A DNA stretch of 44,968 nucleotides from a virus, in the IMG/VR virus record IMGVR_UViG_3300005515_000635, positions 1 to 44,968 of that record; one strand, given 5' to 3'. The notes under the pieces were generated by a model that saw nothing but the letters and a program-made list of their open reading frames with translations, did not search any database and was not told the DNA's origin. A program made the translations under genes and the position numbers. Numbering within the stretch: the stretch's first letter is position 1; each line of letters starts with the position of its first letter. This document shows positions 1 through 44,968 of this stretch, piece after piece.

Positions 1-2136
1 GCCGCGGGCACCGTTGGTGGTGGACCCGTACCCGTCGCCACCGCGGGCACCTGCTCCCTCAAGGGTGACCCAGCACCCCGAGCAGCCGACCGGAGTTGGT
101 TGGGAGGTTTGGTTGGCGGTGACGTTGTAGGGGGTGAACGGAGGAACAGGGCTCCCTACGGCTGTGGCGGTGGCGGGGAGGTCACCTTGCCCGGTGACAC
201 GAACGTTCGCACCGGACGTGGTTTGCGCGGTGACCAGCGCCGCACCAGCACCGGTGATTTGGCCGTTGTTCCCATCACCGACAGCAGCGGCCAGTGTGGC
301 GAGGGAGCCGGACCCGTACGCGGCCCGCACACCAGCACCGACCAAGGAAGCCGTGACCGGTAAAGCGCCGGCGGCGACGACACCGGACGTGACACCCGAA
401 CCCACTGCAACAGCGGTGATGGTGACCGGCCCCGACGGTGGGGCTACGACGGGGCGGAGGTCACCAGCCAACCAGGTGCCGGTGATGTTCAGCGGACCCC
501 AGTTGCTCCACGAATACACATGCTGGAACCCGAACCCGGTCCGCTTCCCACCACCGGTGAAGATGTTGGTGGAGTCGACCCACTCGATGATCTGCGCACC
601 GTTCTTGAACAACCGGTAGGTGTTGCCGTCCGCGGTGAGCCGCATGACATCCCCACCGACGAAGGCATCCGAGGACACCTCACGCCCCTGGATGTTCCCG
701 CCGATGCAGGTGATGATTTGGGAGGAACCCACACCGCCCCACCGGCCGACCGCGCCGACCCAGTTCGCCCCGGAGGCGTCCGAGCGGACGATGGGGATAT
801 TGGACCGGTCACCGGAGGGTGGTTGGCCTGAGGCGGTGGTGAATTCAACGTACTGGTCGCGTGAGAACGTGTCGGTGGTGTAGATGCCGCCGGAAAAGTA
901 GAACCCGTTCACCCATACCGGGTTGGGGGCTGCGACACCACCGCTGACGGAGTACCCCTGCCCGAAATCCGCGAACAAGGAGGTGGGTTTCGTCGACCCC
1001 GTGAAGGTGTACGAGAAGTCCCGCTTCACCACCACAGCACCGGAACCCGCGAGAACAGCGGTGACGGGTCGGGTGCCGCCCTGCTGGGCGTCTATCGTGG
1101 CCAAGCCCTCACCGGTGGCGCGGATGGTGTTCGGCACCAACGTCGTCCCCGTACCGGACGCAAGAGCCGTTACTGGCAGGGCGGAAGCACCTGATACACC
1201 CGGGTTCAGGGTGGCGACGTAATCCCACAGGGGTTGCTTCTTGGTGAAGTTGAAATCGACGACACCCCATTGGTTGTTGATGTTCCCGATGTCGGTGCCG
1301 GAGTTGCGGTAGTTGTAGATGAACCACTTGTCCACCCACGGCAACCCGTTCAGGATGTCAACCTGGGCGTGCATCCAATCCCGAGCATTCACACCTGAGA
1401 CGGTGGGCTGGGGGAACCCGAACTCCGTCACCCAAATCTTCTTCGCCGAATCCCCCTGCGCAACCATGTGGTCACGAATCTGCGTCATCTCCGACAGAAA
1501 CAACTGGGACGCGGTGGGCTTCTCCATCACGAACTGGTCAGTGTTGGAGTACCAGTGGTACCCAAGGGAATCGAAATACCCCTTGCACCCCGTCTGGTAC
1601 AACCCGCGTCCGAAGTCCGCGGAGTCCTGGGTGAAGAACCCACCCAGCACGGCCATGATGCCACCGGAGATGACGTTCGACCCGACAGGGTAAACACTCT
1701 TGATACCCAGGTACGCGGCCTTCAAGTAGGAACTGTATTGCTGCGCGTTGGGGGGTGCGAGGTTGGCTATCGAGTTCATTTCGTTCATGATCTCGAAGTT
1801 CGCGCACTGATTCGTCCCACCCGAACCATACCTAGCGGCAACGGCTTTCGCGAAGTTCCCGAAATCCCCCGCCGACGCAGACCACCCCGGCGGGGGGAAC
1901 TGAACCACCAGAGTAGGCGCCAACCCGAACTGCCGAGTCATGGTCACAGCCCGGTCAATGGGACCCCAGTTGAACTGACCCCGGGCGGTTTCGACGAATC
2001 CCCACACGCACGCCATCCGAACATCACTGGCCCCGATGTCCCTGATACCAGTCAAGCATTTCCGCATGTCCGGTTCCGACATCCAGGCGTCACCGCCGGA
2101 CAGCTCGGACTGGCAGAACCCGAACGAAAAACTCAC
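1..2136 (-). CDS. Tail-associated glycoside hydrolase (GH-A clan-like), partial
   Basis: The reading frame is open from a GTG at 2136 to the window edge, at least 712 codons, so the C-terminus is missing. Residues 1-310 look like a (beta/alpha)8 clan GH-A hydrolase (GH39/GH5-like). NEM puts the probable acid/base at E119, and TEFG puts the probable nucleophile at E238, near the 120-residue spacing usual for the clan. Next come Ig-like repeats (about 315-370), a concanavalin/lectin-like beta-sandwich (about 370-540), more Ala/Gly/Thr/Val repeats and a Gly-rich end. The GTG overlaps the upstream stop as GTGA, so translation is probably coupled. No Shine-Dalgarno is visible, but the N-terminal beta strand favours this start. 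As the last tail gene seen, it likely degrades or binds host surface glycan at the tail tip. The substrate cannot be told. Confidence 0.8.
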   Translation of the reverse strand, partial: MSFSFGFCQSELSGGDAWMSEPDMRKCLTGIRDIGASDVRMACVWGFVETARGQFNWGPIDRAVTMTRQFGLAPTLVVQFPPPGWSASAGDFGNFAKAVAARYGSGGTNQCANFEIMNEMNSIANLAPPNAQQYSSYLKAAYLGIKSVYPVGSNVISGGIMAVLGGFFTQDSADFGRGLYQTGCKGYFDSLGYHWYSNTDQFVMEKPTASQLFLSEMTQIRDHMVAQGDSAKKIWVTEFGFPQPTVSGVNARDWMHAQVDILNGLPWVDKWFIYNYRNSGTDIGNINNQWGVVDFNFTKKQPLWDYVATLNPGVSGASALPVTALASGTGTTLVPNTIRATGEGLATIDAQQGGTRPVTAVLAGSGAVVVKRDFSYTFTGSTKPTSLFADFGQGYSVSGGVAAPNPVWVNGFYFSGGIYTTDTFSRDQYVEFTTASGQPPSGDRSNIPIVRSDASGANWVGAVGRWGGVGSSQIITCIGGNIQGREVSSDAFVGGDVMRLTADGNTYRLFKNGAQIIEWVDSTNIFTGGGKRTGFGFQHVYSWSNWGPLNITGTWLAGDLRPVVAPPSGPVTITAVAVGSGVTSGVVAAGALPVTASLVGAGVRAAYGSGSLATLAAAVGDGNNGQITGAGAALVTAQTTSGANVRVTGQGDLPATATAVGSPVPPFTPYNVTANQTSQPTPVGCSGCWVTLEGAGARGGDGYGSTTNGARG

Positions 2137-3335
2137 GTGGCCGACCGGTCGTAATACACGAAATCGGTAACCCCGAACCCCGGGAGGAGGGTCTGATTCA
2201 ACACGTTGGAGACGATGCCGTTCTCCCGCTTCGTCACACCGTGGGTGACGATGTTGTCACTGTCCACCCACGTCAAACCGTCGACCACGGCACCGTTACG
2301 GGACACCTTGTACGTGTTGGTGACGTCGTCGTAGTTCAATGCGATGACATCGCCCTCGTTCAACGAGTTACCGCCGAAGAGGTTGGACACGAAGTCCACC
2401 TGGGTGTGCACCACACTCACCGTCGGCGAGGACCCCGTGTACAGGGCGAGGAAATCATCCCCGAACAGGCCGGCGTGAACCCTCACCGCCACATAGTTCG
2501 ACATGGTGGTGTCTGAGAACCCGAAGAACGAACAATCCCCCGGCGTCCTCGCCGCCAACTTCACCGCCACCCCGTACCGGTCAGTCGACGGTCGCCCCAC
2601 GTTGTAATACCCCGCGGCGAACCCCGCCGTCTTCACGAAGTCACTCGACCCAATAGCAAGAGCACCAGCGACATTCGTCCACGTCGACCCAATGGACGCA
2701 CGGTTGAAGTTGTCCCCCGACACCAACCCCGACGCCCCCAACGACGCCGCCTCCAAAGCAGAAATCCGGGCATCCAACCCACCCGACATCCCACCCAACT
2801 GATCAGCAATCGACTGAATCAACCCCAACGCGTTCTGCAACAACTGCAGCGGATTGAAGAACGACCCCACAATCGCCGTGATGTCATTCAACGTCGAAGC
2901 CGTACCCGTGATGGCACTGACGATGGCGTCGATGATCTTCTGCACCGCACCCTGAATGCCACCGAGGATCGCCCCCGGGACCAGAGCGATGCCCTCGAAC
3001 GCACTGAAGATCGCCGGCAGCAATTCCTGCAACGGTCCGATCGACAGAATTTGGGAGAGAATGTCGAAGACGGTGTTACCGAAGTTCTGCACTATCGGGC
3101 CACCAGTGGTCAGCACGTTGATGATGCTCTGGATGAACTCCATCGGCCCGGAAAAGTCCAACCCGGTGATGTTCTTGATGATCGGGAAGACCGTGTCGTG
3201 CAGAAAGCTGGTGACAGCGTCGATGAACGCTTGCAGGTCCACGACGGGCCCATTGGGGTGGTAGTCGATCCTGCCCAACGGGTCATGGGTGAGGGGCAGG
3301 TCCCCGTTGAGGAATGCGTCTCCCGCCCTGGGCAT
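2133..3335 (-). CDS. Minor tail protein with C-terminal lectin-like domain
   Basis: This 400-residue protein sits in the minor tail cluster. The first half (about 30-200) is long hydrophobic or amphipathic helix, typical of a fibre shaft or trimerisation region. The second half, from about residue 210 (DNFNRA), is a beta-sandwich with a pattern (GDVIALNYDD..TYKVSRNG..WVDS) that also occurs in the glycoside hydrolase encoded next. The two genes therefore probably share a carbohydrate-binding module. The ATG overlaps the upstream TAA as TAATG. The family is inferred from position and fold-like patterns. Confidence 0.7.
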   Translation of the reverse strand: MPRAGDAFLNGDLPLTHDPLGRIDYHPNGPVVDLQAFIDAVTSFLHDTVFPIIKNITGLDFSGPMEFIQSIINVLTTGGPIVQNFGNTVFDILSQILSIGPLQELLPAIFSAFEGIALVPGAILGGIQGAVQKIIDAIVSAITGTASTLNDITAIVGSFFNPLQLLQNALGLIQSIADQLGGMSGGLDARISALEAASLGASGLVSGDNFNRASIGSTWTNVAGALAIGSSDFVKTAGFAAGYYNVGRPSTDRYGVAVKLAARTPGDCSFFGFSDTTMSNYVAVRVHAGLFGDDFLALYTGSSPTVSVVHTQVDFVSNLFGGNSLNEGDVIALNYDDVTNTYKVSRNGAVVDGLTWVDSDNIVTHGVTKRENGIVSNVLNQTLLPGFGVTDFVYYDRSAT

Positions 3336-4444
3336 TAGACCGGCACCAACAGAATCGACAGCTGCGCGCCGCGGTGCTCGAAGTGGTAAATCCCGCCGAG
3401 GCCGTCGTTGAAGGCGTTGATGTACAAGCGGGCACCGGCGCCGACCGTCCCCGCGGGGATGACCGCCCTACCGTTGTCGGGGCTGATGGCATCATTCGGC
3501 GACCCCGACGACGACGCATGCGGGGACAGGAACGCGTACGTCGACACGTTGCCGTACCCGCGGGCCACCAACACCCCGGTCTGCGAACCCAACCTCACCT
3601 CAGCACCGATGATGAACGGGTCCGCGTCAGCCTCAATACCGGTGATTCGCATGTGCCCGTGCACGTACGGGACGCAGTCGAACTCCTGCGGGGGGATGGT
3701 GAACGTTCCCAACGGGACGGTGGTGTTGATCGCCAACGGCACATCGACGAACGCCGCCTCCGGCATCGTGTAGAACTTGTTCACCGCCACCGTGGGGTTG
3801 CGTGGCTCCCATTTGTTCTTCGTCGCGTTCCACGACGGAACATCCATGTCCTCCGGGACGACCGACCCATCCCAGTTGGACAGGTCCTCCATGGGTCCCA
3901 TTTCGCCCTGGGGGCCGCGGATCAGTTCCTTGTTGATCTGCACCAGGATTGACGGGTTGTAATCGTCACCGGTCTTGGTGACCTTCACCGTTGGGGTGAT
4001 GTCGGAGGTCACCAAATCGAAGGTGTAGGTGGCCTTCGGGACTGGGCCTACGGGGCCGGCGGTACCCATCTGGAAGCGTTCGTAGTGGTCGCCGTACCAG
4101 ATGTACCAATTCGAGCCGATTTCGTTGGCGTTGTCGTCGAACTTGCGGACAATCCAGTACTTCCCGATGTCGACGTCGTCTTCGGTGAGGTTCGTCGGGA
4201 GGTCGTCTTCGTCGTCGTAGATGACGAACTGCAACTTGCCCACCGGCGCATTCGACCCCGCGGGCCCCTGCGGTCCGATGAGCGCAGCCAGGGACAGGGC
4301 ACCGTTCGACCCGAAAATCTCCAGCGACGCCGACACCTGGTCGGGGGTGTCGATGTCGCTGACCGTGCCGAAACAATGCGCGATGAATGGAATGTCACCC
4401 AGGTAGACGTCGTCGCCGTTGCTGGGACTGATGGGCGCAGTCAT
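3335..4444 (-). CDS. Minor tail protein with short collagen-like segments
   Basis: This 369-residue protein contains Gly-Pro-Gln-Gly and Gly-Pro-Ala-Gly runs near residue 60 and again near residue 180 (GPQGEMGP), the kind of collagen-like linkers found in phage fibres. Acidic beta-rich stretches lie between them (YDDEDD, WYIWYGDHYE). The last 150 residues form a predicted beta domain ending in AQLSILLVPV. The ATG overlaps the upstream gene's stop by four bases (ATGA). A receptor-binding or fibre role is likely from position. No specific family is recognised. Confidence 0.7.
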   Translation of the reverse strand: MTAPISPSNGDDVYLGDIPFIAHCFGTVSDIDTPDQVSASLEIFGSNGALSLAALIGPQGPAGSNAPVGKLQFVIYDDEDDLPTNLTEDDVDIGKYWIVRKFDDNANEIGSNWYIWYGDHYERFQMGTAGPVGPVPKATYTFDLVTSDITPTVKVTKTGDDYNPSILVQINKELIRGPQGEMGPMEDLSNWDGSVVPEDMDVPSWNATKNKWEPRNPTVAVNKFYTMPEAAFVDVPLAINTTVPLGTFTIPPQEFDCVPYVHGHMRITGIEADADPFIIGAEVRLGSQTGVLVARGYGNVSTYAFLSPHASSSGSPNDAISPDNGRAVIPAGTVGAGARLYINAFNDGLGGIYHFEHRGAQLSILLVPV

Positions 4445-4827
4445 TGACGCTCCTCAAAGATTTCGGTCACGGTGGGCGTCACGGACCACAAGTCCGGTGC
4501 CGGTGCGGGATTGACGTCGATGGGGTCATCCGGGTCTGACATGGGAACCCAATTGATCAAGTCCTCGTACACCCCGGGGCCCACTACTGGGCGGGCCTTG
4601 ATGAGGCGTTTGTCCTCCACCCGCCGCCAACCGCACTTGACGAGGTGATGAATCAGGGCGGGGAGAACGTCGGGGTGCTGGGCGTTGATGACGTTCATGT
4701 CCAGCACGGACCCGTGAGCATCGACGGGATACTTGAAGGACTCGAGGAGTTGAAAAGTGGCATCCTCGACGTCTTGGACGGCGGCCATCTGCTTCGCAAC
4801 GAGTGGGTGCACGAACTGTTCGGTCAT
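4441..4827 (-). CDS. Small protein of the minor tail cluster, function unknown
   Basis: This 128-residue, mostly helical protein has a Pro/Asp-rich tail. It lies between two minor tail genes and is preceded by AAAGG, which also overlaps the 3' side of a hairpin. It shares a four-base overlap with the following gene. Its LIHHLVKCGWRRVEDKRLI segment recalls small proteins of actinophage tail modules, but I assign no function. Confidence 0.6.
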   Translation of the reverse strand: MTEQFVHPLVAKQMAAVQDVEDATFQLLESFKYPVDAHGSVLDMNVINAQHPDVLPALIHHLVKCGWRRVEDKRLIKARPVVGPGVYEDLINWVPMSDPDDPIDVNPAPAPDLWSVTPTVTEIFEERQ

Positions 4828-4847
4828 CGCCGTCCTTTCATGCAGAA

Positions 4848-4871
4848 GGCCCCCACCGGTGGGTGAGGGCC
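4848..4871 (-). terminator. Intergenic hairpin, possible attenuator
   Basis: On the minus strand GGCCC pairs with GGGCC around an inner CCCACC/GGTGGG palindrome, followed by CTTCT. It lies 17 nt after the stop of the 616-aa minor tail gene and just before the next start. The T-tract is poor, so it may be only a weak terminator or an RNA-processing hairpin. Confidence 0.35.
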
Positions 4872-4888
4872 ACGATTGTTTAGCGGCG

Positions 4889-6739
4889 CTAGCTGAAGAT
4901 GACTTCGCCGCCGATTACTCCGGCGACGAGGGATGCGCCGGCTTGGATGGCACGGAAGCCCATCGCAATGGGGTCGTCATGGCGGGTGTCGTCACCGACG
5001 CTCACCGTGTACGTGATGGGCTTGCGGCGGTCGTATGAGTACTTGATGGCCGACACCTGGTCGACGTACAGAATGCCGTCGACCTCGAACCCCACCCGGT
5101 CGTCCAACAGGATGTCGTAATTGACGAGATAGGGCGCACCGTTGCGGATTTGGGTTTTGAACCCCCGATACGGCTTCGTCTTGTAATCCCCCGCACGCAG
5201 CGTCAGGACACTGGAAATGGTGTACGCGACACCACTTCCCCGCTCAACCCGCTCCAAGTAGCCCAAATCGCCGGTGACCAAGGCGCGGATTGGGTTCGTA
5301 TACCGTTGCCACGCAAGGAGAATGTTGTCGAGCTGACCCTGATAGAGGTCGGAGAGGCCCGCCCCCAATGGTGGCCCACCACCGGAACCGAACACACCGG
5401 CGACGATGACCGCCTGCAGTTGAGACAATCCCCAGCGGATTGCGAACGTCTGCAAATCGTTCACGAGTTTCGGTGACCGACCGCCCGTCATCGTGGTCTT
5501 CACAGCACCTTTGTGCTGGAAGTACCCGGACTCGATGATCCCGGACTCCTGCCCGTCGCGGTACACAGCCCACGGGGGGTCGGGGGCCACCCCGAACAGT
5601 TTCCGGAAGACGGGGTCGGTTTCCCCGTCGTTGTCAGCATCGACCGGGAACACCGTCTCGGTGATCAAATCGTCCAGGGTGCTCGAGAACAGGTTGATGA
5701 CACCGTCAAGTGCTGTGCCCGTGGGGCCTGTGTACCCGGAGTGGTCTTCGAACGCGACGACGACGGCGTTGCGGCCGGGGCGGGCGAAATCCGCCAACTC
5801 GTCCCCCACGACGGCTTCCAGTTCGGGGTGCGGGTTGTCTTCGTCTTCGGTGAAGTACGTGTACGCCCGGGCCATGACGCCGGCGTCCTTCATGATGTCG
5901 ACGGTGGAGGAATGGAAGTCCTGCCACGCCGACGTCAACAGGGTGGTGCGCGACTGGTCCAGGAGGGGGTTGACGAACTGCACTTGGATGGGCCAGTTCG
6001 TCGGCAGAAGGTTCAGCAGAGCATCCGGGCCCAACGGGTTGATCCACCCACCCGGGTTGAAGATGTTCGACGGAATCGACGCAAACGGGTTGAACGCCCG
6101 CAACAACTGAATCCACAACGTGATTGAGCACGCGGTTCGGCAGTTCGCGGGCAACATCCACATCTTGATGGGCTGCACCTCAGGCGGAAACAGCGGTGTA
6201 CTGGCAATTAGGATGTTCTTCAGGTGCTCGCGGTTGGAGATCGCCGTCAACTCCACCGTGTGAATACCGTTGGAGTCGCGCTTCACCCCGATGTTGGTGA
6301 CCTTCCCGCCCCACCGGGTTTTCCACGTCGGCTGGGTCGCGATCGGGTCAACACTGAGGTGAAGGTCTTCCTCGAGGCGGACCGCGTTGCGAACGAAGTC
6401 CCCCAGATAGTCCCCACCGCGGATGACCACCGTCGCCGAACCCGAGTCCGCGGCGATCTCCTCAGTGACGCAGGACATCTCCTGCCCAATCGTCGCCAAC
6501 TGGTTCAAGTTCTTGTCCTGCAACCTGATCAACGGTCGCTGCTTCGCCGAATCAATGAGCGTCTGCCGGCGGGAGTTGATGTACCGGTACGCCGACATCG
6601 GGTCACCAGCAGGCAACGGGGTCCCCAAAGACCCGATCACCTTGGACTGCATCGCCCCGGCAAGGTTCTTCGTGAACTCGATTGGGGCGTTGACGATGCC
6701 TCCAGCGCCGCGATACAAGTCACCGAATGGGTCGGTCAT
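4889..6739 (-). CDS. Minor tail protein, Gp37-like (tail hub type)
   Basis: This 616-residue protein is encoded second after the tape measure. Its pattern (MSAYRYINSRRQTLID near residue 48, a central WGGKVTNIGV beta region, a late LTLRAGDYKTKPYRGFK stretch, and a C-terminal VDQVSAIKYSYDRRKPITYTVSVGDD) resembles the Siphovirus Gp37-like minor tail family common in actinophages. Such proteins are thought to form the tail hub or baseplate core. The ATG overlaps the upstream stop. Family membership is from pattern memory and not from a search. Confidence 0.8.
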   Translation of the reverse strand: MTDPFGDLYRGAGGIVNAPIEFTKNLAGAMQSKVIGSLGTPLPAGDPMSAYRYINSRRQTLIDSAKQRPLIRLQDKNLNQLATIGQEMSCVTEEIAADSGSATVVIRGGDYLGDFVRNAVRLEEDLHLSVDPIATQPTWKTRWGGKVTNIGVKRDSNGIHTVELTAISNREHLKNILIASTPLFPPEVQPIKMWMLPANCRTACSITLWIQLLRAFNPFASIPSNIFNPGGWINPLGPDALLNLLPTNWPIQVQFVNPLLDQSRTTLLTSAWQDFHSSTVDIMKDAGVMARAYTYFTEDEDNPHPELEAVVGDELADFARPGRNAVVVAFEDHSGYTGPTGTALDGVINLFSSTLDDLITETVFPVDADNDGETDPVFRKLFGVAPDPPWAVYRDGQESGIIESGYFQHKGAVKTTMTGGRSPKLVNDLQTFAIRWGLSQLQAVIVAGVFGSGGGPPLGAGLSDLYQGQLDNILLAWQRYTNPIRALVTGDLGYLERVERGSGVAYTISSVLTLRAGDYKTKPYRGFKTQIRNGAPYLVNYDILLDDRVGFEVDGILYVDQVSAIKYSYDRRKPITYTVSVGDDTRHDDPIAMGFRAIQAGASLVAGVIGGEVIFS

Positions 6740-7764
6740 GACGGCCTGATGAACCTTTGCGGCAGCAGCACGGTGACACTGCCTCCTGCCTGGTCATGCC
6801 GAACCTTCAAGTTCGCAACGGTCTTCGGTGGAATGGGTGAGGTGAACCGAATACCGTTCGCCCGCCGCCACAACGGCAACCCCAACGCCGCGGTGTCATG
6901 GAGGAAGAAATCCAACACCCGGGAATGGCGGATGAAGTCGTAGAAGGCGTTGTCGACCGGGTCCGTGGCACCCGTCAACGTGCGGTGCGCCGGGTCGGTG
7001 TCGACCATCCCGTACTTCTCATTCGGTCCCAGCAACGGCAGTTTGATCAGGTTGGACGTCATACCGTCCTGCACCCACGCACGCCCCGGGGCGCTGTACA
7101 GGAACAGCGGATACGCCGGCAAATGTCCCCGGTTGGCGATGGTGATCGTTTCCTCGTCGAAACCGTTTTGCGCCACCGTCTCCGGGTGGGCAACCCACTT
7201 CTCCACGAGGGTGCGCTTCGCGTACCACGGGTTTACCGCCATGATCTGCATGTCCCACTGCATGACGTTGTTCTTCATCGCCGTGGGGTCCATCTTCATG
7301 GTCGTGTCGATGGCCTTCGCCAACTGCACACTGGCCCAACGCCACCCACCGAACCGGGTATGGCATCCCAACCACCCAGGTGTGTCATGGGGCCACGCGT
7401 TCCACCAGTTCGCCTCAATGTGCCGGTAGGCATCCGCGGTCATCTTGATGTTCGGGTTGCGCGCACCCGCAACGACACCAAGGTTGATGATCCGTTTGTT
7501 GATGTTGGTCCGCTCGTAGGTGGACCCCACCTGGTACGCAGCTTCGGTCAAGAGTTGTTCGAACGGCAGGTGGTACGCGCCCTGCAACCCCTGCCCCAGA
7601 CGGACGCCTTGCTTACCGGCGTCCCTACCTTCGAGGTCCCACCACGACCCATCTGGGCCGATGTACACCCATCGGGTGGCTTCAGCCTTCAGACGAGCTG
7701 GCAGGGTGCGCCATTCAAGCCCGGTGTATTCGTTGCCTCTGATGAGGCGTGATGCGCCGGGCAT
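6736..7764 (-). CDS. Minor tail protein, distal-tail-like, first after tape measure
   Basis: I start this at the ATG at 7764 (MPGASRLIRG), which overlaps the tape-measure TAA as TAATG, giving 342 residues. A GTG at 7797 is in frame but would overlap the tape measure by 34 nt. Trp-rich beta patterns (WRWASVQL, WDMQIMAVNPWYAKR) and the position directly after the tape measure fit a distal tail (Dit)-type protein that begins the tail tip. Its C-terminus overlaps the next gene by four bases. Confidence 0.75.
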   Translation of the reverse strand: MPGASRLIRGNEYTGLEWRTLPARLKAEATRWVYIGPDGSWWDLEGRDAGKQGVRLGQGLQGAYHLPFEQLLTEAAYQVGSTYERTNINKRIINLGVVAGARNPNIKMTADAYRHIEANWWNAWPHDTPGWLGCHTRFGGWRWASVQLAKAIDTTMKMDPTAMKNNVMQWDMQIMAVNPWYAKRTLVEKWVAHPETVAQNGFDEETITIANRGHLPAYPLFLYSAPGRAWVQDGMTSNLIKLPLLGPNEKYGMVDTDPAHRTLTGATDPVDNAFYDFIRHSRVLDFFLHDTAALGLPLWRRANGIRFTSPIPPKTVANLKVRHDQAGGSVTVLLPQRFIRPS

Positions 7765-10700
7765 TACTGCGGAAGGTTCTGGGCTAGGGCCGGCCACCGT
7801 GGCATCGACGACGAGATGTTCGTGATCTGCTGCTGCAACTCACCGTGGCTGTCACCGAATGAAGCGCCCTGCAAGTTGATCGTCGGGCCGCCGGCGGGAG
7901 CGTTGCCCGGTCCGGGAGAGTTCGCCCCGCCCGGCGGCTTGAACTGGGCGGCGTCCGCAATGTTCAAAGAGTTCCCACCCGGCATCCCGGGCATGAAACT
8001 CGACGCCAACCCCAACAGCCCACCAAGACCACCGCCACTGCCGCCGGGAATCATCGACCCCGTTTGACCTGCCTGCCCCTGACCGAGTGCCCCCGCGAAG
8101 TTCGCGACCCCCGTGACGCCCTTCCACATCCCCGACTGGAACGGGTTCTTGAACAACGACCCGTCCAAACCGATGGCCTCGAGCACACCGCCGAACAAGT
8201 CCCCACCAAGGCTGGACATGTCACCGTTGCCGTCCTTGTCCTTCGCGGCAGCCGAGTTGTACTTGTTCTGTGCCACCGACAGCGCGTCAATCGCGTCGGC
8301 GTGCTCACGCTTCGCGACTGCTAACGCCCGTTCCGCCTCAGCCCGTTGACGCGGGGTGACCTTGTCGCCCTTCGCGTCCAACTCATTGAGCCGGCCCTGC
8401 GCGGAATCTATGCGCGCCTGAGAATCCGCTACGCGCTGATTCGCGTTCCGCAGCGTCAGGTCCTGAGACGTCAACCCTGTGGCGCCACCGTCCATCCCCG
8501 GGTACATCGACGCTGCGGCGCTGCCGGACACCGGCCGGTACCAGTGGTCGGTGAACGCTTTGTCGTCCGCCCCAGTGCCGCCTACCCCGCCGCGAGCTGC
8601 TGCGGCATCGCTGCCCCAGTTGAATGGGGTGCCACCCGGAAGGGTGGCCTGCATGTGTTCCGAGTTGTAACCAACCCGGAAGTCGCCTGGGCCTCCCATG
8701 CCGCGGACGAACCCCATCTGGGGCAACAAACTGGCCGCGTTTCCCGTCGCCAAAGAGCGCCCTGCCGTGGATTTTCCGTCCATGAGGTTGACCAAGTCCT
8801 CGACTGCGCTCGAGCAGTCCGCCAGACCCTTCGTCAGGTCACCCGGCCCGTTCGTGTAGGACCCGGCCGGCACGTTCGCCAGCAATGCCTGGTCGCTGAT
8901 GTAGCCCGGTGCGGCACCACTGCTGTACGCGAACGGGGTGGATGCACTGCCAGATGGGGCTTCGGTCACCACAGGTGGCATGTAGGTGCTGATGGCTGGG
9001 GCGGGGGTGGCGTTCCACCCGGAAGTCGGCGTAGGAGGTCGGTTGGCGAACGGGGAACGCGGAACACCACGACGGTCCGCTTGCGCTCCGGCGCCACCGC
9101 CACCCTGAATGCCGATACCCGGCAGCTGAAGATTGGTGGGCGGCTGGTAGGTGGACGGAATCCCCGGACCCGAACCTGGGACGACGGTCATGTTGCCGTT
9201 GGCGTCAACACCGAAGTGGTCACCCGGCTTCATCTTGCTGATGTCGATCTGGGGGGTGCCATTAGGCAACGGCTGACTCGGGTTCATCAGCGGGTTGGCC
9301 TGACCCACCGTGTACGCCGCGGTCGCCGCGGCGGCGACGATCCCGAACTTGCCAATCAGCCCGTCCAGCGCCCCGGACATCTTCCCCACACCGGACACGG
9401 CCGCATTGGGCAGGCCCGTCGACAGAAGGTTGACGATGCCGGTCAACGACGACGCCAGCGACGCAACCCCACTGATGGTCTTCCACGCCACGAACGCCTG
9501 AACCACCGTGGCAGCCCCACCGGGAATGCTGTTGATGGTCTGAAGCACCTGGCGGATGACGGGCAACCACAGGTTGGCGGCGTTCGTACCGGCCTGGAAG
9601 AGCCCCGAGAGAATCGGACCTGCCTGCACCGCAACGTCACGGAGTTGGCCAAGCATGTCGCGGCCCTGCTGGAAGAAGTTCTGCAACCTCTCCTGACCCT
9701 GCGCGGAGTTCAGGAACGCCGCCATCTTCTGCGTCGCCGACTCCAACGTGAAAAGCAGACCCGCACCGCCACCAGCGGCTTCGGTGATAGCGGTAAACGA
9801 CTTCCCCAAGTTGAGGACGATGTTGCCAAGGTTGGAGAACCCGTCAAGACCGTCGCTGATCCACTTCTGCAGCCGGCCGTCACCATCGGCGGAGGTGATG
9901 AACGCGTTGAAGCGTTCCGCCACCCTCCCCACCGCATCAGCGAGCCGGGGCAACGAATCAGACCCCGCGGCGGCCAATGTGCCGAACGCGTTGATGATCG
10001 GGTCAATCGCCGCAGACAGGCGGCCCTGCGCGTCGGCGGTGTTCCCGAAGATCCGATCCAGGAACCCCTGCGACGAGCCCGAACCCAGCGAGGTCATTGC
10101 TTGCATGAGGTTCTGATTCAAAGACCGGGAGATACCATCCACACCGCGAGTCACCGCGGGCAGAAGGTTCCCAACCAGACCCATGAGCCCTTGGGACACG
10201 CCGGCGAACATGTTCTGCGACCCAATGTTCCGCAGGTCGGTGAACGTTCCCTTCAACCCGACAACGGTCTTCACCGCGTCAGCAGCGTTCGGCGACAGGT
10301 CTGCGAGAGCCTTGTTCGCGGCGTCAACCGACGCTTGCGTCCCATCGGCGGCCTTGGTGACCGCGTCGTACGCGTCGGACATACCCTGCACGGACAGCTT
10401 CGCCACACCCACCGACGACGCAATCCCAGCGAACACACCCGGGACCACAGCCCCCGCACCGGCCAACTGTTGCAGCGCCCCAGCGAGATTGGTGACAGCA
10501 GTGGCCGCGGCGGGCAGTAAACCCACCCCGACGAGACCGGCATTCAACTTGAATGCGCCACCACCAGATGAGCCACCACCACTGAAACCGGAGAAGGCGC
10601 GGTCCAACGCGGACCGGTCGACGTCCACCTTGACCTTGACCGTCTGACCATCAAGACGTGCAATTTCCGTCTTCGCCGCCGCCGTGTCCGCCTCGACGTC

Positions 10701-10814
10701 AACGTTGATGGCCTTGAGTTCACGCTCAGTGGTGCGCAGCGCCTCTTTGATCTTCGGCGCGATCTTCGACGTGTCCGGGAGGACGGAAATCCAAACATCG
10801 GCAATTGATGCCAA
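7764..10814 (-). CDS. Tape measure protein with embedded NlpC/P60-like peptidase domain
   Basis: This is the longest gene (1016 residues), directly after the tail chaperones. The start is probably TTG at 10814, two bases after the chaperone stop and preceded by GGAAGGCGG. The N-terminus (MASIADVWISVLPDTSK) is typical of actinophage tape measures. Hydrophobic helices occur at about 90-140 and near 490. A Pro/Gly-rich linker leads to a papain-like module with ADCSSAV (Cys near 667) and SEHMQATL (His near 720), as in cell-wall peptidases carried by tape measures. A Gln/Ala/Arg coiled coil follows (about 780-850). A DLFGGVLEAIGLDGSLF motif lies near the C-terminus and recurs in a micro-protein at 21649-21786. 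It sets tail length and may cut peptidoglycan at DNA entry. Confidence 0.93.
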   Translation of the reverse strand: MASIADVWISVLPDTSKIAPKIKEALRTTERELKAINVDVEADTAAAKTEIARLDGQTVKVKVDVDRSALDRAFSGFSGGGSSGGGAFKLNAGLVGVGLLPAAATAVTNLAGALQQLAGAGAVVPGVFAGIASSVGVAKLSVQGMSDAYDAVTKAADGTQASVDAANKALADLSPNAADAVKTVVGLKGTFTDLRNIGSQNMFAGVSQGLMGLVGNLLPAVTRGVDGISRSLNQNLMQAMTSLGSGSSQGFLDRIFGNTADAQGRLSAAIDPIINAFGTLAAAGSDSLPRLADAVGRVAERFNAFITSADGDGRLQKWISDGLDGFSNLGNIVLNLGKSFTAITEAAGGGAGLLFTLESATQKMAAFLNSAQGQERLQNFFQQGRDMLGQLRDVAVQAGPILSGLFQAGTNAANLWLPVIRQVLQTINSIPGGAATVVQAFVAWKTISGVASLASSLTGIVNLLSTGLPNAAVSGVGKMSGALDGLIGKFGIVAAAATAAYTVGQANPLMNPSQPLPNGTPQIDISKMKPGDHFGVDANGNMTVVPGSGPGIPSTYQPPTNLQLPGIGIQGGGGAGAQADRRGVPRSPFANRPPTPTSGWNATPAPAISTYMPPVVTEAPSGSASTPFAYSSGAAPGYISDQALLANVPAGSYTNGPGDLTKGLADCSSAVEDLVNLMDGKSTAGRSLATGNAASLLPQMGFVRGMGGPGDFRVGYNSEHMQATLPGGTPFNWGSDAAAARGGVGGTGADDKAFTDHWYRPVSGSAAASMYPGMDGGATGLTSQDLTLRNANQRVADSQARIDSAQGRLNELDAKGDKVTPRQRAEAERALAVAKREHADAIDALSVAQNKYNSAAAKDKDGNGDMSSLGGDLFGGVLEAIGLDGSLFKNPFQSGMWKGVTGVANFAGALGQGQAGQTGSMIPGGSGGGLGGLLGLASSFMPGMPGGNSLNIADAAQFKPPGGANSPGPGNAPAGGPTINLQGASFGDSHGELQQQITNISSSMPRWPALAQNLPQ

Positions 10815-10816
10815 GG

Positions 10817-11203
10817 TCAGCCACCGCCTTCCAACAAAGTCATGTAGTCACCCACGGTCATGAACGGTTCCGGCGCAACCATTTCCGGTTGAATGCCCGG
10901 CCTCCTAGACGGCTCCGGGCGGTGCTGCGGATGCTTCTCCTGCGCGTCCTGGGTGTTCAGCCACATCGTCACCGCCGCCACATCCAACAAGTCGGTGAGA
11001 CGGTGCGTGTTGGCGTCCCAGCCCTCGTTGAGGACGTGGAAAACAGCCGTCCCAGGAGGTGCGTAGTTGATGAACGCGAACAACTCGTGAAACTGCAAAC
11101 GGTCAGTGCACCAATCCGTCACGTGCAACCCACTGGTGACGAGGTCCCTGTTGACGGCGCTCCAGTGATCCCGAAGGATCGTCAGAGCGCCTAGGATTCC
11201 CCC
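10817..11203 (-). CDS. Tail assembly chaperone, frameshifted T portion
   Basis: This frame has no plausible start of its own near the gene G stop. It is open from the G5 run at 11199-11203 down to the TGA at 10817, so a -1 slip joins it to the upstream frame (junction residues ILGALTILRDHWSAV). The product would be a G-T fusion, as in most long-tailed phages, acting as a chaperone that coats the tape measure during tail assembly. The internal ATG at 11128 is probably not used. The tape-measure gene follows two bases after the stop. Confidence 0.85.
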   Translation of the reverse strand, partial: GGILGALTILRDHWSAVNRDLVTSGLHVTDWCTDRLQFHELFAFINYAPPGTAVFHVLNEGWDANTHRLTDLLDVAAVTMWLNTQDAQEKHPQHRPEPSRRPGIQPEMVAPEPFMTVGDYMTLLEGGG

Positions 11204-11574
11204 ACCGTGGTGTTAGACCACTCAGTCCACTCATCCAGCATCTTCATGTACTCGGACTCCTTGAAGCCCTCCGCGATGTCCAATGCCGCCGGGGACGTGA
11301 TGCGCTCCACCGTCTCGAACATCTGCTGCAACTGATCCTTCTGCAGAATCTGCTTCAGCTCGCGCATCGTCGGCTTGCGGTCCTCAGTCATCGCCGCCAG
11401 GCCCACGGTGACACCACTTTTCGCGGTGTACACCATGAACTTCTCGTCCGGGTAATCCTGGGCCCAGTCGTAGCCGGGCTCACCCGGCTTCGCCGGCTCC
11501 AGAACATCCTGCAGAGCGTCCACGTCGTCGGACTTCTTCTTACTGGCCTTCTTCGGCTCTGCCACCATCGTCAC
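11191..11574 (-). CDS. Tail assembly chaperone G
   Basis: This 127-residue acidic protein begins with a Lys/Asp-rich segment (KKASKKKSDDVDALQDVLEPAKPGEPGYDWAQDYPDEKF) and ends in EWSNTTVGES. It lies between the major tail protein and the tape measure, where the shorter of the two tail chaperones is always found. Its last codons contain the slippery G run. The start overlaps the major tail stop by four bases. Confidence 0.88.
   Translation of the reverse strand: MTMVAEPKKASKKKSDDVDALQDVLEPAKPGEPGYDWAQDYPDEKFMVYTAKSGVTVGLAAMTEDRKPTMRELKQILQKDQLQQMFETVERITSPAALDIAEGFKESEYMKMLDEWTEWSNTTVGES
11197..11203 (-). promoter_or_regulatory. Programmed -1 frameshift site GGGGGAA
   Basis: The frame reads GTG GGG GAA TCC TAG. 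A one-base backward slip on the G run gives GGG GGA ATC CTA and opens the T frame through the stop. The stop lies only two codons downstream, so most ribosomes terminate and a minority make the fusion. Confidence 0.75.
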
Positions 11575-12176
11575 GCCGACAGCTGCCCATCATCGGTGAG
11601 GATGTACTTGTACTTCCCGTTGGAGTCCGGGAACATCTCCACCGTCAAATCGTGAGCGAGGACGGTCTTGTTGTTCATCGTCATCGTGCCCTTGTTGACC
11701 ACCTGCGCCAGCGGGACGTAGAACTGGATTCGCTTCCCACCGGGGGAGAACGTGTCCACAATCCACGCCGACGTGTCCAACGCATCCGAGGTCACCGAAA
11801 TGGACAGCCGGTTGCCGTGAGTCGAATCCGCCACCGTCGCCGTCACATTCGACGAACCGTAGGCAGCCTTCGACGCGTCCACGTTCAAGAACTCATACAG
11901 GGTGAACTGCATCGTCTCGTCGAACGACTGCTGCGGGTTCGCGACGATGTCCGAACCCCACGCGTAAATCTTCGTGGTCGGCCGGTTCTCGTCGAACTTG
12001 ATGCCATCCTCGGCGATGAACCCCAACAGCTTCGCCGTCGCATACGTGGTCGTCACGGCGGGGACGATGGCCGTGGGGATCGCCATACCAATCGGCACCT
12101 TGTACAGGCCGCCGATGGTGGGGAGGTTCTTCGGTGAGGGCAGAACGACGTTGGTGGTGTTCCCGGTGAACGCCAT
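11571..12176 (-). CDS. Major tail (tube) protein
   Basis: I choose the ATG at 12176 (MAFTGNTTNV, 201 residues) because GGAAGGAAAA lies just upstream. An in-frame start at 12209 would force translation through a terminator-like hairpin. The protein is beta-rich with tube-protein features (LGFIAEDGIKFDENRPTTKIYAWGSDIVANPQQSF; MQFTLYEFLN; FYVPLAQV) and lies between the tail terminator and chaperone genes. It should polymerise into the tail tube around the tape measure. Confidence 0.92.
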   Translation of the reverse strand: MAFTGNTTNVVLPSPKNLPTIGGLYKVPIGMAIPTAIVPAVTTTYATAKLLGFIAEDGIKFDENRPTTKIYAWGSDIVANPQQSFDETMQFTLYEFLNVDASKAAYGSSNVTATVADSTHGNRLSISVTSDALDTSAWIVDTFSPGGKRIQFYVPLAQVVNKGTMTMNNKTVLAHDLTVEMFPDSNGKYKYILTDDGQLSA

Positions 12177-12196
12177 GAGGGTTTTCCTTCCAATGG

Positions 12197-12221
12197 AAAA
12201 GGCCCCCACGATGTGGAGGCC
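12197..12221 (-). terminator. Intrinsic terminator or attenuator before the tail-tube gene
   Basis: On the minus strand GGCCTCCAC pairs with GTGGGGGCC (9 bp, one G-U) around an ATC loop, followed by TTTT. It sits between the tail terminator and tail-tube genes. It may end the head-gene transcript partially while a separate transcript, or an RNA with this hairpin at its 5' end, serves the abundant tube protein. Confidence 0.65.
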
Positions 12222-12286
12222 CGTTATAGGGGTGTGGCCGTCTGTTGGAAGGCCGGGTTATTCAGTTGTGTTACGAAACAGACGAT

Positions 12287-12694
12287 TTAGGCGTAGTTGG
12301 TCTTCATGACCGTGACCCAGGCGGTGATGACGTACCGCTCCAAGTCCGGGTAATCCGGGTCCTTCTGACGTGTCGGCCCGCCGGCCTTCTCCACGTCCTG
12401 AACCAACCCCTGCACGGGCATCACCGCCCACAACTCCCACGCGTCGAACGCCACCCGCTCAGCACGTTGACCGTTGGGGTCGTAGTAACGGAGCTGAAGT
12501 AACTGCGACGAAGTGAACCGGTACGGCTCAGCGGTGTTCAGCAACTCCAACGTCCAAAACCGCCGACCGGTGGGAAGAGGGTCCGGGACCTGTTGGGTGA
12601 TGTTCGTCGGCCACCCCCGACCAGGACATTCACCAAGGAAGTGGTTGCGGGTCAACTGATAAGCGCTGGGTGTGCCGAGGATTGGGATCGTCAT
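12287..12694 (-). CDS. Tail terminator protein
   Basis: This 135-residue protein is the last of four connector-size genes between capsid and tail tube, the usual slot for the tail terminator that caps the tube. It has aromatic-rich beta strands (RRFWTLELLNTAEPYRFTS, QLRYYDPNG) and a C-terminal strand (ERYVITAWVTVMK). The assignment rests on gene order. Confidence 0.65.
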   Translation of the reverse strand: MTIPILGTPSAYQLTRNHFLGECPGRGWPTNITQQVPDPLPTGRRFWTLELLNTAEPYRFTSSQLLQLRYYDPNGQRAERVAFDAWELWAVMPVQGLVQDVEKAGGPTRQKDPDYPDLERYVITAWVTVMKTNYA

Positions 12695-13086
12695 GAATCC
12701 AACCGATGGATGCGGTTGCCTTGCGCGTCTAGGTTGCGGGCAGCGTCAGACCTCCGTGCCAACTCCTGCGGGATCTCCCGATTCGCCGCCGGGATCTCAG
12801 GAAGTTCACCGATTGGCAGGTTCTTCAAGATGGCGTTGTTCACCGCTTCGTGCGCCATTGCCCGAGCGGTAGTAGCGGCGATGATCAACCGCGCTCGAGA
12901 AGAACCCTCAGTAACCTTATGTTCGTACCCGTCCGCTTCAGGCTGCTTACGACGGGCCTGCGCGGCGTGAAGGTCAGCGTTGCAACGCGTCACCGTCTCC
13001 GCACCCAAGGCATTCAGATGAGCCTTCATGCCCTCGGACTTGCGGATACGTTCGAACTCGTCGATGTTCCAAGCGATGCGCACCAT
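12691..13086 (-). CDS. Neck protein, HK97 gp10-like
   Basis: This 131-residue helical, basic protein (MVRIAWNIDEFERIRKSEGMKAHL, HKVTEGSSRARLIIAATTARAMAHEAVNNAIL) fits the HK97 gp10-like or minor neck family that follows the stopper gene. It overlaps both neighbours by one to four bases. It probably helps join tail to head. The name comes from order and the start pattern. Confidence 0.65.
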   Translation of the reverse strand: MVRIAWNIDEFERIRKSEGMKAHLNALGAETVTRCNADLHAAQARRKQPEADGYEHKVTEGSSRARLIIAATTARAMAHEAVNNAILKNLPIGELPEIPAANREIPQELARRSDAARNLDAQGNRIHRLDS

Positions 13087-13427
13087 TAGCCGGTCGCCAC
13101 CTCAATGACCACTTCCCCACCAGGCTTATACCCGAACGGGCCGGTTGTGTAGTCCCGCACGTCTTCCGACACCCAATACTCAGTGTCCGAACCAGGTAGC
13201 AGCACCTTGTCTCGCGGCGAATACGGCGCCACATCGGGCACCATGATCACCTTCGACGTCACCACACGCCGGTCATAATCACCGGTCATGTTCAGTTGCG
13301 ACGACAGCGGATACCACCCAAACACCTTCCGGTCTACGGGCTCGTCATAGTCGTCTTCGACGGGGTAACCATCAGAGTCCGTTGAGCCGGTGTACTTGGC
13401 GTGAGACACCGTGAACGAGGCTTGCAT
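13086..13427 (-). CDS. Head-to-tail stopper
   Basis: This 113-residue beta-rich protein includes KVFGWYPL, VIMVPDVAPYSPRDKVLLPGS and YKPGGEVVIEV. This layout is typical of the stopper ring protein that closes the connector after packaging. It lies between adaptor and neck genes with minimal overlaps. Confidence 0.7.
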   Translation of the reverse strand: MQASFTVSHAKYTGSTDSDGYPVEDDYDEPVDRKVFGWYPLSSQLNMTGDYDRRVVTSKVIMVPDVAPYSPRDKVLLPGSDTEYWVSEDVRDYTTGPFGYKPGGEVVIEVATG

Positions 13428-13894
13428 CAGATGTTGTTATTCGGGATGAACACGCCGTTGTCGTTCCACCCGATCCCCTCGGGCCACACCCCGTGCCACC
13501 CGCCGAAGTTTTGCCGAACCACCTGCGGTGCCGCGGCGGTGTCGACACTGAACGCCCCCGACTTCTCGGTGATGCCCTTGCAAATGTTCTGCAAGTCAGT
13601 GATTTCCGACGGCCAGAACATCGACCTGCGCACCTGACGGGTATCCAGGGTGTGAGAGAACGGGCCGGCCGCTTCAGCTGACACCGCCCCCGAGCCAGCA
13701 TCATTCCATCGGAGGATCGCCCCGCGGATGATGGCCTTGGCCGCAGCACGTTGCTGCGGCGAGAGGTCGTCGACAATGGTGAGACACGGTGCCGCCATCC
13801 GTGCCATGGCGATGGCATCTTCAATCATTGCCGTCGCCTTGTCCTCGTCGATGGTGGCGAAGGGGGTCAAGTCGGCAACTGTTACCAGGTCCAT
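13427..13894 (-). CDS. Head-to-tail adaptor
   Basis: I start at the ATG at 13894 (MDLVTVADLTPF, 155 residues), with AAGGGAG seven bases upstream, in preference to an in-frame start at 13918. The mostly helical N-terminus (DEDKATAMIEDAIAMARMAAP, QRAAAKAIIRGAILRW) and the position after the capsid gene match adaptor proteins that bind under the portal. The C-terminus is aromatic and Gly-rich. Confidence 0.7.
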   Translation of the reverse strand: MDLVTVADLTPFATIDEDKATAMIEDAIAMARMAAPCLTIVDDLSPQQRAAAKAIIRGAILRWNDAGSGAVSAEAAGPFSHTLDTRQVRRSMFWPSEITDLQNICKGITEKSGAFSVDTAAAPQVVRQNFGGWHGVWPEGIGWNDNGVFIPNNNI

Positions 13895-13946
13895 GATTTG
13901 ACTCCCTTCGCTCACCAAAGACGAGAACTATTGCGATGCCGCTGAA

Positions 13947-15179
13947 TCAGTAAGCGGCGCTGCCCTTCGTGGCGATCGCGAAGGCGTTCGGCGAGCCCAT
14001 GACGAATCCGTAGTAAGCCTCGACGAGCAGGAGGGTGAGGTTTTCCTGGAACGCCGAGTGCCATGTGGTGCCGTCGAAGTAGTTCGCCTCGGTGGACACC
14101 TTGATGCTGATGTCCATGCCAACGCCGTACGCAGCCTGCGACCAATCGCCGGCGACCGCGCGGATGGTGGAGTCCACCGCACCCGAGGAGGTTGCGACGA
14201 CCGCGACCTTCGGGTTGGTGCCACCGGTGAGCGAGTTCGACACGACACTGAACGGAGCCGACTCAGGCGCCACGTTGGACGTGATCGCCGGGAACGTGAC
14301 GGTGTAGGGACCACCAGCCGAACCGGTCACGGTGACGGTGGAGAAGATGCCGCCCCATGCCTGGATGCCGGACTGCACGGTAGCGGCAGCAGCGTTGTAG
14401 GCCACGGTAAGAGTGTTGCCACCCGCACCGATGACGTACGAACCGCCTGTGGCGCCACCACTCTGGGTGACGGTCTGCACCGAGTTGCCTGCACGCCAGT
14501 AGCGTCCGGACACACCCTTGTTGTAGAACGCATCCCAGCCGAGCAGCGAGTTGCCGCCCGTATCGCCGAGCAGTGGACGTCCCTGGGTGTCGGTGGCGAG
14601 CATGGCGTCGACACGCAGACGCGGGTCGCACGCCCAGCCGGTCATGTCGTAGTTGTTGTCCACGACCTTGCCGACAGTGGTCACCAAATCGGTGTAGAGG
14701 CCACCGGTTCCCTGCGACGCCGTTCCCAGCGCCACCTGATTGGGCGTGAGTGCCAGGTAGTCGGCGAACGGGCCGGCACCGCCGGTGCGGAGGGACTTGC
14801 CGACGATGGCGGCGTAGTCGAAGGCGCGGGCGATGGCGGTCGGCAGATCCGACTGGAGCTGCTGGTACAGGCCGGCCGGGTTGGACGACACGACCTCGTC
14901 GGAGACGGGGACGAGCAGTGCAACCTTCTTGCCGGTCATCAGCTTGACGCCGACGCCGACCTGCGAGGCCGGCTTCACGCCGCCCTCAGCGACCCAGTCT
15001 GCGACCGGGACGTCCATCGGGACGGGAATGGCGGTCTGCGCATTCACCGACAGCGGGACACGGCGGGCCAGCGACATGACGGCGGACTGCTCCACTGCCT
15101 TGTCGAAGATCGGACCTGTAATGGTGGGAGGGAGGAGTTGCGTTGCCGTATTCGACAGCGCGGTGGGATTGATAGCCAT
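13947..15179 (-). CDS. Major capsid protein, HK97 fold with inserted beta domain
   Basis: This 410-residue protein follows the scaffold gene and has GGAAAGGG before its ATG. The N-terminus (LLPPTITGPIFDKAVEQSAVMSLARRVPL) and later VPVSDEVVSSNPAGLYQQL are typical of actinophage HK97-type capsids. The end (AVAGDWSQAAYGVGMDISIKV) matches the usual P-domain close. Between about 225 and 325 lies an extra Gly/Thr/Val-rich region (VTVTGSAGGPYTVTFPAITSN) resembling the Ig-like repeat units of phage capsid and tail proteins. It probably forms a surface knob. Confidence 0.92.
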   Translation of the reverse strand: MAINPTALSNTATQLLPPTITGPIFDKAVEQSAVMSLARRVPLSVNAQTAIPVPMDVPVADWVAEGGVKPASQVGVGVKLMTGKKVALLVPVSDEVVSSNPAGLYQQLQSDLPTAIARAFDYAAIVGKSLRTGGAGPFADYLALTPNQVALGTASQGTGGLYTDLVTTVGKVVDNNYDMTGWACDPRLRVDAMLATDTQGRPLLGDTGGNSLLGWDAFYNKGVSGRYWRAGNSVQTVTQSGGATGGSYVIGAGGNTLTVAYNAAAATVQSGIQAWGGIFSTVTVTGSAGGPYTVTFPAITSNVAPESAPFSVVSNSLTGGTNPKVAVVATSSGAVDSTIRAVAGDWSQAAYGVGMDISIKVSTEANYFDGTTWHSAFQENLTLLLVEAYYGFVMGSPNAFAIATKGSAAY

Positions 15180-15215
15180 CTCTGGTTACCCTTTCCAGGA
15201 TTGAGCGGGTGGGGA

Positions 15216-15734
15216 TCAGCCCCGCCGCGCGTTAGTGATGATGTTTGCGAATTGCTGTGCCGGGTCGTTGTTTCCGGCGTTCACGGTCCGCCCCTCAGCC
15301 TTGACTTGGCCTGGCGTCGGGGGTTCTGGAAGCAAGCTCTTCAGCAACTTGGCGTGCTCTTCTAGCTCGTCGAAATCTGAGCCACGCAATGCCTCGGAAG
15401 GGATGCCGTACTGCTTCGACAGAGTGTCCTTGGCATCCCTGATTTCCTGCGCTGCCTGCAGCGCGCCGATGGCGCCCTCTGCGGATTCGGCGCGTTCCTG
15501 CCACCTCTGAAGTTCAGTCTTCTGAGCTTCTTCGATCTCGAGCAGCTTCTTGGCTGCGCGGTCGTTTTCCTTGGCGCGCTTCTCTTGCTCGCGTGCCTTC
15601 GCCTTCCAGAACTCAACCGTTTCGGTTGGCTTCTTCGGCTGCTCATCGGAGTCGTCGGTGGTGTCAGCGGTGTCGTCAGGGGTCGTTTCGACCACGTCGG
15701 TGTCAGTCACTGTTTCTTCGGGTGCGTCGGGCAT
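15216..15734 (-). CDS. Scaffolding protein
   Basis: I start at the ATG at 15734 (MPDAPEETV, 172 residues). The longer in-frame extension passes through hairpins and looks non-coding. The protein is very acidic at the start (DTDVVETTPDDTADTTDDSDEQ), then a Lys/Glu/Ala coiled coil, ending in a short basic tail (ITNARRG) that could bind capsid. Lying directly before the capsid gene, it fits an assembly scaffold. No protease motif is seen. Confidence 0.85.
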   Translation of the reverse strand: MPDAPEETVTDTDVVETTPDDTADTTDDSDEQPKKPTETVEFWKAKAREQEKRAKENDRAAKKLLEIEEAQKTELQRWQERAESAEGAIGALQAAQEIRDAKDTLSKQYGIPSEALRGSDFDELEEHAKLLKSLLPEPPTPGQVKAEGRTVNAGNNDPAQQFANIITNARRG

Positions 15735-15792
15735 GGCAGTTACTTGCTCCGTTTCGGAATGTGAAGACCTCACCGTTTCGGCTCGGCAAAAC

Positions 15793-15808
15793 ACGCCCGG
15801 TTGGGCGT
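15793..15808 (-). terminator. Weak terminator-like hairpin before the scaffold gene
   Basis: ACGCCC pairs with GGGCGT around AACC on the minus strand and is followed by GTTTTG. It lies in the 118-nt gap between the gene at 15853 and the scaffold start. The stem is only 6 bp, so termination would be weak. Confidence 0.4.
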
Positions 15809-15852
15809 AACCCTGGACCGTTGCGGTCAGGGAAGTTTGAGGGTTGGTAGAC

Positions 15853-16251
15853 CTACTTGCTCTGGGTGGCAAACTCGTTTCGAACGACGGTCGCCGACGA
15901 GTAGAAGCGGTTGTGGTCGTCTTTGTGGAAAACAGGTCCGACTACTTCGGGATCAGCCGTGCCATCAGCAACAAAGCGCGCGGCCAGCAGACGCATCTGC
16001 CACATTGAGACGTAATGGTCTTGAAAATTGATGGTGCAGTCTTCGCTGGCGCCCTTGTACCGGACGGTGTTCTCATTGACGGTCGCAATTTCCTGCATCA
16101 AGTCGATGGCTCGTCGGCGTAGGTTGACCGCCTGAACGTCGAGTGGGAGAGCGTCGTCTCGAGGGACGGCCATAACCACTTCAATCCGGTCGGTGCCAGA
16201 GATGCGTGGGTCAGCACCGCTGAACGGTCCTGCTGTGATCACTTGTTTCAC
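15853..16251 (-). CDS. Conserved-looking protein between MuF and scaffold, function unknown
   Basis: This 132-residue protein starts with GTG at 16251 (an internal GTG at 16240 is possible). Helices ([19 protein letters not shown]) are followed by a beta/aromatic C-terminal half ([18 protein letters not shown]). Its position in the head module suggests a minor capsid or accessory head protein, but I do not recognise a family. A plus-strand HNH gene separates it from the MuF gene. Confidence 0.65.
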
Positions 16252-16317
16252 TCCATTTCCCCGTTGCGGGTTACTTCTGCGCCGTTGCGGCTCAGGAAGA
16301 CAGAGGTGTCAACATTC

Positions 16318-16333
16318 GTGGCATAATTGCCAC
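16318..16333. promoter_or_regulatory. Inverted repeat abutting the HNH start codon
   Basis: GTGGCA-TAAT-TGCCAC is a perfect 6-bp inverted repeat ending one base before the ATG of the plus-strand HNH gene. It could be an operator for self-control, or a translation-blocking hairpin. No convincing -35 box is placed before it. Confidence 0.5.
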
Positions 16334-17014
16334 ATGACAGTAAGTGTGTGCACCGTGCCTGGCTGCGATCGCCCGCTACGCCTAAATGGCTTGTGCCATG
16401 CACACAATGAGCGGCTTCGGCGGTCGGGCAAGTTGTCTGAGCACTTGCCGATTAGGACGCGCTCCGAGATGCCTAAACGGTGCAGCACTGATGGATGCGG
16501 GTCGGCCGTCGCCAGCGGAGGTATGTGCCATCTTCATTACGAACGCGCGTTTCGCAACGGCTATAGGTCCAACGCTGCGGAGACGCCGATGTGTTCAGTA
16601 CCAGATTGCGGTAACCCTGTTCGATGCAAGTCGTACTGCACTAGTCACTACAACAAGTGGCGACGGTGGGGAACGCCTACGCCTGCACCTCGTCCAAAAC
16701 CCGCACACAAAAAGAGGGACCCAAGTGGTTATGTCATGGTCTGGCGCCCAGATTCGCCAATGGCGATGGCCAACGGCTTCGTTCCTGAACATCGTCTAGT
16801 GATGGCCGAGACAATCGGCAGGCCGCTTTGCAAGTTTGAGAACGTCCACCACATCAACGGTGTCCGCGACGACAATCGGCCCGAGAACCTGGAGTTATGG
16901 AACACGCATCAGCCAGCCGGTCAACGCGTACCAGATAAGGTCGCTTGGGCGGTCGATATCCTGTCGCTGTACGCACCTGACAAGTTGGTAGCACCTACTC
17001 TAGGTTTTCTTTAA
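16334..17014 (+). CDS. HNH homing endonuclease with three N-terminal zinc-finger repeats
   Basis: This is the only plus-strand gene in the structural module. From the ATG at 16334 it encodes 226 residues. Three tandem units of the form C-x4-C-x9-C-x2-H followed by a basic stretch lie at about 5-30, 48-72 and 84-108, and probably bind DNA. A linker then leads to an HNH_3-type nuclease ([27 protein letters not shown]). The frame upstream of 16334 is non-coding. Its 3' end overlaps the MuF gene tail by 20 bp, convergently. The opposite orientation and lone position fit a recently inserted free-standing homing endonuclease. Confidence 0.9.
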
Positions 17015-17738
17015 TCCAACGCCGCACGCGAGCCCGATCTGCAGGAGTAGAAGGCTTGTCCGATGGCTTGTATGGCTTTACAGGGAGCGCTTTTCCGCCC
17101 CAGGCAGGAACCGCCTCGCAGAAGCACCCCTCATGGCAGGCGAACGTTGAGGACGCTCTTGTGAACACCCCACCGCGGGAGGCGACCATGACGCAGAATT
17201 TGCACGCCTCGGGGCGGGTTCGGCGCATCCATCCCCGCGCTTGGGGGTCTTCGGTCGCCGCATCCGTGACAGTCAGGTTGGCGGCGTTGACAATCCGCTT
17301 CTGCAACCCGCCCTGAACGTCGTAACGGGCCGTGTCCACCAGGTCGGCTTCCGTCTTTGGCTTGCGCACCAACGACGTCGCGGGCTCGTCAAGATTTACG
17401 ACCGCGTTGGCTTGGTCGACCCTGGCCGCAGACAACGACCGTGAACCAAAGCCTGCTAGGGCATCCGCACCGGTATTTTCCAGCGGTTTTACGCTCGCCT
17501 CGAAACGTCCCGGGATCGCGTTGGCGTCGCGCAACTGGTCGTACCACGTGGCACCGGCAGAGGAAGCTGCCAACGTCCACTTGTCCAACAGCGGAGGCAA
17601 GACCTCATAGAGGGCGTTGATGATATCGGGTGGCGGAAGGACCCACACCGCAGATAGCTCGTCGACAGCACCCGCTGCCACTGGCATCAAGATTGTGCGA
17701 AGAGGTGCCGGTTCAGCGGCTTGTGCCGGCGCCGTCAT
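16995..17738 (-). CDS. MuF-like head protein / capsid maturation factor
   Basis: This 247-residue protein is encoded right after the portal, overlapping it by 26 nt. The C-terminal third carries [20 protein letters not shown] and [15 protein letters not shown], the Cys/His pattern of actinophage MuF-type proteins often annotated as capsid maturation protease. I see no clear protease active site, so a minor head protein ejected with DNA or bound to the portal is equally possible. Confidence 0.8.
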
Positions 17739-19131
17739 TCGTCATCTTCTGGCCTTGTGCGGCAAGTGCCTGCAACGTTAATTGGCCCTGAGCTTTCACC
17801 TTTTGGGCTATGGCGCGGGCCTGCTGCTGATCGTCAAGACCCAGGATTTCAAGACCCACATCCGTCTCGGCCAGCCACGGTGCGGCGGTGATGATCTTCA
17901 AGCCCGCGTCTGCCTGCTGAGCCTGGGACATGTAGATCGGGTTCCGCCACTTCGGGGAAATGGTCGACCACGCCTCGGGGATTTCCCGAATGTTGTTCTG
18001 CATCGCCAATGCCCGGCACATGGAGCGCTTCAACGCCCGCTTGTAGCCCTTGGTGGTGGTTTCGGCTTCCTTGATGATGTTCTCGCGGGACGCGATGTAG
18101 GAATCCGAGGACGTCGGGTTCGACATGTCCGAAACGCCAAGATCCGAAATGGGGATGTCGGTGACACCGGCGAACAACTGGGCCTGCTGCTTCAGAATGT
18201 CGATATGCGGTTGAGGTGATGCCGCGGAGAACTGCTTCACGTCCGCTCGAGGGTTCTTGGACGAATCGTCATCAGGGATGCCCTTGAGACGACCCAGCAT
18301 CACCTGGAGCACTGGTTTCGGGTTGCCGTCAGCGTCCTTGAAGATCGACTCATCCGCGCCGAGCATCCACATTTCGGGGAAGCTGTACGTGTCGGCATGC
18401 CCTTCCATGCGGATCATCGTGCGCAGAGCCCCGTCATGGGCAGACATGACCGCACGGGAGATGCGGGACTGGCCAAACGGCCGGTCTGTGCGGTACCGGT
18501 ACACCATGGGCTCCACGGGAACACCCCACGGATGTTCAGTGCGTTCCGTTGACCACCCAGAGGAATCCTTCTCCGCTGTAATCGTCACCCCGTCGAGGTA
18601 CAAGGCCAAACTGGACACAGAGCCCGACCGGTCCCTACCCGTGATGGACAGCAAGTTCGACAACCGCCGACCCCGCGCGTCCCACGTTCCGGTGGCGTTG
18701 GCCGCCGACTTCACGTGAATGGAACCTGCGGGTTCCCCCACCGACGTGTCACCGACGGTGTTGATCAGGAAGGCGGGTCCGTGCAGAAGTGACTGCGTCG
18801 TCGCTGAATCAATCTCGACGTCAAGATAGTTGTCGTCGAAGACGTGATGGAACCCCAACGAACCCAAGTCCCCGTCGGGCCACGCGAAGCCGTCCAAGTT
18901 GCAACGGTTCGCCAGTGTGTCGACAGCCTTCGCCGACCAGCCCAACACAATCGCCAAACGGTAGTACTGCGGCGGGATGATCGTCCCCACCTGCTGAATA
19001 GCCAGCCGGCCCTCGTAGTAACTGTCTCGCAGTTGATTCCGCGGCTGCCGGGCATCCAACTGCGCCAACAACCCGCTCAGGAGCCGCTGCTCGTCGTCGT
19101 CGATTCCGGGGAGCGTGACTTGACTAGGCAA
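17713..19131 (-). CDS. Portal protein
   Basis: This 472-residue protein lies between terminase and MuF. The pattern LLAQLDARQPRNQLRDSYYEGRLAIQQVG near the N-terminus, WSAKAVDTLANRCNLDGF, and VSDMSNPTSSDSYIASRENIIKEAE followed by KRSMCRALAM matches the SPP1 gp6-like portal family of actinophages. It should form the dodecameric ring for DNA entry. The last part is Gln-rich helix. Confidence 0.93.
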   Translation of the reverse strand: MPSQVTLPGIDDDEQRLLSGLLAQLDARQPRNQLRDSYYEGRLAIQQVGTIIPPQYYRLAIVLGWSAKAVDTLANRCNLDGFAWPDGDLGSLGFHHVFDDNYLDVEIDSATTQSLLHGPAFLINTVGDTSVGEPAGSIHVKSAANATGTWDARGRRLSNLLSITGRDRSGSVSSLALYLDGVTITAEKDSSGWSTERTEHPWGVPVEPMVYRYRTDRPFGQSRISRAVMSAHDGALRTMIRMEGHADTYSFPEMWMLGADESIFKDADGNPKPVLQVMLGRLKGIPDDDSSKNPRADVKQFSAASPQPHIDILKQQAQLFAGVTDIPISDLGVSDMSNPTSSDSYIASRENIIKEAETTTKGYKRALKRSMCRALAMQNNIREIPEAWSTISPKWRNPIYMSQAQQADAGLKIITAAPWLAETDVGLEILGLDDQQQARAIAQKVKAQGQLTLQALAAQGQKMTNDGAGTSR

Positions 19132-19145
19132 CGTTCCCCTTCCTT

Positions 19146-20633
19146 CTACGAGACGGTGGCGATACGGCCACTAGGTTTCTTCGGTCCTTGAGTGACACCG
19201 CCGAGGAGGGCCAGGGTTGCAGCCACGATGGGATGAATGGTCACCGTTGAATCGCGCCGGTCCCATCCCCACCCACCGGCATCGCTGATGGGCCTCTTCC
19301 TGGCGCCCTGCAACGCGTCGGTCAGCGCAGTGGACTGACCACCGTGTGTCAGCTTGTCGGCGTTGGCGCGTGTTTCAAACAGAAGGCACGCCTTCGCCAT
19401 GTCCCGGGCCGAGCTGCGGCGAACGTTCACTCCCCGCGCTTTGAGTTCCGGAACCATCTGAGCCGCAGGGGAAATGTCGTCGATGACGACTTCCGCTTGC
19501 CAACCCGCAGCCTCGACGAGCCAATCCAACGCTTCGGCAACATTTGAACCGGCCCACACCTCTTCAAGGTGCGCCGACTCTCCTTCAAGCCAGCACGCCG
19601 CTATCGAAATGTCCAAACCGTGGGACATGTCCACGCCAAACGCATCTGGTCGCACGTCCGCAGACGGTCCATTTCGGCGCATCGCTTGCCACGCTGCGTG
19701 CTTGACAACCGCGGCGTGGCGGGACACCTTGGGCCATATCCCTCGAGCTTCACGATTCCACGACTCGTCGTCTGGAATGTTTTCTCTCATCCGCTCCATC
19801 GACTCCAGCGGAGTGCGATGCGGGAAAGACGGATTCATGATTGGCCACTGCGTTTGATCGTCAGGGGCTGAATCCGGATCAGCACTGAACTCGACGTATG
19901 CCTGCTTGCCTCGAGTGATTACCACTTGGCCTTCAGGCTTGTCCTTCAATGCCTGCTGACGCTTGGCCGTGAACGCCTCTCCCGGATCGTCCGGCCGTGG
20001 GGGCGTCCCCAAGAAGAAGATCAAACCTCCGTGAGGGTTTCGCGCCTGGTTTGTCGCCGGCACCATGTCCTCAAGAGCCTTCAACGTGAGAATCTGAGCC
20101 TCGTCGAACACTTCGACGTCGATTTCATCCAACCCTCGACCGAAGCCCTGTTCGCGAGCGCCGAACATGATCACCGAATCGTTTCGGAACTTGATTTCCT
20201 GCTCGCCGTTGGTCGTTCGTATGCCCATCGACCTATCAGGAGCCAAAAACGGAGCAATACCCTTGCGCTTCACGAGTCCCTGCATCGACCGGAAAGTGTT
20301 TGTCGTCGTCCTGTTGTGGTGCGACGTCCACGCCGCCTTCAATCCCGGGAACTCCAGACACAGCCCCACGATGATTCCGCCGACCGTGTAGGTTTTGCCG
20401 ACCTGTCGGGGGATGGACGCGGCGACCCCACCAACCGTTGCCGCGAACTTGCCATCCGCGCGACAACCCAAAGCAATGGTCCCGAACCCCTGCTGCCACG
20501 GGTCGAATGAGAAGCCAACCTCGTTTAACCGCCGCTGAACCCGCGGGAACACCGAAGTCACGATTCCTTCGGGAATCACAACGTGGCGAGCGGCCTCAGA
20601 TAACCGAGGCGTCGAAACTGTCGTCGATGACAT
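19146..20633 (-). CDS. Terminase large subunit
   Basis: This 495-residue protein contains an ATPase with a Walker A-like SIPRQVGKT (73-81) and Walker B EVFDEAQ (174-180), then the C-terminal nuclease domain with AFGVDMSHG (D335) and VVIDDIS (D385/D386). It overlaps the small-subunit gene by 38 nt. It drives DNA packaging and cutting at the portal. Confidence 0.95.
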   Translation of the reverse strand: MSSTTVSTPRLSEAARHVVIPEGIVTSVFPRVQRRLNEVGFSFDPWQQGFGTIALGCRADGKFAATVGGVAASIPRQVGKTYTVGGIIVGLCLEFPGLKAAWTSHHNRTTTNTFRSMQGLVKRKGIAPFLAPDRSMGIRTTNGEQEIKFRNDSVIMFGAREQGFGRGLDEIDVEVFDEAQILTLKALEDMVPATNQARNPHGGLIFFLGTPPRPDDPGEAFTAKRQQALKDKPEGQVVITRGKQAYVEFSADPDSAPDDQTQWPIMNPSFPHRTPLESMERMRENIPDDESWNREARGIWPKVSRHAAVVKHAAWQAMRRNGPSADVRPDAFGVDMSHGLDISIAACWLEGESAHLEEVWAGSNVAEALDWLVEAAGWQAEVVIDDISPAAQMVPELKARGVNVRRSSARDMAKACLLFETRANADKLTHGGQSTALTDALQGARKRPISDAGGWGWDRRDSTVTIHPIVAATLALLGGVTQGPKKPSGRIATVS

Positions 20634-20961
20634 GAGCGCCGGACAGCAGCGGATGATCCGGCGCCCACAACTTCAGCGCCGCCTCCAACTCACGGACCCG
20701 GTCCGCCGCCTCACCATCGCCTCGCGAGTCGATGGCGTCGATGTCATGAGCGATGTCTTGAAGTCGCTTCGTCAACGACGCCAAGTCCCGTGCCGCACAG
20801 TTGGACTGCGAGACCGTTTCAGCTATCCGGTCACGCATTGCCACCAGCAGCTCACGCGGGGTTCCACTCTTGGCGGCTTGGGCAACAGTCTTGGGCTGCG
20901 CAGGGGCTGCCGTTTCGTGGGGTTGCACGGCCCGCAGGCCGGTTTTAGAAGACACGCTCAA
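20596..20961 (-). CDS. Terminase small subunit (probable)
   Basis: This 121-residue protein has a GTG start. It has a basic, Ala/Pro-rich N-terminus, then TPRELLVAMRDRIAETV and a helical region (DLASLTKRLQDIAHDIDAI), like the short DNA-binding terminase partners of actinophages. It sits directly upstream of the large subunit with an out-of-frame overlap. The identity is from position and this helical pattern. Confidence 0.7.
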   Translation of the reverse strand: MSVSSKTGLRAVQPHETAAPAQPKTVAQAAKSGTPRELLVAMRDRIAETVSQSNCAARDLASLTKRLQDIAHDIDAIDSRGDGEAADRVRELEAALKLWAPDHPLLSGAHVIDDSFDASVI

Positions 20962-21112
20962 CCGCCCTTTCTGAGACCTGTTGGGGTGTGGAAAATGACG
21001 GGGAGAGATGCCCGCCTATGCCAGCGAGGTGCGGTTCGGGTGGGCCAAGGGAACCCCCGCCTACCCCATCTGACCTGGCGTTATGCGAGCCACAGGGCTG
21101 TGACCTGCGGGT
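20962..21112. other. Non-coding gap upstream of terminase, possible packaging region
   Basis: No supported gene is seen. Short direct repeats (TAGGCGGG twice, CAGGTCA twice on the minus strand) are present. A gap between a packaging-type HNH gene and terminase is a common place for cos or pac, but no overhang can be read from sequence alone. Confidence 0.3.
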
Positions 21113-21406
21113 TTATGGCCACCACATGCGCTCAGTGATGAAGGTGACGCCCTGCTGGTAGAGCACCTTGTCGGACTTCGCTCTGTTGCACGCCCGGTGT
21201 GAGGGGACGCAGTTGTCGAGGGTGTCGAGGTCTTCACCTGGTCGTGCCTTCGACAGTGGAGTGACGTGGTCAACCTGGAAGGCTAGGGGGTTGAGGTGGT
21301 GTGCGTCGTAGTCGATGTCGTTGCCGCACCAATGGCATGGTGGGTGGCCTTCACTGACGGCGGCCCTGTGGTTGTCGCGGCGTGTGGTGTTGCGGACTGC
21401 GCTCAT
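21113..21406 (-). CDS. HNH endonuclease, packaging-associated type
   Basis: This 97-residue protein has CHWCG, then AFQVDHVTPLSKARPGEDLDTLDNCVPSHRACNRAKSDK, a complete compact HNH fold with zinc-binding Cys pairs. Small HNH proteins next to terminase are known to assist DNA cutting in HK97-like phages. It overlaps the upstream gene as ATGA. Confidence 0.9.
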   Translation of the reverse strand: MSAVRNTTRRDNHRAAVSEGHPPCHWCGNDIDYDAHHLNPLAFQVDHVTPLSKARPGEDLDTLDNCVPSHRACNRAKSDKVLYQQGVTFITERMWWP

Positions 21407-21642
21407 TCAGCGGAGCCGTGGCCTGGTGCTCCGCCAGTGGCTTCACGGTGGAGCTTGTTGCAGAGTCCCTTGATCTCGTAGTCGGGCAGTGGTGCGCTGC
21501 CGTGCTCTTCGATCTTGGCGTTGATCAGCTTGACGCAGCGCTCGAAGTCGCCTGGTGTGTTCCACGCTATAGCTGCGGCACCCGGGCCGGCGAGCCAGTA
21601 CTTCTTGAACTGGATAGGCATACCGCCCGGTTTGTCTGGCAT
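21403..21642 (-). CDS. Conserved small phage protein, function unknown
   Basis: This 79-residue protein has AGGTAGGTGA before its ATG. MPIQFKKYWLAGPGAAAIAWNTPGDFERCV looks like a widespread actinophage protein that precedes HNH/terminase genes. A role near packaging is inferred only from position. Confidence 0.75.
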   Translation of the reverse strand: MPDKPGGMPIQFKKYWLAGPGAAAIAWNTPGDFERCVKLINAKIEEHGSAPLPDYEIKGLCNKLHREATGGAPGHGSAE

Positions 21643-21648
21643 GGAATT

Positions 21649-21786
21649 TCACCTACCTGGCGCTTGAAACAGTGACCCGTCTAAGCCAATCGCTTTCAGC
21701 ACTCCGGAGAACAAGTCGTTGGCCAAGTCGTTGTGCGCGTTGGCCTTGGCTTCTGCCACTGAGTCCTCTTCTGAGGGGTCAGGCAT
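21649..21786 (-). CDS. 45-residue micro-protein with a tape-measure-like motif
   Basis: ATG at 21786 overlaps the upstream TGA (TGATG) and the frame stops at 21649, five bases before the next gene's SD region. An acidic N-terminus (MPDPSEEDSVAEAKANAH) is followed by DLFSGVLKAIGLDGSLFQAP. This nearly repeats DLFGGVLEAIGLDGSLFKNP of the tape measure C-terminal region. It could compete with or mimic the tape measure during assembly, or bind the same partner. Translational coupling and the shared motif argue that it is real. Confidence 0.7.
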   Translation of the reverse strand: MPDPSEEDSVAEAKANAHNDLANDLFSGVLKAIGLDGSLFQAPGR

Positions 21787-22220
21787 CAGAGACCAGCCTT
21801 AGGCGTCAGCCGCTCTAATTGGGAGAGGTCGATGGTGGTGGCGGTGTGGGGGGCTTCGAAGGCGAACGCGGAGATGAGTGCGTCGTCGGGTGCCTTGGCG
21901 AAGTTGATGTTCGAAAATGAGACGTCGTAGATGAGTTGGTCCATGTCGATGTCCGCGGTGTTCGCGAGCAGTTGGACTCCGGTGCCGCCGACGATGGTGT
22001 GCAAGGTGCCGTCGCCGTCGAAGCGTGCGCGGATGGTGGGCAGCAGAATGCCTTGGGGTGGTGTGAGACCACTGGCCCAGACGACTTGGCCGCGAGGGAT
22101 GCGGGGGATGAAGTCGACTGTGCAGGTGACGTTCACGACGTCAGGGGCCACGCCGGCGTCCACGTAGTCAACGGTCACCGCCCTCAAGGAACCGGTGACG
22201 GTGAAGAACTGGAGCGCCAT
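21786..22220 (-). CDS. Beta-rich protein, possible head decoration or tail protein
   Basis: This 144-residue protein begins MALQFFTVTGSLRAVTVDYVDAG and continues with alternating hydrophobic strands (NVTCTVDFIPRIP, GILLPTIRARFDGDG). Such first-domain patterns occur in phage tail fibres and decoration proteins. It is the first of a run of small structural-looking genes upstream of terminase. The function is not established. Confidence 0.6.
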   Translation of the reverse strand: MALQFFTVTGSLRAVTVDYVDAGVAPDVVNVTCTVDFIPRIPRGQVVWASGLTPPQGILLPTIRARFDGDGTLHTIVGGTGVQLLANTADIDMDQLIYDVSFSNINFAKAPDDALISAFAFEAPHTATTIDLSQLERLTPKAGL

Positions 22221-22517
22221 TTAGGCTTTGTCGTCCTCAGGTGGGACGAACGCGGCGGGCTGAAGGTCGGCGACAATGTCATCCACGGTCACGGTGCCTT
22301 CGTTGGCCTTCAACGCCCGATAGGTCACTTCTACGGTGTAGAGGCGGCCGGGTTCGCCGTCACGCTTGGTGGGCTTGGAGTCGACGATGTCCGCGGCGGG
22401 AATGGTCGCAGCGGGGATTTTGTCCCGCAGCTCGAGGAGCGCTTCGGCGAGGATGTCGCCCTTGGATACGGGGCCTGCTGGCACCCACACCTGATGCGAA
22501 AGCTTCGTGTCGCCCAT
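22221..22517 (-). CDS. Small protein, function unknown
   Basis: This 98-residue protein (MGDTKLSHQVWVPAGP, then ILAEALLELRDKIPA and an acidic end PPEDDKA) is one base from the following gene. No family is recognised. It is probably co-transcribed with its beta-rich neighbour and may be its partner. Confidence 0.6.
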   Translation of the reverse strand: MGDTKLSHQVWVPAGPVSKGDILAEALLELRDKIPAATIPAADIVDSKPTKRDGEPGRLYTVEVTYRALKANEGTVTVDDIVADLQPAAFVPPEDDKA

Positions 22518-22531
22518 GGCGCGGTCCTTCC

Positions 22532-22756
22532 CTATTGGTTCAGCGGTTCACCACCCGCAGTGCACAGCACCGGTTGGGCGCCGTAAGCGGTGCCGTCCTT
22601 GTGGTAGACGACGGCTTTGTTGTCCGGGCCGATGCTGTACGCGGTGCCGTCGGCCATGAACGTCTTCTCGGCTTGGCAGGGCGGTTGGGTGTGGTCGGAC
22701 TTTGCGCAGCCGGCCAATGCGAACACGACGATCAACGCCGTAAAGATCCCCCTCAT
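22532..22756 (-). CDS. Small predicted lipoprotein
   Basis: This 74-residue protein has a short N-terminal hydrophobic segment ending in a lipobox LAGC (Cys17), so it should be exported, lipidated and anchored outside the membrane. The mature part has two more Cys and a repeated GTAY motif (ADGTAYSIG, KDGTAYGAQ). SD pairing is poor. Phage lipoproteins of this size often block superinfection or mask receptors; that role here is inference. Confidence 0.7.
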   Translation of the reverse strand: MRGIFTALIVVFALAGCAKSDHTQPPCQAEKTFMADGTAYSIGPDNKAVVYHKDGTAYGAQPVLCTAGGEPLNQ

Positions 22757-22838
22757 GGGAGGGAATGGTACCGACAGCTAACCCATGATCATCGGCGAAT
22801 AGCGGTCAGCGCCGAGTCGATACTGAACTCAGCAAACG

Positions 22839-22985
22839 CTAGCGGTTCTTCTTCTGGGTGTCGGTCTTCTCACCAGGTGAACCATGGCCATCATGATGGG
22901 GTTGGCCGGGGAAGACGTCGTGGTGTTGAGGTTCGAACTTGTTGGGCTTGGACGGGTCGAGGCGTCCGTCGTTCTTATCCGTCAC
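22839..22985 (-). CDS. 48-residue His-rich protein
   Basis: GTG at 22985 overlaps the upstream stop as GTGA. The product is hydrophilic with several His (PQHHDVFPGQPHHDGHGSPG) and ends QKKNR. It could bind metal. The gene is inferred from coupling, with no family recognised. About 80 nt without a gene follow before the lipoprotein start. Confidence 0.5.
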   Translation of the reverse strand: MTDKNDGRLDPSKPNKFEPQHHDVFPGQPHHDGHGSPGEKTDTQKKNR

Positions 22986-23242
22986 GACGCTTCCTTCACC
23001 TGATCAACCACGGAGTCGTCAACCTGCACAGCACCGACGAGGAACTTTACGTTCACCATGTTGCAGTCATCAGGACCGCCTGGGGTGATGGTGATGCCGC
23101 CCTGGGCTATCCAGTTACCCGACAGGCTCACGCCACCAATGGTCATGTGGTCCTTGGCAACAGACACGGCAGGCAGAACCGTGTTGTCGAGGCCAGCGTC
23201 GATAAGAAGGTCGGCGGGCTTGAAGTCGTACATCTTGCTCAT
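22982..23242 (-). CDS. Small beta-rich protein, function unknown
   Basis: This 86-residue protein (MSKMYDFKPADLLIDAG, HMTIGGVSLSGNWIAQGGITITPG) has alternating strands. The ATG overlaps the upstream gene. Its Gly-rich beta pattern could be structural. No assignment is made. Confidence 0.6.
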   Translation of the reverse strand: MSKMYDFKPADLLIDAGLDNTVLPAVSVAKDHMTIGGVSLSGNWIAQGGITITPGGPDDCNMVNVKFLVGAVQVDDSVVDQVKEAS

Positions 23243-23352
23243 GAGGTCTCCGGGGGTAGGAAAGCTATCTGCACGTCAACGTCCTCGATAGCGGCTTTGG
23301 CGTACTCGAGCGCAACGATCAGCTCGCACTCCTCCAACAGCAGGTCATCCAT
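23239..23352 (-). CDS. 37-residue acidic micro-protein
   Basis: ATG at 23352 overlaps the upstream TGA (TGATG) and the end overlaps the next ATG (ATGA). It forms an acidic amphipathic helix (MDDLLLEECELIVALEYAKAA). It is supported only by perfect coupling on both sides. Confidence 0.5.
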   Translation of the reverse strand: MDDLLLEECELIVALEYAKAAIEDVDVQIAFLPPETS

Positions 23353-23543
23353 CAACGTTGGGTGATGTTGGTGAGGAGGACGTCGATGGCGCGCTGCCAC
23401 AGGGCTTCACGGTCCGTGCAGAACCCCGCACCGTCCTTGCGGAACAGGCCGCACCGGCAGTCCTGGTGATGGCGGGAAGCCCTCGCGAACTCCACGGCAT
23501 CCCGGATTTGAACAACGGGGTCAGCAGGCGCAATGGTGGTCAC
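23352..23543 (-). CDS. Small Cys-containing protein
   Basis: I start at GTG 23543 (63 residues), with GGGAG six bases upstream. The longer frame to 23648 runs through a terminator. AVEFARASRHHQDCRCGLFRKDG has a His/Cys cluster that may bind zinc. It is the first gene after the terminator that closes the Ro60 operon. Function unknown. Confidence 0.6.
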   Translation of the reverse strand: MTTIAPADPVVQIRDAVEFARASRHHQDCRCGLFRKDGAGFCTDREALWQRAIDVLLTNITQR

Positions 23544-23578
23544 GGCAGGCTCCCGACGCTCGGGGGAATGAAACGACG

Positions 23579-23605
23579 AAAGCCCCGCACAACGGCGAGG
23601 CTTTT
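23579..23605. terminator. Bidirectional terminator closing the Ro60-RtcB operon
   Basis: AAAGCC-C-CGC pairs with GCG-A-GGCTTT around ACAAC, with TTTT on the plus strand and TTTC on the minus strand. It lies about 90 nt after the small HTH gene and before the next SD, so it ends the leftward cassette transcript. Confidence 0.65.
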
Positions 23606-23697
23606 CGGCTACCCGGATTTGGACACAGTTCGGGTATGTGAGGACCATTATGCCCTACCATTTGCCAAAGCAGCAAGAGCACTTGGCAGCGTGTCGC

Positions 23698-23913
23698 CTA
23701 AGACGTTGCCGTGCGCCCAGCGAGGATCTTCGCGATCAACTCCGGTGAACACCCCACGGCCTTGGCAAGTTTCGCGTGCGTCCAACTCTCACGGTCAGAC
23801 TGCCAGAGACCTCTGACAAGTTGGTCCCGTTGGGCACGGTGTTGCTCAGCGACCTGAGAAGCATCAGCCGCCAACCGGTGATGCTCTCGGGCCTGCTGTA
23901 CGCGCGAATCCAC
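23698..23913 (-). CDS. Small HTH DNA-binding protein of the Ro60-RtcB operon
   Basis: This 71-residue protein begins at GTG 23913, two bases after the rtcB stop. A charged N-terminal helix (QQAREHHRLAADASQVAEQHRAQRDQLVRGL) is followed by a helix-turn-helix, THAKLAKAVGCSPELIAKILAGRT, at about 45-68. It is the last gene before the terminator. It may regulate the palindromic promoter at 27095-27122. In many bacteria a different regulator (RtcR) plays that role, so this would be a phage substitute; that is inference. Confidence 0.75.
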   Translation of the reverse strand: MDSRVQQAREHHRLAADASQVAEQHRAQRDQLVRGLWQSDRESWTHAKLAKAVGCSPELIAKILAGRTATS

Positions 23914-23915
23914 CG

Positions 23916-25100
23916 TTAGGTGCCTTTCAGGTTGAGCACCTGTCGCAGCTCGTATTCGATGTCGACGAGATCCGCGGCATCAGCCATCACGACGTCGATG
24001 TCCTTGTAGGCGTCGGGGATCTCGTCGATCCACTCCGGTCCGGGCCGGTACTCAATGCCCTTCATGCGATCGGCTAGGTCGGCTTCGGTGTACCGCCTTT
24101 TGGCTTCAGTTCGGGAGAACCTGCGGCCAGCACCGTGGGGAGCTGAGCACAGCCCTGCTTGGTTGCCCTTGCCGCGCACAACATACGAGCGTGTGCCCAT
24201 AGACCCCGGGATGACAGCCCTCACACCTTCGTGGGCGTCCACGGCGCCCTTGCGGGTCAACCAAACGTCCTTCCCGAAGTGTTGTTCCTTGCGGGTGTAG
24301 TTGTGGTGGCAGTTGATGCGCTCTACCTCGATATCCGGATCGGAACCCATCCAATGAACCAGGGTTTGGCGGTAGCGGTCAATCATCTCGTTGCGGTTCT
24401 CGTAGGCGAACTTCTGCGCCCAGTTCAACTCTTTGAGGTAGTCGCCGAACTCAGGGATGCCGACCGGGAGGTACGCGAGGTCGATGTCGGGGAGTTGGAT
24501 GTGCCACTGCTTCATCAACTTCTGCGCAATCTTGATGTGCTTCTGCGCGATCTTGTTGCCCACACCGCGTGACCCGGAGTGCAGGAACATCCACACCCGG
24601 TCCTCGTTGTCCAAGCACAGTTCGATGAAGTGATTACCGCCGCCCAATGAGCCGAGCTGTTCCCGCCACTTCGGTGAATGGGTGAGGTCGATGTCGTTGT
24701 CGGCGGCCAACTTCTCGAGCATCGCGATGCGCTCGGTGGTGAAACCGTACCGCTGGAGGGACTTGTTGTAGTTCCCCGGAGATAGAGGGATGGCTGACTC
24801 AAGGGATTCACGGAGGTCGTGCAAGTCCTTGCCGTCGATGTCGGTGGCGGTGAATCGGGTGCGGGCGGCGACCATCCCACACCCGATGTCCACACCGACC
24901 GCAGCGGGAATCACCGCGTCCAGGGTGGGGATGACGGTGCCGACCGCTGAACCCTTCCCGGAGTGGGCGTCAGGCATCAACGCGATGTGCGGGTGGATGA
25001 ACGGCATGGACGCCGTCATCTTCGCTTGCTCGATTGCGTTGTCGTCGACCTGGGAGGCGAAGTTCAGCAGCTTGAACCCGTCGATGCGGTGGACGGTCAC
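23916..25100 (-). CDS. rtcB: RNA ligase RtcB
   Basis: This 394-residue RtcB-family protein joins 2',3'-cyclic or 3'-phosphate RNA ends to 5'-OH ends using GTP and Mn2+. All signature residues are present: DIGCGM with metal ligand C74, GGGNHFIE with H157, HSGSRGVG with H174, NCHHNY with H265/H266, and SAPHGAGRRFSR with H322, the residue that is guanylylated. PDAHSGKG (43-50) is also typical. The length is near the short bacterial class. The GTG start overlaps the ro60 stop (GTGA), so the two proteins are translationally coupled. It should repair tRNA or mRNA cut by ribonucleases and may act on RNA bound by Ro60. No rtcA is seen. Confidence 0.97.
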   Translation of the reverse strand: MTVHRIDGFKLLNFASQVDDNAIEQAKMTASMPFIHPHIALMPDAHSGKGSAVGTVIPTLDAVIPAAVGVDIGCGMVAARTRFTATDIDGKDLHDLRESLESAIPLSPGNYNKSLQRYGFTTERIAMLEKLAADNDIDLTHSPKWREQLGSLGGGNHFIELCLDNEDRVWMFLHSGSRGVGNKIAQKHIKIAQKLMKQWHIQLPDIDLAYLPVGIPEFGDYLKELNWAQKFAYENRNEMIDRYRQTLVHWMGSDPDIEVERINCHHNYTRKEQHFGKDVWLTRKGAVDAHEGVRAVIPGSMGTRSYVVRGKGNQAGLCSAPHGAGRRFSRTEAKRRYTEADLADRMKGIEYRPGPEWIDEIPDAYKDIDVVMADAADLVDIEYELRQVLNLKGT

Positions 25101-26719
25101 AGGTCACCTCGGGAGAAGTCAGCCAGCAGGTTGGGGACGACGGAGTCGAACCCGGATACGTCTAACTGGCCGGGGTCCGTGGGGTCGGCGATGGTGAAGT
25201 TCGTGGCGATCATCGCGACCACGACGAGGCGGGCGTCGATGCCCATCTTCTCCCGGTACTCCCGCAACGCTTGATGAGGATGGACCGGGCCGACCCATGT
25301 TTCGTTGTCGGTGTAGATGTGGAAGGTGTCGACCTCAACATTGTTCTGCATCGCCCACACCATCGGCAGACCGCAGTCGGTACGCCCCATGGGCAATTGG
25401 GAGGTGTAACGGCATACGTCGTCCAAGCGCCGGCGGGGACTGATATCCAACTCCGTCAAAGAGGTACCGGTGACACGCCATCCGTCGTTGGTGCCGGTGA
25501 AGCCGACAATGCGATGGTCAGGTTCCGTTGCGGCGGTGACCATCGCCAACGCCGCTGCTGCCTCGCGGCACGACAACGGCAGCCCCGACACCGCTGCGCT
25601 CATGGACCCGGAAATGTCCAAGGCCAGAAGGGTGCGCTTGTTGGCCGGTTCGATCGCACCGTAAGCGTTGTAGAACGCGGCATCCAACGCGTCGGTGACC
25701 ATCGACACCGGATGCCATGTGGACTCACCTCGAGAGGAGACCCCGGAGGCGTAGGTACGTTGCGCGACGAGGACATTGACCGGGTGAACACGACCGCGCT
25801 TCAACTGCTCCGCATCCTGCAACTGGGCGGCGACGGTCCGGCCTACATCGCCCTGGAGCACACCAAGACGGGTGAGGCGGGGTAGTTGCCGCATCAACGC
25901 TGTTTGGGGCATCCCATTGGCGATGAGAGCCCGCCACACGTCAGCATTGGTCAGTGCGTGGTCCGGCAGCATCTCCCACGTCAGCATCGGGTAATCACTG
26001 AGCGCGATCAGCACTTCGTCGGCGGTGCCTGCGTGCTGGACGGTTTCGAACCCATGCACGATGGGCGGTAGTTCTGAAGCCCATTCGGGGCGCTCATCGG
26101 GCAGTCCCCGGCAGATGTAGTCGAACAACGCACCCTTCGTCGAGGTGTCCGCGACAGGGTGAGAGAGGCGGAGGAGGTCGCGGTGCGTCCACCCATCGCG
26201 CTGCCGGTACTTCAACGCTTGGTAGGCCAGTTTGTCGGCGGGCTTGTCGGAGTACCACGACCCAACAGCCTTTCGAAGGCCGCGACCCCAACCGCGGAAC
26301 TGCTCGACGTACCCGGCGAACAGGAACAAATGCGTTCCGGTGCGGGCAACCTGAGGTAGTGCGGCGAGTGCTGCGGCTCGGCCAGCATCGTCGTCCGACG
26401 CGGCGGCGATGGCCAGCGCGAACAGGGCGGGGTTGTTCTTCGGCGCACGGCCCGCTGCGGACACTTCCACGACGTGCCGGACAAGTTCGACGGGATCGTT
26501 TGCGGCGGCCCGAAACACGACTTCGGCGTTGTCGCGGGTCATGTCCTTGGCGCTGGCGTAATACGTTCCACCGTCGGTTCCCAAGGTGAGGAAGCGGTGG
26601 AGACGAGCCTTGTCGTCAACGGTGAATGTGTATCCGCCGGCGGTGTTCTTCACCTGCCGTGGGTCGGCCTTGTCGGACTGAGCGGTGCGGCGGGTGTTGA
26701 TGGTGCTGAGAACGTCCAC
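25097..26719 (-). CDS. rsr: Ro60/Rsr RNA-binding protein (TROVE and vWA domains)
   Basis: This 540-residue protein starts at GTG 26719 with AGGAG five bases upstream. The N-terminus (NTRRTAQSDKAD, NTAGGYTFTVDDKARLHRFLTLG) and HEAT-like helices to about 330 match the TROVE ring that binds misfolded RNA ends inside and Y RNA outside. A von Willebrand A domain follows, with the MIDAS motif DISGSMS (368-374) and RTD (446-448). Length equals bacterial Rsr. The three Y-like RNAs immediately upstream and rtcB downstream mirror host rsr-Y RNA-rtcB loci. The likely role is RNA quality control or guided decay during infection. Confidence 0.97.
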   Translation of the reverse strand: MDVLSTINTRRTAQSDKADPRQVKNTAGGYTFTVDDKARLHRFLTLGTDGGTYYASAKDMTRDNAEVVFRAAANDPVELVRHVVEVSAAGRAPKNNPALFALAIAAASDDDAGRAAALAALPQVARTGTHLFLFAGYVEQFRGWGRGLRKAVGSWYSDKPADKLAYQALKYRQRDGWTHRDLLRLSHPVADTSTKGALFDYICRGLPDERPEWASELPPIVHGFETVQHAGTADEVLIALSDYPMLTWEMLPDHALTNADVWRALIANGMPQTALMRQLPRLTRLGVLQGDVGRTVAAQLQDAEQLKRGRVHPVNVLVAQRTYASGVSSRGESTWHPVSMVTDALDAAFYNAYGAIEPANKRTLLALDISGSMSAAVSGLPLSCREAAAALAMVTAATEPDHRIVGFTGTNDGWRVTGTSLTELDISPRRRLDDVCRYTSQLPMGRTDCGLPMVWAMQNNVEVDTFHIYTDNETWVGPVHPHQALREYREKMGIDARLVVVAMIATNFTIADPTDPGQLDVSGFDSVVPNLLADFSRGDL

Positions 26720-26730
26720 TTCGACTCCTG

Positions 26731-26881
26731 CAGCGGCGATGTGGGCGTGTAGTGCTGACCGGGTTTACGTGCTCTAACCAAACTGAGCTACCGCCGAGCA
26801 TTCGCCCGGCGGACGGGATTTGAACCCGCGACCCCGCCATCCAAGAGGTAACCGATCATGCTCCGGCCCACATCGCCACTG
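26731..26881 (-). ncRNA. Y RNA 1 with circularly permuted tRNA-like module
   Basis: The 5' and 3' ends pair in a continuous 16-bp stem (core GCGATGTGGGC at 26866-26876 with GCCCACATCGC at 26736-26746, extended by five pairs including one G-U). Inside, GGGCCGG, TCGGTTA and a 3' CCGG-N12-GCCC are shared with the next two RNAs. The apex is a permuted tRNA: T-arm (26813-26829, loop TTCAAAT), a 9-bp acceptor stem closed by GAAT (26791-26812), then a D-arm TAGCTCAG..GGTTAGAGC (26770-26790). The Y stem takes the place of the anticodon arm. This is the known design of bacterial Y RNAs such as YrlA. The 3' end is next to the ro60 SD. Confidence 0.88.
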
Positions 26882-26896
26882 TTCAGTTGTTTCATT

Positions 26897-27010
26897 AAGC
26901 GGTGCGGGCATGTGATTGCAACCGGAGTACAACCCGTGATTGCTCACCGGCGGCGGGGTTTGAACCCGCTTATTCCAAAGTTAACCGACTGCGGCCGGCC
27001 CACATCGCTC
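26897..27010 (-). ncRNA. Y RNA 2 with tRNA-like module
   Basis: About 114 nt. The terminal stem pairs 26998-27010 with 26897-26909 (13 pairs, one A-C mismatch, G-U pairs) and differs from RNA 1 with partly compensating changes. It has GGGCCGG, AGTCGGTTA and CCGG-N12-GCCC in the same places. The apex holds a perfect T-arm (26953-26969, GCGGG/CCCGC, loop TTCAAAC) and an acceptor-like hairpin capped by a GCAA tetraloop (26932-26951). A degenerate D-like arm keeps GG. It is separated from RNA 1 by an AT-rich 15-nt spacer, a likely cleavage site. Confidence 0.82.
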
Positions 27011-27022
27011 TATGAAATTTAG

Positions 27023-27086
27023 GGGACGGGCATGGCGTTGTCTGCCGGGTAACTTAGCGGGTAACCGACTGACTCCGGCCCGTCCC
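27023..27086 (-). ncRNA. Y RNA 3, minimal form without tRNA-like module
   Basis: 64 nt. GGGACGGGC (27078-27086) pairs perfectly with GCCCGTCCC (27023-27031). It carries GGGCCGG, AGTCGGTTA and, on the 3' side, CCGG-N13-GCCC as in RNAs 1 and 2, but has only a short apical region with a GTTACCCG direct repeat. It is first in the transcript; its 5' end lies about 8 nt after the predicted -10 box. The 12-nt AT-rich spacer to RNA 2 could be an RNase site. Confidence 0.75.
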
Positions 27087-27094
27087 TGCTCACT

Positions 27095-27122
27095 ACTGTA
27101 CGGCAGTACAGCCTGATGGCAA
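27095..27122 (-). promoter_or_regulatory. Promoter of the Y RNA-ro60-rtcB transcript
   Basis: TTGCCA (27117-27122) and TACAGT (27095-27100) are 16 bp apart, near-consensus for the host main sigma factor. The start would fall at about 27087, exactly where the first Y RNA stem begins. The gene at 27148 ends upstream, so this is an independent promoter inside the leftward gene stream. Confidence 0.65.
27096..27111. promoter_or_regulatory. Palindromic operator candidate over the Y RNA promoter
   Basis: CTGTAC-GGCA-GTACAG is a perfect 6-bp inverted repeat covering the -10 box and half the spacer. A bound dimer would block the promoter. The small HTH protein at 23698-23913 or the phage repressor are candidate binders. 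Confidence 0.55.
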
Positions 27123-27147
27123 GCGGTTAAGTCGGTGTGTCGCGGAA

Positions 27148-27858
27148 CTACTCGAGCACGCCTGTTGGCATCTCAAAGCCAAGGACCCGGCACAGATGCA
27201 TGTATAGGTCGGGGGTCCAGGTGTACTTGCAGTTCTGGCAGGTGCATCCCTTGGCGGCGATGATCTGCAAGGCGGGGACGCGGACGATCTCCCCAGCGGA
27301 GTCGGGTCGTCGGACAGTGGTGGCGCCGCACGCCGGGCAGGGTGCGGAGATGTGCTTCACCGAGGGTGGGTCGAACAGGTCGGTGATGTCCTTCACCCAC
27401 GCCACCAGTGCTGTGGTTTTCTGTTCCAGGCCGTGAACGTCCTGCGGGCGGTACTTGATGCGCAGCATGTGCTGCAGCCGGCCGATGGTGGGTGTGGGGT
27501 CTTCGTTGTGGCCTGGTTGCCAAAGGCTGACACCGAAGTCAATTTCGTCGAGGACTTTCTGGGCGTCGATCCACCCGGTGGGGAGTGAGCGGGGTCTGGA
27601 GCCGCCCTGAGATGCCCCTGAGCGTCCTTGCTCCACCGCGTCGAGGAGTTGGATGTAGAGGCTGTCGGTGGGTGTGAGGTGCCCAGCGCAAGTGTGCAAA
27701 ACGCAGGCTGGGTCGCAGTCCTCGTTGTGGCATTGGTCGCAGTCGGTGCGGCCGGCCATCTTCAACGGCTCGTCGATGAGGTCGGAGATGGCGTCCTCGA
27801 GGTGCCGCATTGCCTCGGGTACGTTGCCGTCTTCCTCGACGTGTGTTTCCACGGTCAT
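27148..27858 (-). CDS. Early protein with zinc-ribbon motifs, function unknown
   Basis: This 236-residue protein has an N-terminal helical part with a Cys cluster (CDQCHNEDCDPACVLHTC, about 40-58), a middle helical region (TIGRLQHMLRIKYRP) and a C-terminal zinc ribbon (CPACGATTVRR ... CTCQNCKYTW, about 172-215). Similar proteins are frequent in the early regions of actinophages. Nucleic-acid binding is likely. It is the last early gene before the Y RNA cassette. Confidence 0.75.
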   Translation of the reverse strand: MTVETHVEEDGNVPEAMRHLEDAISDLIDEPLKMAGRTDCDQCHNEDCDPACVLHTCAGHLTPTDSLYIQLLDAVEQGRSGASQGGSRPRSLPTGWIDAQKVLDEIDFGVSLWQPGHNEDPTPTIGRLQHMLRIKYRPQDVHGLEQKTTALVAWVKDITDLFDPPSVKHISAPCPACGATTVRRPDSAGEIVRVPALQIIAAKGCTCQNCKYTWTPDLYMHLCRVLGFEMPTGVLE

Positions 27859-28004
27859 GCGGACTCCTCAATCTGTCCGGGCTCAGGGTCAATGCAAATC
27901 CCGCCACCACACGACTGGCAGCACAGAAACCGGAAACCGTTGTGGTCGAACACAGCGAACCGCTTCTCGGCGTGACACGTGACGCACCACCACAACTCGC
28001 TCAT
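27855..28004 (-). CDS. 49-residue zinc-ribbon protein
   Basis: Start at ATG 28004 with a strong GGAGG four bases upstream; the longer frame is not needed. WWCVTCHAEKRF and LCCQSCGGGIC give two Cys pairs spaced as in a zinc ribbon. ATGA overlaps on both sides. Confidence 0.7.
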   Translation of the reverse strand: MSELWWCVTCHAEKRFAVFDHNGFRFLCCQSCGGGICIDPEPGQIEESA

Positions 28005-28189
28005 GACGCCTCCTTGGACGGTGTGCAGTCTTCGCATCGGTCGTAAGTGCCTATCTGCCACGGGCCGTCCTCACTCATCGCGTACACCGGGATGACCACC
28101 CGCGACGGGAGGAGGCAGGTGGCGCACCACTCGACAGACGGGGTTCCCGGGGAGAGGTGCAGGATGTAGGGCTTTCCGTCGCCGGCCAT
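28001..28189 (-). CDS. 62-residue zinc-ribbon protein
   Basis: Start at ATG 28189, overlapping the upstream stop (TAATG). CATC (about residue 22) and CEDC near the end form a likely zinc site around a beta hairpin (SRVVIPVYAMS). Function unknown. Confidence 0.65.
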   Translation of the reverse strand: MAGDGKPYILHLSPGTPSVEWCATCLLPSRVVIPVYAMSEDGPWQIGTYDRCEDCTPSKEAS

Positions 28190-28563
28190 TAGTCGGGCCA
28201 CCTTCCGATGAGCATGTCGTTTGGCCCCTTCCCGTCGGCGAAGTGCGCTTCGAATAGCTCCCATGTCCAGGTGCGGTTTTCGTGCGCCAGTTTGATGAAC
28301 AGGCGACCGTCTTGGGTGTACGCCTCACATAGCTCTCCCGGTCGCTTTCCTGGTATCGGCCCTTTGCCGAGGAGCCCGCCGACCCACCAGCCGGCGGCAA
28401 GGACGAGGTGTCCTACCTCGTCGCGGCCTGGGTCTGGGTCCGGGTATTCGACTTCACCCCAAGGTGAGAACAGCCGGTGGTTGCATTCGGTGCGTTCCTC
28501 CCATGCGTATTTGGGTCCGTGGTCGCACTCGCCGTCAACGACGAAGCTGAGTTCAACGCTCAT
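28189..28563 (-). CDS. Conserved-looking early protein, function unknown
   Basis: This 124-residue, Trp-rich protein (MSVELSFVVDGECDHGPKYAWEE, NRTWTWELFEAHF, MLIGRWPD) is acidic with beta strands. It resembles proteins common in actinophage early operons, but no role is known to me. Confidence 0.65.
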   Translation of the reverse strand: MSVELSFVVDGECDHGPKYAWEERTECNHRLFSPWGEVEYPDPDPGRDEVGHLVLAAGWWVGGLLGKGPIPGKRPGELCEAYTQDGRLFIKLAHENRTWTWELFEAHFADGKGPNDMLIGRWPD

Positions 28564-28726
28564 CGTTGACCGTCTTTGTCCGCTGGATGCAAGGTAGGTG
28601 GCGTTGGTAGGTTTTCCCGTCCATCACGAACACGCAGTACGAGCCCGCTTCAGCACCGCATGTTCCGCACCGGCGGGTGAGGCAATCCGACTCCGCATAA
28701 GCAGCAGACACCGCACCCCTACTCAC
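28553..28726 (-). CDS. 57-residue zinc-knuckle protein
   Basis: GTG at 28726 overlaps the upstream stop (GTGA), and the 3' end overlaps the next start by 11 nt. CLTRRCGTCGAEAGSYC is a Cys-rich knuckle, with a further Cys in LPCIQR. It belongs to the run of small Cys proteins here. Confidence 0.6.
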   Translation of the reverse strand: MSRGAVSAAYAESDCLTRRCGTCGAEAGSYCVFVMDGKTYQRHLPCIQRTKTVNDER

Positions 28727-28959
28727 CAGAGCCTCACCGCAGGGCAGGCGCCGTCTGTGTCCTCAGGGACGACGGTGAAATCGCCGGCGTAGGAGCAGTA
28801 GTAGCCGTTGTTCTTCACCCACAACGGTGCGCCAGCGTGGGTGGTGGTCTGCACTTCGTCGACCTCATCCAGTCCCCCACCGTCGGGGTGGCCGTTGACG
28901 AACACCCGGGTATCGGGGTCCAGCTTCTCGAGTTCTTCGATGAGTTCGGCGACGGTCAT
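28723..28959 (-). CDS. Small acidic protein, function unknown
   Basis: 78 residues from ATG 28959 (AAGGA upstream). MTVAELIEELEKLDPDTRVFVNG is a widespread phage and bacterial motif in small proteins of unknown role, followed by DEVDEVQTT and a beta end. It is coupled to the WhiB gene by ATGA. Confidence 0.75.
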   Translation of the reverse strand: MTVAELIEELEKLDPDTRVFVNGHPDGGGLDEVDEVQTTTHAGAPLWVKNNGYYCSYAGDFTVVPEDTDGACPAVRLW

Positions 28960-29351
28960 GATGCGTCCTTGATGGCGGCTAACCGTTCCAACCGCGCATG
29001 ACGGGTCCCCGCACCCGAACACAACGACCCGCAATACATTTGATCCCCAATGAACTTCTTACAACACCAAGCACACCGCTTAGGGGTGCGTTCCACCGGC
29101 TCAGGGAGGGGTCGGAGGAGGCCGCCGCGTCTGAACTTCTTCCGTTCCCACGCGCTGTACCCGCCGTACACGCCGTGAGGCTCCCCGGTGTCCATGGCCC
29201 ACTCAAAGCAGCGTTGCTGAGCCGGACAAGCCCCGCAGACTTGCTTTGCGGGGAGTGTTGAGCCGCTCTTTTCGACGAAGAAAACTTCTGGGTCGACGGA
29301 GGTGCATATCGCCTCACCCACCCACGGCTGATTGTTGAAGAGGGGGATCAT
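28956..29351 (-). CDS. WhiB-family regulator with extra C-terminal Cys cluster
   Basis: From ATG 29351 this is 131 residues. The WhiB core has four Fe-S cysteines (C16, and C39/C42/C48 in VCGACPAQQRC) and the turn GVYGG (60-64) followed by a basic KKFRR. WhiB proteins bind the primary sigma factor and reprogram transcription. They occur only in Actinobacteria and their phages. After the core, a Pro-rich linker leads to KRCAWCCKKFIGDQMYCGSLC, an added zinc-finger-like tail unusual for phage WhiB. It may shift host transcription or block superinfection. Confidence 0.93.
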   Translation of the reverse strand: MIPLFNNQPWVGEAICTSVDPEVFFVEKSGSTLPAKQVCGACPAQQRCFEWAMDTGEPHGVYGGYSAWERKKFRRGGLLRPLPEPVERTPKRCAWCCKKFIGDQMYCGSLCSGAGTRHARLERLAAIKDAS

Positions 29352-29632
29352 GACGCCTCGTTTCGTTGGGTTGGGGTCACACCACACCTATGACCAGGAT
29401 GGATTTCAAGATGCTTGGTGACAGAAGACTGGGCGCATTCGTGGCAGGGGCCGGCTGACCACTGCATCGGCAACCAGGTGACCTGCTCTGAGCGGGGGCA
29501 ATCGAGACAGGTCACGGTGTAGACGGGCGCTGGGATAGGCAATGCTGCCGTCTGATTATCCGCTGGGCCGTTCAGAACCCGTTTCCCTAGCCAATCCCCC
29601 ACCGGGCCGTTAGGAACGCGCTGAGCGGTCAT
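29348..29632 (-). CDS. 94-residue Cys-rich protein
   Basis: Start at ATG 29632, ATGA overlap. CLDCPRSEQVTWLPM ... CHEC makes a zinc ribbon in the second half, followed by KHLEIHPGHRCG. The Pro/Asn-rich N-terminus looks disordered. Confidence 0.65.
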   Translation of the reverse strand: MTAQRVPNGPVGDWLGKRVLNGPADNQTAALPIPAPVYTVTCLDCPRSEQVTWLPMQWSAGPCHECAQSSVTKHLEIHPGHRCGVTPTQRNEAS

Positions 29633-29919
29633 GCGGTGTCTCCGCTCCGAGAAGGCAACCAGGGGGTCACGAAACGATGCTCGAAGTGCCACTCGTTGCG
29701 GCCAGACGCGTCGACACGACTAGGCGAACGCTTGCACGTCTCCTCGGTGAGGTTCAACGACTCCTGGATGGCGGCAGCGACGTGCTCGGTAAAGCCTTCC
29801 GGGTAGCCCTCCCAGGGGCAGCCAGGCGCGGAGCAGAAGTCCGCCAACCCGCCAGGACGCAACCGGTGCTCGCGGAGCACTTCGGTGAGTTGGTTCACCA
29901 CACCACCCCCACCACTCAC
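29629..29919 (-). CDS. Small early protein, function unknown
   Basis: 96 residues from a GTG (a downstream GTG pair is also possible). TEVLREHRL..DFCSAPGCPWEG and the C-terminal RNEWHFEHRFVTPW are patterns seen in actinophage early proteins. A single CSAPGC could bind metal. Overlaps are GTGA and ATGA. Confidence 0.65.
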   Translation of the reverse strand: MSGGGGVVNQLTEVLREHRLRPGGLADFCSAPGCPWEGYPEGFTEHVAAAIQESLNLTEETCKRSPSRVDASGRNEWHFEHRFVTPWLPSRSGDTA

Positions 29920-30167
29920 GACAGGCCCCGCTCGTCAGCATTCAAGCCGCCCAGCGACAGGTCCGACGCTGCGAACAGCGCCTTGATGTCAGCTAGTGCC
30001 ATGCCCTCCAACGGGGTCCAGCAGCCGCAGAGGTTGGTGACGGTGCACATGTCGCCGCAGTCGGGGCAGGGCCATGGTGGGCATTGGTCGCAGTGCAGCG
30101 GGTTGGGTGGTGAGTCTTCGATGGGGTGCGGGCTGAGATGTCCGCAGTGCTGGCAAGTGCCGCTCAT
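29916..30167 (-). CDS. 83-residue double zinc-ribbon protein
   Basis: Cys pairs CQHC, CDQC, CPDC and CGC are spread through the first 50 residues, then a helix (GMALADIKALFAASDL). It probably binds two zinc ions and perhaps nucleic acid or protein. ATGA with the upstream gene. Confidence 0.65.
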   Translation of the reverse strand: MSGTCQHCGHLSPHPIEDSPPNPLHCDQCPPWPCPDCGDMCTVTNLCGCWTPLEGMALADIKALFAASDLSLGGLNADERGLS

Positions 30168-30337
30168 TGGTGGTTGCCCTTCTGTCCGAGAGAAGCGGCA
30201 GCCGCCTTGTCGACTCGCTTACCGCACGCCAAAGACGCGGTGCACACGTACACGCCGTGCACGGTGTAGCGGAAGCCGCGTTGCTTGCCCTCCCGGCCGC
30301 ACTTCGCGCAACGCAGTTGGTCCAACCTCACGCTCAT
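30164..30337 (-). CDS. 57-residue zinc-ribbon protein
   Basis: ATG 30337 overlaps the upstream stop (TGATG). LRCAKCGREGKQRGFRYTV followed by VCTASLACGKRV forms a compact basic zinc ribbon. A repeated leader element lies 23 nt before the start. Confidence 0.65.
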   Translation of the reverse strand: MSVRLDQLRCAKCGREGKQRGFRYTVHGVYVCTASLACGKRVDKAAAASLGQKGNHQ

Positions 30338-30567
30338 CACTTGCCGCCTTCCGTGTACGTGGTCTGTTGGTTACCGACAGCAGCGAGGCGTGACGGATGA
30401 GGAAAGCGTTGGTACTGCCACCACGGCCCACCCGGTCCGGAGATATGCGGGGACAGGTATTGGCGGCGGCGTGTGATGTGCCGCAGCCACACCCAGCCGG
30501 CGTCGATGGTCTTCACGGGTCGCCACGCGAAAAACGGGACCAGCGGGCCGTACTCGAAGATGCTCAT
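30337..30567 (-). CDS. 76-residue basic aromatic protein
   Basis: ATG 30567 with AGGAG upstream. MSIFEYGPLVPFFAWRPVKTIDAGWVWLRHITRRR is rich in Trp and Arg. No family is recognised. Its 3' end contains one copy of the repeated leader element. Confidence 0.55.
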   Translation of the reverse strand: MSIFEYGPLVPFFAWRPVKTIDAGWVWLRHITRRRQYLSPHISGPGGPWWQYQRFPHPSRLAAVGNQQTTYTEGGK

Positions 30568-30604
30568 GGCTGCTCCTGGGTGGGTTGTTGGTTACCTACA
30601 AAGC

Positions 30605-31147
30605 TCACGACAGAGCCCCCAATCCGACCTTCTGGCCCCACGTGTGACCGCAGTCCCGGCACTCGCGGATGACGTCGGACTTGGCTTCCCGCTCCTTGGC
30701 CCACTGCTCAGCCATTGGCAGGCGGTAGTCGTCGTCTAGGCGGAGCCAGAAATTGAGCGCAAACGGGGAGGTGGCGTTGTGCGCCTCAACTTCGCGGTAA
30801 TACTTCAGGAGGCTTTCGCGATCACGTGGGATGGCAGTGGACTTCATCCAGTGCAGCCCTTCAAGTTTGCATTCGGGGCAGATGCAGTACGGCATGAAGA
30901 ACTTCGGGTCCATCAACACACTCACCAACTCAGGGGTGGTGCGTTGCAGGCGGGCCGCCACGATGAACACCAACACCAGCACCACCGCGATGAGAATCCC
31001 CGACACCCACCACGACCCTTCGCCGGCGATGCTCCCGCCCGACGCTGCCGCGAACACTGCCGCCGATATGGTGAGCACACCGTTGGTGCTTGTGAACGCT
31101 GGCGAGTCCATCAGGTCTGACCACATGTCCTCGAGGGTGCTAATCAC
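30605..31147 (-). CDS. Membrane protein with zinc-ribbon cytoplasmic part
   Basis: Start at GTG 31147 (GGAGG upstream), 180 residues. Two hydrophobic segments (about 22-38, and WWVSGILIAVVLVLVFIVAA at about 45-64) are followed by a soluble part with CICPEC and CRDCGHTWG. It likely sits in the inner membrane with the zinc-binding domain in the cytoplasm. The role is unknown; exclusion or host-envelope control is possible. Confidence 0.7.
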   Translation of the reverse strand: MISTLEDMWSDLMDSPAFTSTNGVLTISAAVFAAASGGSIAGEGSWWVSGILIAVVLVLVFIVAARLQRTTPELVSVLMDPKFFMPYCICPECKLEGLHWMKSTAIPRDRESLLKYYREVEAHNATSPFALNFWLRLDDDYRLPMAEQWAKEREAKSDVIRECRDCGHTWGQKVGLGALS

Positions 31148-31275
31148 GATGCCTCCCCTGCGACCTGGTCTGCCAGCGCAGCGCAATCGGTGCACAGGCC
31201 CGGACGCCACACATCGGGCCGGTTGAACATCCGGTTACCGCAAAGCGCGCAGAACCGCCGAATGCCGTCGCTCAT
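31144..31275 (-). CDS. 43-residue zinc-ribbon protein
   Basis: ATG 31275 with GAGAGGGGG upstream and a GTGA overlap downstream. RRFCALCGNRMFNRP and LCTDC make a minimal two-pair zinc ribbon. It is preceded by the repeated leader element. Confidence 0.65.
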   Translation of the reverse strand: MSDGIRRFCALCGNRMFNRPDVWRPGLCTDCAALADQVAGEAS

Positions 31276-31326
31276 CGGTTCCCCCTCTCCGCGTGTGCGG
31301 TCTGTTGGTTACGTACATGGCTGTGG

Positions 31327-32136
31327 TCAGGCATTGACGGCCTCCTGGTGTGCACAACGGGCAAGAGCGCCGTCTTCGTTGACCTCGATGCGCCCGTACT
31401 CGTCACAGCGATTGCATGCCTTGATGGCGGCGACGCGGGCCTCGTTCTGAAGGGACTTCGCCTGCTCCTCAGCATCGAGAGACTGGTTCTCCCAAGCCTC
31501 GAGCGCTTCGCGGTAGGACTTGCACGCCCAGCACGCCTTGTCGGTTCCGCTTGGATGCTTTGGGCAATATCTGGGTGGGGCGGCCCCCTCCCCAGAGTGA
31601 CCCACTACGGAACTACCACCTGTCCCTGTAACTGTTCCTGTACTGGAGGGTTCCGAAAGGGTTCGAGTTCCAGAAGGGTTCGTCGGATCGGGACGAAGGG
31701 TTCCGGAAGGGTTCAACACATCAGCGAGGTCGGCCGCTTCCTTGCGGTGTAGACGAAGTAGTTCGGCTGCCACCTCCACGCGGAGCTTGGGCGACTCCAC
31801 CATCCCCGCCGACTTCAACGCCGACTTGAAGATGTTCGGGGACTTCACAACCCCTGCGGTCCGCATGTAGGACCGGACGAACAACTCGTCAGTGTCTTGG
31901 TCAAAGAACACGAACCGAGCTTCCTCGAGCGCCAGGAGGTCAGCCAGGATGCTTTCTTGGGTGACCTCGTCGCAGCCCTTAGCCAGCAACGAGATGTGCA
32001 GCGTCAGCAGGCCGGCGCAATCCAAATCCTTCTGCGAAACCAGTTGCAGATACGTGCATTGGGCGTTGCGGGTGAGTCTTCGAAAGTCTCTGTCCCGCCA
32101 AATGGATTCCCTGATGAGGGCCGCCGCGTTAGCCAT
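31327..32136 (-). CDS. Replisome-organizer-like winged-helix protein
   Basis: 269 residues. The N-terminal 115 residues (MANAAALIRESIWRDRDFRRLTRNAQCTYLQLVSQKDL, LTLHISLLAKGCDE) match a HTH protein common in actinophage early regions and similar to DnaD/initiator N-domains. A Pro/Ser/Thr linker (about 145-185) is encoded by DNA iterons. The C-terminal part has Cys pairs (CPKH, CWAC, CNRC). By analogy with lambda O, it may bind the repeats inside its own gene and recruit host helicase. Confidence 0.75.
   Translation of the reverse strand: MANAAALIRESIWRDRDFRRLTRNAQCTYLQLVSQKDLDCAGLLTLHISLLAKGCDEVTQESILADLLALEEARFVFFDQDTDELFVRSYMRTAGVVKSPNIFKSALKSAGMVESPKLRVEVAAELLRLHRKEAADLADVLNPSGTLRPDPTNPSGTRTLSEPSSTGTVTGTGGSSVVGHSGEGAAPPRYCPKHPSGTDKACWACKSYREALEAWENQSLDAEEQAKSLQNEARVAAIKACNRCDEYGRIEVNEDGALARCAHQEAVNA
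31648..31714 (-). repeat. Three 17-bp iterons, candidate replication origin
   Basis: Plus-strand copies are GGGTTCCGAAAGGGTTC (31648-31664), GAGTTCCAGAAGGGTTC (31665-31681) and GGGTTCCGGAAGGGTTC (31698-31714). Copies 1 and 2 are tandem and the third is 33 bp from the second. Copy 1 is read in a different codon frame from copies 2 and 3, so the repetition is not explained by protein sequence. Iterons inside an initiator gene are a classic phage origin layout. Confidence 0.6.
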
Positions 32137-32971
32137 AGACGTAGTCCTCCGCCTCTTCGGCGGCGTCGTTTATCGCCTCTACTTCTTGAGCCTTCCTGTG
32201 CTTGCGAATGGAGAAGGCTTCTATCGACTCTCGAGTTCGGGCCGCAGCGACTATCTGACAAAGCATGTCGCTCTCACACAGGCCATCAGCGTGGTCTTCG
32301 CATTCCAGAAATCCACCGGCGTAGTTCGCTTCGACACCCTCTAGCGTCATCAGATGGTGGAGGTCGTCTTCGGTCCATCGCGTCGTTATTGCAAACGCTG
32401 ATGACGATGGGGTTTGGGATTGCATCAGCTCGGCCGCCAACTCTTGGTTCTGCCGGATGCGCCTCCAGCAACATCCGCAGAAGTACTTCCATTTGTCCCT
32501 GCCCGATGCTGGCCCCTGCATGGTGACGCCAACAAGTTCCTCTATTTCCTGTGTGGTTAGGCCTGCCTTGATGAACTGGGGAATGGTCGTCTGCGCACCG
32601 GACGCGTCGTACGTGTCGCCGCGCCAATCAGTCCAGCTATCCCAGATGGACATGAACCAATCGACCATCTGAAACACGTCGTTGAGTTCGGCCGCTCGCA
32701 TCTCCGCGACCTGCTGCATCGCTAGGGACCACCTTTGAGCGTCTGCCGCTACATCAGCCACCACCGGCGCATCAGCGGGGACTGACGACTTCCCACCATT
32801 GCAATCACTGCAAAGGGTTTGAAGATTCGACGGCTCATTGCCTCCACCGAGGGCCACGGGGACGACGTGGTCGACGTGAAGTTTGACCTCGGGTGGCGTT
32901 CGCCCGCATACCTTGCAGGCGTTGTTGTCGCGACGCAGGATCTCAAACCGGAGTCGCTTTGAGACAGTCAT
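32129..32971 (-). CDS. HNH endonuclease domain protein
   Basis: Start at ATG 32971 (ATGA overlap), 280 residues. The HNH domain is at about 1-65: FEILRRDNNACKVCGRTPP, HVDHVVPVALGGGNEPSNLQTLC, CNGGKSS. The rest is helical with CGCCWRRIRQNQELAAEL, a pattern seen in phage HNH proteins of early regions. It may be a nuclease for recombination or host DNA attack. It overlaps the initiator gene by 8 nt. Confidence 0.85.
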   Translation of the reverse strand: MTVSKRLRFEILRRDNNACKVCGRTPPEVKLHVDHVVPVALGGGNEPSNLQTLCSDCNGGKSSVPADAPVVADVAADAQRWSLAMQQVAEMRAAELNDVFQMVDWFMSIWDSWTDWRGDTYDASGAQTTIPQFIKAGLTTQEIEELVGVTMQGPASGRDKWKYFCGCCWRRIRQNQELAAELMQSQTPSSSAFAITTRWTEDDLHHLMTLEGVEANYAGGFLECEDHADGLCESDMLCQIVAAARTRESIEAFSIRKHRKAQEVEAINDAAEEAEDYVYG

Positions 32972-33207
32972 TTGGCACCACTCCCCGATGCGTTGCACCA
33001 ACCGCTGAGATTGCCCGACTTGATGTTCCGCCAGAAGTCAGTCGTCCAAGTCCGCGAGCAGCCAAACCCGACGTACTCCTCGATGCGCCGCCAATACGTC
33101 TGGCAGGTGTCGCAGCGCCAGATGGTGCCGATGGGGTCGTCGCACTTGGGCAGCGGGCACTTGTGCTCGACCGGGGGGATGTGAACGTACGAACCGCCGG
33201 CGCTCAT
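32968..33207 (-). CDS. 79-residue zinc-ribbon protein
   Basis: CPLPKCDDPIGTIWRCDTCQTYWRR is a clear zinc ribbon, with further GCSRTW near residue 50. This type is frequent in actinophage genomes. Coupled on both sides by ATGA. Confidence 0.75.
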   Translation of the reverse strand: MSAGGSYVHIPPVEHKCPLPKCDDPIGTIWRCDTCQTYWRRIEEYVGFGCSRTWTTDFWRNIKSGNLSGWCNASGSGAK

Positions 33208-33698
33208 TGCTCACCTACAGGGGTAGCCCGAGCTTCGGCGAACAGTTCTTTCATGCGGGCGTAGCACTTTGGTGCCGTGCCGTTGGGGTGCTCCTCCTTG
33301 AGGAGGGCGACGAGTTCATCCCAGTTGTCGACCAGCACTCGCCATTCTGGGGAGCGGTCCCGCATGTGCTTCGGGGCTGACTTGGCAACTTTGGTGCAGC
33401 GGCACAGGTCGCTGGGGTCGCGTGGGTGGTCCGTCCCGCCGCTTCTGATGGCGTAGGCCGACAGCCCGTAGGCGGGGGCGATGCCGGTCCATGGCTGGCT
33501 GCATCGGCAGCCGTAGCGGGCGTACTCCTCGCGGGCCTGGACCTGTCGTCGGTCCTTCATGATGCGCTTGACATGGGCATCGGTTGTGCGGCCCGATTTG
33601 GCTCTGCAACGCGTGTCAGGGAGGGCTCCGCAGGTGGGGCATTCCACCCGTGCCCAGTCGTACCTGATGCGGGGTTCTGCGTCTGGGTTAGCATTCAT
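33204..33698 (-). CDS. Cys-rich protein with phage zinc-finger motif
   Basis: 164 residues, with AGGA before the ATG. VECPTCGALPDTRCRAKSGRTTDAHVKRI is a widespread phage motif (C-x2-C...C then GR-x3-H). A second Cys cluster (GCRCSQPW, DLCRCTK) follows. It is the first gene after a strong intergenic hairpin. Confidence 0.7.
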   Translation of the reverse strand: MNANPDAEPRIRYDWARVECPTCGALPDTRCRAKSGRTTDAHVKRIMKDRRQVQAREEYARYGCRCSQPWTGIAPAYGLSAYAIRSGGTDHPRDPSDLCRCTKVAKSAPKHMRDRSPEWRVLVDNWDELVALLKEEHPNGTAPKCYARMKELFAEARATPVGEQ

Positions 33699-33739
33699 CT
33701 AGCTGGTCCTGTCTGTCGCGATACAGATGGGGTCGGTCA

Positions 33740-33773
33740 GAGGCCGTAGTGCGTTGGTAGCGCCTACGGCCTC
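33740..33773. promoter_or_regulatory. Very stable intergenic hairpin
   Basis: GAGGCCGTAG pairs perfectly with CTACGGCCTC, and GCG/CGC inside adds three pairs around a 7-nt loop. On the minus strand TAGAAT (33781-33786) lies seven bases before the stem, so an mRNA could start with it. It could instead be a terminator without a U-tract. The rest of the 137-nt gap (33699-33835) shows no gene. Confidence 0.55.
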
Positions 33774-33835
33774 GTTTGATTCTACGCCAACTACCTGCAA
33801 AAACACAGGCGTGTAAGCAACTGGCTCAACGGTTT

Positions 33836-34195
33836 TCACGCTACTTCTCCCTCCAAATCAGAGGGCACCAACGACCCATCGTCATAAAGGTTGAACTTGC
33901 CCTGCCGGCGGTACCAGACCGCCACTTGCCACGGCTCCTCCTCAGTGCCCTGGATGGTCCAGCCGTTGCGTACGGCGGCCGCCGGGTGGGATGTCACATA
34001 CCCGTGGCACCCGGTAGTTCCCGACCCGCATAGGAGCATCAGGTTGGACAGGGTGTTCGGTCCGCCTTGCCCCTGCCCTCTGCGGTGGTGAGCGTTGTTG
34101 GCGTACGGGGTGCCGCAGATTTCGCAGCACGGGAAGTCGTTGATCTCGGCCCGCTTGTGCAACGCTTTGCGCACCTTGTCTGGGATACGACTCAC
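33836..34195 (-). CDS. HNH endonuclease
   Basis: 119 residues: CCEICGTPYANNAHHRRGQGQGGPNTLSNLMLLCG..GCHGYVTSHP is a full HNH nuclease fold with zinc Cys. The C-terminal WQVAVWYRR segment is typical of this phage type. It probably acts in recombination or replication. The start overlaps the upstream gene as ATGA. Confidence 0.88.
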   Translation of the reverse strand: MSRIPDKVRKALHKRAEINDFPCCEICGTPYANNAHHRRGQGQGGPNTLSNLMLLCGSGTTGCHGYVTSHPAAAVRNGWTIQGTEEEPWQVAVWYRRQGKFNLYDDGSLVPSDLEGEVA

Positions 34196-34413
34196 CGCTC
34201 CTCCCCTTCTGTGAGAGCGTGCGCAGAACTGGGCTGTCTAATGCTGCGAATTTGGTCTGTAAGGTCGGCGGCGCCGATGGCTAAAAGCTGTTCTGCTCGG
34301 CCACGATCCGCGTCAGAAGCTGTCTCGTCGCCGGCAAGCGCGGCGGCCATTATCAGGGCGGCGCGGGCCGCCGTGTGCGGCTCCGCATCGGACAAAAGTC
34401 GCTTGAACGTCAT
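34192..34413 (-). CDS. Small helical protein, function unknown
   Basis: 73 residues from ATG 34413 (ATGA with the methyltransferase gene). It is Ala-rich helical (PHTAARAALIMAAALAGDE, RGRAEQLLAIGAADLTDQ). No family is recognised. Confidence 0.6.
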   Translation of the reverse strand: MTFKRLLSDAEPHTAARAALIMAAALAGDETASDADRGRAEQLLAIGAADLTDQIRSIRQPSSAHALTEGEER

Positions 34414-35090
34414 GCCGCCACCTCTAAAGATCGGAGAAGCTGCGCTCCGACATGCTCGGTGTACAGCGGCGGGATGGCTTCGCACATCTCCCGGTTGGTC
34501 ATCCAATCAATGCCCATCGCGGCCGGCCACTCACTGGTCCCGCCGGCGTTGCCGTACACCTGCACCACCGTCGACAACCGGGTCTCACCGTTCGGGCGCC
34601 ACCCCGTCCAGTACTTCTGCTCGGTGAAAGCCTTGTGATTGCAGGGGATGCCGGTGATGGGGATGTTGGACTCAAACAGTCGATGACGTCGCAAAGGCAA
34701 GCCGAGTCCGGTGCCGCAGATGCGTACCGGGTCGACAAGTGACTTCCGGGCATCTGAGACGTTCTCGATGACGTAGGGCAGACCGGTCTGCTTGAGCAGG
34801 TCCCGTGTCTCGGCTATCAGGTCGGCGTGCTCGTACTTGCGGCCCAACTTGCGGTTCACCGCACCCAGGTTCAGATACGACTGGCACGGCGGTGAAGCGT
34901 GGATTGCCGAGAACTTGGAGCTGACATTGGCGAGCACCTCCAGTTCGTCAGCCTGAATGAAGCTGAAAGGATAGTTCGGCTGCGGCGCCAAATCGACACC
35001 TACGACGTCGAACCCAGCCCGGTAATAACCCATAGCCGCCCCGCCAGCGCAGCAATACAAATCGAGCAACAGGGGTCTCACGCCAGCCAT
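34410..35090 (-). CDS. DNA (cytosine-5) methyltransferase
   Basis: 226 residues with motif I (DLYCCAGGAAMGYYRAGF, 10-27), the catalytic SPPCQS (C69), ENV (109-111) and RRHRLFE (134-140). It is shorter than Dcm (about 470) and lacks a large target-recognition region, as in many phage orphan enzymes. It probably shields phage DNA from host restriction. No partner restriction gene is adjacent. Confidence 0.92.
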   Translation of the reverse strand: MAGVRPLLLDLYCCAGGAAMGYYRAGFDVVGVDLAPQPNYPFSFIQADELEVLANVSSKFSAIHASPPCQSYLNLGAVNRKLGRKYEHADLIAETRDLLKQTGLPYVIENVSDARKSLVDPVRICGTGLGLPLRRHRLFESNIPITGIPCNHKAFTEQKYWTGWRPNGETRLSTVVQVYGNAGGTSEWPAAMGIDWMTNREMCEAIPPLYTEHVGAQLLRSLEVAA

Positions 35091-35359
35091 TCAGAATCAC
35101 CCCCCGCACTCCAGTGCTCCCACTCGCCCCGATCCTCGGAGATCTCCAATGCCTTCATGGCGTGGCGGATATCAACAAGCGCTGCTGACGCGCCGGCGTT
35201 CGCGTAGATCGCCGCAAGGGCATTGTTCAGGTGCCTGCCAGCGGACGCCGTGCGCTTGGACTTGTCACACCCTGCGCACGACCACCAGACATAGTCGGCG
35301 TTGGAGTCGGACGCATACCAGTGATGTTTGTGGCCCTTGAGCCCCGGCTTGTCACTCAT
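35078..35359 (-). CDS. 93-residue protein with zinc-ribbon half
   Basis: HKHHWYASDSNADYVWWSCAGCDKSKRT is one half of a zinc ribbon with preceding His. Helices follow (IRHAMKALEISED). It overlaps the methyltransferase start by 13 nt. Confidence 0.65.
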   Translation of the reverse strand: MSDKPGLKGHKHHWYASDSNADYVWWSCAGCDKSKRTASAGRHLNNALAAIYANAGASAALVDIRHAMKALEISEDRGEWEHWSAGGDSEWLA

Positions 35360-35520
35360 GCGTCCCGGCTCTCGTTACCTAAAGCGCTCCGAATGTCCCT
35401 CGCCGCAATGGAGAACGCCTCCGTGACAGGACCATGAGGGGTAGGCATCTGAGCGGCCAGCGATTCGTAGTGATTGGCTAGTGCTGTAACGCGTGCCAGG
35501 GCGTCGGATTCTGTGCTCAT
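35356..35520 (-). CDS. 54-residue helical protein
   Basis: ATG 35520 overlaps the upstream stop and its own TGA overlaps the next ATG. ALARVTALANHYESLAAQM and FSIAARDIRSALG are amphipathic helices. Function unknown. Confidence 0.6.
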   Translation of the reverse strand: MSTESDALARVTALANHYESLAAQMPTPHGPVTEAFSIAARDIRSALGNESRDA

Positions 35521-35726
35521 GTTGGTTCCTTGTCGTCCTTGAGGGCTTTATCCAGCCGGAAATGGTGGATATGCCGGCCGATCCGGGACAGCGGCTCACC
35601 GTTCACCGTGTTCGTACACGGGGTTCCGGGTGGGGCTTTGCAGGCACCGCAACGCAGCTTCAACCCCTGTTGCACGGTGGGGTCTTGGGGGTCGTCCCAC
35701 CGCACGATGGGAGCTGTACGCGTCAC
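35517..35726 (-). CDS. 69-residue phage zinc-finger protein
   Basis: Start at GTG 35726 with GGAGG five bases upstream. LRCGACKAPPGTPCTNTV followed by IGRHIHHFRLDK is the same C-x2-C..C..GRH motif as the gene at 33204, so the two may be paralogues. Confidence 0.7.
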   Translation of the reverse strand: MTRTAPIVRWDDPQDPTVQQGLKLRCGACKAPPGTPCTNTVNGEPLSRIGRHIHHFRLDKALKDDKEPT

Positions 35727-35881
35727 CAGTCCTCCCTCAGCCACTTCGCTGGCATCGGCGTGTGCCCGTCGTGGTCGGAGAAGTGCCACCACCCCATGTG
35801 CTCAAGATCCTCGAGTTGCCCAATGGCTTTACGGCATGTGCGGCACAGGGTGACGGTGCCGAGCTTGAGACGGTCAGACAT
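35723..35881 (-). CDS. 52-residue protein with CxxC
   Basis: ATG 35881 overlaps the ATPase gene end by 8 nt, and its stop overlaps the next GTG. LCRTCRKAIGQLEDLEHMGWWHFSDHDGH has a Cys pair and several His that could complete a zinc site. Confidence 0.6.
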   Translation of the reverse strand: MSDRLKLGTVTLCRTCRKAIGQLEDLEHMGWWHFSDHDGHTPMPAKWLREDW

Positions 35882-36878
35882 TCAGTGCCCCTTGCTCTGC
35901 CTCTACGGGCTGCCCGGTGACGTAATCAGTTCGCAGATCCTCCAGAAGGTTCCGCACCGCCTGAGCATCATTCGTCTCCTCCAACGACGACTCCGTCTCA
36001 CGGAAGAACCGCTCCGACAACTGCTTGTAGTTGATGCCGTGCTCACGGATGAAAGCGCCCAGAAGTGAACGGGCTTGGTCGGCTTGGGCTTTCTCGTCAC
36101 TGATGAGTGGTGTGACGTCGCGGGTTTGGGCTGTCTTCAATCCCATGACGTCGAACACCAGATGCTCCAACGTGAAGTCTGGGTACTTCTGTGGTGGGTC
36201 GACACCGGGTCTCATGCCGTTGGTCGCGGACCGGAAGCTGACCACCACGGGGGCACTGTCGCGGGAGAGTCGGACGTGGGCGTTGACGCGGAACGGGAGG
36301 TTCTTGTTCGCCTCGACGGAGTAATCCTTGGCGTTCGGGATGGGTCTCCCCGCATCATCAACGGCCATCGTCTCCTTCCCCTTCGCCGTGAGTACGACGA
36401 TTCCGGGGAAGCGGGACAACAGGTTCAAGAACTGGTGATGCCTGTCATTTGCGTCATTCCACAGGTTGGGGGCGGGTTTGATCTCCGCGTCCGGGTCCGC
36501 CGCCAACAGCTTCTTCCCGTTACGTGACGACCGTGCCCGGGTGTTCACCCACGCTTTGAGCATGTCCCACAGATTCGACATGGAATCAATGACCAGCACG
36601 GCCGGCATATCCGACCCAGATGCTGCTTCCGTTGCCTCCCGAACCTGGTCGCAGATGTCCTGCCACGACCCGTCATGGTCCAAAATCAGGTAGTCGGCCC
36701 CAGGGACGTTGATGTACTCGTCCGCGGCACCTTCCCCCAAGTCCATCCAATACGCCTGCCCTGTGCGCTCTGAGCCGGTGAATTGGGCTGCCTGGTACGA
36801 CTTGCCCACAGAGTCGGGGCCTTCGATGAGAATCATTGGCCAGGACGGCACCCCCGACGGAACTCTCGTTCTCAGCAT
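35874..36878 (-). CDS. RecA/AAA-like ATPase
   Basis: 334 residues. Walker A GPDSVGKS (20-27), Walker B-like AVLVIDSM (93-100), then NDANDRHHQFLNLLSRFPGIVVLTAKG, the core of phage RecA-like NTPases (Sak4/RadA-type or early AAA ATPases). The C-terminal 100 residues are helical. It may promote recombination or load onto replication forks. Neighbours are the 155-aa protein and the HNH/methyltransferase genes. Confidence 0.85.
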   Translation of the reverse strand: MLRTRVPSGVPSWPMILIEGPDSVGKSYQAAQFTGSERTGQAYWMDLGEGAADEYINVPGADYLILDHDGSWQDICDQVREATEAASGSDMPAVLVIDSMSNLWDMLKAWVNTRARSSRNGKKLLAADPDAEIKPAPNLWNDANDRHHQFLNLLSRFPGIVVLTAKGKETMAVDDAGRPIPNAKDYSVEANKNLPFRVNAHVRLSRDSAPVVVSFRSATNGMRPGVDPPQKYPDFTLEHLVFDVMGLKTAQTRDVTPLISDEKAQADQARSLLGAFIREHGINYKQLSERFFRETESSLEETNDAQAVRNLLEDLRTDYVTGQPVEAEQGALNV

Positions 36879-37054
36879 CAGCGTTCCCCGTTCGGGTCGT
36901 GGTCGGCACAGAACTCGTCGCCACCCTCAAAGACCCAACCGTCTTCACGCATCAACCCGTCAAGCACGTCCTCGTCATCAGGACCCTCGTAAGGCCAACT
37001 GTCGTAAGCCCCACCCTCTCCGCAGGTTTTACATTCGACCGTCCGCACCGTCAT
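36878..37054 (-). CDS. 58-residue acidic protein with CxxC
   Basis: ATG 37054 with a strong GGAGG four bases upstream; TGATG with the ATPase gene. VECKTCGEGGAYDSW gives one Cys pair, the rest is acidic (GPDDEDVLDGL) and ends FCADHD. Confidence 0.65.
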   Translation of the reverse strand: MTVRTVECKTCGEGGAYDSWPYEGPDDEDVLDGLMREDGWVFEGGDEFCADHDPNGER

Positions 37055-37518
37055 GACGCCTCCAAAGCCTTCAGGCCGTCCACACCTACACGACCAGACG
37101 CCAATAAACCGGCGATAACGATGGGGGCGTCCTCGGTGAGCTTGGTCGTCAAATAGGGTTCGCCTTCGACGATGTCGACGCAGTCCCACACCACACCGTC
37201 CCCGTCGACCAGGGCGCCCTTCTTCAGGGCTTCGTCGAGGATCTTGGTGCGGTACGCCGGCCGAATCTGCTCAACGGTTTCCACCTCGTCCGGTGCGTTC
37301 TGCCTCACGTACGCGAGCAGCGTGGCGTCGTCGGTGACCCTCGCGGACTTCCGTCCCTTCACCTTGTTGGTGTACGACACGACAGTGCCGTTCACCTTCC
37401 CCGCCTTACGCTCCCCCGTCTCCAATGACAGTCGGGTTTTGGCGTCCGCTTCCCAGGCCGCTACTTGTTTCTTCAGCCAGGAGCACAGAGCTAATGTGGC
37501 TGCCGGGTCGTCTGTCAT
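37051..37518 (-). CDS. Early protein next to the ATPase, function unknown
   Basis: 155 residues: a helical N-terminus (LCSWLKKQVAAWEADAKTRL), a beta segment (GTVVSYTNKVKGRKSARV) and VDIVEGEPYLTTKL near the end. The basic helical pattern recalls proteins that accompany phage recombinases, so a recombination accessory role is possible but unproven. Confidence 0.65.
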   Translation of the reverse strand: MTDDPAATLALCSWLKKQVAAWEADAKTRLSLETGERKAGKVNGTVVSYTNKVKGRKSARVTDDATLLAYVRQNAPDEVETVEQIRPAYRTKILDEALKKGALVDGDGVVWDCVDIVEGEPYLTTKLTEDAPIVIAGLLASGRVGVDGLKALEAS

Positions 37519-37769
37519 GCCGCCTCCTGTGCGGTGAATCCCTCACACATGCAGGGCACTTGGGTTTGCAACACCTGAGACCAGTAGAAGTAATGGCAGC
37601 CCTCACCATGCTCACGGGCGTCATGCCCACACACGCACGGGCGTGGCCCCAGGGCTATCTGGAAGCACTGGGAGCACAACCCTTCGCAGTGCTCCACTTC
37701 CTGTGGACGTAACCCTGTACGGCACACCCCACATGTGGGCGCTGCGGCTCTCTCCGCTTCCGTACCCAT
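37515..37769 (-). CDS. 84-residue multi-CxxC protein
   Basis: CGVCRTGL, CEGLCSQC and CVCGHDAREHGEGCHYFYW plus CMC give at least ten Cys. The CVCGH..H..GC..C pattern is shared with a small zinc-binding phage family. ATGA overlap downstream. Confidence 0.65.
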   Translation of the reverse strand: MGTEAERAAAPTCGVCRTGLRPQEVEHCEGLCSQCFQIALGPRPCVCGHDAREHGEGCHYFYWSQVLQTQVPCMCEGFTAQEAA

Positions 37770-37770
37770 C

Positions 37771-38013
37771 TCAGAACGGACTCTGAGGGTTGGCGGGGAG
37801 GGTGACCGTTTCGACGCCCTTCTCGAAGTGGATGTTGATGGTCATTTCGTCTTCACGGAGGACGTGGAGCATGGCCACGATGTCCCCCGTGTTGGCGTAG
37901 GTGTCGTTGGGATGCAACGGTTCCCCATTTGCGCCGGCTATCTCAAACTTCCACTGCTTGCGCGGCTTCAGGCCGAAGCGACGGGAAGCAGGTCGGATGT
38001 TTACAACGGTCAT
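37771..38013 (-). CDS. DUF1508/YegP-like small protein
   Basis: Start at ATG 38013 (80 residues). FGLKPRKQWKFEIAGANGEPLHPNDTYANTGDIVAML follows the YegP repeat (a beta-beta-alpha unit found in bacteria and phages). One repeat is present. Function unknown. Confidence 0.65.
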   Translation of the reverse strand: MTVVNIRPASRRFGLKPRKQWKFEIAGANGEPLHPNDTYANTGDIVAMLHVLREDEMTINIHFEKGVETVTLPANPQSPF

Positions 38014-38168
38014 GCGATCATCTCCATGTTCAAGGGCCAGCACATCCAGCACGGCGCTGGGTGAAAAGTTCCGACGTACGAAGCGCGAACGTTGTGGTGG
38101 CCCAACGTGTCACCGTCCTCAACAGGCGCGGTGAGGACGAAGCCCCTACCAGAGCAGAGTGGGCACAT
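38010..38168 (-). CDS. 52-residue Cys/Trp-rich protein
   Basis: ATG 38168 to TGA 38010, overlapping both neighbours. MCPLCSGRGF and CWMCW give two Cys pairs of a zinc ribbon. Support is moderate because the 5' overlap with the upstream gene is 23 nt. Confidence 0.55.
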   Translation of the reverse strand: MCPLCSGRGFVLTAPVEDGDTLGHHNVRASYVGTFHPAPCWMCWPLNMEMIA

Positions 38169-38400
38169 GGGCATTTCCGTTCTCGCAGGCGTCAGCAGTA
38201 AGCAGAGCGGACAGGGCGCTGCTGGCGGTCACGTCAGCCCGGAACAGTTCCCAGTTCGACGTTTGCAATCCGCGCAGCACGGCACCGGTGAACGCCGGGT
38301 CTTCCTCCAAGAGTTCGTGGATGGTGTTGCGGACGTTGGCCAACAGCTCTCTAGCCGCCTGCACTTCGGCGACGCACTGTGTGATTCGGCTGTCGCTCAT
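38146..38400 (-). CDS. 84-residue helical protein
   Basis: Start at ATG 38400 (ATGA overlap). CVAEVQAARELLANVRNTIHELLEED is an amphipathic helix. Function unknown. Confidence 0.6.
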   Translation of the reverse strand: MSDSRITQCVAEVQAARELLANVRNTIHELLEEDPAFTGAVLRGLQTSNWELFRADVTASSALSALLTADACENGNAHVPTLLW

Positions 38401-39119
38401 GCTGCGACCTTCAACCGGTACAACTGGCGTTCCAACGACTCCACTTGAATCCCCCACCGCCTGGCGATGTCGTCACGGGTGTATCCGCAGTCCCGCAACT
38501 CCCGATACCTCTCCTCAAACGACACAACCGATTTCAGGTTGTGCTTCGGGGTTTCGTACGGGTCGTCGATGTCATCCCACGCCAAAGCTGGAACCCATCC
38601 CGCCTTCCGCGCACGCGCAGTGGTGGCCTCCGAACCGCCTTGCAACAGTTGCCACTTCTCGAACAACTGGGCTACCCGGTACGCGGTCCTCGCCGTCACC
38701 ATCGGCCGGGACATCCACGACGCCACCGACTGCGGTGTCACACCGAACTGCGCACCAATATCGGGTTGGCGGAACCCCGCCAACATCAACGCCTGCAACC
38801 GGCGCCGCGTACCCGTGGCGTCGACTTTCCCACCACCGTCCACCAATCCCTTCGGCACGGTGACAGCCATGATGCGTTGGTGGGTGTCCATGGTTACCTG
38901 ACGGTTCTCCGTCCACCTGCCCATCAACCTGAGGGTGTCGCGGTGCAACCCGGTGAGCAACGCAATCTTCTGGCAGGACAACCCCACCGCCCGGAGTTCC
39001 CGGTACCGGATGACTGATGGTCTGGCATCGACGTAGCCGTGGGGAATGAGTTCGTAGTGGGTGGCGCACAAACCTGATACGGCCACGGCGCGGTCACAGT
39101 TCTTCCGGTGGCATTTCAT
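38397..39119 (-). CDS. Multi-HTH DNA-binding protein
   Basis: 240 residues. An N-terminal zinc-like CHRKNCDRAVAVSGLCATH is followed by at least three HTH-like units (GLSCQKIALLTGLHRDTLRLM, GFRQPDIGAQFGVTPQSVASWM, GYTRDDIARRWGIQVESLERQL). Actinophages often carry such proteins in early regions. It likely controls early transcription or binds an origin. Confidence 0.82.
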   Translation of the reverse strand: MKCHRKNCDRAVAVSGLCATHYELIPHGYVDARPSVIRYRELRAVGLSCQKIALLTGLHRDTLRLMGRWTENRQVTMDTHQRIMAVTVPKGLVDGGGKVDATGTRRRLQALMLAGFRQPDIGAQFGVTPQSVASWMSRPMVTARTAYRVAQLFEKWQLLQGGSEATTARARKAGWVPALAWDDIDDPYETPKHNLKSVVSFEERYRELRDCGYTRDDIARRWGIQVESLERQLYRLKVAA

Positions 39120-39355
39120 GACGCCGACTCGTTGCGTGCAGCGCGAGCATCTTCGTAGCCCAGAAATGGGGTGGCCGGTAAGCCTGTCCGCATTTGGACA
39201 TAGCCAGCGGATTTGGCGATGCAGTCGCAGCAGGTGGCAACCGAGCAGTGTGGTTGCGACCTGTCATAGATGTCACCTGCCCCAATGGTTCCCACCATCC
39301 GGTCATAGTGATCGCAGGGCGGATCGGGGATCAGATTTCTAGGCACGGTAAACAC
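39116..39355 (-). CDS. 79-residue Cys-containing protein
   Basis: GTG at 39355 (GGAG upstream) is my choice; 39370 and 39346 are alternatives. PPCDHYDRM and CSVATCCDCIAKSAGYVQ contain several Cys. The start overlaps the upstream gene by 17 nt. Confidence 0.55.
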   Translation of the reverse strand: MFTVPRNLIPDPPCDHYDRMVGTIGAGDIYDRSQPHCSVATCCDCIAKSAGYVQMRTGLPATPFLGYEDARAARNESAS

Positions 39356-39713
39356 CCCCGACGGCTCCACCGTTGGACTGCGCCGGCATCCCCGCGTACC
39401 TCCGCATCAAATCCAAATGCGAAGGACAGAAAGTGATCACCGACAACGCTGCGATCTCACCGGCCTGGTAATACGAAAACAGGCCCTCTTGGACGATGGC
39501 GTCGGCGATGCCCCCGATGCCGTCGAAGGTGGGGAACGCGTCCAGCACCCGGCACACACGTGGTCCGTTGGCGGCGGTGTACTGCTCGATGGTGGGTTGG
39601 TCGGCTTTGGCGGTGGTGGACAGCCAGGCCGCCAATGGAAGAGTCATCATCAACGACGACGCCAACCACATGGCTCTTTTGTCGGCTCGGCTAAACTTCG
39701 GTCTTGAACTCAC
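39339..39713 (-). CDS. Secreted DUF732-like protein
   Basis: GTG 39713 with AGGAGG upstream, 124 residues. A basic N-terminus and hydrophobic core (ASSLMMTLPLAAWLS) end in AKA-DQ (about 37), a likely signal peptidase site. The mature part has RVCRVLD (C54) and ITFCPSHL (C96), spaced as in the DUF732 secreted proteins of mycobacteria, where the two Cys form a disulfide. A host-like exported protein in a phage early region suggests envelope modification or exclusion. Confidence 0.7.
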   Translation of the reverse strand: MSSRPKFSRADKRAMWLASSLMMTLPLAAWLSTTAKADQPTIEQYTAANGPRVCRVLDAFPTFDGIGGIADAIVQEGLFSYYQAGEIAALSVITFCPSHLDLMRRYAGMPAQSNGGAVGGVYRA

Positions 39714-39776
39714 TTCGGGGTTACCTCCTGTTGTGGGTTGGTCCCGGAGGTGCACACACATCTCGGGGACCGCCTG

Positions 39777-39932
39777 CTACTTCTGGGCTTCTGGTGTGGC
39801 GATAGTCAGCGGGAAGTCTGGAATCTCGACGCACAGCGCTTTTCCGGTTACGGCGTGCCACCAATACGTCGCCTGGTCAGCAATGTCGGCGTGACACTTG
39901 ATGGGCTGTTGGCAGTGAGCGCACCTGGTCAC
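39777..39932 (-). CDS. 51-residue zinc-finger-like protein
   Basis: GTG 39932 overlaps the upstream stop (GTGA). TRCAHCQQPIKCHADIADQATYWWHAVTGKALC matches small phage proteins with CxxC...C...H...C. Confidence 0.6.
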   Translation of the reverse strand: MTRCAHCQQPIKCHADIADQATYWWHAVTGKALCVEIPDFPLTIATPEAQK

Positions 39933-40819
39933 GACACACCTCGGCCCTTGCCAGATGTGACGGTCACGTGCTTCCAAGTGAAGTCGCCACCATCAGTTGC
40001 ACCGGGGTACCGCTTGTACTTGACGAGCGGATCACCGCTGACCTTGAACGGGTCGTCCTCCATGTGCATCCAGTAGCTGTGGCTGTTCAAATCCTCGACA
40101 CTGGAAAGCCTTTCAGGGCATCCATCGACTACACACGGGAAGTCACGTGGCCTCTGATGCTGGACGTCTTCCAGGAAGGCCCTCGCGGCTCCCTCCCAGT
40201 CGAAAGCGTCGACCAGGCCGTCTTCGTGCCAGAAAGGAAACTGCACAGAGTCTTTAGCGGCAAAGTCGTAGTGGTCGCCAACCGCATCCCGGAGGCACTG
40301 CGCTAGATGGCCAAGTGGTTTGGAGTCCGCCTCACCGGACGCGGGCGGCACGTCCGGTGAGGGGTCCTCCACCGTGCCCTGCATGGCAACGGGAGACTGT
40401 GGGCCAATCTTGGCGTGCAGGTCAATCGCCGCTGTGAATGGTGAAACAGCATCCGACACGTGCCCGTAGACCTTGGTGATGAACTTGACTCCGCACCGGC
40501 AGGTGGCTGTTTCAGCGGCGGTATCGAAGTTCAGGTCGCCGTAGGAATGCCTGCACTGCTCCTTCTTGGCTTCTTTGGCTTCTACCGCCCGCTCCACCCA
40601 CCACGGGCCTCTGCATTGCGCGTAATGACCAAGCTCAAAGTCCTCACCACAATCGATGCACTTCTCAATGCGAGGCTCGAAGCACTCCACTTCCTCTTCT
40701 GCTGCTGCGAGGAGGTCCCCGTCGTCTAACGGTCCCGGCAACACCGGAGCGCCATAGCCCCGCCACACGGAACGAGCCGTCTTGCAGGCGAACTCAAACG
40801 CGGCAATGAAATCAAACAT
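39929..40819 (-). CDS. Large Cys/His-containing early protein
   Basis: 296 residues: CIDCGEDFELGHYAQCRG (about 54-71), CRHS..TCRCGVKF (about 88-113), and a C2H2-like CVVDGCPERLSSVEDLNSHSYWMH (about 230-253). An acidic Pro-rich linker separates the parts. It may contact nucleic acid. No family is recognised. Confidence 0.65.
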   Translation of the reverse strand: MFDFIAAFEFACKTARSVWRGYGAPVLPGPLDDGDLLAAAEEEVECFEPRIEKCIDCGEDFELGHYAQCRGPWWVERAVEAKEAKKEQCRHSYGDLNFDTAAETATCRCGVKFITKVYGHVSDAVSPFTAAIDLHAKIGPQSPVAMQGTVEDPSPDVPPASGEADSKPLGHLAQCLRDAVGDHYDFAAKDSVQFPFWHEDGLVDAFDWEGAARAFLEDVQHQRPRDFPCVVDGCPERLSSVEDLNSHSYWMHMEDDPFKVSGDPLVKYKRYPGATDGGDFTWKHVTVTSGKGRGVS

Positions 40820-40937
40820 TGTTGATCACCAACGAGATAAAGAAGCTCAGCACAGTGCCCAGAACCAGACCAAAGCCAATCGTCGCGGCCCAGTCGAGTG
40901 CGTTGGTCGGCCAATCGTTGGTGAAGTGGATTGTCAT
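40812..40937 (-). CDS. 41-residue single-pass membrane protein
   Basis: ATG 40937 to TGA 40812. A Trp-rich N-terminal part is followed by a 22-residue hydrophobic segment (TIGFGLVLGTVLSFFISLVI). It overlaps the next gene start by 8 nt. A holin-like or exclusion role is possible but unsupported. Confidence 0.6.
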   Translation of the reverse strand: MTIHFTNDWPTNALDWAATIGFGLVLGTVLSFFISLVINNV

Positions 40938-40939
40938 GT

Positions 40940-41152
40940 TCACGCCGTCCACGGAAACCTCCCCATAAAGCCTGGGAGGGGCTTGCATCTGTTGCAGCGC
41001 CGGTAACCGAAAGTCGCCAGCGCATTGGCTACCTCGACTTCGGAGACTTCGTCAGCCCACAGCCAAGGTGTCGCATTGCCACGCTGGGCCATGTGGCACT
41101 CGGCGCGGTGAATCATCCGGCCGCCTTGGGTGCGTACGAGATTGCGCGTCAT
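40940..41152 (-). CDS. 70-residue protein with HxxxC and CNRC
   Basis: MIHRAECHMAQRGNATPW and GYRRCNRCKPL resemble an Ada-like metal-binding unit common in actinophages. It probably binds zinc. ATGA overlap upstream. Confidence 0.65.
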   Translation of the reverse strand: MTRNLVRTQGGRMIHRAECHMAQRGNATPWLWADEVSEVEVANALATFGYRRCNRCKPLPGFMGRFPWTA

Positions 41153-41373
41153 GACGGCACCGCCATATCCAGTGCAATCGCCAGGCGACGCAACATGTCC
41201 TTATTCGGTGCACGCTTGCCGCACTCAACCAACGAGATGATGGTGTGCCCGCTGTGGATCAGCTTCTGGACATCTGCGATGGTCAAACCAAGTTCGAGAC
41301 GGCGAGCCTTGATGATTGCACCGAGGCTGCCATTTGGTGCCACTTGCGGGTTGTACGGGCCGCGGGCGCTCAT
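41149..41373 (-). CDS. XRE-type HTH regulator
   Basis: I start at ATG 41373 for the usual ATGA overlap (74 residues). IIKARRLELGLTIADVQKLIHSGHTIISLVECGKRAPNKDMLRRLAIAL is a Cro/CI-type HTH. It likely controls early or late promoters. Confidence 0.8.
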   Translation of the reverse strand: MSARGPYNPQVAPNGSLGAIIKARRLELGLTIADVQKLIHSGHTIISLVECGKRAPNKDMLRRLAIALDMAVPS

Positions 41374-41582
41374 CTCAGCCATCCGTCGTCGTCGAACAAC
41401 GGGGACCCACCCACGAACGGCAACTCATACTCCACCCCAGCCGGAATAACCTGGAGGAAGGCCACATCGGCGTTGATGCGGTCGTTCGCCGCACGGAACT
41501 TAGCCCTCAGTAGTCGTTCCACCCCGAACAACCCAATGAGGGCCACAACCCCCACACCCACCAACACCCAATCCACACTCAC
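41370..41582 (-). CDS. Small membrane-anchored protein
   Basis: 70 residues with an N-terminal TM helix (WVLVGVGVVALIGLFGV, 5-21), then a basic helix (ERLLRAKFRAANDRI) facing the cytoplasm. Function unknown. Confidence 0.65.
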   Translation of the reverse strand: MSVDWVLVGVGVVALIGLFGVERLLRAKFRAANDRINADVAFLQVIPAGVEYELPFVGGSPLFDDDGWLR

Positions 41583-41761
41583 GACGCCTCCGCGGAGGTG
41601 AGGAGGCCGGCTGCGTACGCCTCGAGGTCAACGTGCCGGTACTTCCAACCGCGACCTTCTTTGACCGCCAAGACCTTCCCGGCGCGGCGCAGGTCCGCTA
41701 GGTGTCTCTGGCTGATGGACAGCACTTCGGATGCCGCCTTCTCGTCGTATAAAATTTTCAT
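41579..41761 (-). CDS. Excisionase-like HTH protein
   Basis: 60 residues: EKAASEVLSISQRHLADLRRAGKVLAVKEGRGWKYRHVDLEAY is a HTH_17/MerR-type winged helix as in Xis proteins. No integrase lies in the window, so it may serve one beyond the edge or act only as a regulator. Confidence 0.75.
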   Translation of the reverse strand: MKILYDEKAASEVLSISQRHLADLRRAGKVLAVKEGRGWKYRHVDLEAYAAGLLTSAEAS

Positions 41762-42066
41762 TCGCCCTCCCTAGGCCAGTCGATTCGCGTGGACCGTTCG
41801 ACAATCGCCGTGGCCCCGAAAGACTCGATGAGGTCGGCACGCTTCTTGGCAGTCGACCGTGAGCCGTACACCTGATTCGTTACGGGCCATACGAATTCAT
41901 CGGTGCCCATGATTCGGGTGTAGTCACCGACCGGACGCCAAGCTGGAGGACGCCAACCGGGGACGGGCTCTGACCATTCCTCGCCGCCGTAATCGACGAC
42001 TTCATGAGACCCCTCGGGGAATGAAGTGACTCGCACCCGGTAGAGGTAGCTTCCCGAGAACTTCAC
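41758..42066 (-). CDS. Early protein, function unknown
   Basis: 102 residues, GTG start. Trp/Pro-rich (GGEEWSEPVPGWRPPAWRPV) with a basic helix (SRSTAKKRADLIESFGA). The end pattern resembles small phage proteins with no known role. Confidence 0.6.
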   Translation of the reverse strand: MKFSGSYLYRVRVTSFPEGSHEVVDYGGEEWSEPVPGWRPPAWRPVGDYTRIMGTDEFVWPVTNQVYGSRSTAKKRADLIESFGATAIVERSTRIDWPREGE

Positions 42067-42926
42067 GATGCGTCACCCCGACCCAGCTCCCGAGGCAGCC
42101 TGAGGGTGCCGTTGTCGGCGACGTACTGAGTGATGCGCTTCCACGCGAAGTCCTGGCCGAGCGGGGTGAGCTTCCCGACTGCGTAGGCGTGTCCGTTCTT
42201 CTTGCTGACGCCCTTGTCTGTGTAGGCAAGTCCGCGGCGGATCGCTTCGGCGGTGGCGTGCCCGGTGTCGGAGCGCTCGCCCTTGATGAACAACCCGATG
42301 TGGCCGAGGAAGCGCATCACCTCTTCTTGGAGGATGGTGATGTTCTGCTTCTTCCCCCACGTCTTCACCTCGCGGGAAAACTCCTGACGATGGATTGCGG
42401 TGTCGGACACGGTGTGCGCTTCGGCCTTCGCGACCATCGGCGCGTCACGCTCGATAGCAGCGACCAGGGTTCGGTTTTCGACGGTGAGTTCTTTCACCTT
42501 GCTGTCAAGGATGTGGAGCGCACGGTGAACGATCTGGTCCTCGGTCAACTCGACGACAGGCGGTGCAACTTCTGCTTCGCGAGCCTTGACTGCGAAGTAA
42601 GCCTGAGCCTCGGCCACCCGAGGCAAGTTGGGGTCACCATTCATGACGGTCAGATAGGCGCCGAACCGAGAGAGTTCGTGGTCGGATCGTGGTCGACCCC
42701 CGCCAGAGGGTTTTTCGGTGATCGCCGAAAAACTGCGGGGGACGTCGTGACCGCTGTTTTGGGCCGACGCGATGGCGCGGTCCACGATTTTCGCGAAGTC
42801 TTCCCACCGGGCGTAGGCGGTAGCCACCTGAAGATCGCGTGCCGTCCAGTATTCGGACCCGTCTTCCCTCACCCGCCTAATGGCGTCGAACGGAGACTGC
42901 TCCCCGGTAGGCTGTAGTTCTGACAC
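42063..42926 (-). CDS. Antirepressor-like protein (DinD/BRO N-domain, KilAC-like C-domain)
   Basis: 287 residues. SPFDAIRRVREDGSEYWTARDLQ, YARWEDFAKIVDRAI and RSDHELSRFGAYLTVMNGD are typical of DinD/P63C-type N-domains. DAPMVAKAEAH..VKTWGKKQNITILQEEVMRFLGHIGLF matches phage antirepressor C-domains. It likely inactivates the repressor during induction. It follows the Cro-like gene and a terminator hairpin. Confidence 0.85.
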   Translation of the reverse strand: MSELQPTGEQSPFDAIRRVREDGSEYWTARDLQVATAYARWEDFAKIVDRAIASAQNSGHDVPRSFSAITEKPSGGGRPRSDHELSRFGAYLTVMNGDPNLPRVAEAQAYFAVKAREAEVAPPVVELTEDQIVHRALHILDSKVKELTVENRTLVAAIERDAPMVAKAEAHTVSDTAIHRQEFSREVKTWGKKQNITILQEEVMRFLGHIGLFIKGERSDTGHATAEAIRRGLAYTDKGVSKKNGHAYAVGKLTPLGQDFAWKRITQYVADNGTLRLPRELGRGDAS

Positions 42927-42948
42927 TGAGCCGTTCCTCTCTGTCGGT

Positions 42949-42983
42949 GGCCCCGTCTGTTACGAGCAGGCGGGGCCTTTGTT
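42949..42983. terminator. Terminator hairpin after the Cro-like gene
   Basis: GGCCCCG pairs with CGGGGCC, with CTG/CAG inside, around TTACGAG. The U-rich tail (TTTGTT) is on the plus strand. On the minus strand it directly follows the HTH gene stop, so it may limit readthrough to the antirepressor or stop antisense RNA. Confidence 0.6.
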
Positions 42984-43314
42984 ATGCGGTCTTGCGTTGT
43001 CTGGTGTTCGCAACACGCAACACTTTGGGTACGAAAAGGTCGCCGTCGCCGACGCCGAGTGCCCTTTCGATGGCGACGGCACGAAGCTCATGAGTGGTTC
43101 GCGTCCGTGCGTTAACCAGCTGCTCAATGAGCGACTTGGACACACCCTCGGGCACACCGTCGCGATGCTTGCGCCGCTCACTGCGGGCAATCTTCCGCAG
43201 TTCGGTGGCAGCCTCGTCGGCCAACTCTTGATACGAAAGCCCCGATCGCCGCAACGCCCGGCGGAACAGGTCGCCGTCTACTTCTGCGTACATGTCGCGT
43301 GAAGTGAAGCCCAT
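42982..43314 (-). CDS. Cro-like or repressor-like HTH protein, first gene of the leftward early operon
   Basis: Start at ATG 43314 with the strong SD AAAGGAGG. 110 residues: LFRRALRRSGLSYQELADEAATEL, a basic insert, then VSKSLIEQLVNARTRTTHELRAVAIERALGV, a HTH shape found in actinophage repressors and Cro proteins. Its promoter is divergent from the plus-strand regulator. It probably decides between lysis and lysogeny. Confidence 0.78.
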   Translation of the reverse strand: MGFTSRDMYAEVDGDLFRRALRRSGLSYQELADEAATELRKIARSERRKHRDGVPEGVSKSLIEQLVNARTRTTHELRAVAIERALGVGDGDLFVPKVLRVANTRQRKTA

Positions 43315-43333
43315 CTCGCCTCCTTTGTTGTGC

Positions 43334-43345
43334 GGTGTGCACACC
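43334..43345. promoter_or_regulatory. Operator candidate GGTGTGCACACC
   Basis: A perfect 12-bp palindrome next to the -10 box of the leftward promoter and covering the likely start site. It is well placed for repression by either HTH protein of this region. Confidence 0.6.
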
Positions 43346-43373
43346 ACGCTACACCACTAGACGATCCCGTCAA
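43346..43373 (-). promoter_or_regulatory. Leftward early promoter
   Basis: TTGACG (43368-43373) and TAGCGT (43346-43351), 16 bp apart, precede the Cro-like gene. TAnnnT is common for actinobacterial -10 boxes. It would drive the long minus-strand early operon. Confidence 0.6.
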
Positions 43374-43399
43374 GGGGGAGTTTGAGAGAATGTGGCATT

Positions 43400-43448
43400 G
43401 ACGGCGTTGAACAGTAATTACGCCGCTGTAGTTCCTAGACGGCGTGAC
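43400..43448. repeat. GACGGCGT repeats in the divergent regulatory region
   Basis: GACGGCGTTGA (43400-43410) and GACGGCGTGAC (43438-43448) are direct repeats, with an inverted half ACGCCG (43420-43425) between them. They fit spaced operator half-sites between the two regulators. Confidence 0.5.
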
Positions 43449-43496
43449 TAGTTGACGAGTTTTCGAACATCCGCGTCAACGGGGAGGGTGACACCC

Positions 43497-43973
43497 GTGA
43501 GCGACCTACCACCAGAACAATGGCGGTCCCTGTTCGACAAGGTTAACGTCGAGTTCGGGTACCGGCCGCTCGCCACGCGTATCGGCATGGACCACACCCG
43601 TCTACGTCGCCTCCTGCTAGGGGGTGGCACGACAGCGGAAGCCATCAGTTTGGTGGCTGACGCGTTTGGCGTGAGGCCAGACGAGATACGAGCGTTGCGT
43701 GGCGAGCAAGCAATGGTGTGGGAGCCGTTCACCCTCCCCGACGAAGCGGGGCGGCTCAACCACGATGAACGCGAGGTAGTCCGCAGTGTTATCAACGCCA
43801 TTCTCAAAGCCCGTGATGATTCGGCCGCGAAATCGGATGCATCGGGCGAAGCGGGCAAAGTCGAGAAGACCGACGACTCAGGTGACGACGCGGAGTCGTT
43901 GTCCAGGCTCCGGTCCGCATTGCATGGAGTGGCCGTGGAAGAGCCCCAGAAGCGCAACGATGAAGGGGCCTGA
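43497..43973 (+). CDS. Immunity-repressor-like HTH protein
   Basis: Start at GTG 43497 (GGGGAGG upstream), 158 residues. FGYRPLATRIGMDHTRLRRLLLGGGTTAEAISLVADAFGV is a XRE-type HTH; an acidic/basic helical region and a Ser/Asp/Lys-rich tail follow. Plus strand, divergent from the Cro-like gene, followed by a membrane protein gene. This is the usual place of an actinophage immunity repressor. Confidence 0.72.
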   Translation: MSDLPPEQWRSLFDKVNVEFGYRPLATRIGMDHTRLRRLLLGGGTTAEAISLVADAFGVRPDEIRALRGEQAMVWEPFTLPDEAGRLNHDEREVVRSVINAILKARDDSAAKSDASGEAGKVEKTDDSGDDAESLSRLRSALHGVAVEEPQKRNDEGA

Positions 43974-44521
43974 CCAGCAGTCTGGGGGGTGGTCTTCGAT
44001 GCAGGCGGCCAGCTGGTTGCGAAGACTGATGACGTCGGGCGGGTAAATAGCTAATTTCTGTCGTCTGTTGGTGCGGTCTTGGTGTGGATCATGGCCCATC
44101 GGCGAACGGCCCCCTGGCTTACGGTTCGGACGTGATCTGAGCCACGAACCTACTGGTTAGTAAATTTACCTGCCGGGTCTGACAAGGGCAACAATGTGAC
44201 GGCAACCAGCATCTTTGTAACGTTCGGGGATTGTGCGGCGATGGGGGGTCGGTGACCTCGGCAAATGTGGTAGGACCCCCAAGTAATTGACGGCCGGTTC
44301 GGCAATCTTCGGTTTCAGTGTTTGTGAAGTGATCAAACGACGGTATTCGTAGCAAACAATTGGCCACGGCGGAAACGTGACAGTTTCCGCAACATGCTGG
44401 GGGTTAGCCGTGAACCTGATGTGCGTGTGGTCACGGGGTCGGCGTGTGGTTGCGCAGGTGGGATGGGCAACTGCCACCCAGGTGTCGGTGTCGGTCGTAA
44501 AATTCGATGATGGGGGTTGAT
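43974..44521 (+). other. 548-nt region without supported genes, rich in inverted repeats
   Basis: Open frames here on the minus strand are low-complexity and lack SD signals. Structures seen are GGTTCG/CGAACC near 44121-44148, GGGGGTC (44244-44250) with GACCCCC (44274-44280), and the perfect repeat at 44369-44390. AT-rich TAGTAAATTTAC lies near 44158. It may hold promoters for the last gene, or an attachment site. Confidence 0.5.
44369..44390. repeat. Perfect inverted repeat GCGGAAAC-N6-GTTTCCGC
   Basis: Eight-bp arms around GTGACA. It has no U-tract, so an operator or recombination-protein site fits better than a terminator. Confidence 0.55.
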
Positions 44522-44968
44522 ATGAAGCGGTGGGGTGCGGTGGCCGCCGGGCTGGTACTGGTGTGCCTTGTCGGGGCGTGGGTGGCTCTAAGTGGGAAGA
44601 CTGTCCCAGGCGTGGCAGTCCCCAACCCACAAGCCGTCACGGAAGCGGCACAGGAACGCAAGGTCGAAGCCGACAAAATCGCGGCGGAACAGAAACGTCA
44701 GCAAGAGGCCCGAGAGTTGCAGCAGCTCGAGACCGAGGTACGCGACGGGATGCAAGGCTACTTCGACGAGCCGGACAACGCGATGGGTGACCGTTTCGTG
44801 GTGTCGAAGGTGACGTTGTTCAAGACCGGGGACACCACGTTCGAAGGGTTGGCCACCATGGCAGTCAACGGGCGCCCGGCAAAAGACATCGAGATTCACG
44901 TAACCGCCGACGACCGCAACCTCATGTGGAAGACGGACCCCGGAGCGCTCCTACCGCTGTTTCGGTGA
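44522..44968 (+). CDS. Membrane-anchored protein next to the repressor
   Basis: I start at ATG 44522 (GGGGG upstream), 148 residues. One TM or uncleaved signal segment (AVAAGLVLVCLVGAWVAL, 6-23), a charged coiled coil (about 40-75), and a beta domain (VVSKVTLFKTGDTTFEGLATMAVNG). The domain should be outside the cell. Genes placed like this are often expressed in lysogens, so superinfection exclusion is a reasonable guess. It ends at the window edge. Confidence 0.7.
   Translation: MKRWGAVAAGLVLVCLVGAWVALSGKTVPGVAVPNPQAVTEAAQERKVEADKIAAEQKRQQEARELQQLETEVRDGMQGYFDEPDNAMGDRFVVSKVTLFKTGDTTFEGLATMAVNGRPAKDIEIHVTADDRNLMWKTDPGALLPLFR

What the first reader, a model, noticed from the sequence alone, without database searches (positions are those of the whole stretch)
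23579..27122. Self-contained phage cassette: promoter, three Y-like RNAs, Ro60, RtcB, HTH, terminator
All parts of an RNA quality-control and repair device sit on one predicted transcript. TROVE and RtcB signature residues are intact, the genes are coupled by GTGA, and structured RNAs with Y RNA layout lie directly upstream. Host rsr-Y RNA-rtcBA loci are known, and I recall Ro60 genes in some mycobacteriophages. A unit with three RNAs, its own operator-like promoter, a small HTH gene and no rtcA may be new. My inference is that it repairs or redirects RNA cut by host toxins or anticodon nucleases during infection.
Basis: partly seen in the sequence, partly recalled or inferred. Interest (0 to 1): 0.93.

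Follow-up and report, generated by a model that had tools for sequence, protein, structure and literature searches.

The report
Phage Ro60–RtcB operon with own regulator
An unnamed actinobacterial phage carries, on one predicted transcript, three tRNA-mimicking small RNAs, their Ro60 binding protein, an RNA-sealing enzyme and a small DNA-binding protein that appears to switch the whole unit off; the sealing enzyme's place in this unit was found in no other phage searched, and the small regulator proves to be a widespread, apparently undescribed partner of Ro60.

Summary
Covariance models built without the window's RNAs find exactly three sites in the 45-kb window, all upstream of Ro60 (E = 1.6e-22, 6.4e-10 and 1.2e-7). 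Ro60 (TROVE + vWA), RtcB, a 71-aa HTH protein and a terminator-like hairpin follow on the same strand.
(1) The HTH gene is a dedicated Ro60 partner in actinobacterial phages and hosts: all 17 profile hits in genomes surveyed lie beside Ro60. It co-occurs with a palindrome, TGTA-N6-TACA, set between -35 and -10 of the RNA promoter (42 of 59 loci with HTH, 3 of 66 without; 7 of 8 and 2 of 32 in a held-out set). Operator bases covary with recognition-helix residue 62. It is very probably the operon's autoregulator. (2) RtcB beside Ro60 was seen in no other virus examined: none of 50,697 phage records, about 100 distinct viral Ro60 loci or 80 viral RtcB loci. RtcB sits precisely between Ro60 and the HTH gene.
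Phage Ro60/Y RNAs and host rsr–Y RNA–rtcBA operons are known, and Y-RNA arrays prove common in the loci compared, so this is a new variant. Repair of RNA cut by host nucleases remains inference.

The parts
27117..27122 (-). -35-like hexamer TTGCCA
   Evidence: TTG lies 16-18 nt before the palindrome's TACA in 30 of 51 related sites vs 2.9% at random positions
27097..27110 (.). Operator: palindrome TGTAC-TGCC-GTACA; its promoter-distal half overlaps the -10
   Evidence: TGTA-N6-TACA upstream of Ro60 in 42/59 HTH+ loci, 3/66 HTH- loci; 4 hits in 1.33 Mb elsewhere; held-out 7/8 vs 2/32
27095..27100 (-). -10-like hexamer TACAGT
   Evidence: TACA[GC]T in 38 of 51 related sites
27022..27087 (-). Y-like RNA A, short class (Ro-binding stem, no tRNA-like module); begins about 8 nt after the -10, i.e. 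near the expected transcription start
   Evidence: model R1 47.3 bits, E=1.2e-7; fold z -3.2; also resembles nematode sbRNA RF01656, 31 bits, below gathering score
26900..27007 (-). Y-like RNA B, intermediate class (T-arm-like hairpin kept, D-arm degenerate)
   Evidence: model R2 48.1 bits, E=6.4e-10; R1 36.2 bits
26737..26875 (-). Y-like RNA C, YrlA-like with tRNA-like module (T arm, acceptor-like stem, D arm GTAGCTCAGTTTGGTTAGAGC)
   Evidence: model R2 100.5 bits, E=1.6e-22; Rfam YrlA RF02553 38.7 bits, E=5e-7, below gathering score 69; fold z -2.65
25097..26719 (-). Ro60/Rsr gene, 540 aa (TROVE + vWA; the MIDAS-type residues D368, S370, S372, T447, D471 are invariant across phage relatives)
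23916..25100 (-). RtcB RNA ligase gene, 394 aa, overlapping Ro60 by GTGA
23698..23913 (-). 71-aa HTH protein: long N-terminal helix 3-39, then HTH helices 46-53 and 57-69; specificity residue K62
   Evidence: weak HTH_31; AlphaFold2 pLDDT 90.5; family alignment; covariation
23577..23607 (-). Terminator-like hairpin after the HTH gene
   Evidence: -17.0 kcal/mol, z -3.6; no strong T-run

Best explanation
This is a self-regulated phage RNP operon. From one promoter RNA polymerase makes a transcript beginning with three Y-like RNAs, followed by Ro60, RtcB and the HTH protein. The HTH protein binds the palindrome lying between -35 and -10 and represses its own operon (autoregulation; strongly supported by comparison, not shown at the bench). 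The Y RNAs are probably cut out of the transcript and bind Ro60 through their closing stem (inferred from known Ro60/YrlA biology); the tRNA-like one may dock tRNA enzymes or a nuclease such as PNPase. RtcB, taken up between Ro60 and the HTH gene, seals RNA ends of the 2',3'-cyclic-phosphate/5'-OH type, so the unit probably sorts damaged structured RNA (tRNA or rRNA) between repair and decay, during lytic growth or lysogeny (inferred).
For: Three RNAs found by models built from other loci; paired columns covary (97.6% of cells paired vs 80.4% shuffled; 70 cells with double changes vs 19.5; sliding the partners destroys it). The HTH profile hits 15 of 27 Ro60-bearing actinobacterial genomes, once each, always beside Ro60; in 149 genomes of one order it hits 3, all with an adjacent TROVE gene. 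Operator tracks the HTH gene, also in held-out loci, and sits in the promoter. Recognition-helix residue 62 covaries with operator base 5: K with C, A with A, L or Q mostly with G. All T[AG]TAC-N4-GTA[TC]A sites lie upstream of Ro60 in loci whose HTH has K62, 0 in 1.25 Mb elsewhere; M. abscessus prophages with helix LIQKI use CTATAC-CGCG-GTATAG at the same place. Ro60-RtcB overlap and the 2-nt RtcB-HTH gap. Host precedent for Ro60-Y RNA-RtcB operons and tRNA repair: PMC7790460.
Against: No expression, processing, binding or phenotype data. A repressor rather than an activator is inferred from operator overlap with the -10. Recognition-residue covariation is partly confounded by phylogeny (8 operator-class changes on the Ro60 tree), and other HTH columns score nearly as high. 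17 of 59 HTH+ loci lacked the exact palindrome within 1.1 kb (many explained by the variant site). The window is a single metagenomic viral record with no near relative among known phages, so RtcB-in-Ro60-operon rests on one case. The RtcB substrate in this phage is unknown.
Confidence: 0.6

Rival explanations
1. RNA decay or remodelling rather than repair: Ro60 and Y RNAs retarget host PNPase or other nucleases to structured host RNA, as Rsr does in Deinococcus; RtcB merely rides in the operon with a separate job.
For: Rsr-Y RNA-PNPase function in Deinococcus (described in PMC7790460 and PMC8394870); every other phage Ro60 operon examined works without RtcB; nearest relatives of Ro60 (Sparky) and of RtcB (L150; M. 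abscessus prophages) differ.
Against: RtcB is inserted in tight register between Ro60 and its regulator, and Ro60-RtcB linkage also occurs in proteobacterial replicons and Salmonella (PMC7790460).
Confidence: 0.27
2. A lysogeny cargo (moron) cassette: the operon is kept off by the HTH protein in the prophage and induced by stress, benefiting the lysogen rather than infection.
For: Closest operons lie in temperate phages and prophages (Sparky with integrase, M. abscessus prophages); the window encodes a repressor-like and an antirepressor-like protein; the same HTH-operator-Ro60 unit exists on host chromosomes.
Against: No integrase was identified in this window (not exhaustively searched); cluster C and Streptomyces phages with large genomes also carry Ro60.
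Confidence: 0.25
3. Chance neighbourhood: RtcB was inserted downstream of Ro60 by random phage mosaicism and there is no functional link.
For: A single example; RtcB occurs in 642 phage records without adjacent Ro60.
Against: GTGA overlap, preserved close spacing of the HTH gene after RtcB, and Ro60-RtcB linkage in bacteria (PMC7790460).
Confidence: 0.25
4. The three RNA elements are decayed tRNA genes rather than Y RNAs.
For: T-arm-like sequences; Sparky has tRNA genes just upstream.
Against: No tRNA found; covarying closing stem absent from tRNA; conserved position before Ro60 in phage and host loci.
Confidence: 0.03

Closest known systems
Salmonella rsr-yrlBA-rtcBA RNA repair operon (PMC7790460)
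   Same: Ro60, Y RNAs and RtcB in one operon; a tRNA-like Y RNA
   Different: Host chromosome; includes rtcA; controlled by RtcR; gene order rsr then Y RNAs. Here: phage, no rtcA found, RNAs lead the transcript, small HTH with palindromic operator
Mycobacteriophage Sparky Ro60 locus (KM083128, genes 36-37)
   Same: Nearly the same operator (CTGTACTGCGGTACAG), Y-like RNAs, Ro60 72% identical, HTH 71% identical next to Ro60
   Different: Two Y-like RNAs, tRNAs nearby, a small ORF before Ro60, and no RtcB in the genome
M. abscessus prophage prophiGD43A-5 Ro60 locus
   Same: RNA array, Ro60, HTH in the same order
   Different: Six RNAs, altered operator CTATAC-N4-GTATAG with altered recognition helix, no RtcB
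YrlA (Rfam RF02553)
   Same: RNA C has the tRNA-like module and closing stem
   Different: 38.7 bits, below the gathering score of 69; Rfam at its cut-off reports no Y RNA in 10 related loci either
Phage RtcB of M. abscessus prophages (phiGD17-1 gp68)
   Same: RtcB 71% identical
   Different: Stands among replication genes, not near Ro60

Membership tests
Ro60/Rsr | TROVE domain followed by vWA domain | tested here: met
   full-length match to Rsr 2nvo
Ro60/Rsr | Score over the NCBIfam Rsr equivalog cut-off (900 bits) | tested here: not met
   522 bits: member of the wider family, not shown to be the same equivalog
Ro60/Rsr | Binds Y RNA | not testable with these tools
   needs co-purification
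Bacterial Y RNA | Encoded beside ro60, with a covarying closing stem | tested here: met
   conserved GGCCGG..UCGGUUA motif
YrlA (RF02553) | Rfam gathering score | tested here: not met
   38.7 vs 69 bits; RNAs A and B do not match it
YrlA-like (tRNA mimic) | T arm, D arm and acceptor-like stem inside the closing stem | tested here: met
   RNA C only; RNA B partly, RNA A no
RtcB ligase | Full-length domain with metal/GMP-site motifs (DIGCGM, GGGNH, HSGSRG, HHN, SAPHGAGR) | tested here: met
   assignment of motifs to the active site is from general knowledge
rsr-Y RNA-rtcBA repair operon | RtcA present | tested here: not met
   (record may be a fragment)
rsr-Y RNA-rtcBA repair operon | Control by RtcR | not tested
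   a sigma70-like promoter with operator is found instead; no search for RtcR was run
Known HTH repressor families | Pfam/NCBIfam match over cut-off | tested here: not met
   HTH_31 21.9 bits vs cut-off 27; no NCBIfam, no PHROG; no PDB fold match with E<0.001

The most novel reading that the evidence does not exclude
Ro60 and Y-RNA arrays of actinobacteria and their phages are governed by an undescribed family of small dedicated HTH repressors with their own evolving operator code, and this phage has put an RNA ligase under that switch, making a compact, inducible counter-defence device that senses and repairs nuclease-cut RNA.
Probability: 0.3. Interest if true: 0.82.

Novelty: new variant of a known kind. 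Interest (0 to 1): 0.63.

Why it matters
Why phages carry Ro60 is an open question. A phage that couples Ro60 and Y RNAs to a ligase suggests a repair role that can be tested by plating on hosts with anticodon nucleases. The HTH-operator code gives a handle on when these RNPs are made in actinobacteria and their phages, where a different kind of control from the RtcR system of Salmonella seems to be at work. The covariance models also find actinobacterial Y-like RNAs that Rfam's YrlA model does not report at its cut-off.

Tried and rejected
Rfam at gathering score: no match in the window. ARAGORN: no tRNA, so decayed tRNAs disfavoured. Megablast of the first 24 kb against phages: no match, so no empty-site comparison could be made. 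Search for a second phage Ro60-RtcB unit: alignment-based scans of viral contigs with RtcB (80 loci kept of 590) and Ro60 (80 kept of 230), and a chimeric Ro60+RtcB query against phages: none; the same chimeric query does find linked pairs in Methylosinus, Xanthomonas and Novosphingobium replicons, so the method works. Contig L150 (RtcB 78% identical) holds two palindromes but no Ro60 or good Y RNA. PADLOC: none of the three proteins matches a known defence system. Foldseek of the HTH model against PDB: only E>0.5. Four alignment or structure requests failed on coordinates or tool rules. Three papers were not held (meant to be Burroughs and Aravind 2016, Sim 2020 and Chen 2014), so a published report of phage Ro60-RtcB or of this HTH family cannot be excluded.

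Full report
Observation. The window is a 44,968-base IMG/VR virus record, with tail, head, portal and terminase genes on the minus strand and no megablast relative of its first 24 kb among 50,697 phage records. The cassette reads on the minus strand: promoter 27122-27095, three structured RNAs 27087-26737, Ro60 26719-25097, RtcB 25100-23916, a 71-aa HTH protein 23913-23698, hairpin 23607-23577. Pfam identifies TROVE plus vWA_Ro60 and full-length RtcB. Ro60 and RtcB overlap by GTGA, and the HTH gene begins two bases after the RtcB stop.

The RNAs. Rfam at its own cut-offs finds nothing; at E<=10, RNA C matches YrlA at 38.7 bits and RNA A a nematode small RNA family at 31 bits, both below cut-off. 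From general knowledge that nematode family belongs to the stem-bulge RNAs, which are described as homologous to Y RNAs (abstract of PMC4726728). I therefore took RNAs upstream of Ro60 in other loci, aligned a tRNA-like class (16 sequences) and a short class (10 sequences), without the window's own, and built models R2 and R1. Searching the whole window, they hit exactly the three sites (R2: 100.5, 48.1, 35.3 bits; R1: 47.3, 36.2, 19.6 bits). In the tRNA-like alignment 97.6% of pair cells are standard against 80.4% after shuffling, and 15 of 26 pairs show double changes. Related loci carry one to six such RNAs, nearly all directly upstream of Ro60. Thus a three-RNA block is typical, not exceptional. 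Inside the window the three differ: C is a full tRNA mimic, B keeps the T-arm hairpin, A is a bare Ro-binding stem-loop.

The HTH gene and its operator. A homologue of the 71-aa protein lies downstream of Ro60 in 59 of 125 loci with enough upstream sequence, in phages, prophages and chromosomes of Cellulomonas, Nocardioides, Micropruina, Actinomyces and others. In 27 Ro60-bearing genomes its profile finds 15 hits, one per genome, each beside Ro60; in 149 genomes of one order, three hits, all beside TROVE genes; one of these genomes is common to both sets, so 17 distinct hits. The palindrome TGTA-N6-TACA occurs upstream of Ro60 in 42 of 59 loci with the HTH gene and 3 of 66 without; in two of those three (L089, L112) the contig ends right after Ro60, so the gene could not be seen. 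Elsewhere in the same DNA it occurs 4 times in 1.33 Mb. In loci fetched later and not used for the discovery, the counts are 7 of 8 and 2 of 32. The palindrome lies between -35 and -10: TTG stands 16-18 bases before its TACA in 30 of 51 cases against 2.9% at random. In the window the -10 ends 8 bases before RNA A, and in several relatives (for example L140, L061, L139, L023, L081, L116, L009) the first RNA begins 8-9 bases after it (worked out).

Specificity covariation. The AlphaFold2 model has a long N-terminal helix and an HTH whose second helix is 57-69. Residue 62 tracks operator base 5: K with C (window, Sparky, L004, L006, and L005 on one side), A with A (mostly), L with G, Q mostly with G. 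Of all aligned columns it has the highest mutual information with base 5, though two others come close, as shared ancestry would produce. On the Ro60 tree the operator class changes eight times, so the association does not rest on one split. M. abscessus prophages, whose helix reads LIQKI, lack TGTA-N6-TACA but have CTATAC-CGCG-GTATAG at the same place; the pattern T[AG]TAC-N4-GTA[TC]A occurs only upstream of Ro60 in loci with K62 and never in 1.25 Mb elsewhere. This is good comparative evidence that the HTH protein binds the palindrome. Repression is inferred from overlap with the -10.

RtcB. None of 48 Ro60-bearing viral records has any RtcB. A chimeric Ro60+RtcB query finds 977 phage records with one or the other but none with the two adjacent; the arithmetic implies about six records holding both apart. 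The same query finds linked pairs in proteobacterial replicons. Viral scans with Ro60 (about 100 distinct loci) and RtcB (80 loci) give no second case. In 27 actinobacterial Ro60 genomes RtcB is present in 13, never near Ro60. The nearest relatives of the two genes differ (Ro60: Sparky 72%; RtcB: contig L150 78%, M. abscessus prophages 71%), so RtcB was probably acquired separately and placed between Ro60 and the regulator.

How it works. Shown by sequence: unit architecture, structured RNAs with covarying stems, intact-looking Ro60 and RtcB, a regulator-operator pair conserved across loci. Inferred: autorepression; release of the RNAs from the 5' part of the transcript; Ro60 binding; the role of RtcB in sealing cut RNA. 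In Salmonella the rsr-yrlBA-rtcBA operon responds to tRNA halves with cyclic phosphate ends (PMC7790460), and a jumbo-phage survey describes RtcB and TROVE proteins as phage RNA-repair parts without mentioning a joint operon in the passages read (PMC7824862). By analogy this phage unit most likely handles RNA cut by host nucleases, but decay remodelling with PNPase or a lysogen benefit remain open.

Prior knowledge. Y RNAs in mycobacteriophages were reported by Chen et al. 2014, as cited in PMC12282133; I could not read that paper here. Searches of the held library found no paper naming Ro-like and RtcB together in phage nor a TROVE-domain/HTH pair; subscription papers are not covered. I therefore rate it a new variant of a known kind.

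Noticed in passing
L010, L026, L138 upstream of Ro60: M. abscessus prophages carry arrays of six Y-like RNAs before Ro60, with a variant operator CTATAC-CGCG-GTATAG matched by an altered recognition helix.
   Followed up: partly
   Followed up: partly
window 27022-27087: The shortest RNA resembles a nematode small RNA family (RF01656, 31.3 bits vs cut-off 38), thought to be of the Y-RNA-related stem-bulge kind: the Ro-binding stem looks similar across domains of life.
   Followed up: no
window 16193-17014 (+): A plus-strand ORF with CxxC/H repeats and an HNH-like motif sits among minus-strand head genes, possibly a homing endonuclease.
   Followed up: no
window 42063-42926 (-) and 43452-43973 (+): Antirepressor-like and transcriptional-repressor-like genes suggest a temperate or formerly temperate phage; no integrase was identified.
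   Followed up: partly
Mycobacterium phage Iota genes 228/229 (H62): Ro60 appears split into two annotated ORFs, suggesting loss or a frameshift.
   Followed up: no
L067, L019: Large metagenomic phages with divergent HTH genes and several Y-like RNA motif hits before Ro60; L019 has a mixed operator TGTAC/TATAC with K62.
   Followed up: partly

Follow-up and report, generated by a model that had tools for sequence, protein, structure and literature searches.

A conserved intragenic repeat array in an actinophage replication initiator gene is a probable iteron-based replication origin

Comparison of a replication initiator gene from the window (the whole 44,968-bp stretch of viral DNA analysed here) with its relatives in actinobacterial phages revealed a repeated motif upon which selection acts, beyond reasonable doubt, at the DNA level. 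Since the motif occurs in every codon frame, on either strand or just outside the initiator coding sequence, there is very little doubt that it serves as a DNA binding site, and we put at about 0.84 the probability that the repeats are iterons bound by the N-terminal domain (N-domain) of the initiator that this gene encodes, forming the phage replication origin together with the tract on their 3' side. To our knowledge, few phages of Mycobacterium, Gordonia and Arthrobacter have a mapped replication origin; intragenic iteron origins are of a known kind, and as far as could be found none had been mapped previously in these actinophages. The relevant features of the window are as follows:

31327-32136, minus strand: replication initiator gene (269 aa; phrog_3171)
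31714-32136, minus strand: N-terminal DNA-binding domain, residues 1-141, a predicted winged helix (AlphaFold; wHTH matches)
31644-31714, minus strand: putative iteron array at the start of the linker, with four exact cores and one degenerate copy
31657-31663, 31674-31680, 31696-31702 and 31707-31713, minus strand: the exact AACCCTT cores
31619-31645, minus strand: 6-bp-periodic tract CAGTACAGGAACAGTTACAGGGACAGG, directly 3' of the array
31587-31616, minus strand: putative second origin element, a box ending in GGGGAGG, weak in the window
31330-31566, minus strand: C-terminal domain with Cys/His pairs (C191, H194, C202, C205, C241 and C244) in nearly invariant columns

The 269-aa protein matched the profile of phrog_3171, a recognised phage replication initiation family (E 1.3e-68), in agreement with an earlier sequence-only reading of the gene as replisome-organizer-like, and had no match in Pfam. 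TBLASTN searches retrieved relatives from 283 phage records, mostly of Mycobacterium, Gordonia and Arthrobacter, several of them annotated as a replication initiation protein or RepA-like replication initiator, and a profile search of 396 genomes, drawn from the genus to which one relative-bearing Mycolicibacterium genome belongs, found relatives in 43. The N-domain was modelled confidently by AlphaFold (residues 9-141, with a pLDDT of about 90 over 11-140) and is predicted to fold as a winged helix, followed by a linker predicted to be disordered (lowest confidence at 153-183) and a long helix flanked by the Cys/His pairs. Its top VIA matches were the plasmid initiators 4pql, 4pt7, 5kbj and 4pta (Z 6.0-6.3), tied with CRP-type winged helices, and amongst predicted viral structures it matched proteins named replisome organizer (E 1.9e-5); a sequence search found no solved structure for the initiator, and Foldseek against the PDB returned weak matches only. 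We do not assign the gene to RepA_N, given that these structure scores tie with CRP-type domains and that the Pfam RepA_N profile matched neither the window protein (E up to 1) nor any of 17 aligned family members (E up to 5). The C-terminal domain is, judging from its Cys/His pairs, the probable zinc-binding and replisome-recruiting part.

The initiator gene is neighboured by an HNH nuclease gene and by a gene for a phrog_15197 protein of unknown function. The HNH endonuclease gene (32129-33001, minus strand) shares 8 bp with the start of the initiator gene, and Walrus, Yoshi, Sbash and Ohgeesy show the same nuclease-then-initiator order. Among the open reading frames (ORFs) scanned, none was recognised as a polymerase, helicase or primase, and replication therefore probably relies on the host replisome; nor was a helicase loader recognised beside the initiator gene. 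Further afield, the window encodes an AAA_24/Sak4-like ATPase (35874-36878, minus strand) and has an RtcB-like RNA ligase gene directly beside a gene for a Ro-like RNA-binding protein (23916-26719, minus strand), possibly an RNA-repair pair in a phage. An Ant-like anti-repressor (42063-42926, minus strand) and a divergent repressor (43452-43973, plus strand) suggest a temperate phage, and no integrase or ParAB was recognised in the ORFs scanned.

Within the record, GAACCCTTYYGGAACYCK was matched exactly three times, at 31647-31664, 31664-31681 and 31697-31714, always on the minus strand, and a reversed-pattern control gave no matches; neither these repeats nor a second array were found anywhere else in its 44,968 bp. 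With starts at 31648, 31665 and 31698, the 17-bp copies are offset by 17 and 33 bp, so the latter two share a codon frame that differs from that of the first, such that NPSGTL and NPSGTR are encoded in one frame and (R)TLSEP in the other. Three 17-bp repeats in the initiator linker, one of them read in another frame, had been noted from the sequence alone, and they are confirmed as exact copies; the unit itself should instead be read as one of approximately 11 bp, GGAACCCTTCC, with the core AACCCTT. The start-to-start distances between the four exact cores are 11, 22 and 17 bp, and a degenerate GGAACCCTCC copy adjoins them at 31644-31654. When the linker was recoded synonymously 20,000 times, no recoding reached four cores (null mean 0.09-0.24, maximum 2-3) or the nine out-of-frame 8-mer pairs present in the window (null mean about 0.25), and the best out-of-frame 17-mer identity was 16/17, whereas none of 150 recodings exceeded 14/17.

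Relatives were extracted with an N-domain profile and their linkers dereplicated at 85%, which left 23 linkers in the close clade. A 7-mer search of these, run without supplying the motif, returned AACCCTT/AAGGGTT as the most over-represented word, with 52 sites seen against 4.9 expected and a maximum of 11 in 200 recodings. The sites are spread 21/9/22 over the three codon frames and lie in direct (41) or inverted (11) orientation, with two or more frames used in 11 of the 13 linkers that carry at least two sites. The commonest spacing, seen in 12 cases, is 11 bp; other pairs stand 22, 33, 44 and 55 bp apart, and 8 bp is also frequent. Only four sites occur in 84 kb of remaining gene and flanks, compared with the 52 in 4.7 kb of linker, and in nine whole records the sole cluster of cores sits in the initiator gene. 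Depending on frame, the motif encodes NPSGT, GTLP or EPF, or when inverted KGSG, GRV or EGF; between the window and its nearest relatives, one site has flipped strand (GAACCCTTCTGGAAC to GAAGGGTTCCGGAAC), changing TNPSGT to TKGSGT with the site kept. Since the site has to be preserved as DNA, the amino acid sequence of the linker simply follows from the motif in the frame concerned. In 48 linkers that include distant clades, 433 out-of-frame 8-mer pairs were counted against 43 under the null (maximum 76), and the distant clades carry other cores at the same place, for example AACCGTT, ACCCCRT, GACCCTC and TAACCCC. The repeats are present in relatives, so the refuting condition set by the sequence-only reading, their absence from close relatives, did not hold, and its suggestion of DNA-level selection is borne out by the synonymous null, the use of three frames and both orientations, the helical spacing and, as described below, arrays outside the initiator frame.

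In some Arthrobacter phages the initiator stops after the N-domain and the array lies directly 3' of the stop codon, so that the repeats are retained as DNA even where there is no linker to encode. The gp49 protein of Mufasa8 has 162 aa and its gene is followed immediately by GAAGGGTTCCGGGAACCCTTCCGGGAACCCTTCGGGGAACCCTTCCAGAAAGGGTTC; a second array lies some 140 bp downstream, for a total of 12 AACCCTT/AAGGGTT sites in 12-bp steps, after which come ACTCCTTA tandem repeats and DNA of 55% A+T. Similarly, gp37 of Jawnski is followed by 11 AGCCCCT/AGGGGCT sites in an annotated intergenic region and then by AACAACAGACAACA repeats and 53-60% A+T; AACCCTT recurs 3' of the initiator stop in Vibaki, and other repeats occupy this position in Wyborn and Abba. 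The arrays of Mufasa8 and Vibaki are overlapped by annotated hypothetical ORFs, but still lie beyond the stop of the initiator. These 'hypothetical proteins' (L078:1944-2252 in Mufasa8 and L117:1745-1888 in Vibaki) may not be real genes. In Jawnski (L080:2032-2277) the initiator frame remains open for about 80 codons past the stop, across the array, which may be left over from a coded linker or may merely reflect the 12-bp periodicity.

The word content of the linkers follows the N-domain of the protein (Spearman 0.56 with N-domain identity, versus 0.15 with C-domain identity), and the partial correlation with N-domain identity was reached by none of 200 permutations. This pattern fits recognition of the sites by the N-domain, with N-domain and array inherited as one cassette, although physical linkage could contribute. 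In a pair of chimeras (L010 and L082) whose C-domains are 0.89 and N-domains 0.31 identical, the linkers differ and the AACCCTT core is common to both.

Across the family, the 6-bp periodicity of the tract 3' of the array exceeds the synonymous null (0.497 versus 0.434, maximum 0.461). A DnaA-trio reading of this tract was set aside, since the step is 6 and not 3. Between 30 and 74 bp beyond the last core, A+T content across the family rises to 0.47-0.51, compared with 0.37 averaged over the gene; the flank in the window is only mildly A+T-rich (0.45), and values of 0.53-0.60 are found beside the arrays of Arthrobacter phages. GC skew has no clear turning point at the array. Beyond the tract, the words TCACCTT, AGGTGGT and GTTGGGG are over-represented in relatives, even in clades with other iterons, and these counts across distant clades are stronger support for a box than its third-position conservation, where the excess was 0.75 versus 0.23 bits in an alignment anchored on part of the box itself. 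An N-domain control indicated that an excess averaging 0.27, and reaching 0.45, arises from shared ancestry alone. As shared ancestry explains part of the signal and the window matches the box poorly, the box is suggestive only as a conserved second element. A CACCT..AGGTG hairpin within it was discarded, not being kept in all clades.

From these comparisons we infer binding by the encoded protein, the opening and firing of an origin, and a role for the C-terminal domain. Several initiator molecules would bind the iterons cooperatively as double-stranded sites through their winged-helix N-domains, with many sites presented on one face of the helix by the 11-bp steps; the adjacent A+T-richer segment would then open, and the zinc-type C-terminal domain may recruit parts of the host replisome.

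An improbable alternative, yet the foremost of those considered, is that the initiator does bind the sites, but for regulation, whether autorepression, copy-number control or handcuffing, or the control of lysogeny, with the origin located elsewhere. Comparison supports binding sites as such, and iteron systems of plasmids are generally known also to regulate copy number via initiator-initiator contacts (reviewed in PMC5043065); however, the array lies mid-gene or directly 3' of the gene and not at the promoter of that gene, it has no second counterpart in the record, and in relatives it is followed by a tandem tract and A+T-rich DNA. We regard as still less probable that the sites belong to another protein, as a partition centromere (parS) or as operators of a phage repressor. 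Extrachromosomal mycobacterial prophages do have direct-repeat parS sites, and in Miko and Rachaly such a site closely follows repA (PMC7157519), but no ParA or ParB was recognised among the part of the ORFs scanned, and whilst the window encodes a repressor and an Ant-like gene, the sites keep to a single gene, unlike operators, which are scattered, and their words track the initiator N-domain. That the DNA repeats are a by-product of a repetitive Pro/Ser/Gly/Thr protein linker has a negligible probability, as had been argued from the sequence alone: the linkers are of low complexity and partly repetitive, but this explanation is refuted by the synonymous nulls, the occurrence of sites in three frames and on both strands, and the arrays beyond the initiator's stop.

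The proposed iteron origin has several counterparts. In pSK41, Rep uses its N-domain to bind four Rep boxes within its own gene, and the linker encoded there is not required (PMC5703833). The RepA_N/pSK41 system resembles the present family in having a winged-helix N-domain (predicted in the present family), in repeats that are central in rep and encode the linker, and in the exchange of N-domain and origin separately from the C-domain, as in chimeras such as pPR9 (PMC5703833); the window family differs in lacking a Pfam RepA_N match, in its Cys/His C-domain, and in having mixed-orientation iterons in three frames in actinobacterial phages. Lambda likewise carries iterons inside its initiator gene O, followed by an A+T-rich segment, but these measure about 19 bp and are recognised by dimers of O (PMC5043065), whereas the window units are approximately 11 bp and no P-like helicase loader was recognised beside the initiator gene. 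SPP1 shares direct repeats and an A+T-rich element, with the oriL repeats located within the replisome-organizer gene 38, but has a second origin, oriR (PMC6316719), whereas the window record has one array. The one experimental study found on the origins of these actinophages is that of Wetzel et al., in which mycobacteriophage repA with its flanks sufficed for replication and ori was proposed to lie within or next to repA, and in which no repeats were seen in the region searched (PMC7157519). For the RepA-like initiators of Miko and Jeeves, possible relatives of the window family, ori was thus placed much as it is here (PMC7157519). A pCLP plasmid protein, tried as a link to these RepA proteins and possibly not the Rep protein itself, had no match in phages or PHROGs.

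A broader reading, to which we give slightly less than even odds, is that one origin system spans several hundred actinophages and prophages. Initiator and iterons would diversify as a cassette and the array would slide between the linker and 3' non-coding DNA, whilst a shared second element (TCACCT..GTAGGTGG..GTTGGGGAG, or of the GTAAGTA type) would be retained by clades whose iterons differ, serving all of them as a site of opening or loading. The comparative evidence is unusually clean, and it explains an odd feature of the protein, in that the linker is a three-frame translation of a DNA motif. If the repeats do mark the origin, the sequence itself would reveal its position in several hundred phages and prophages, which would supply short replicons for building shuttle vectors as well as a clean system in which to study initiator-iteron co-evolution.
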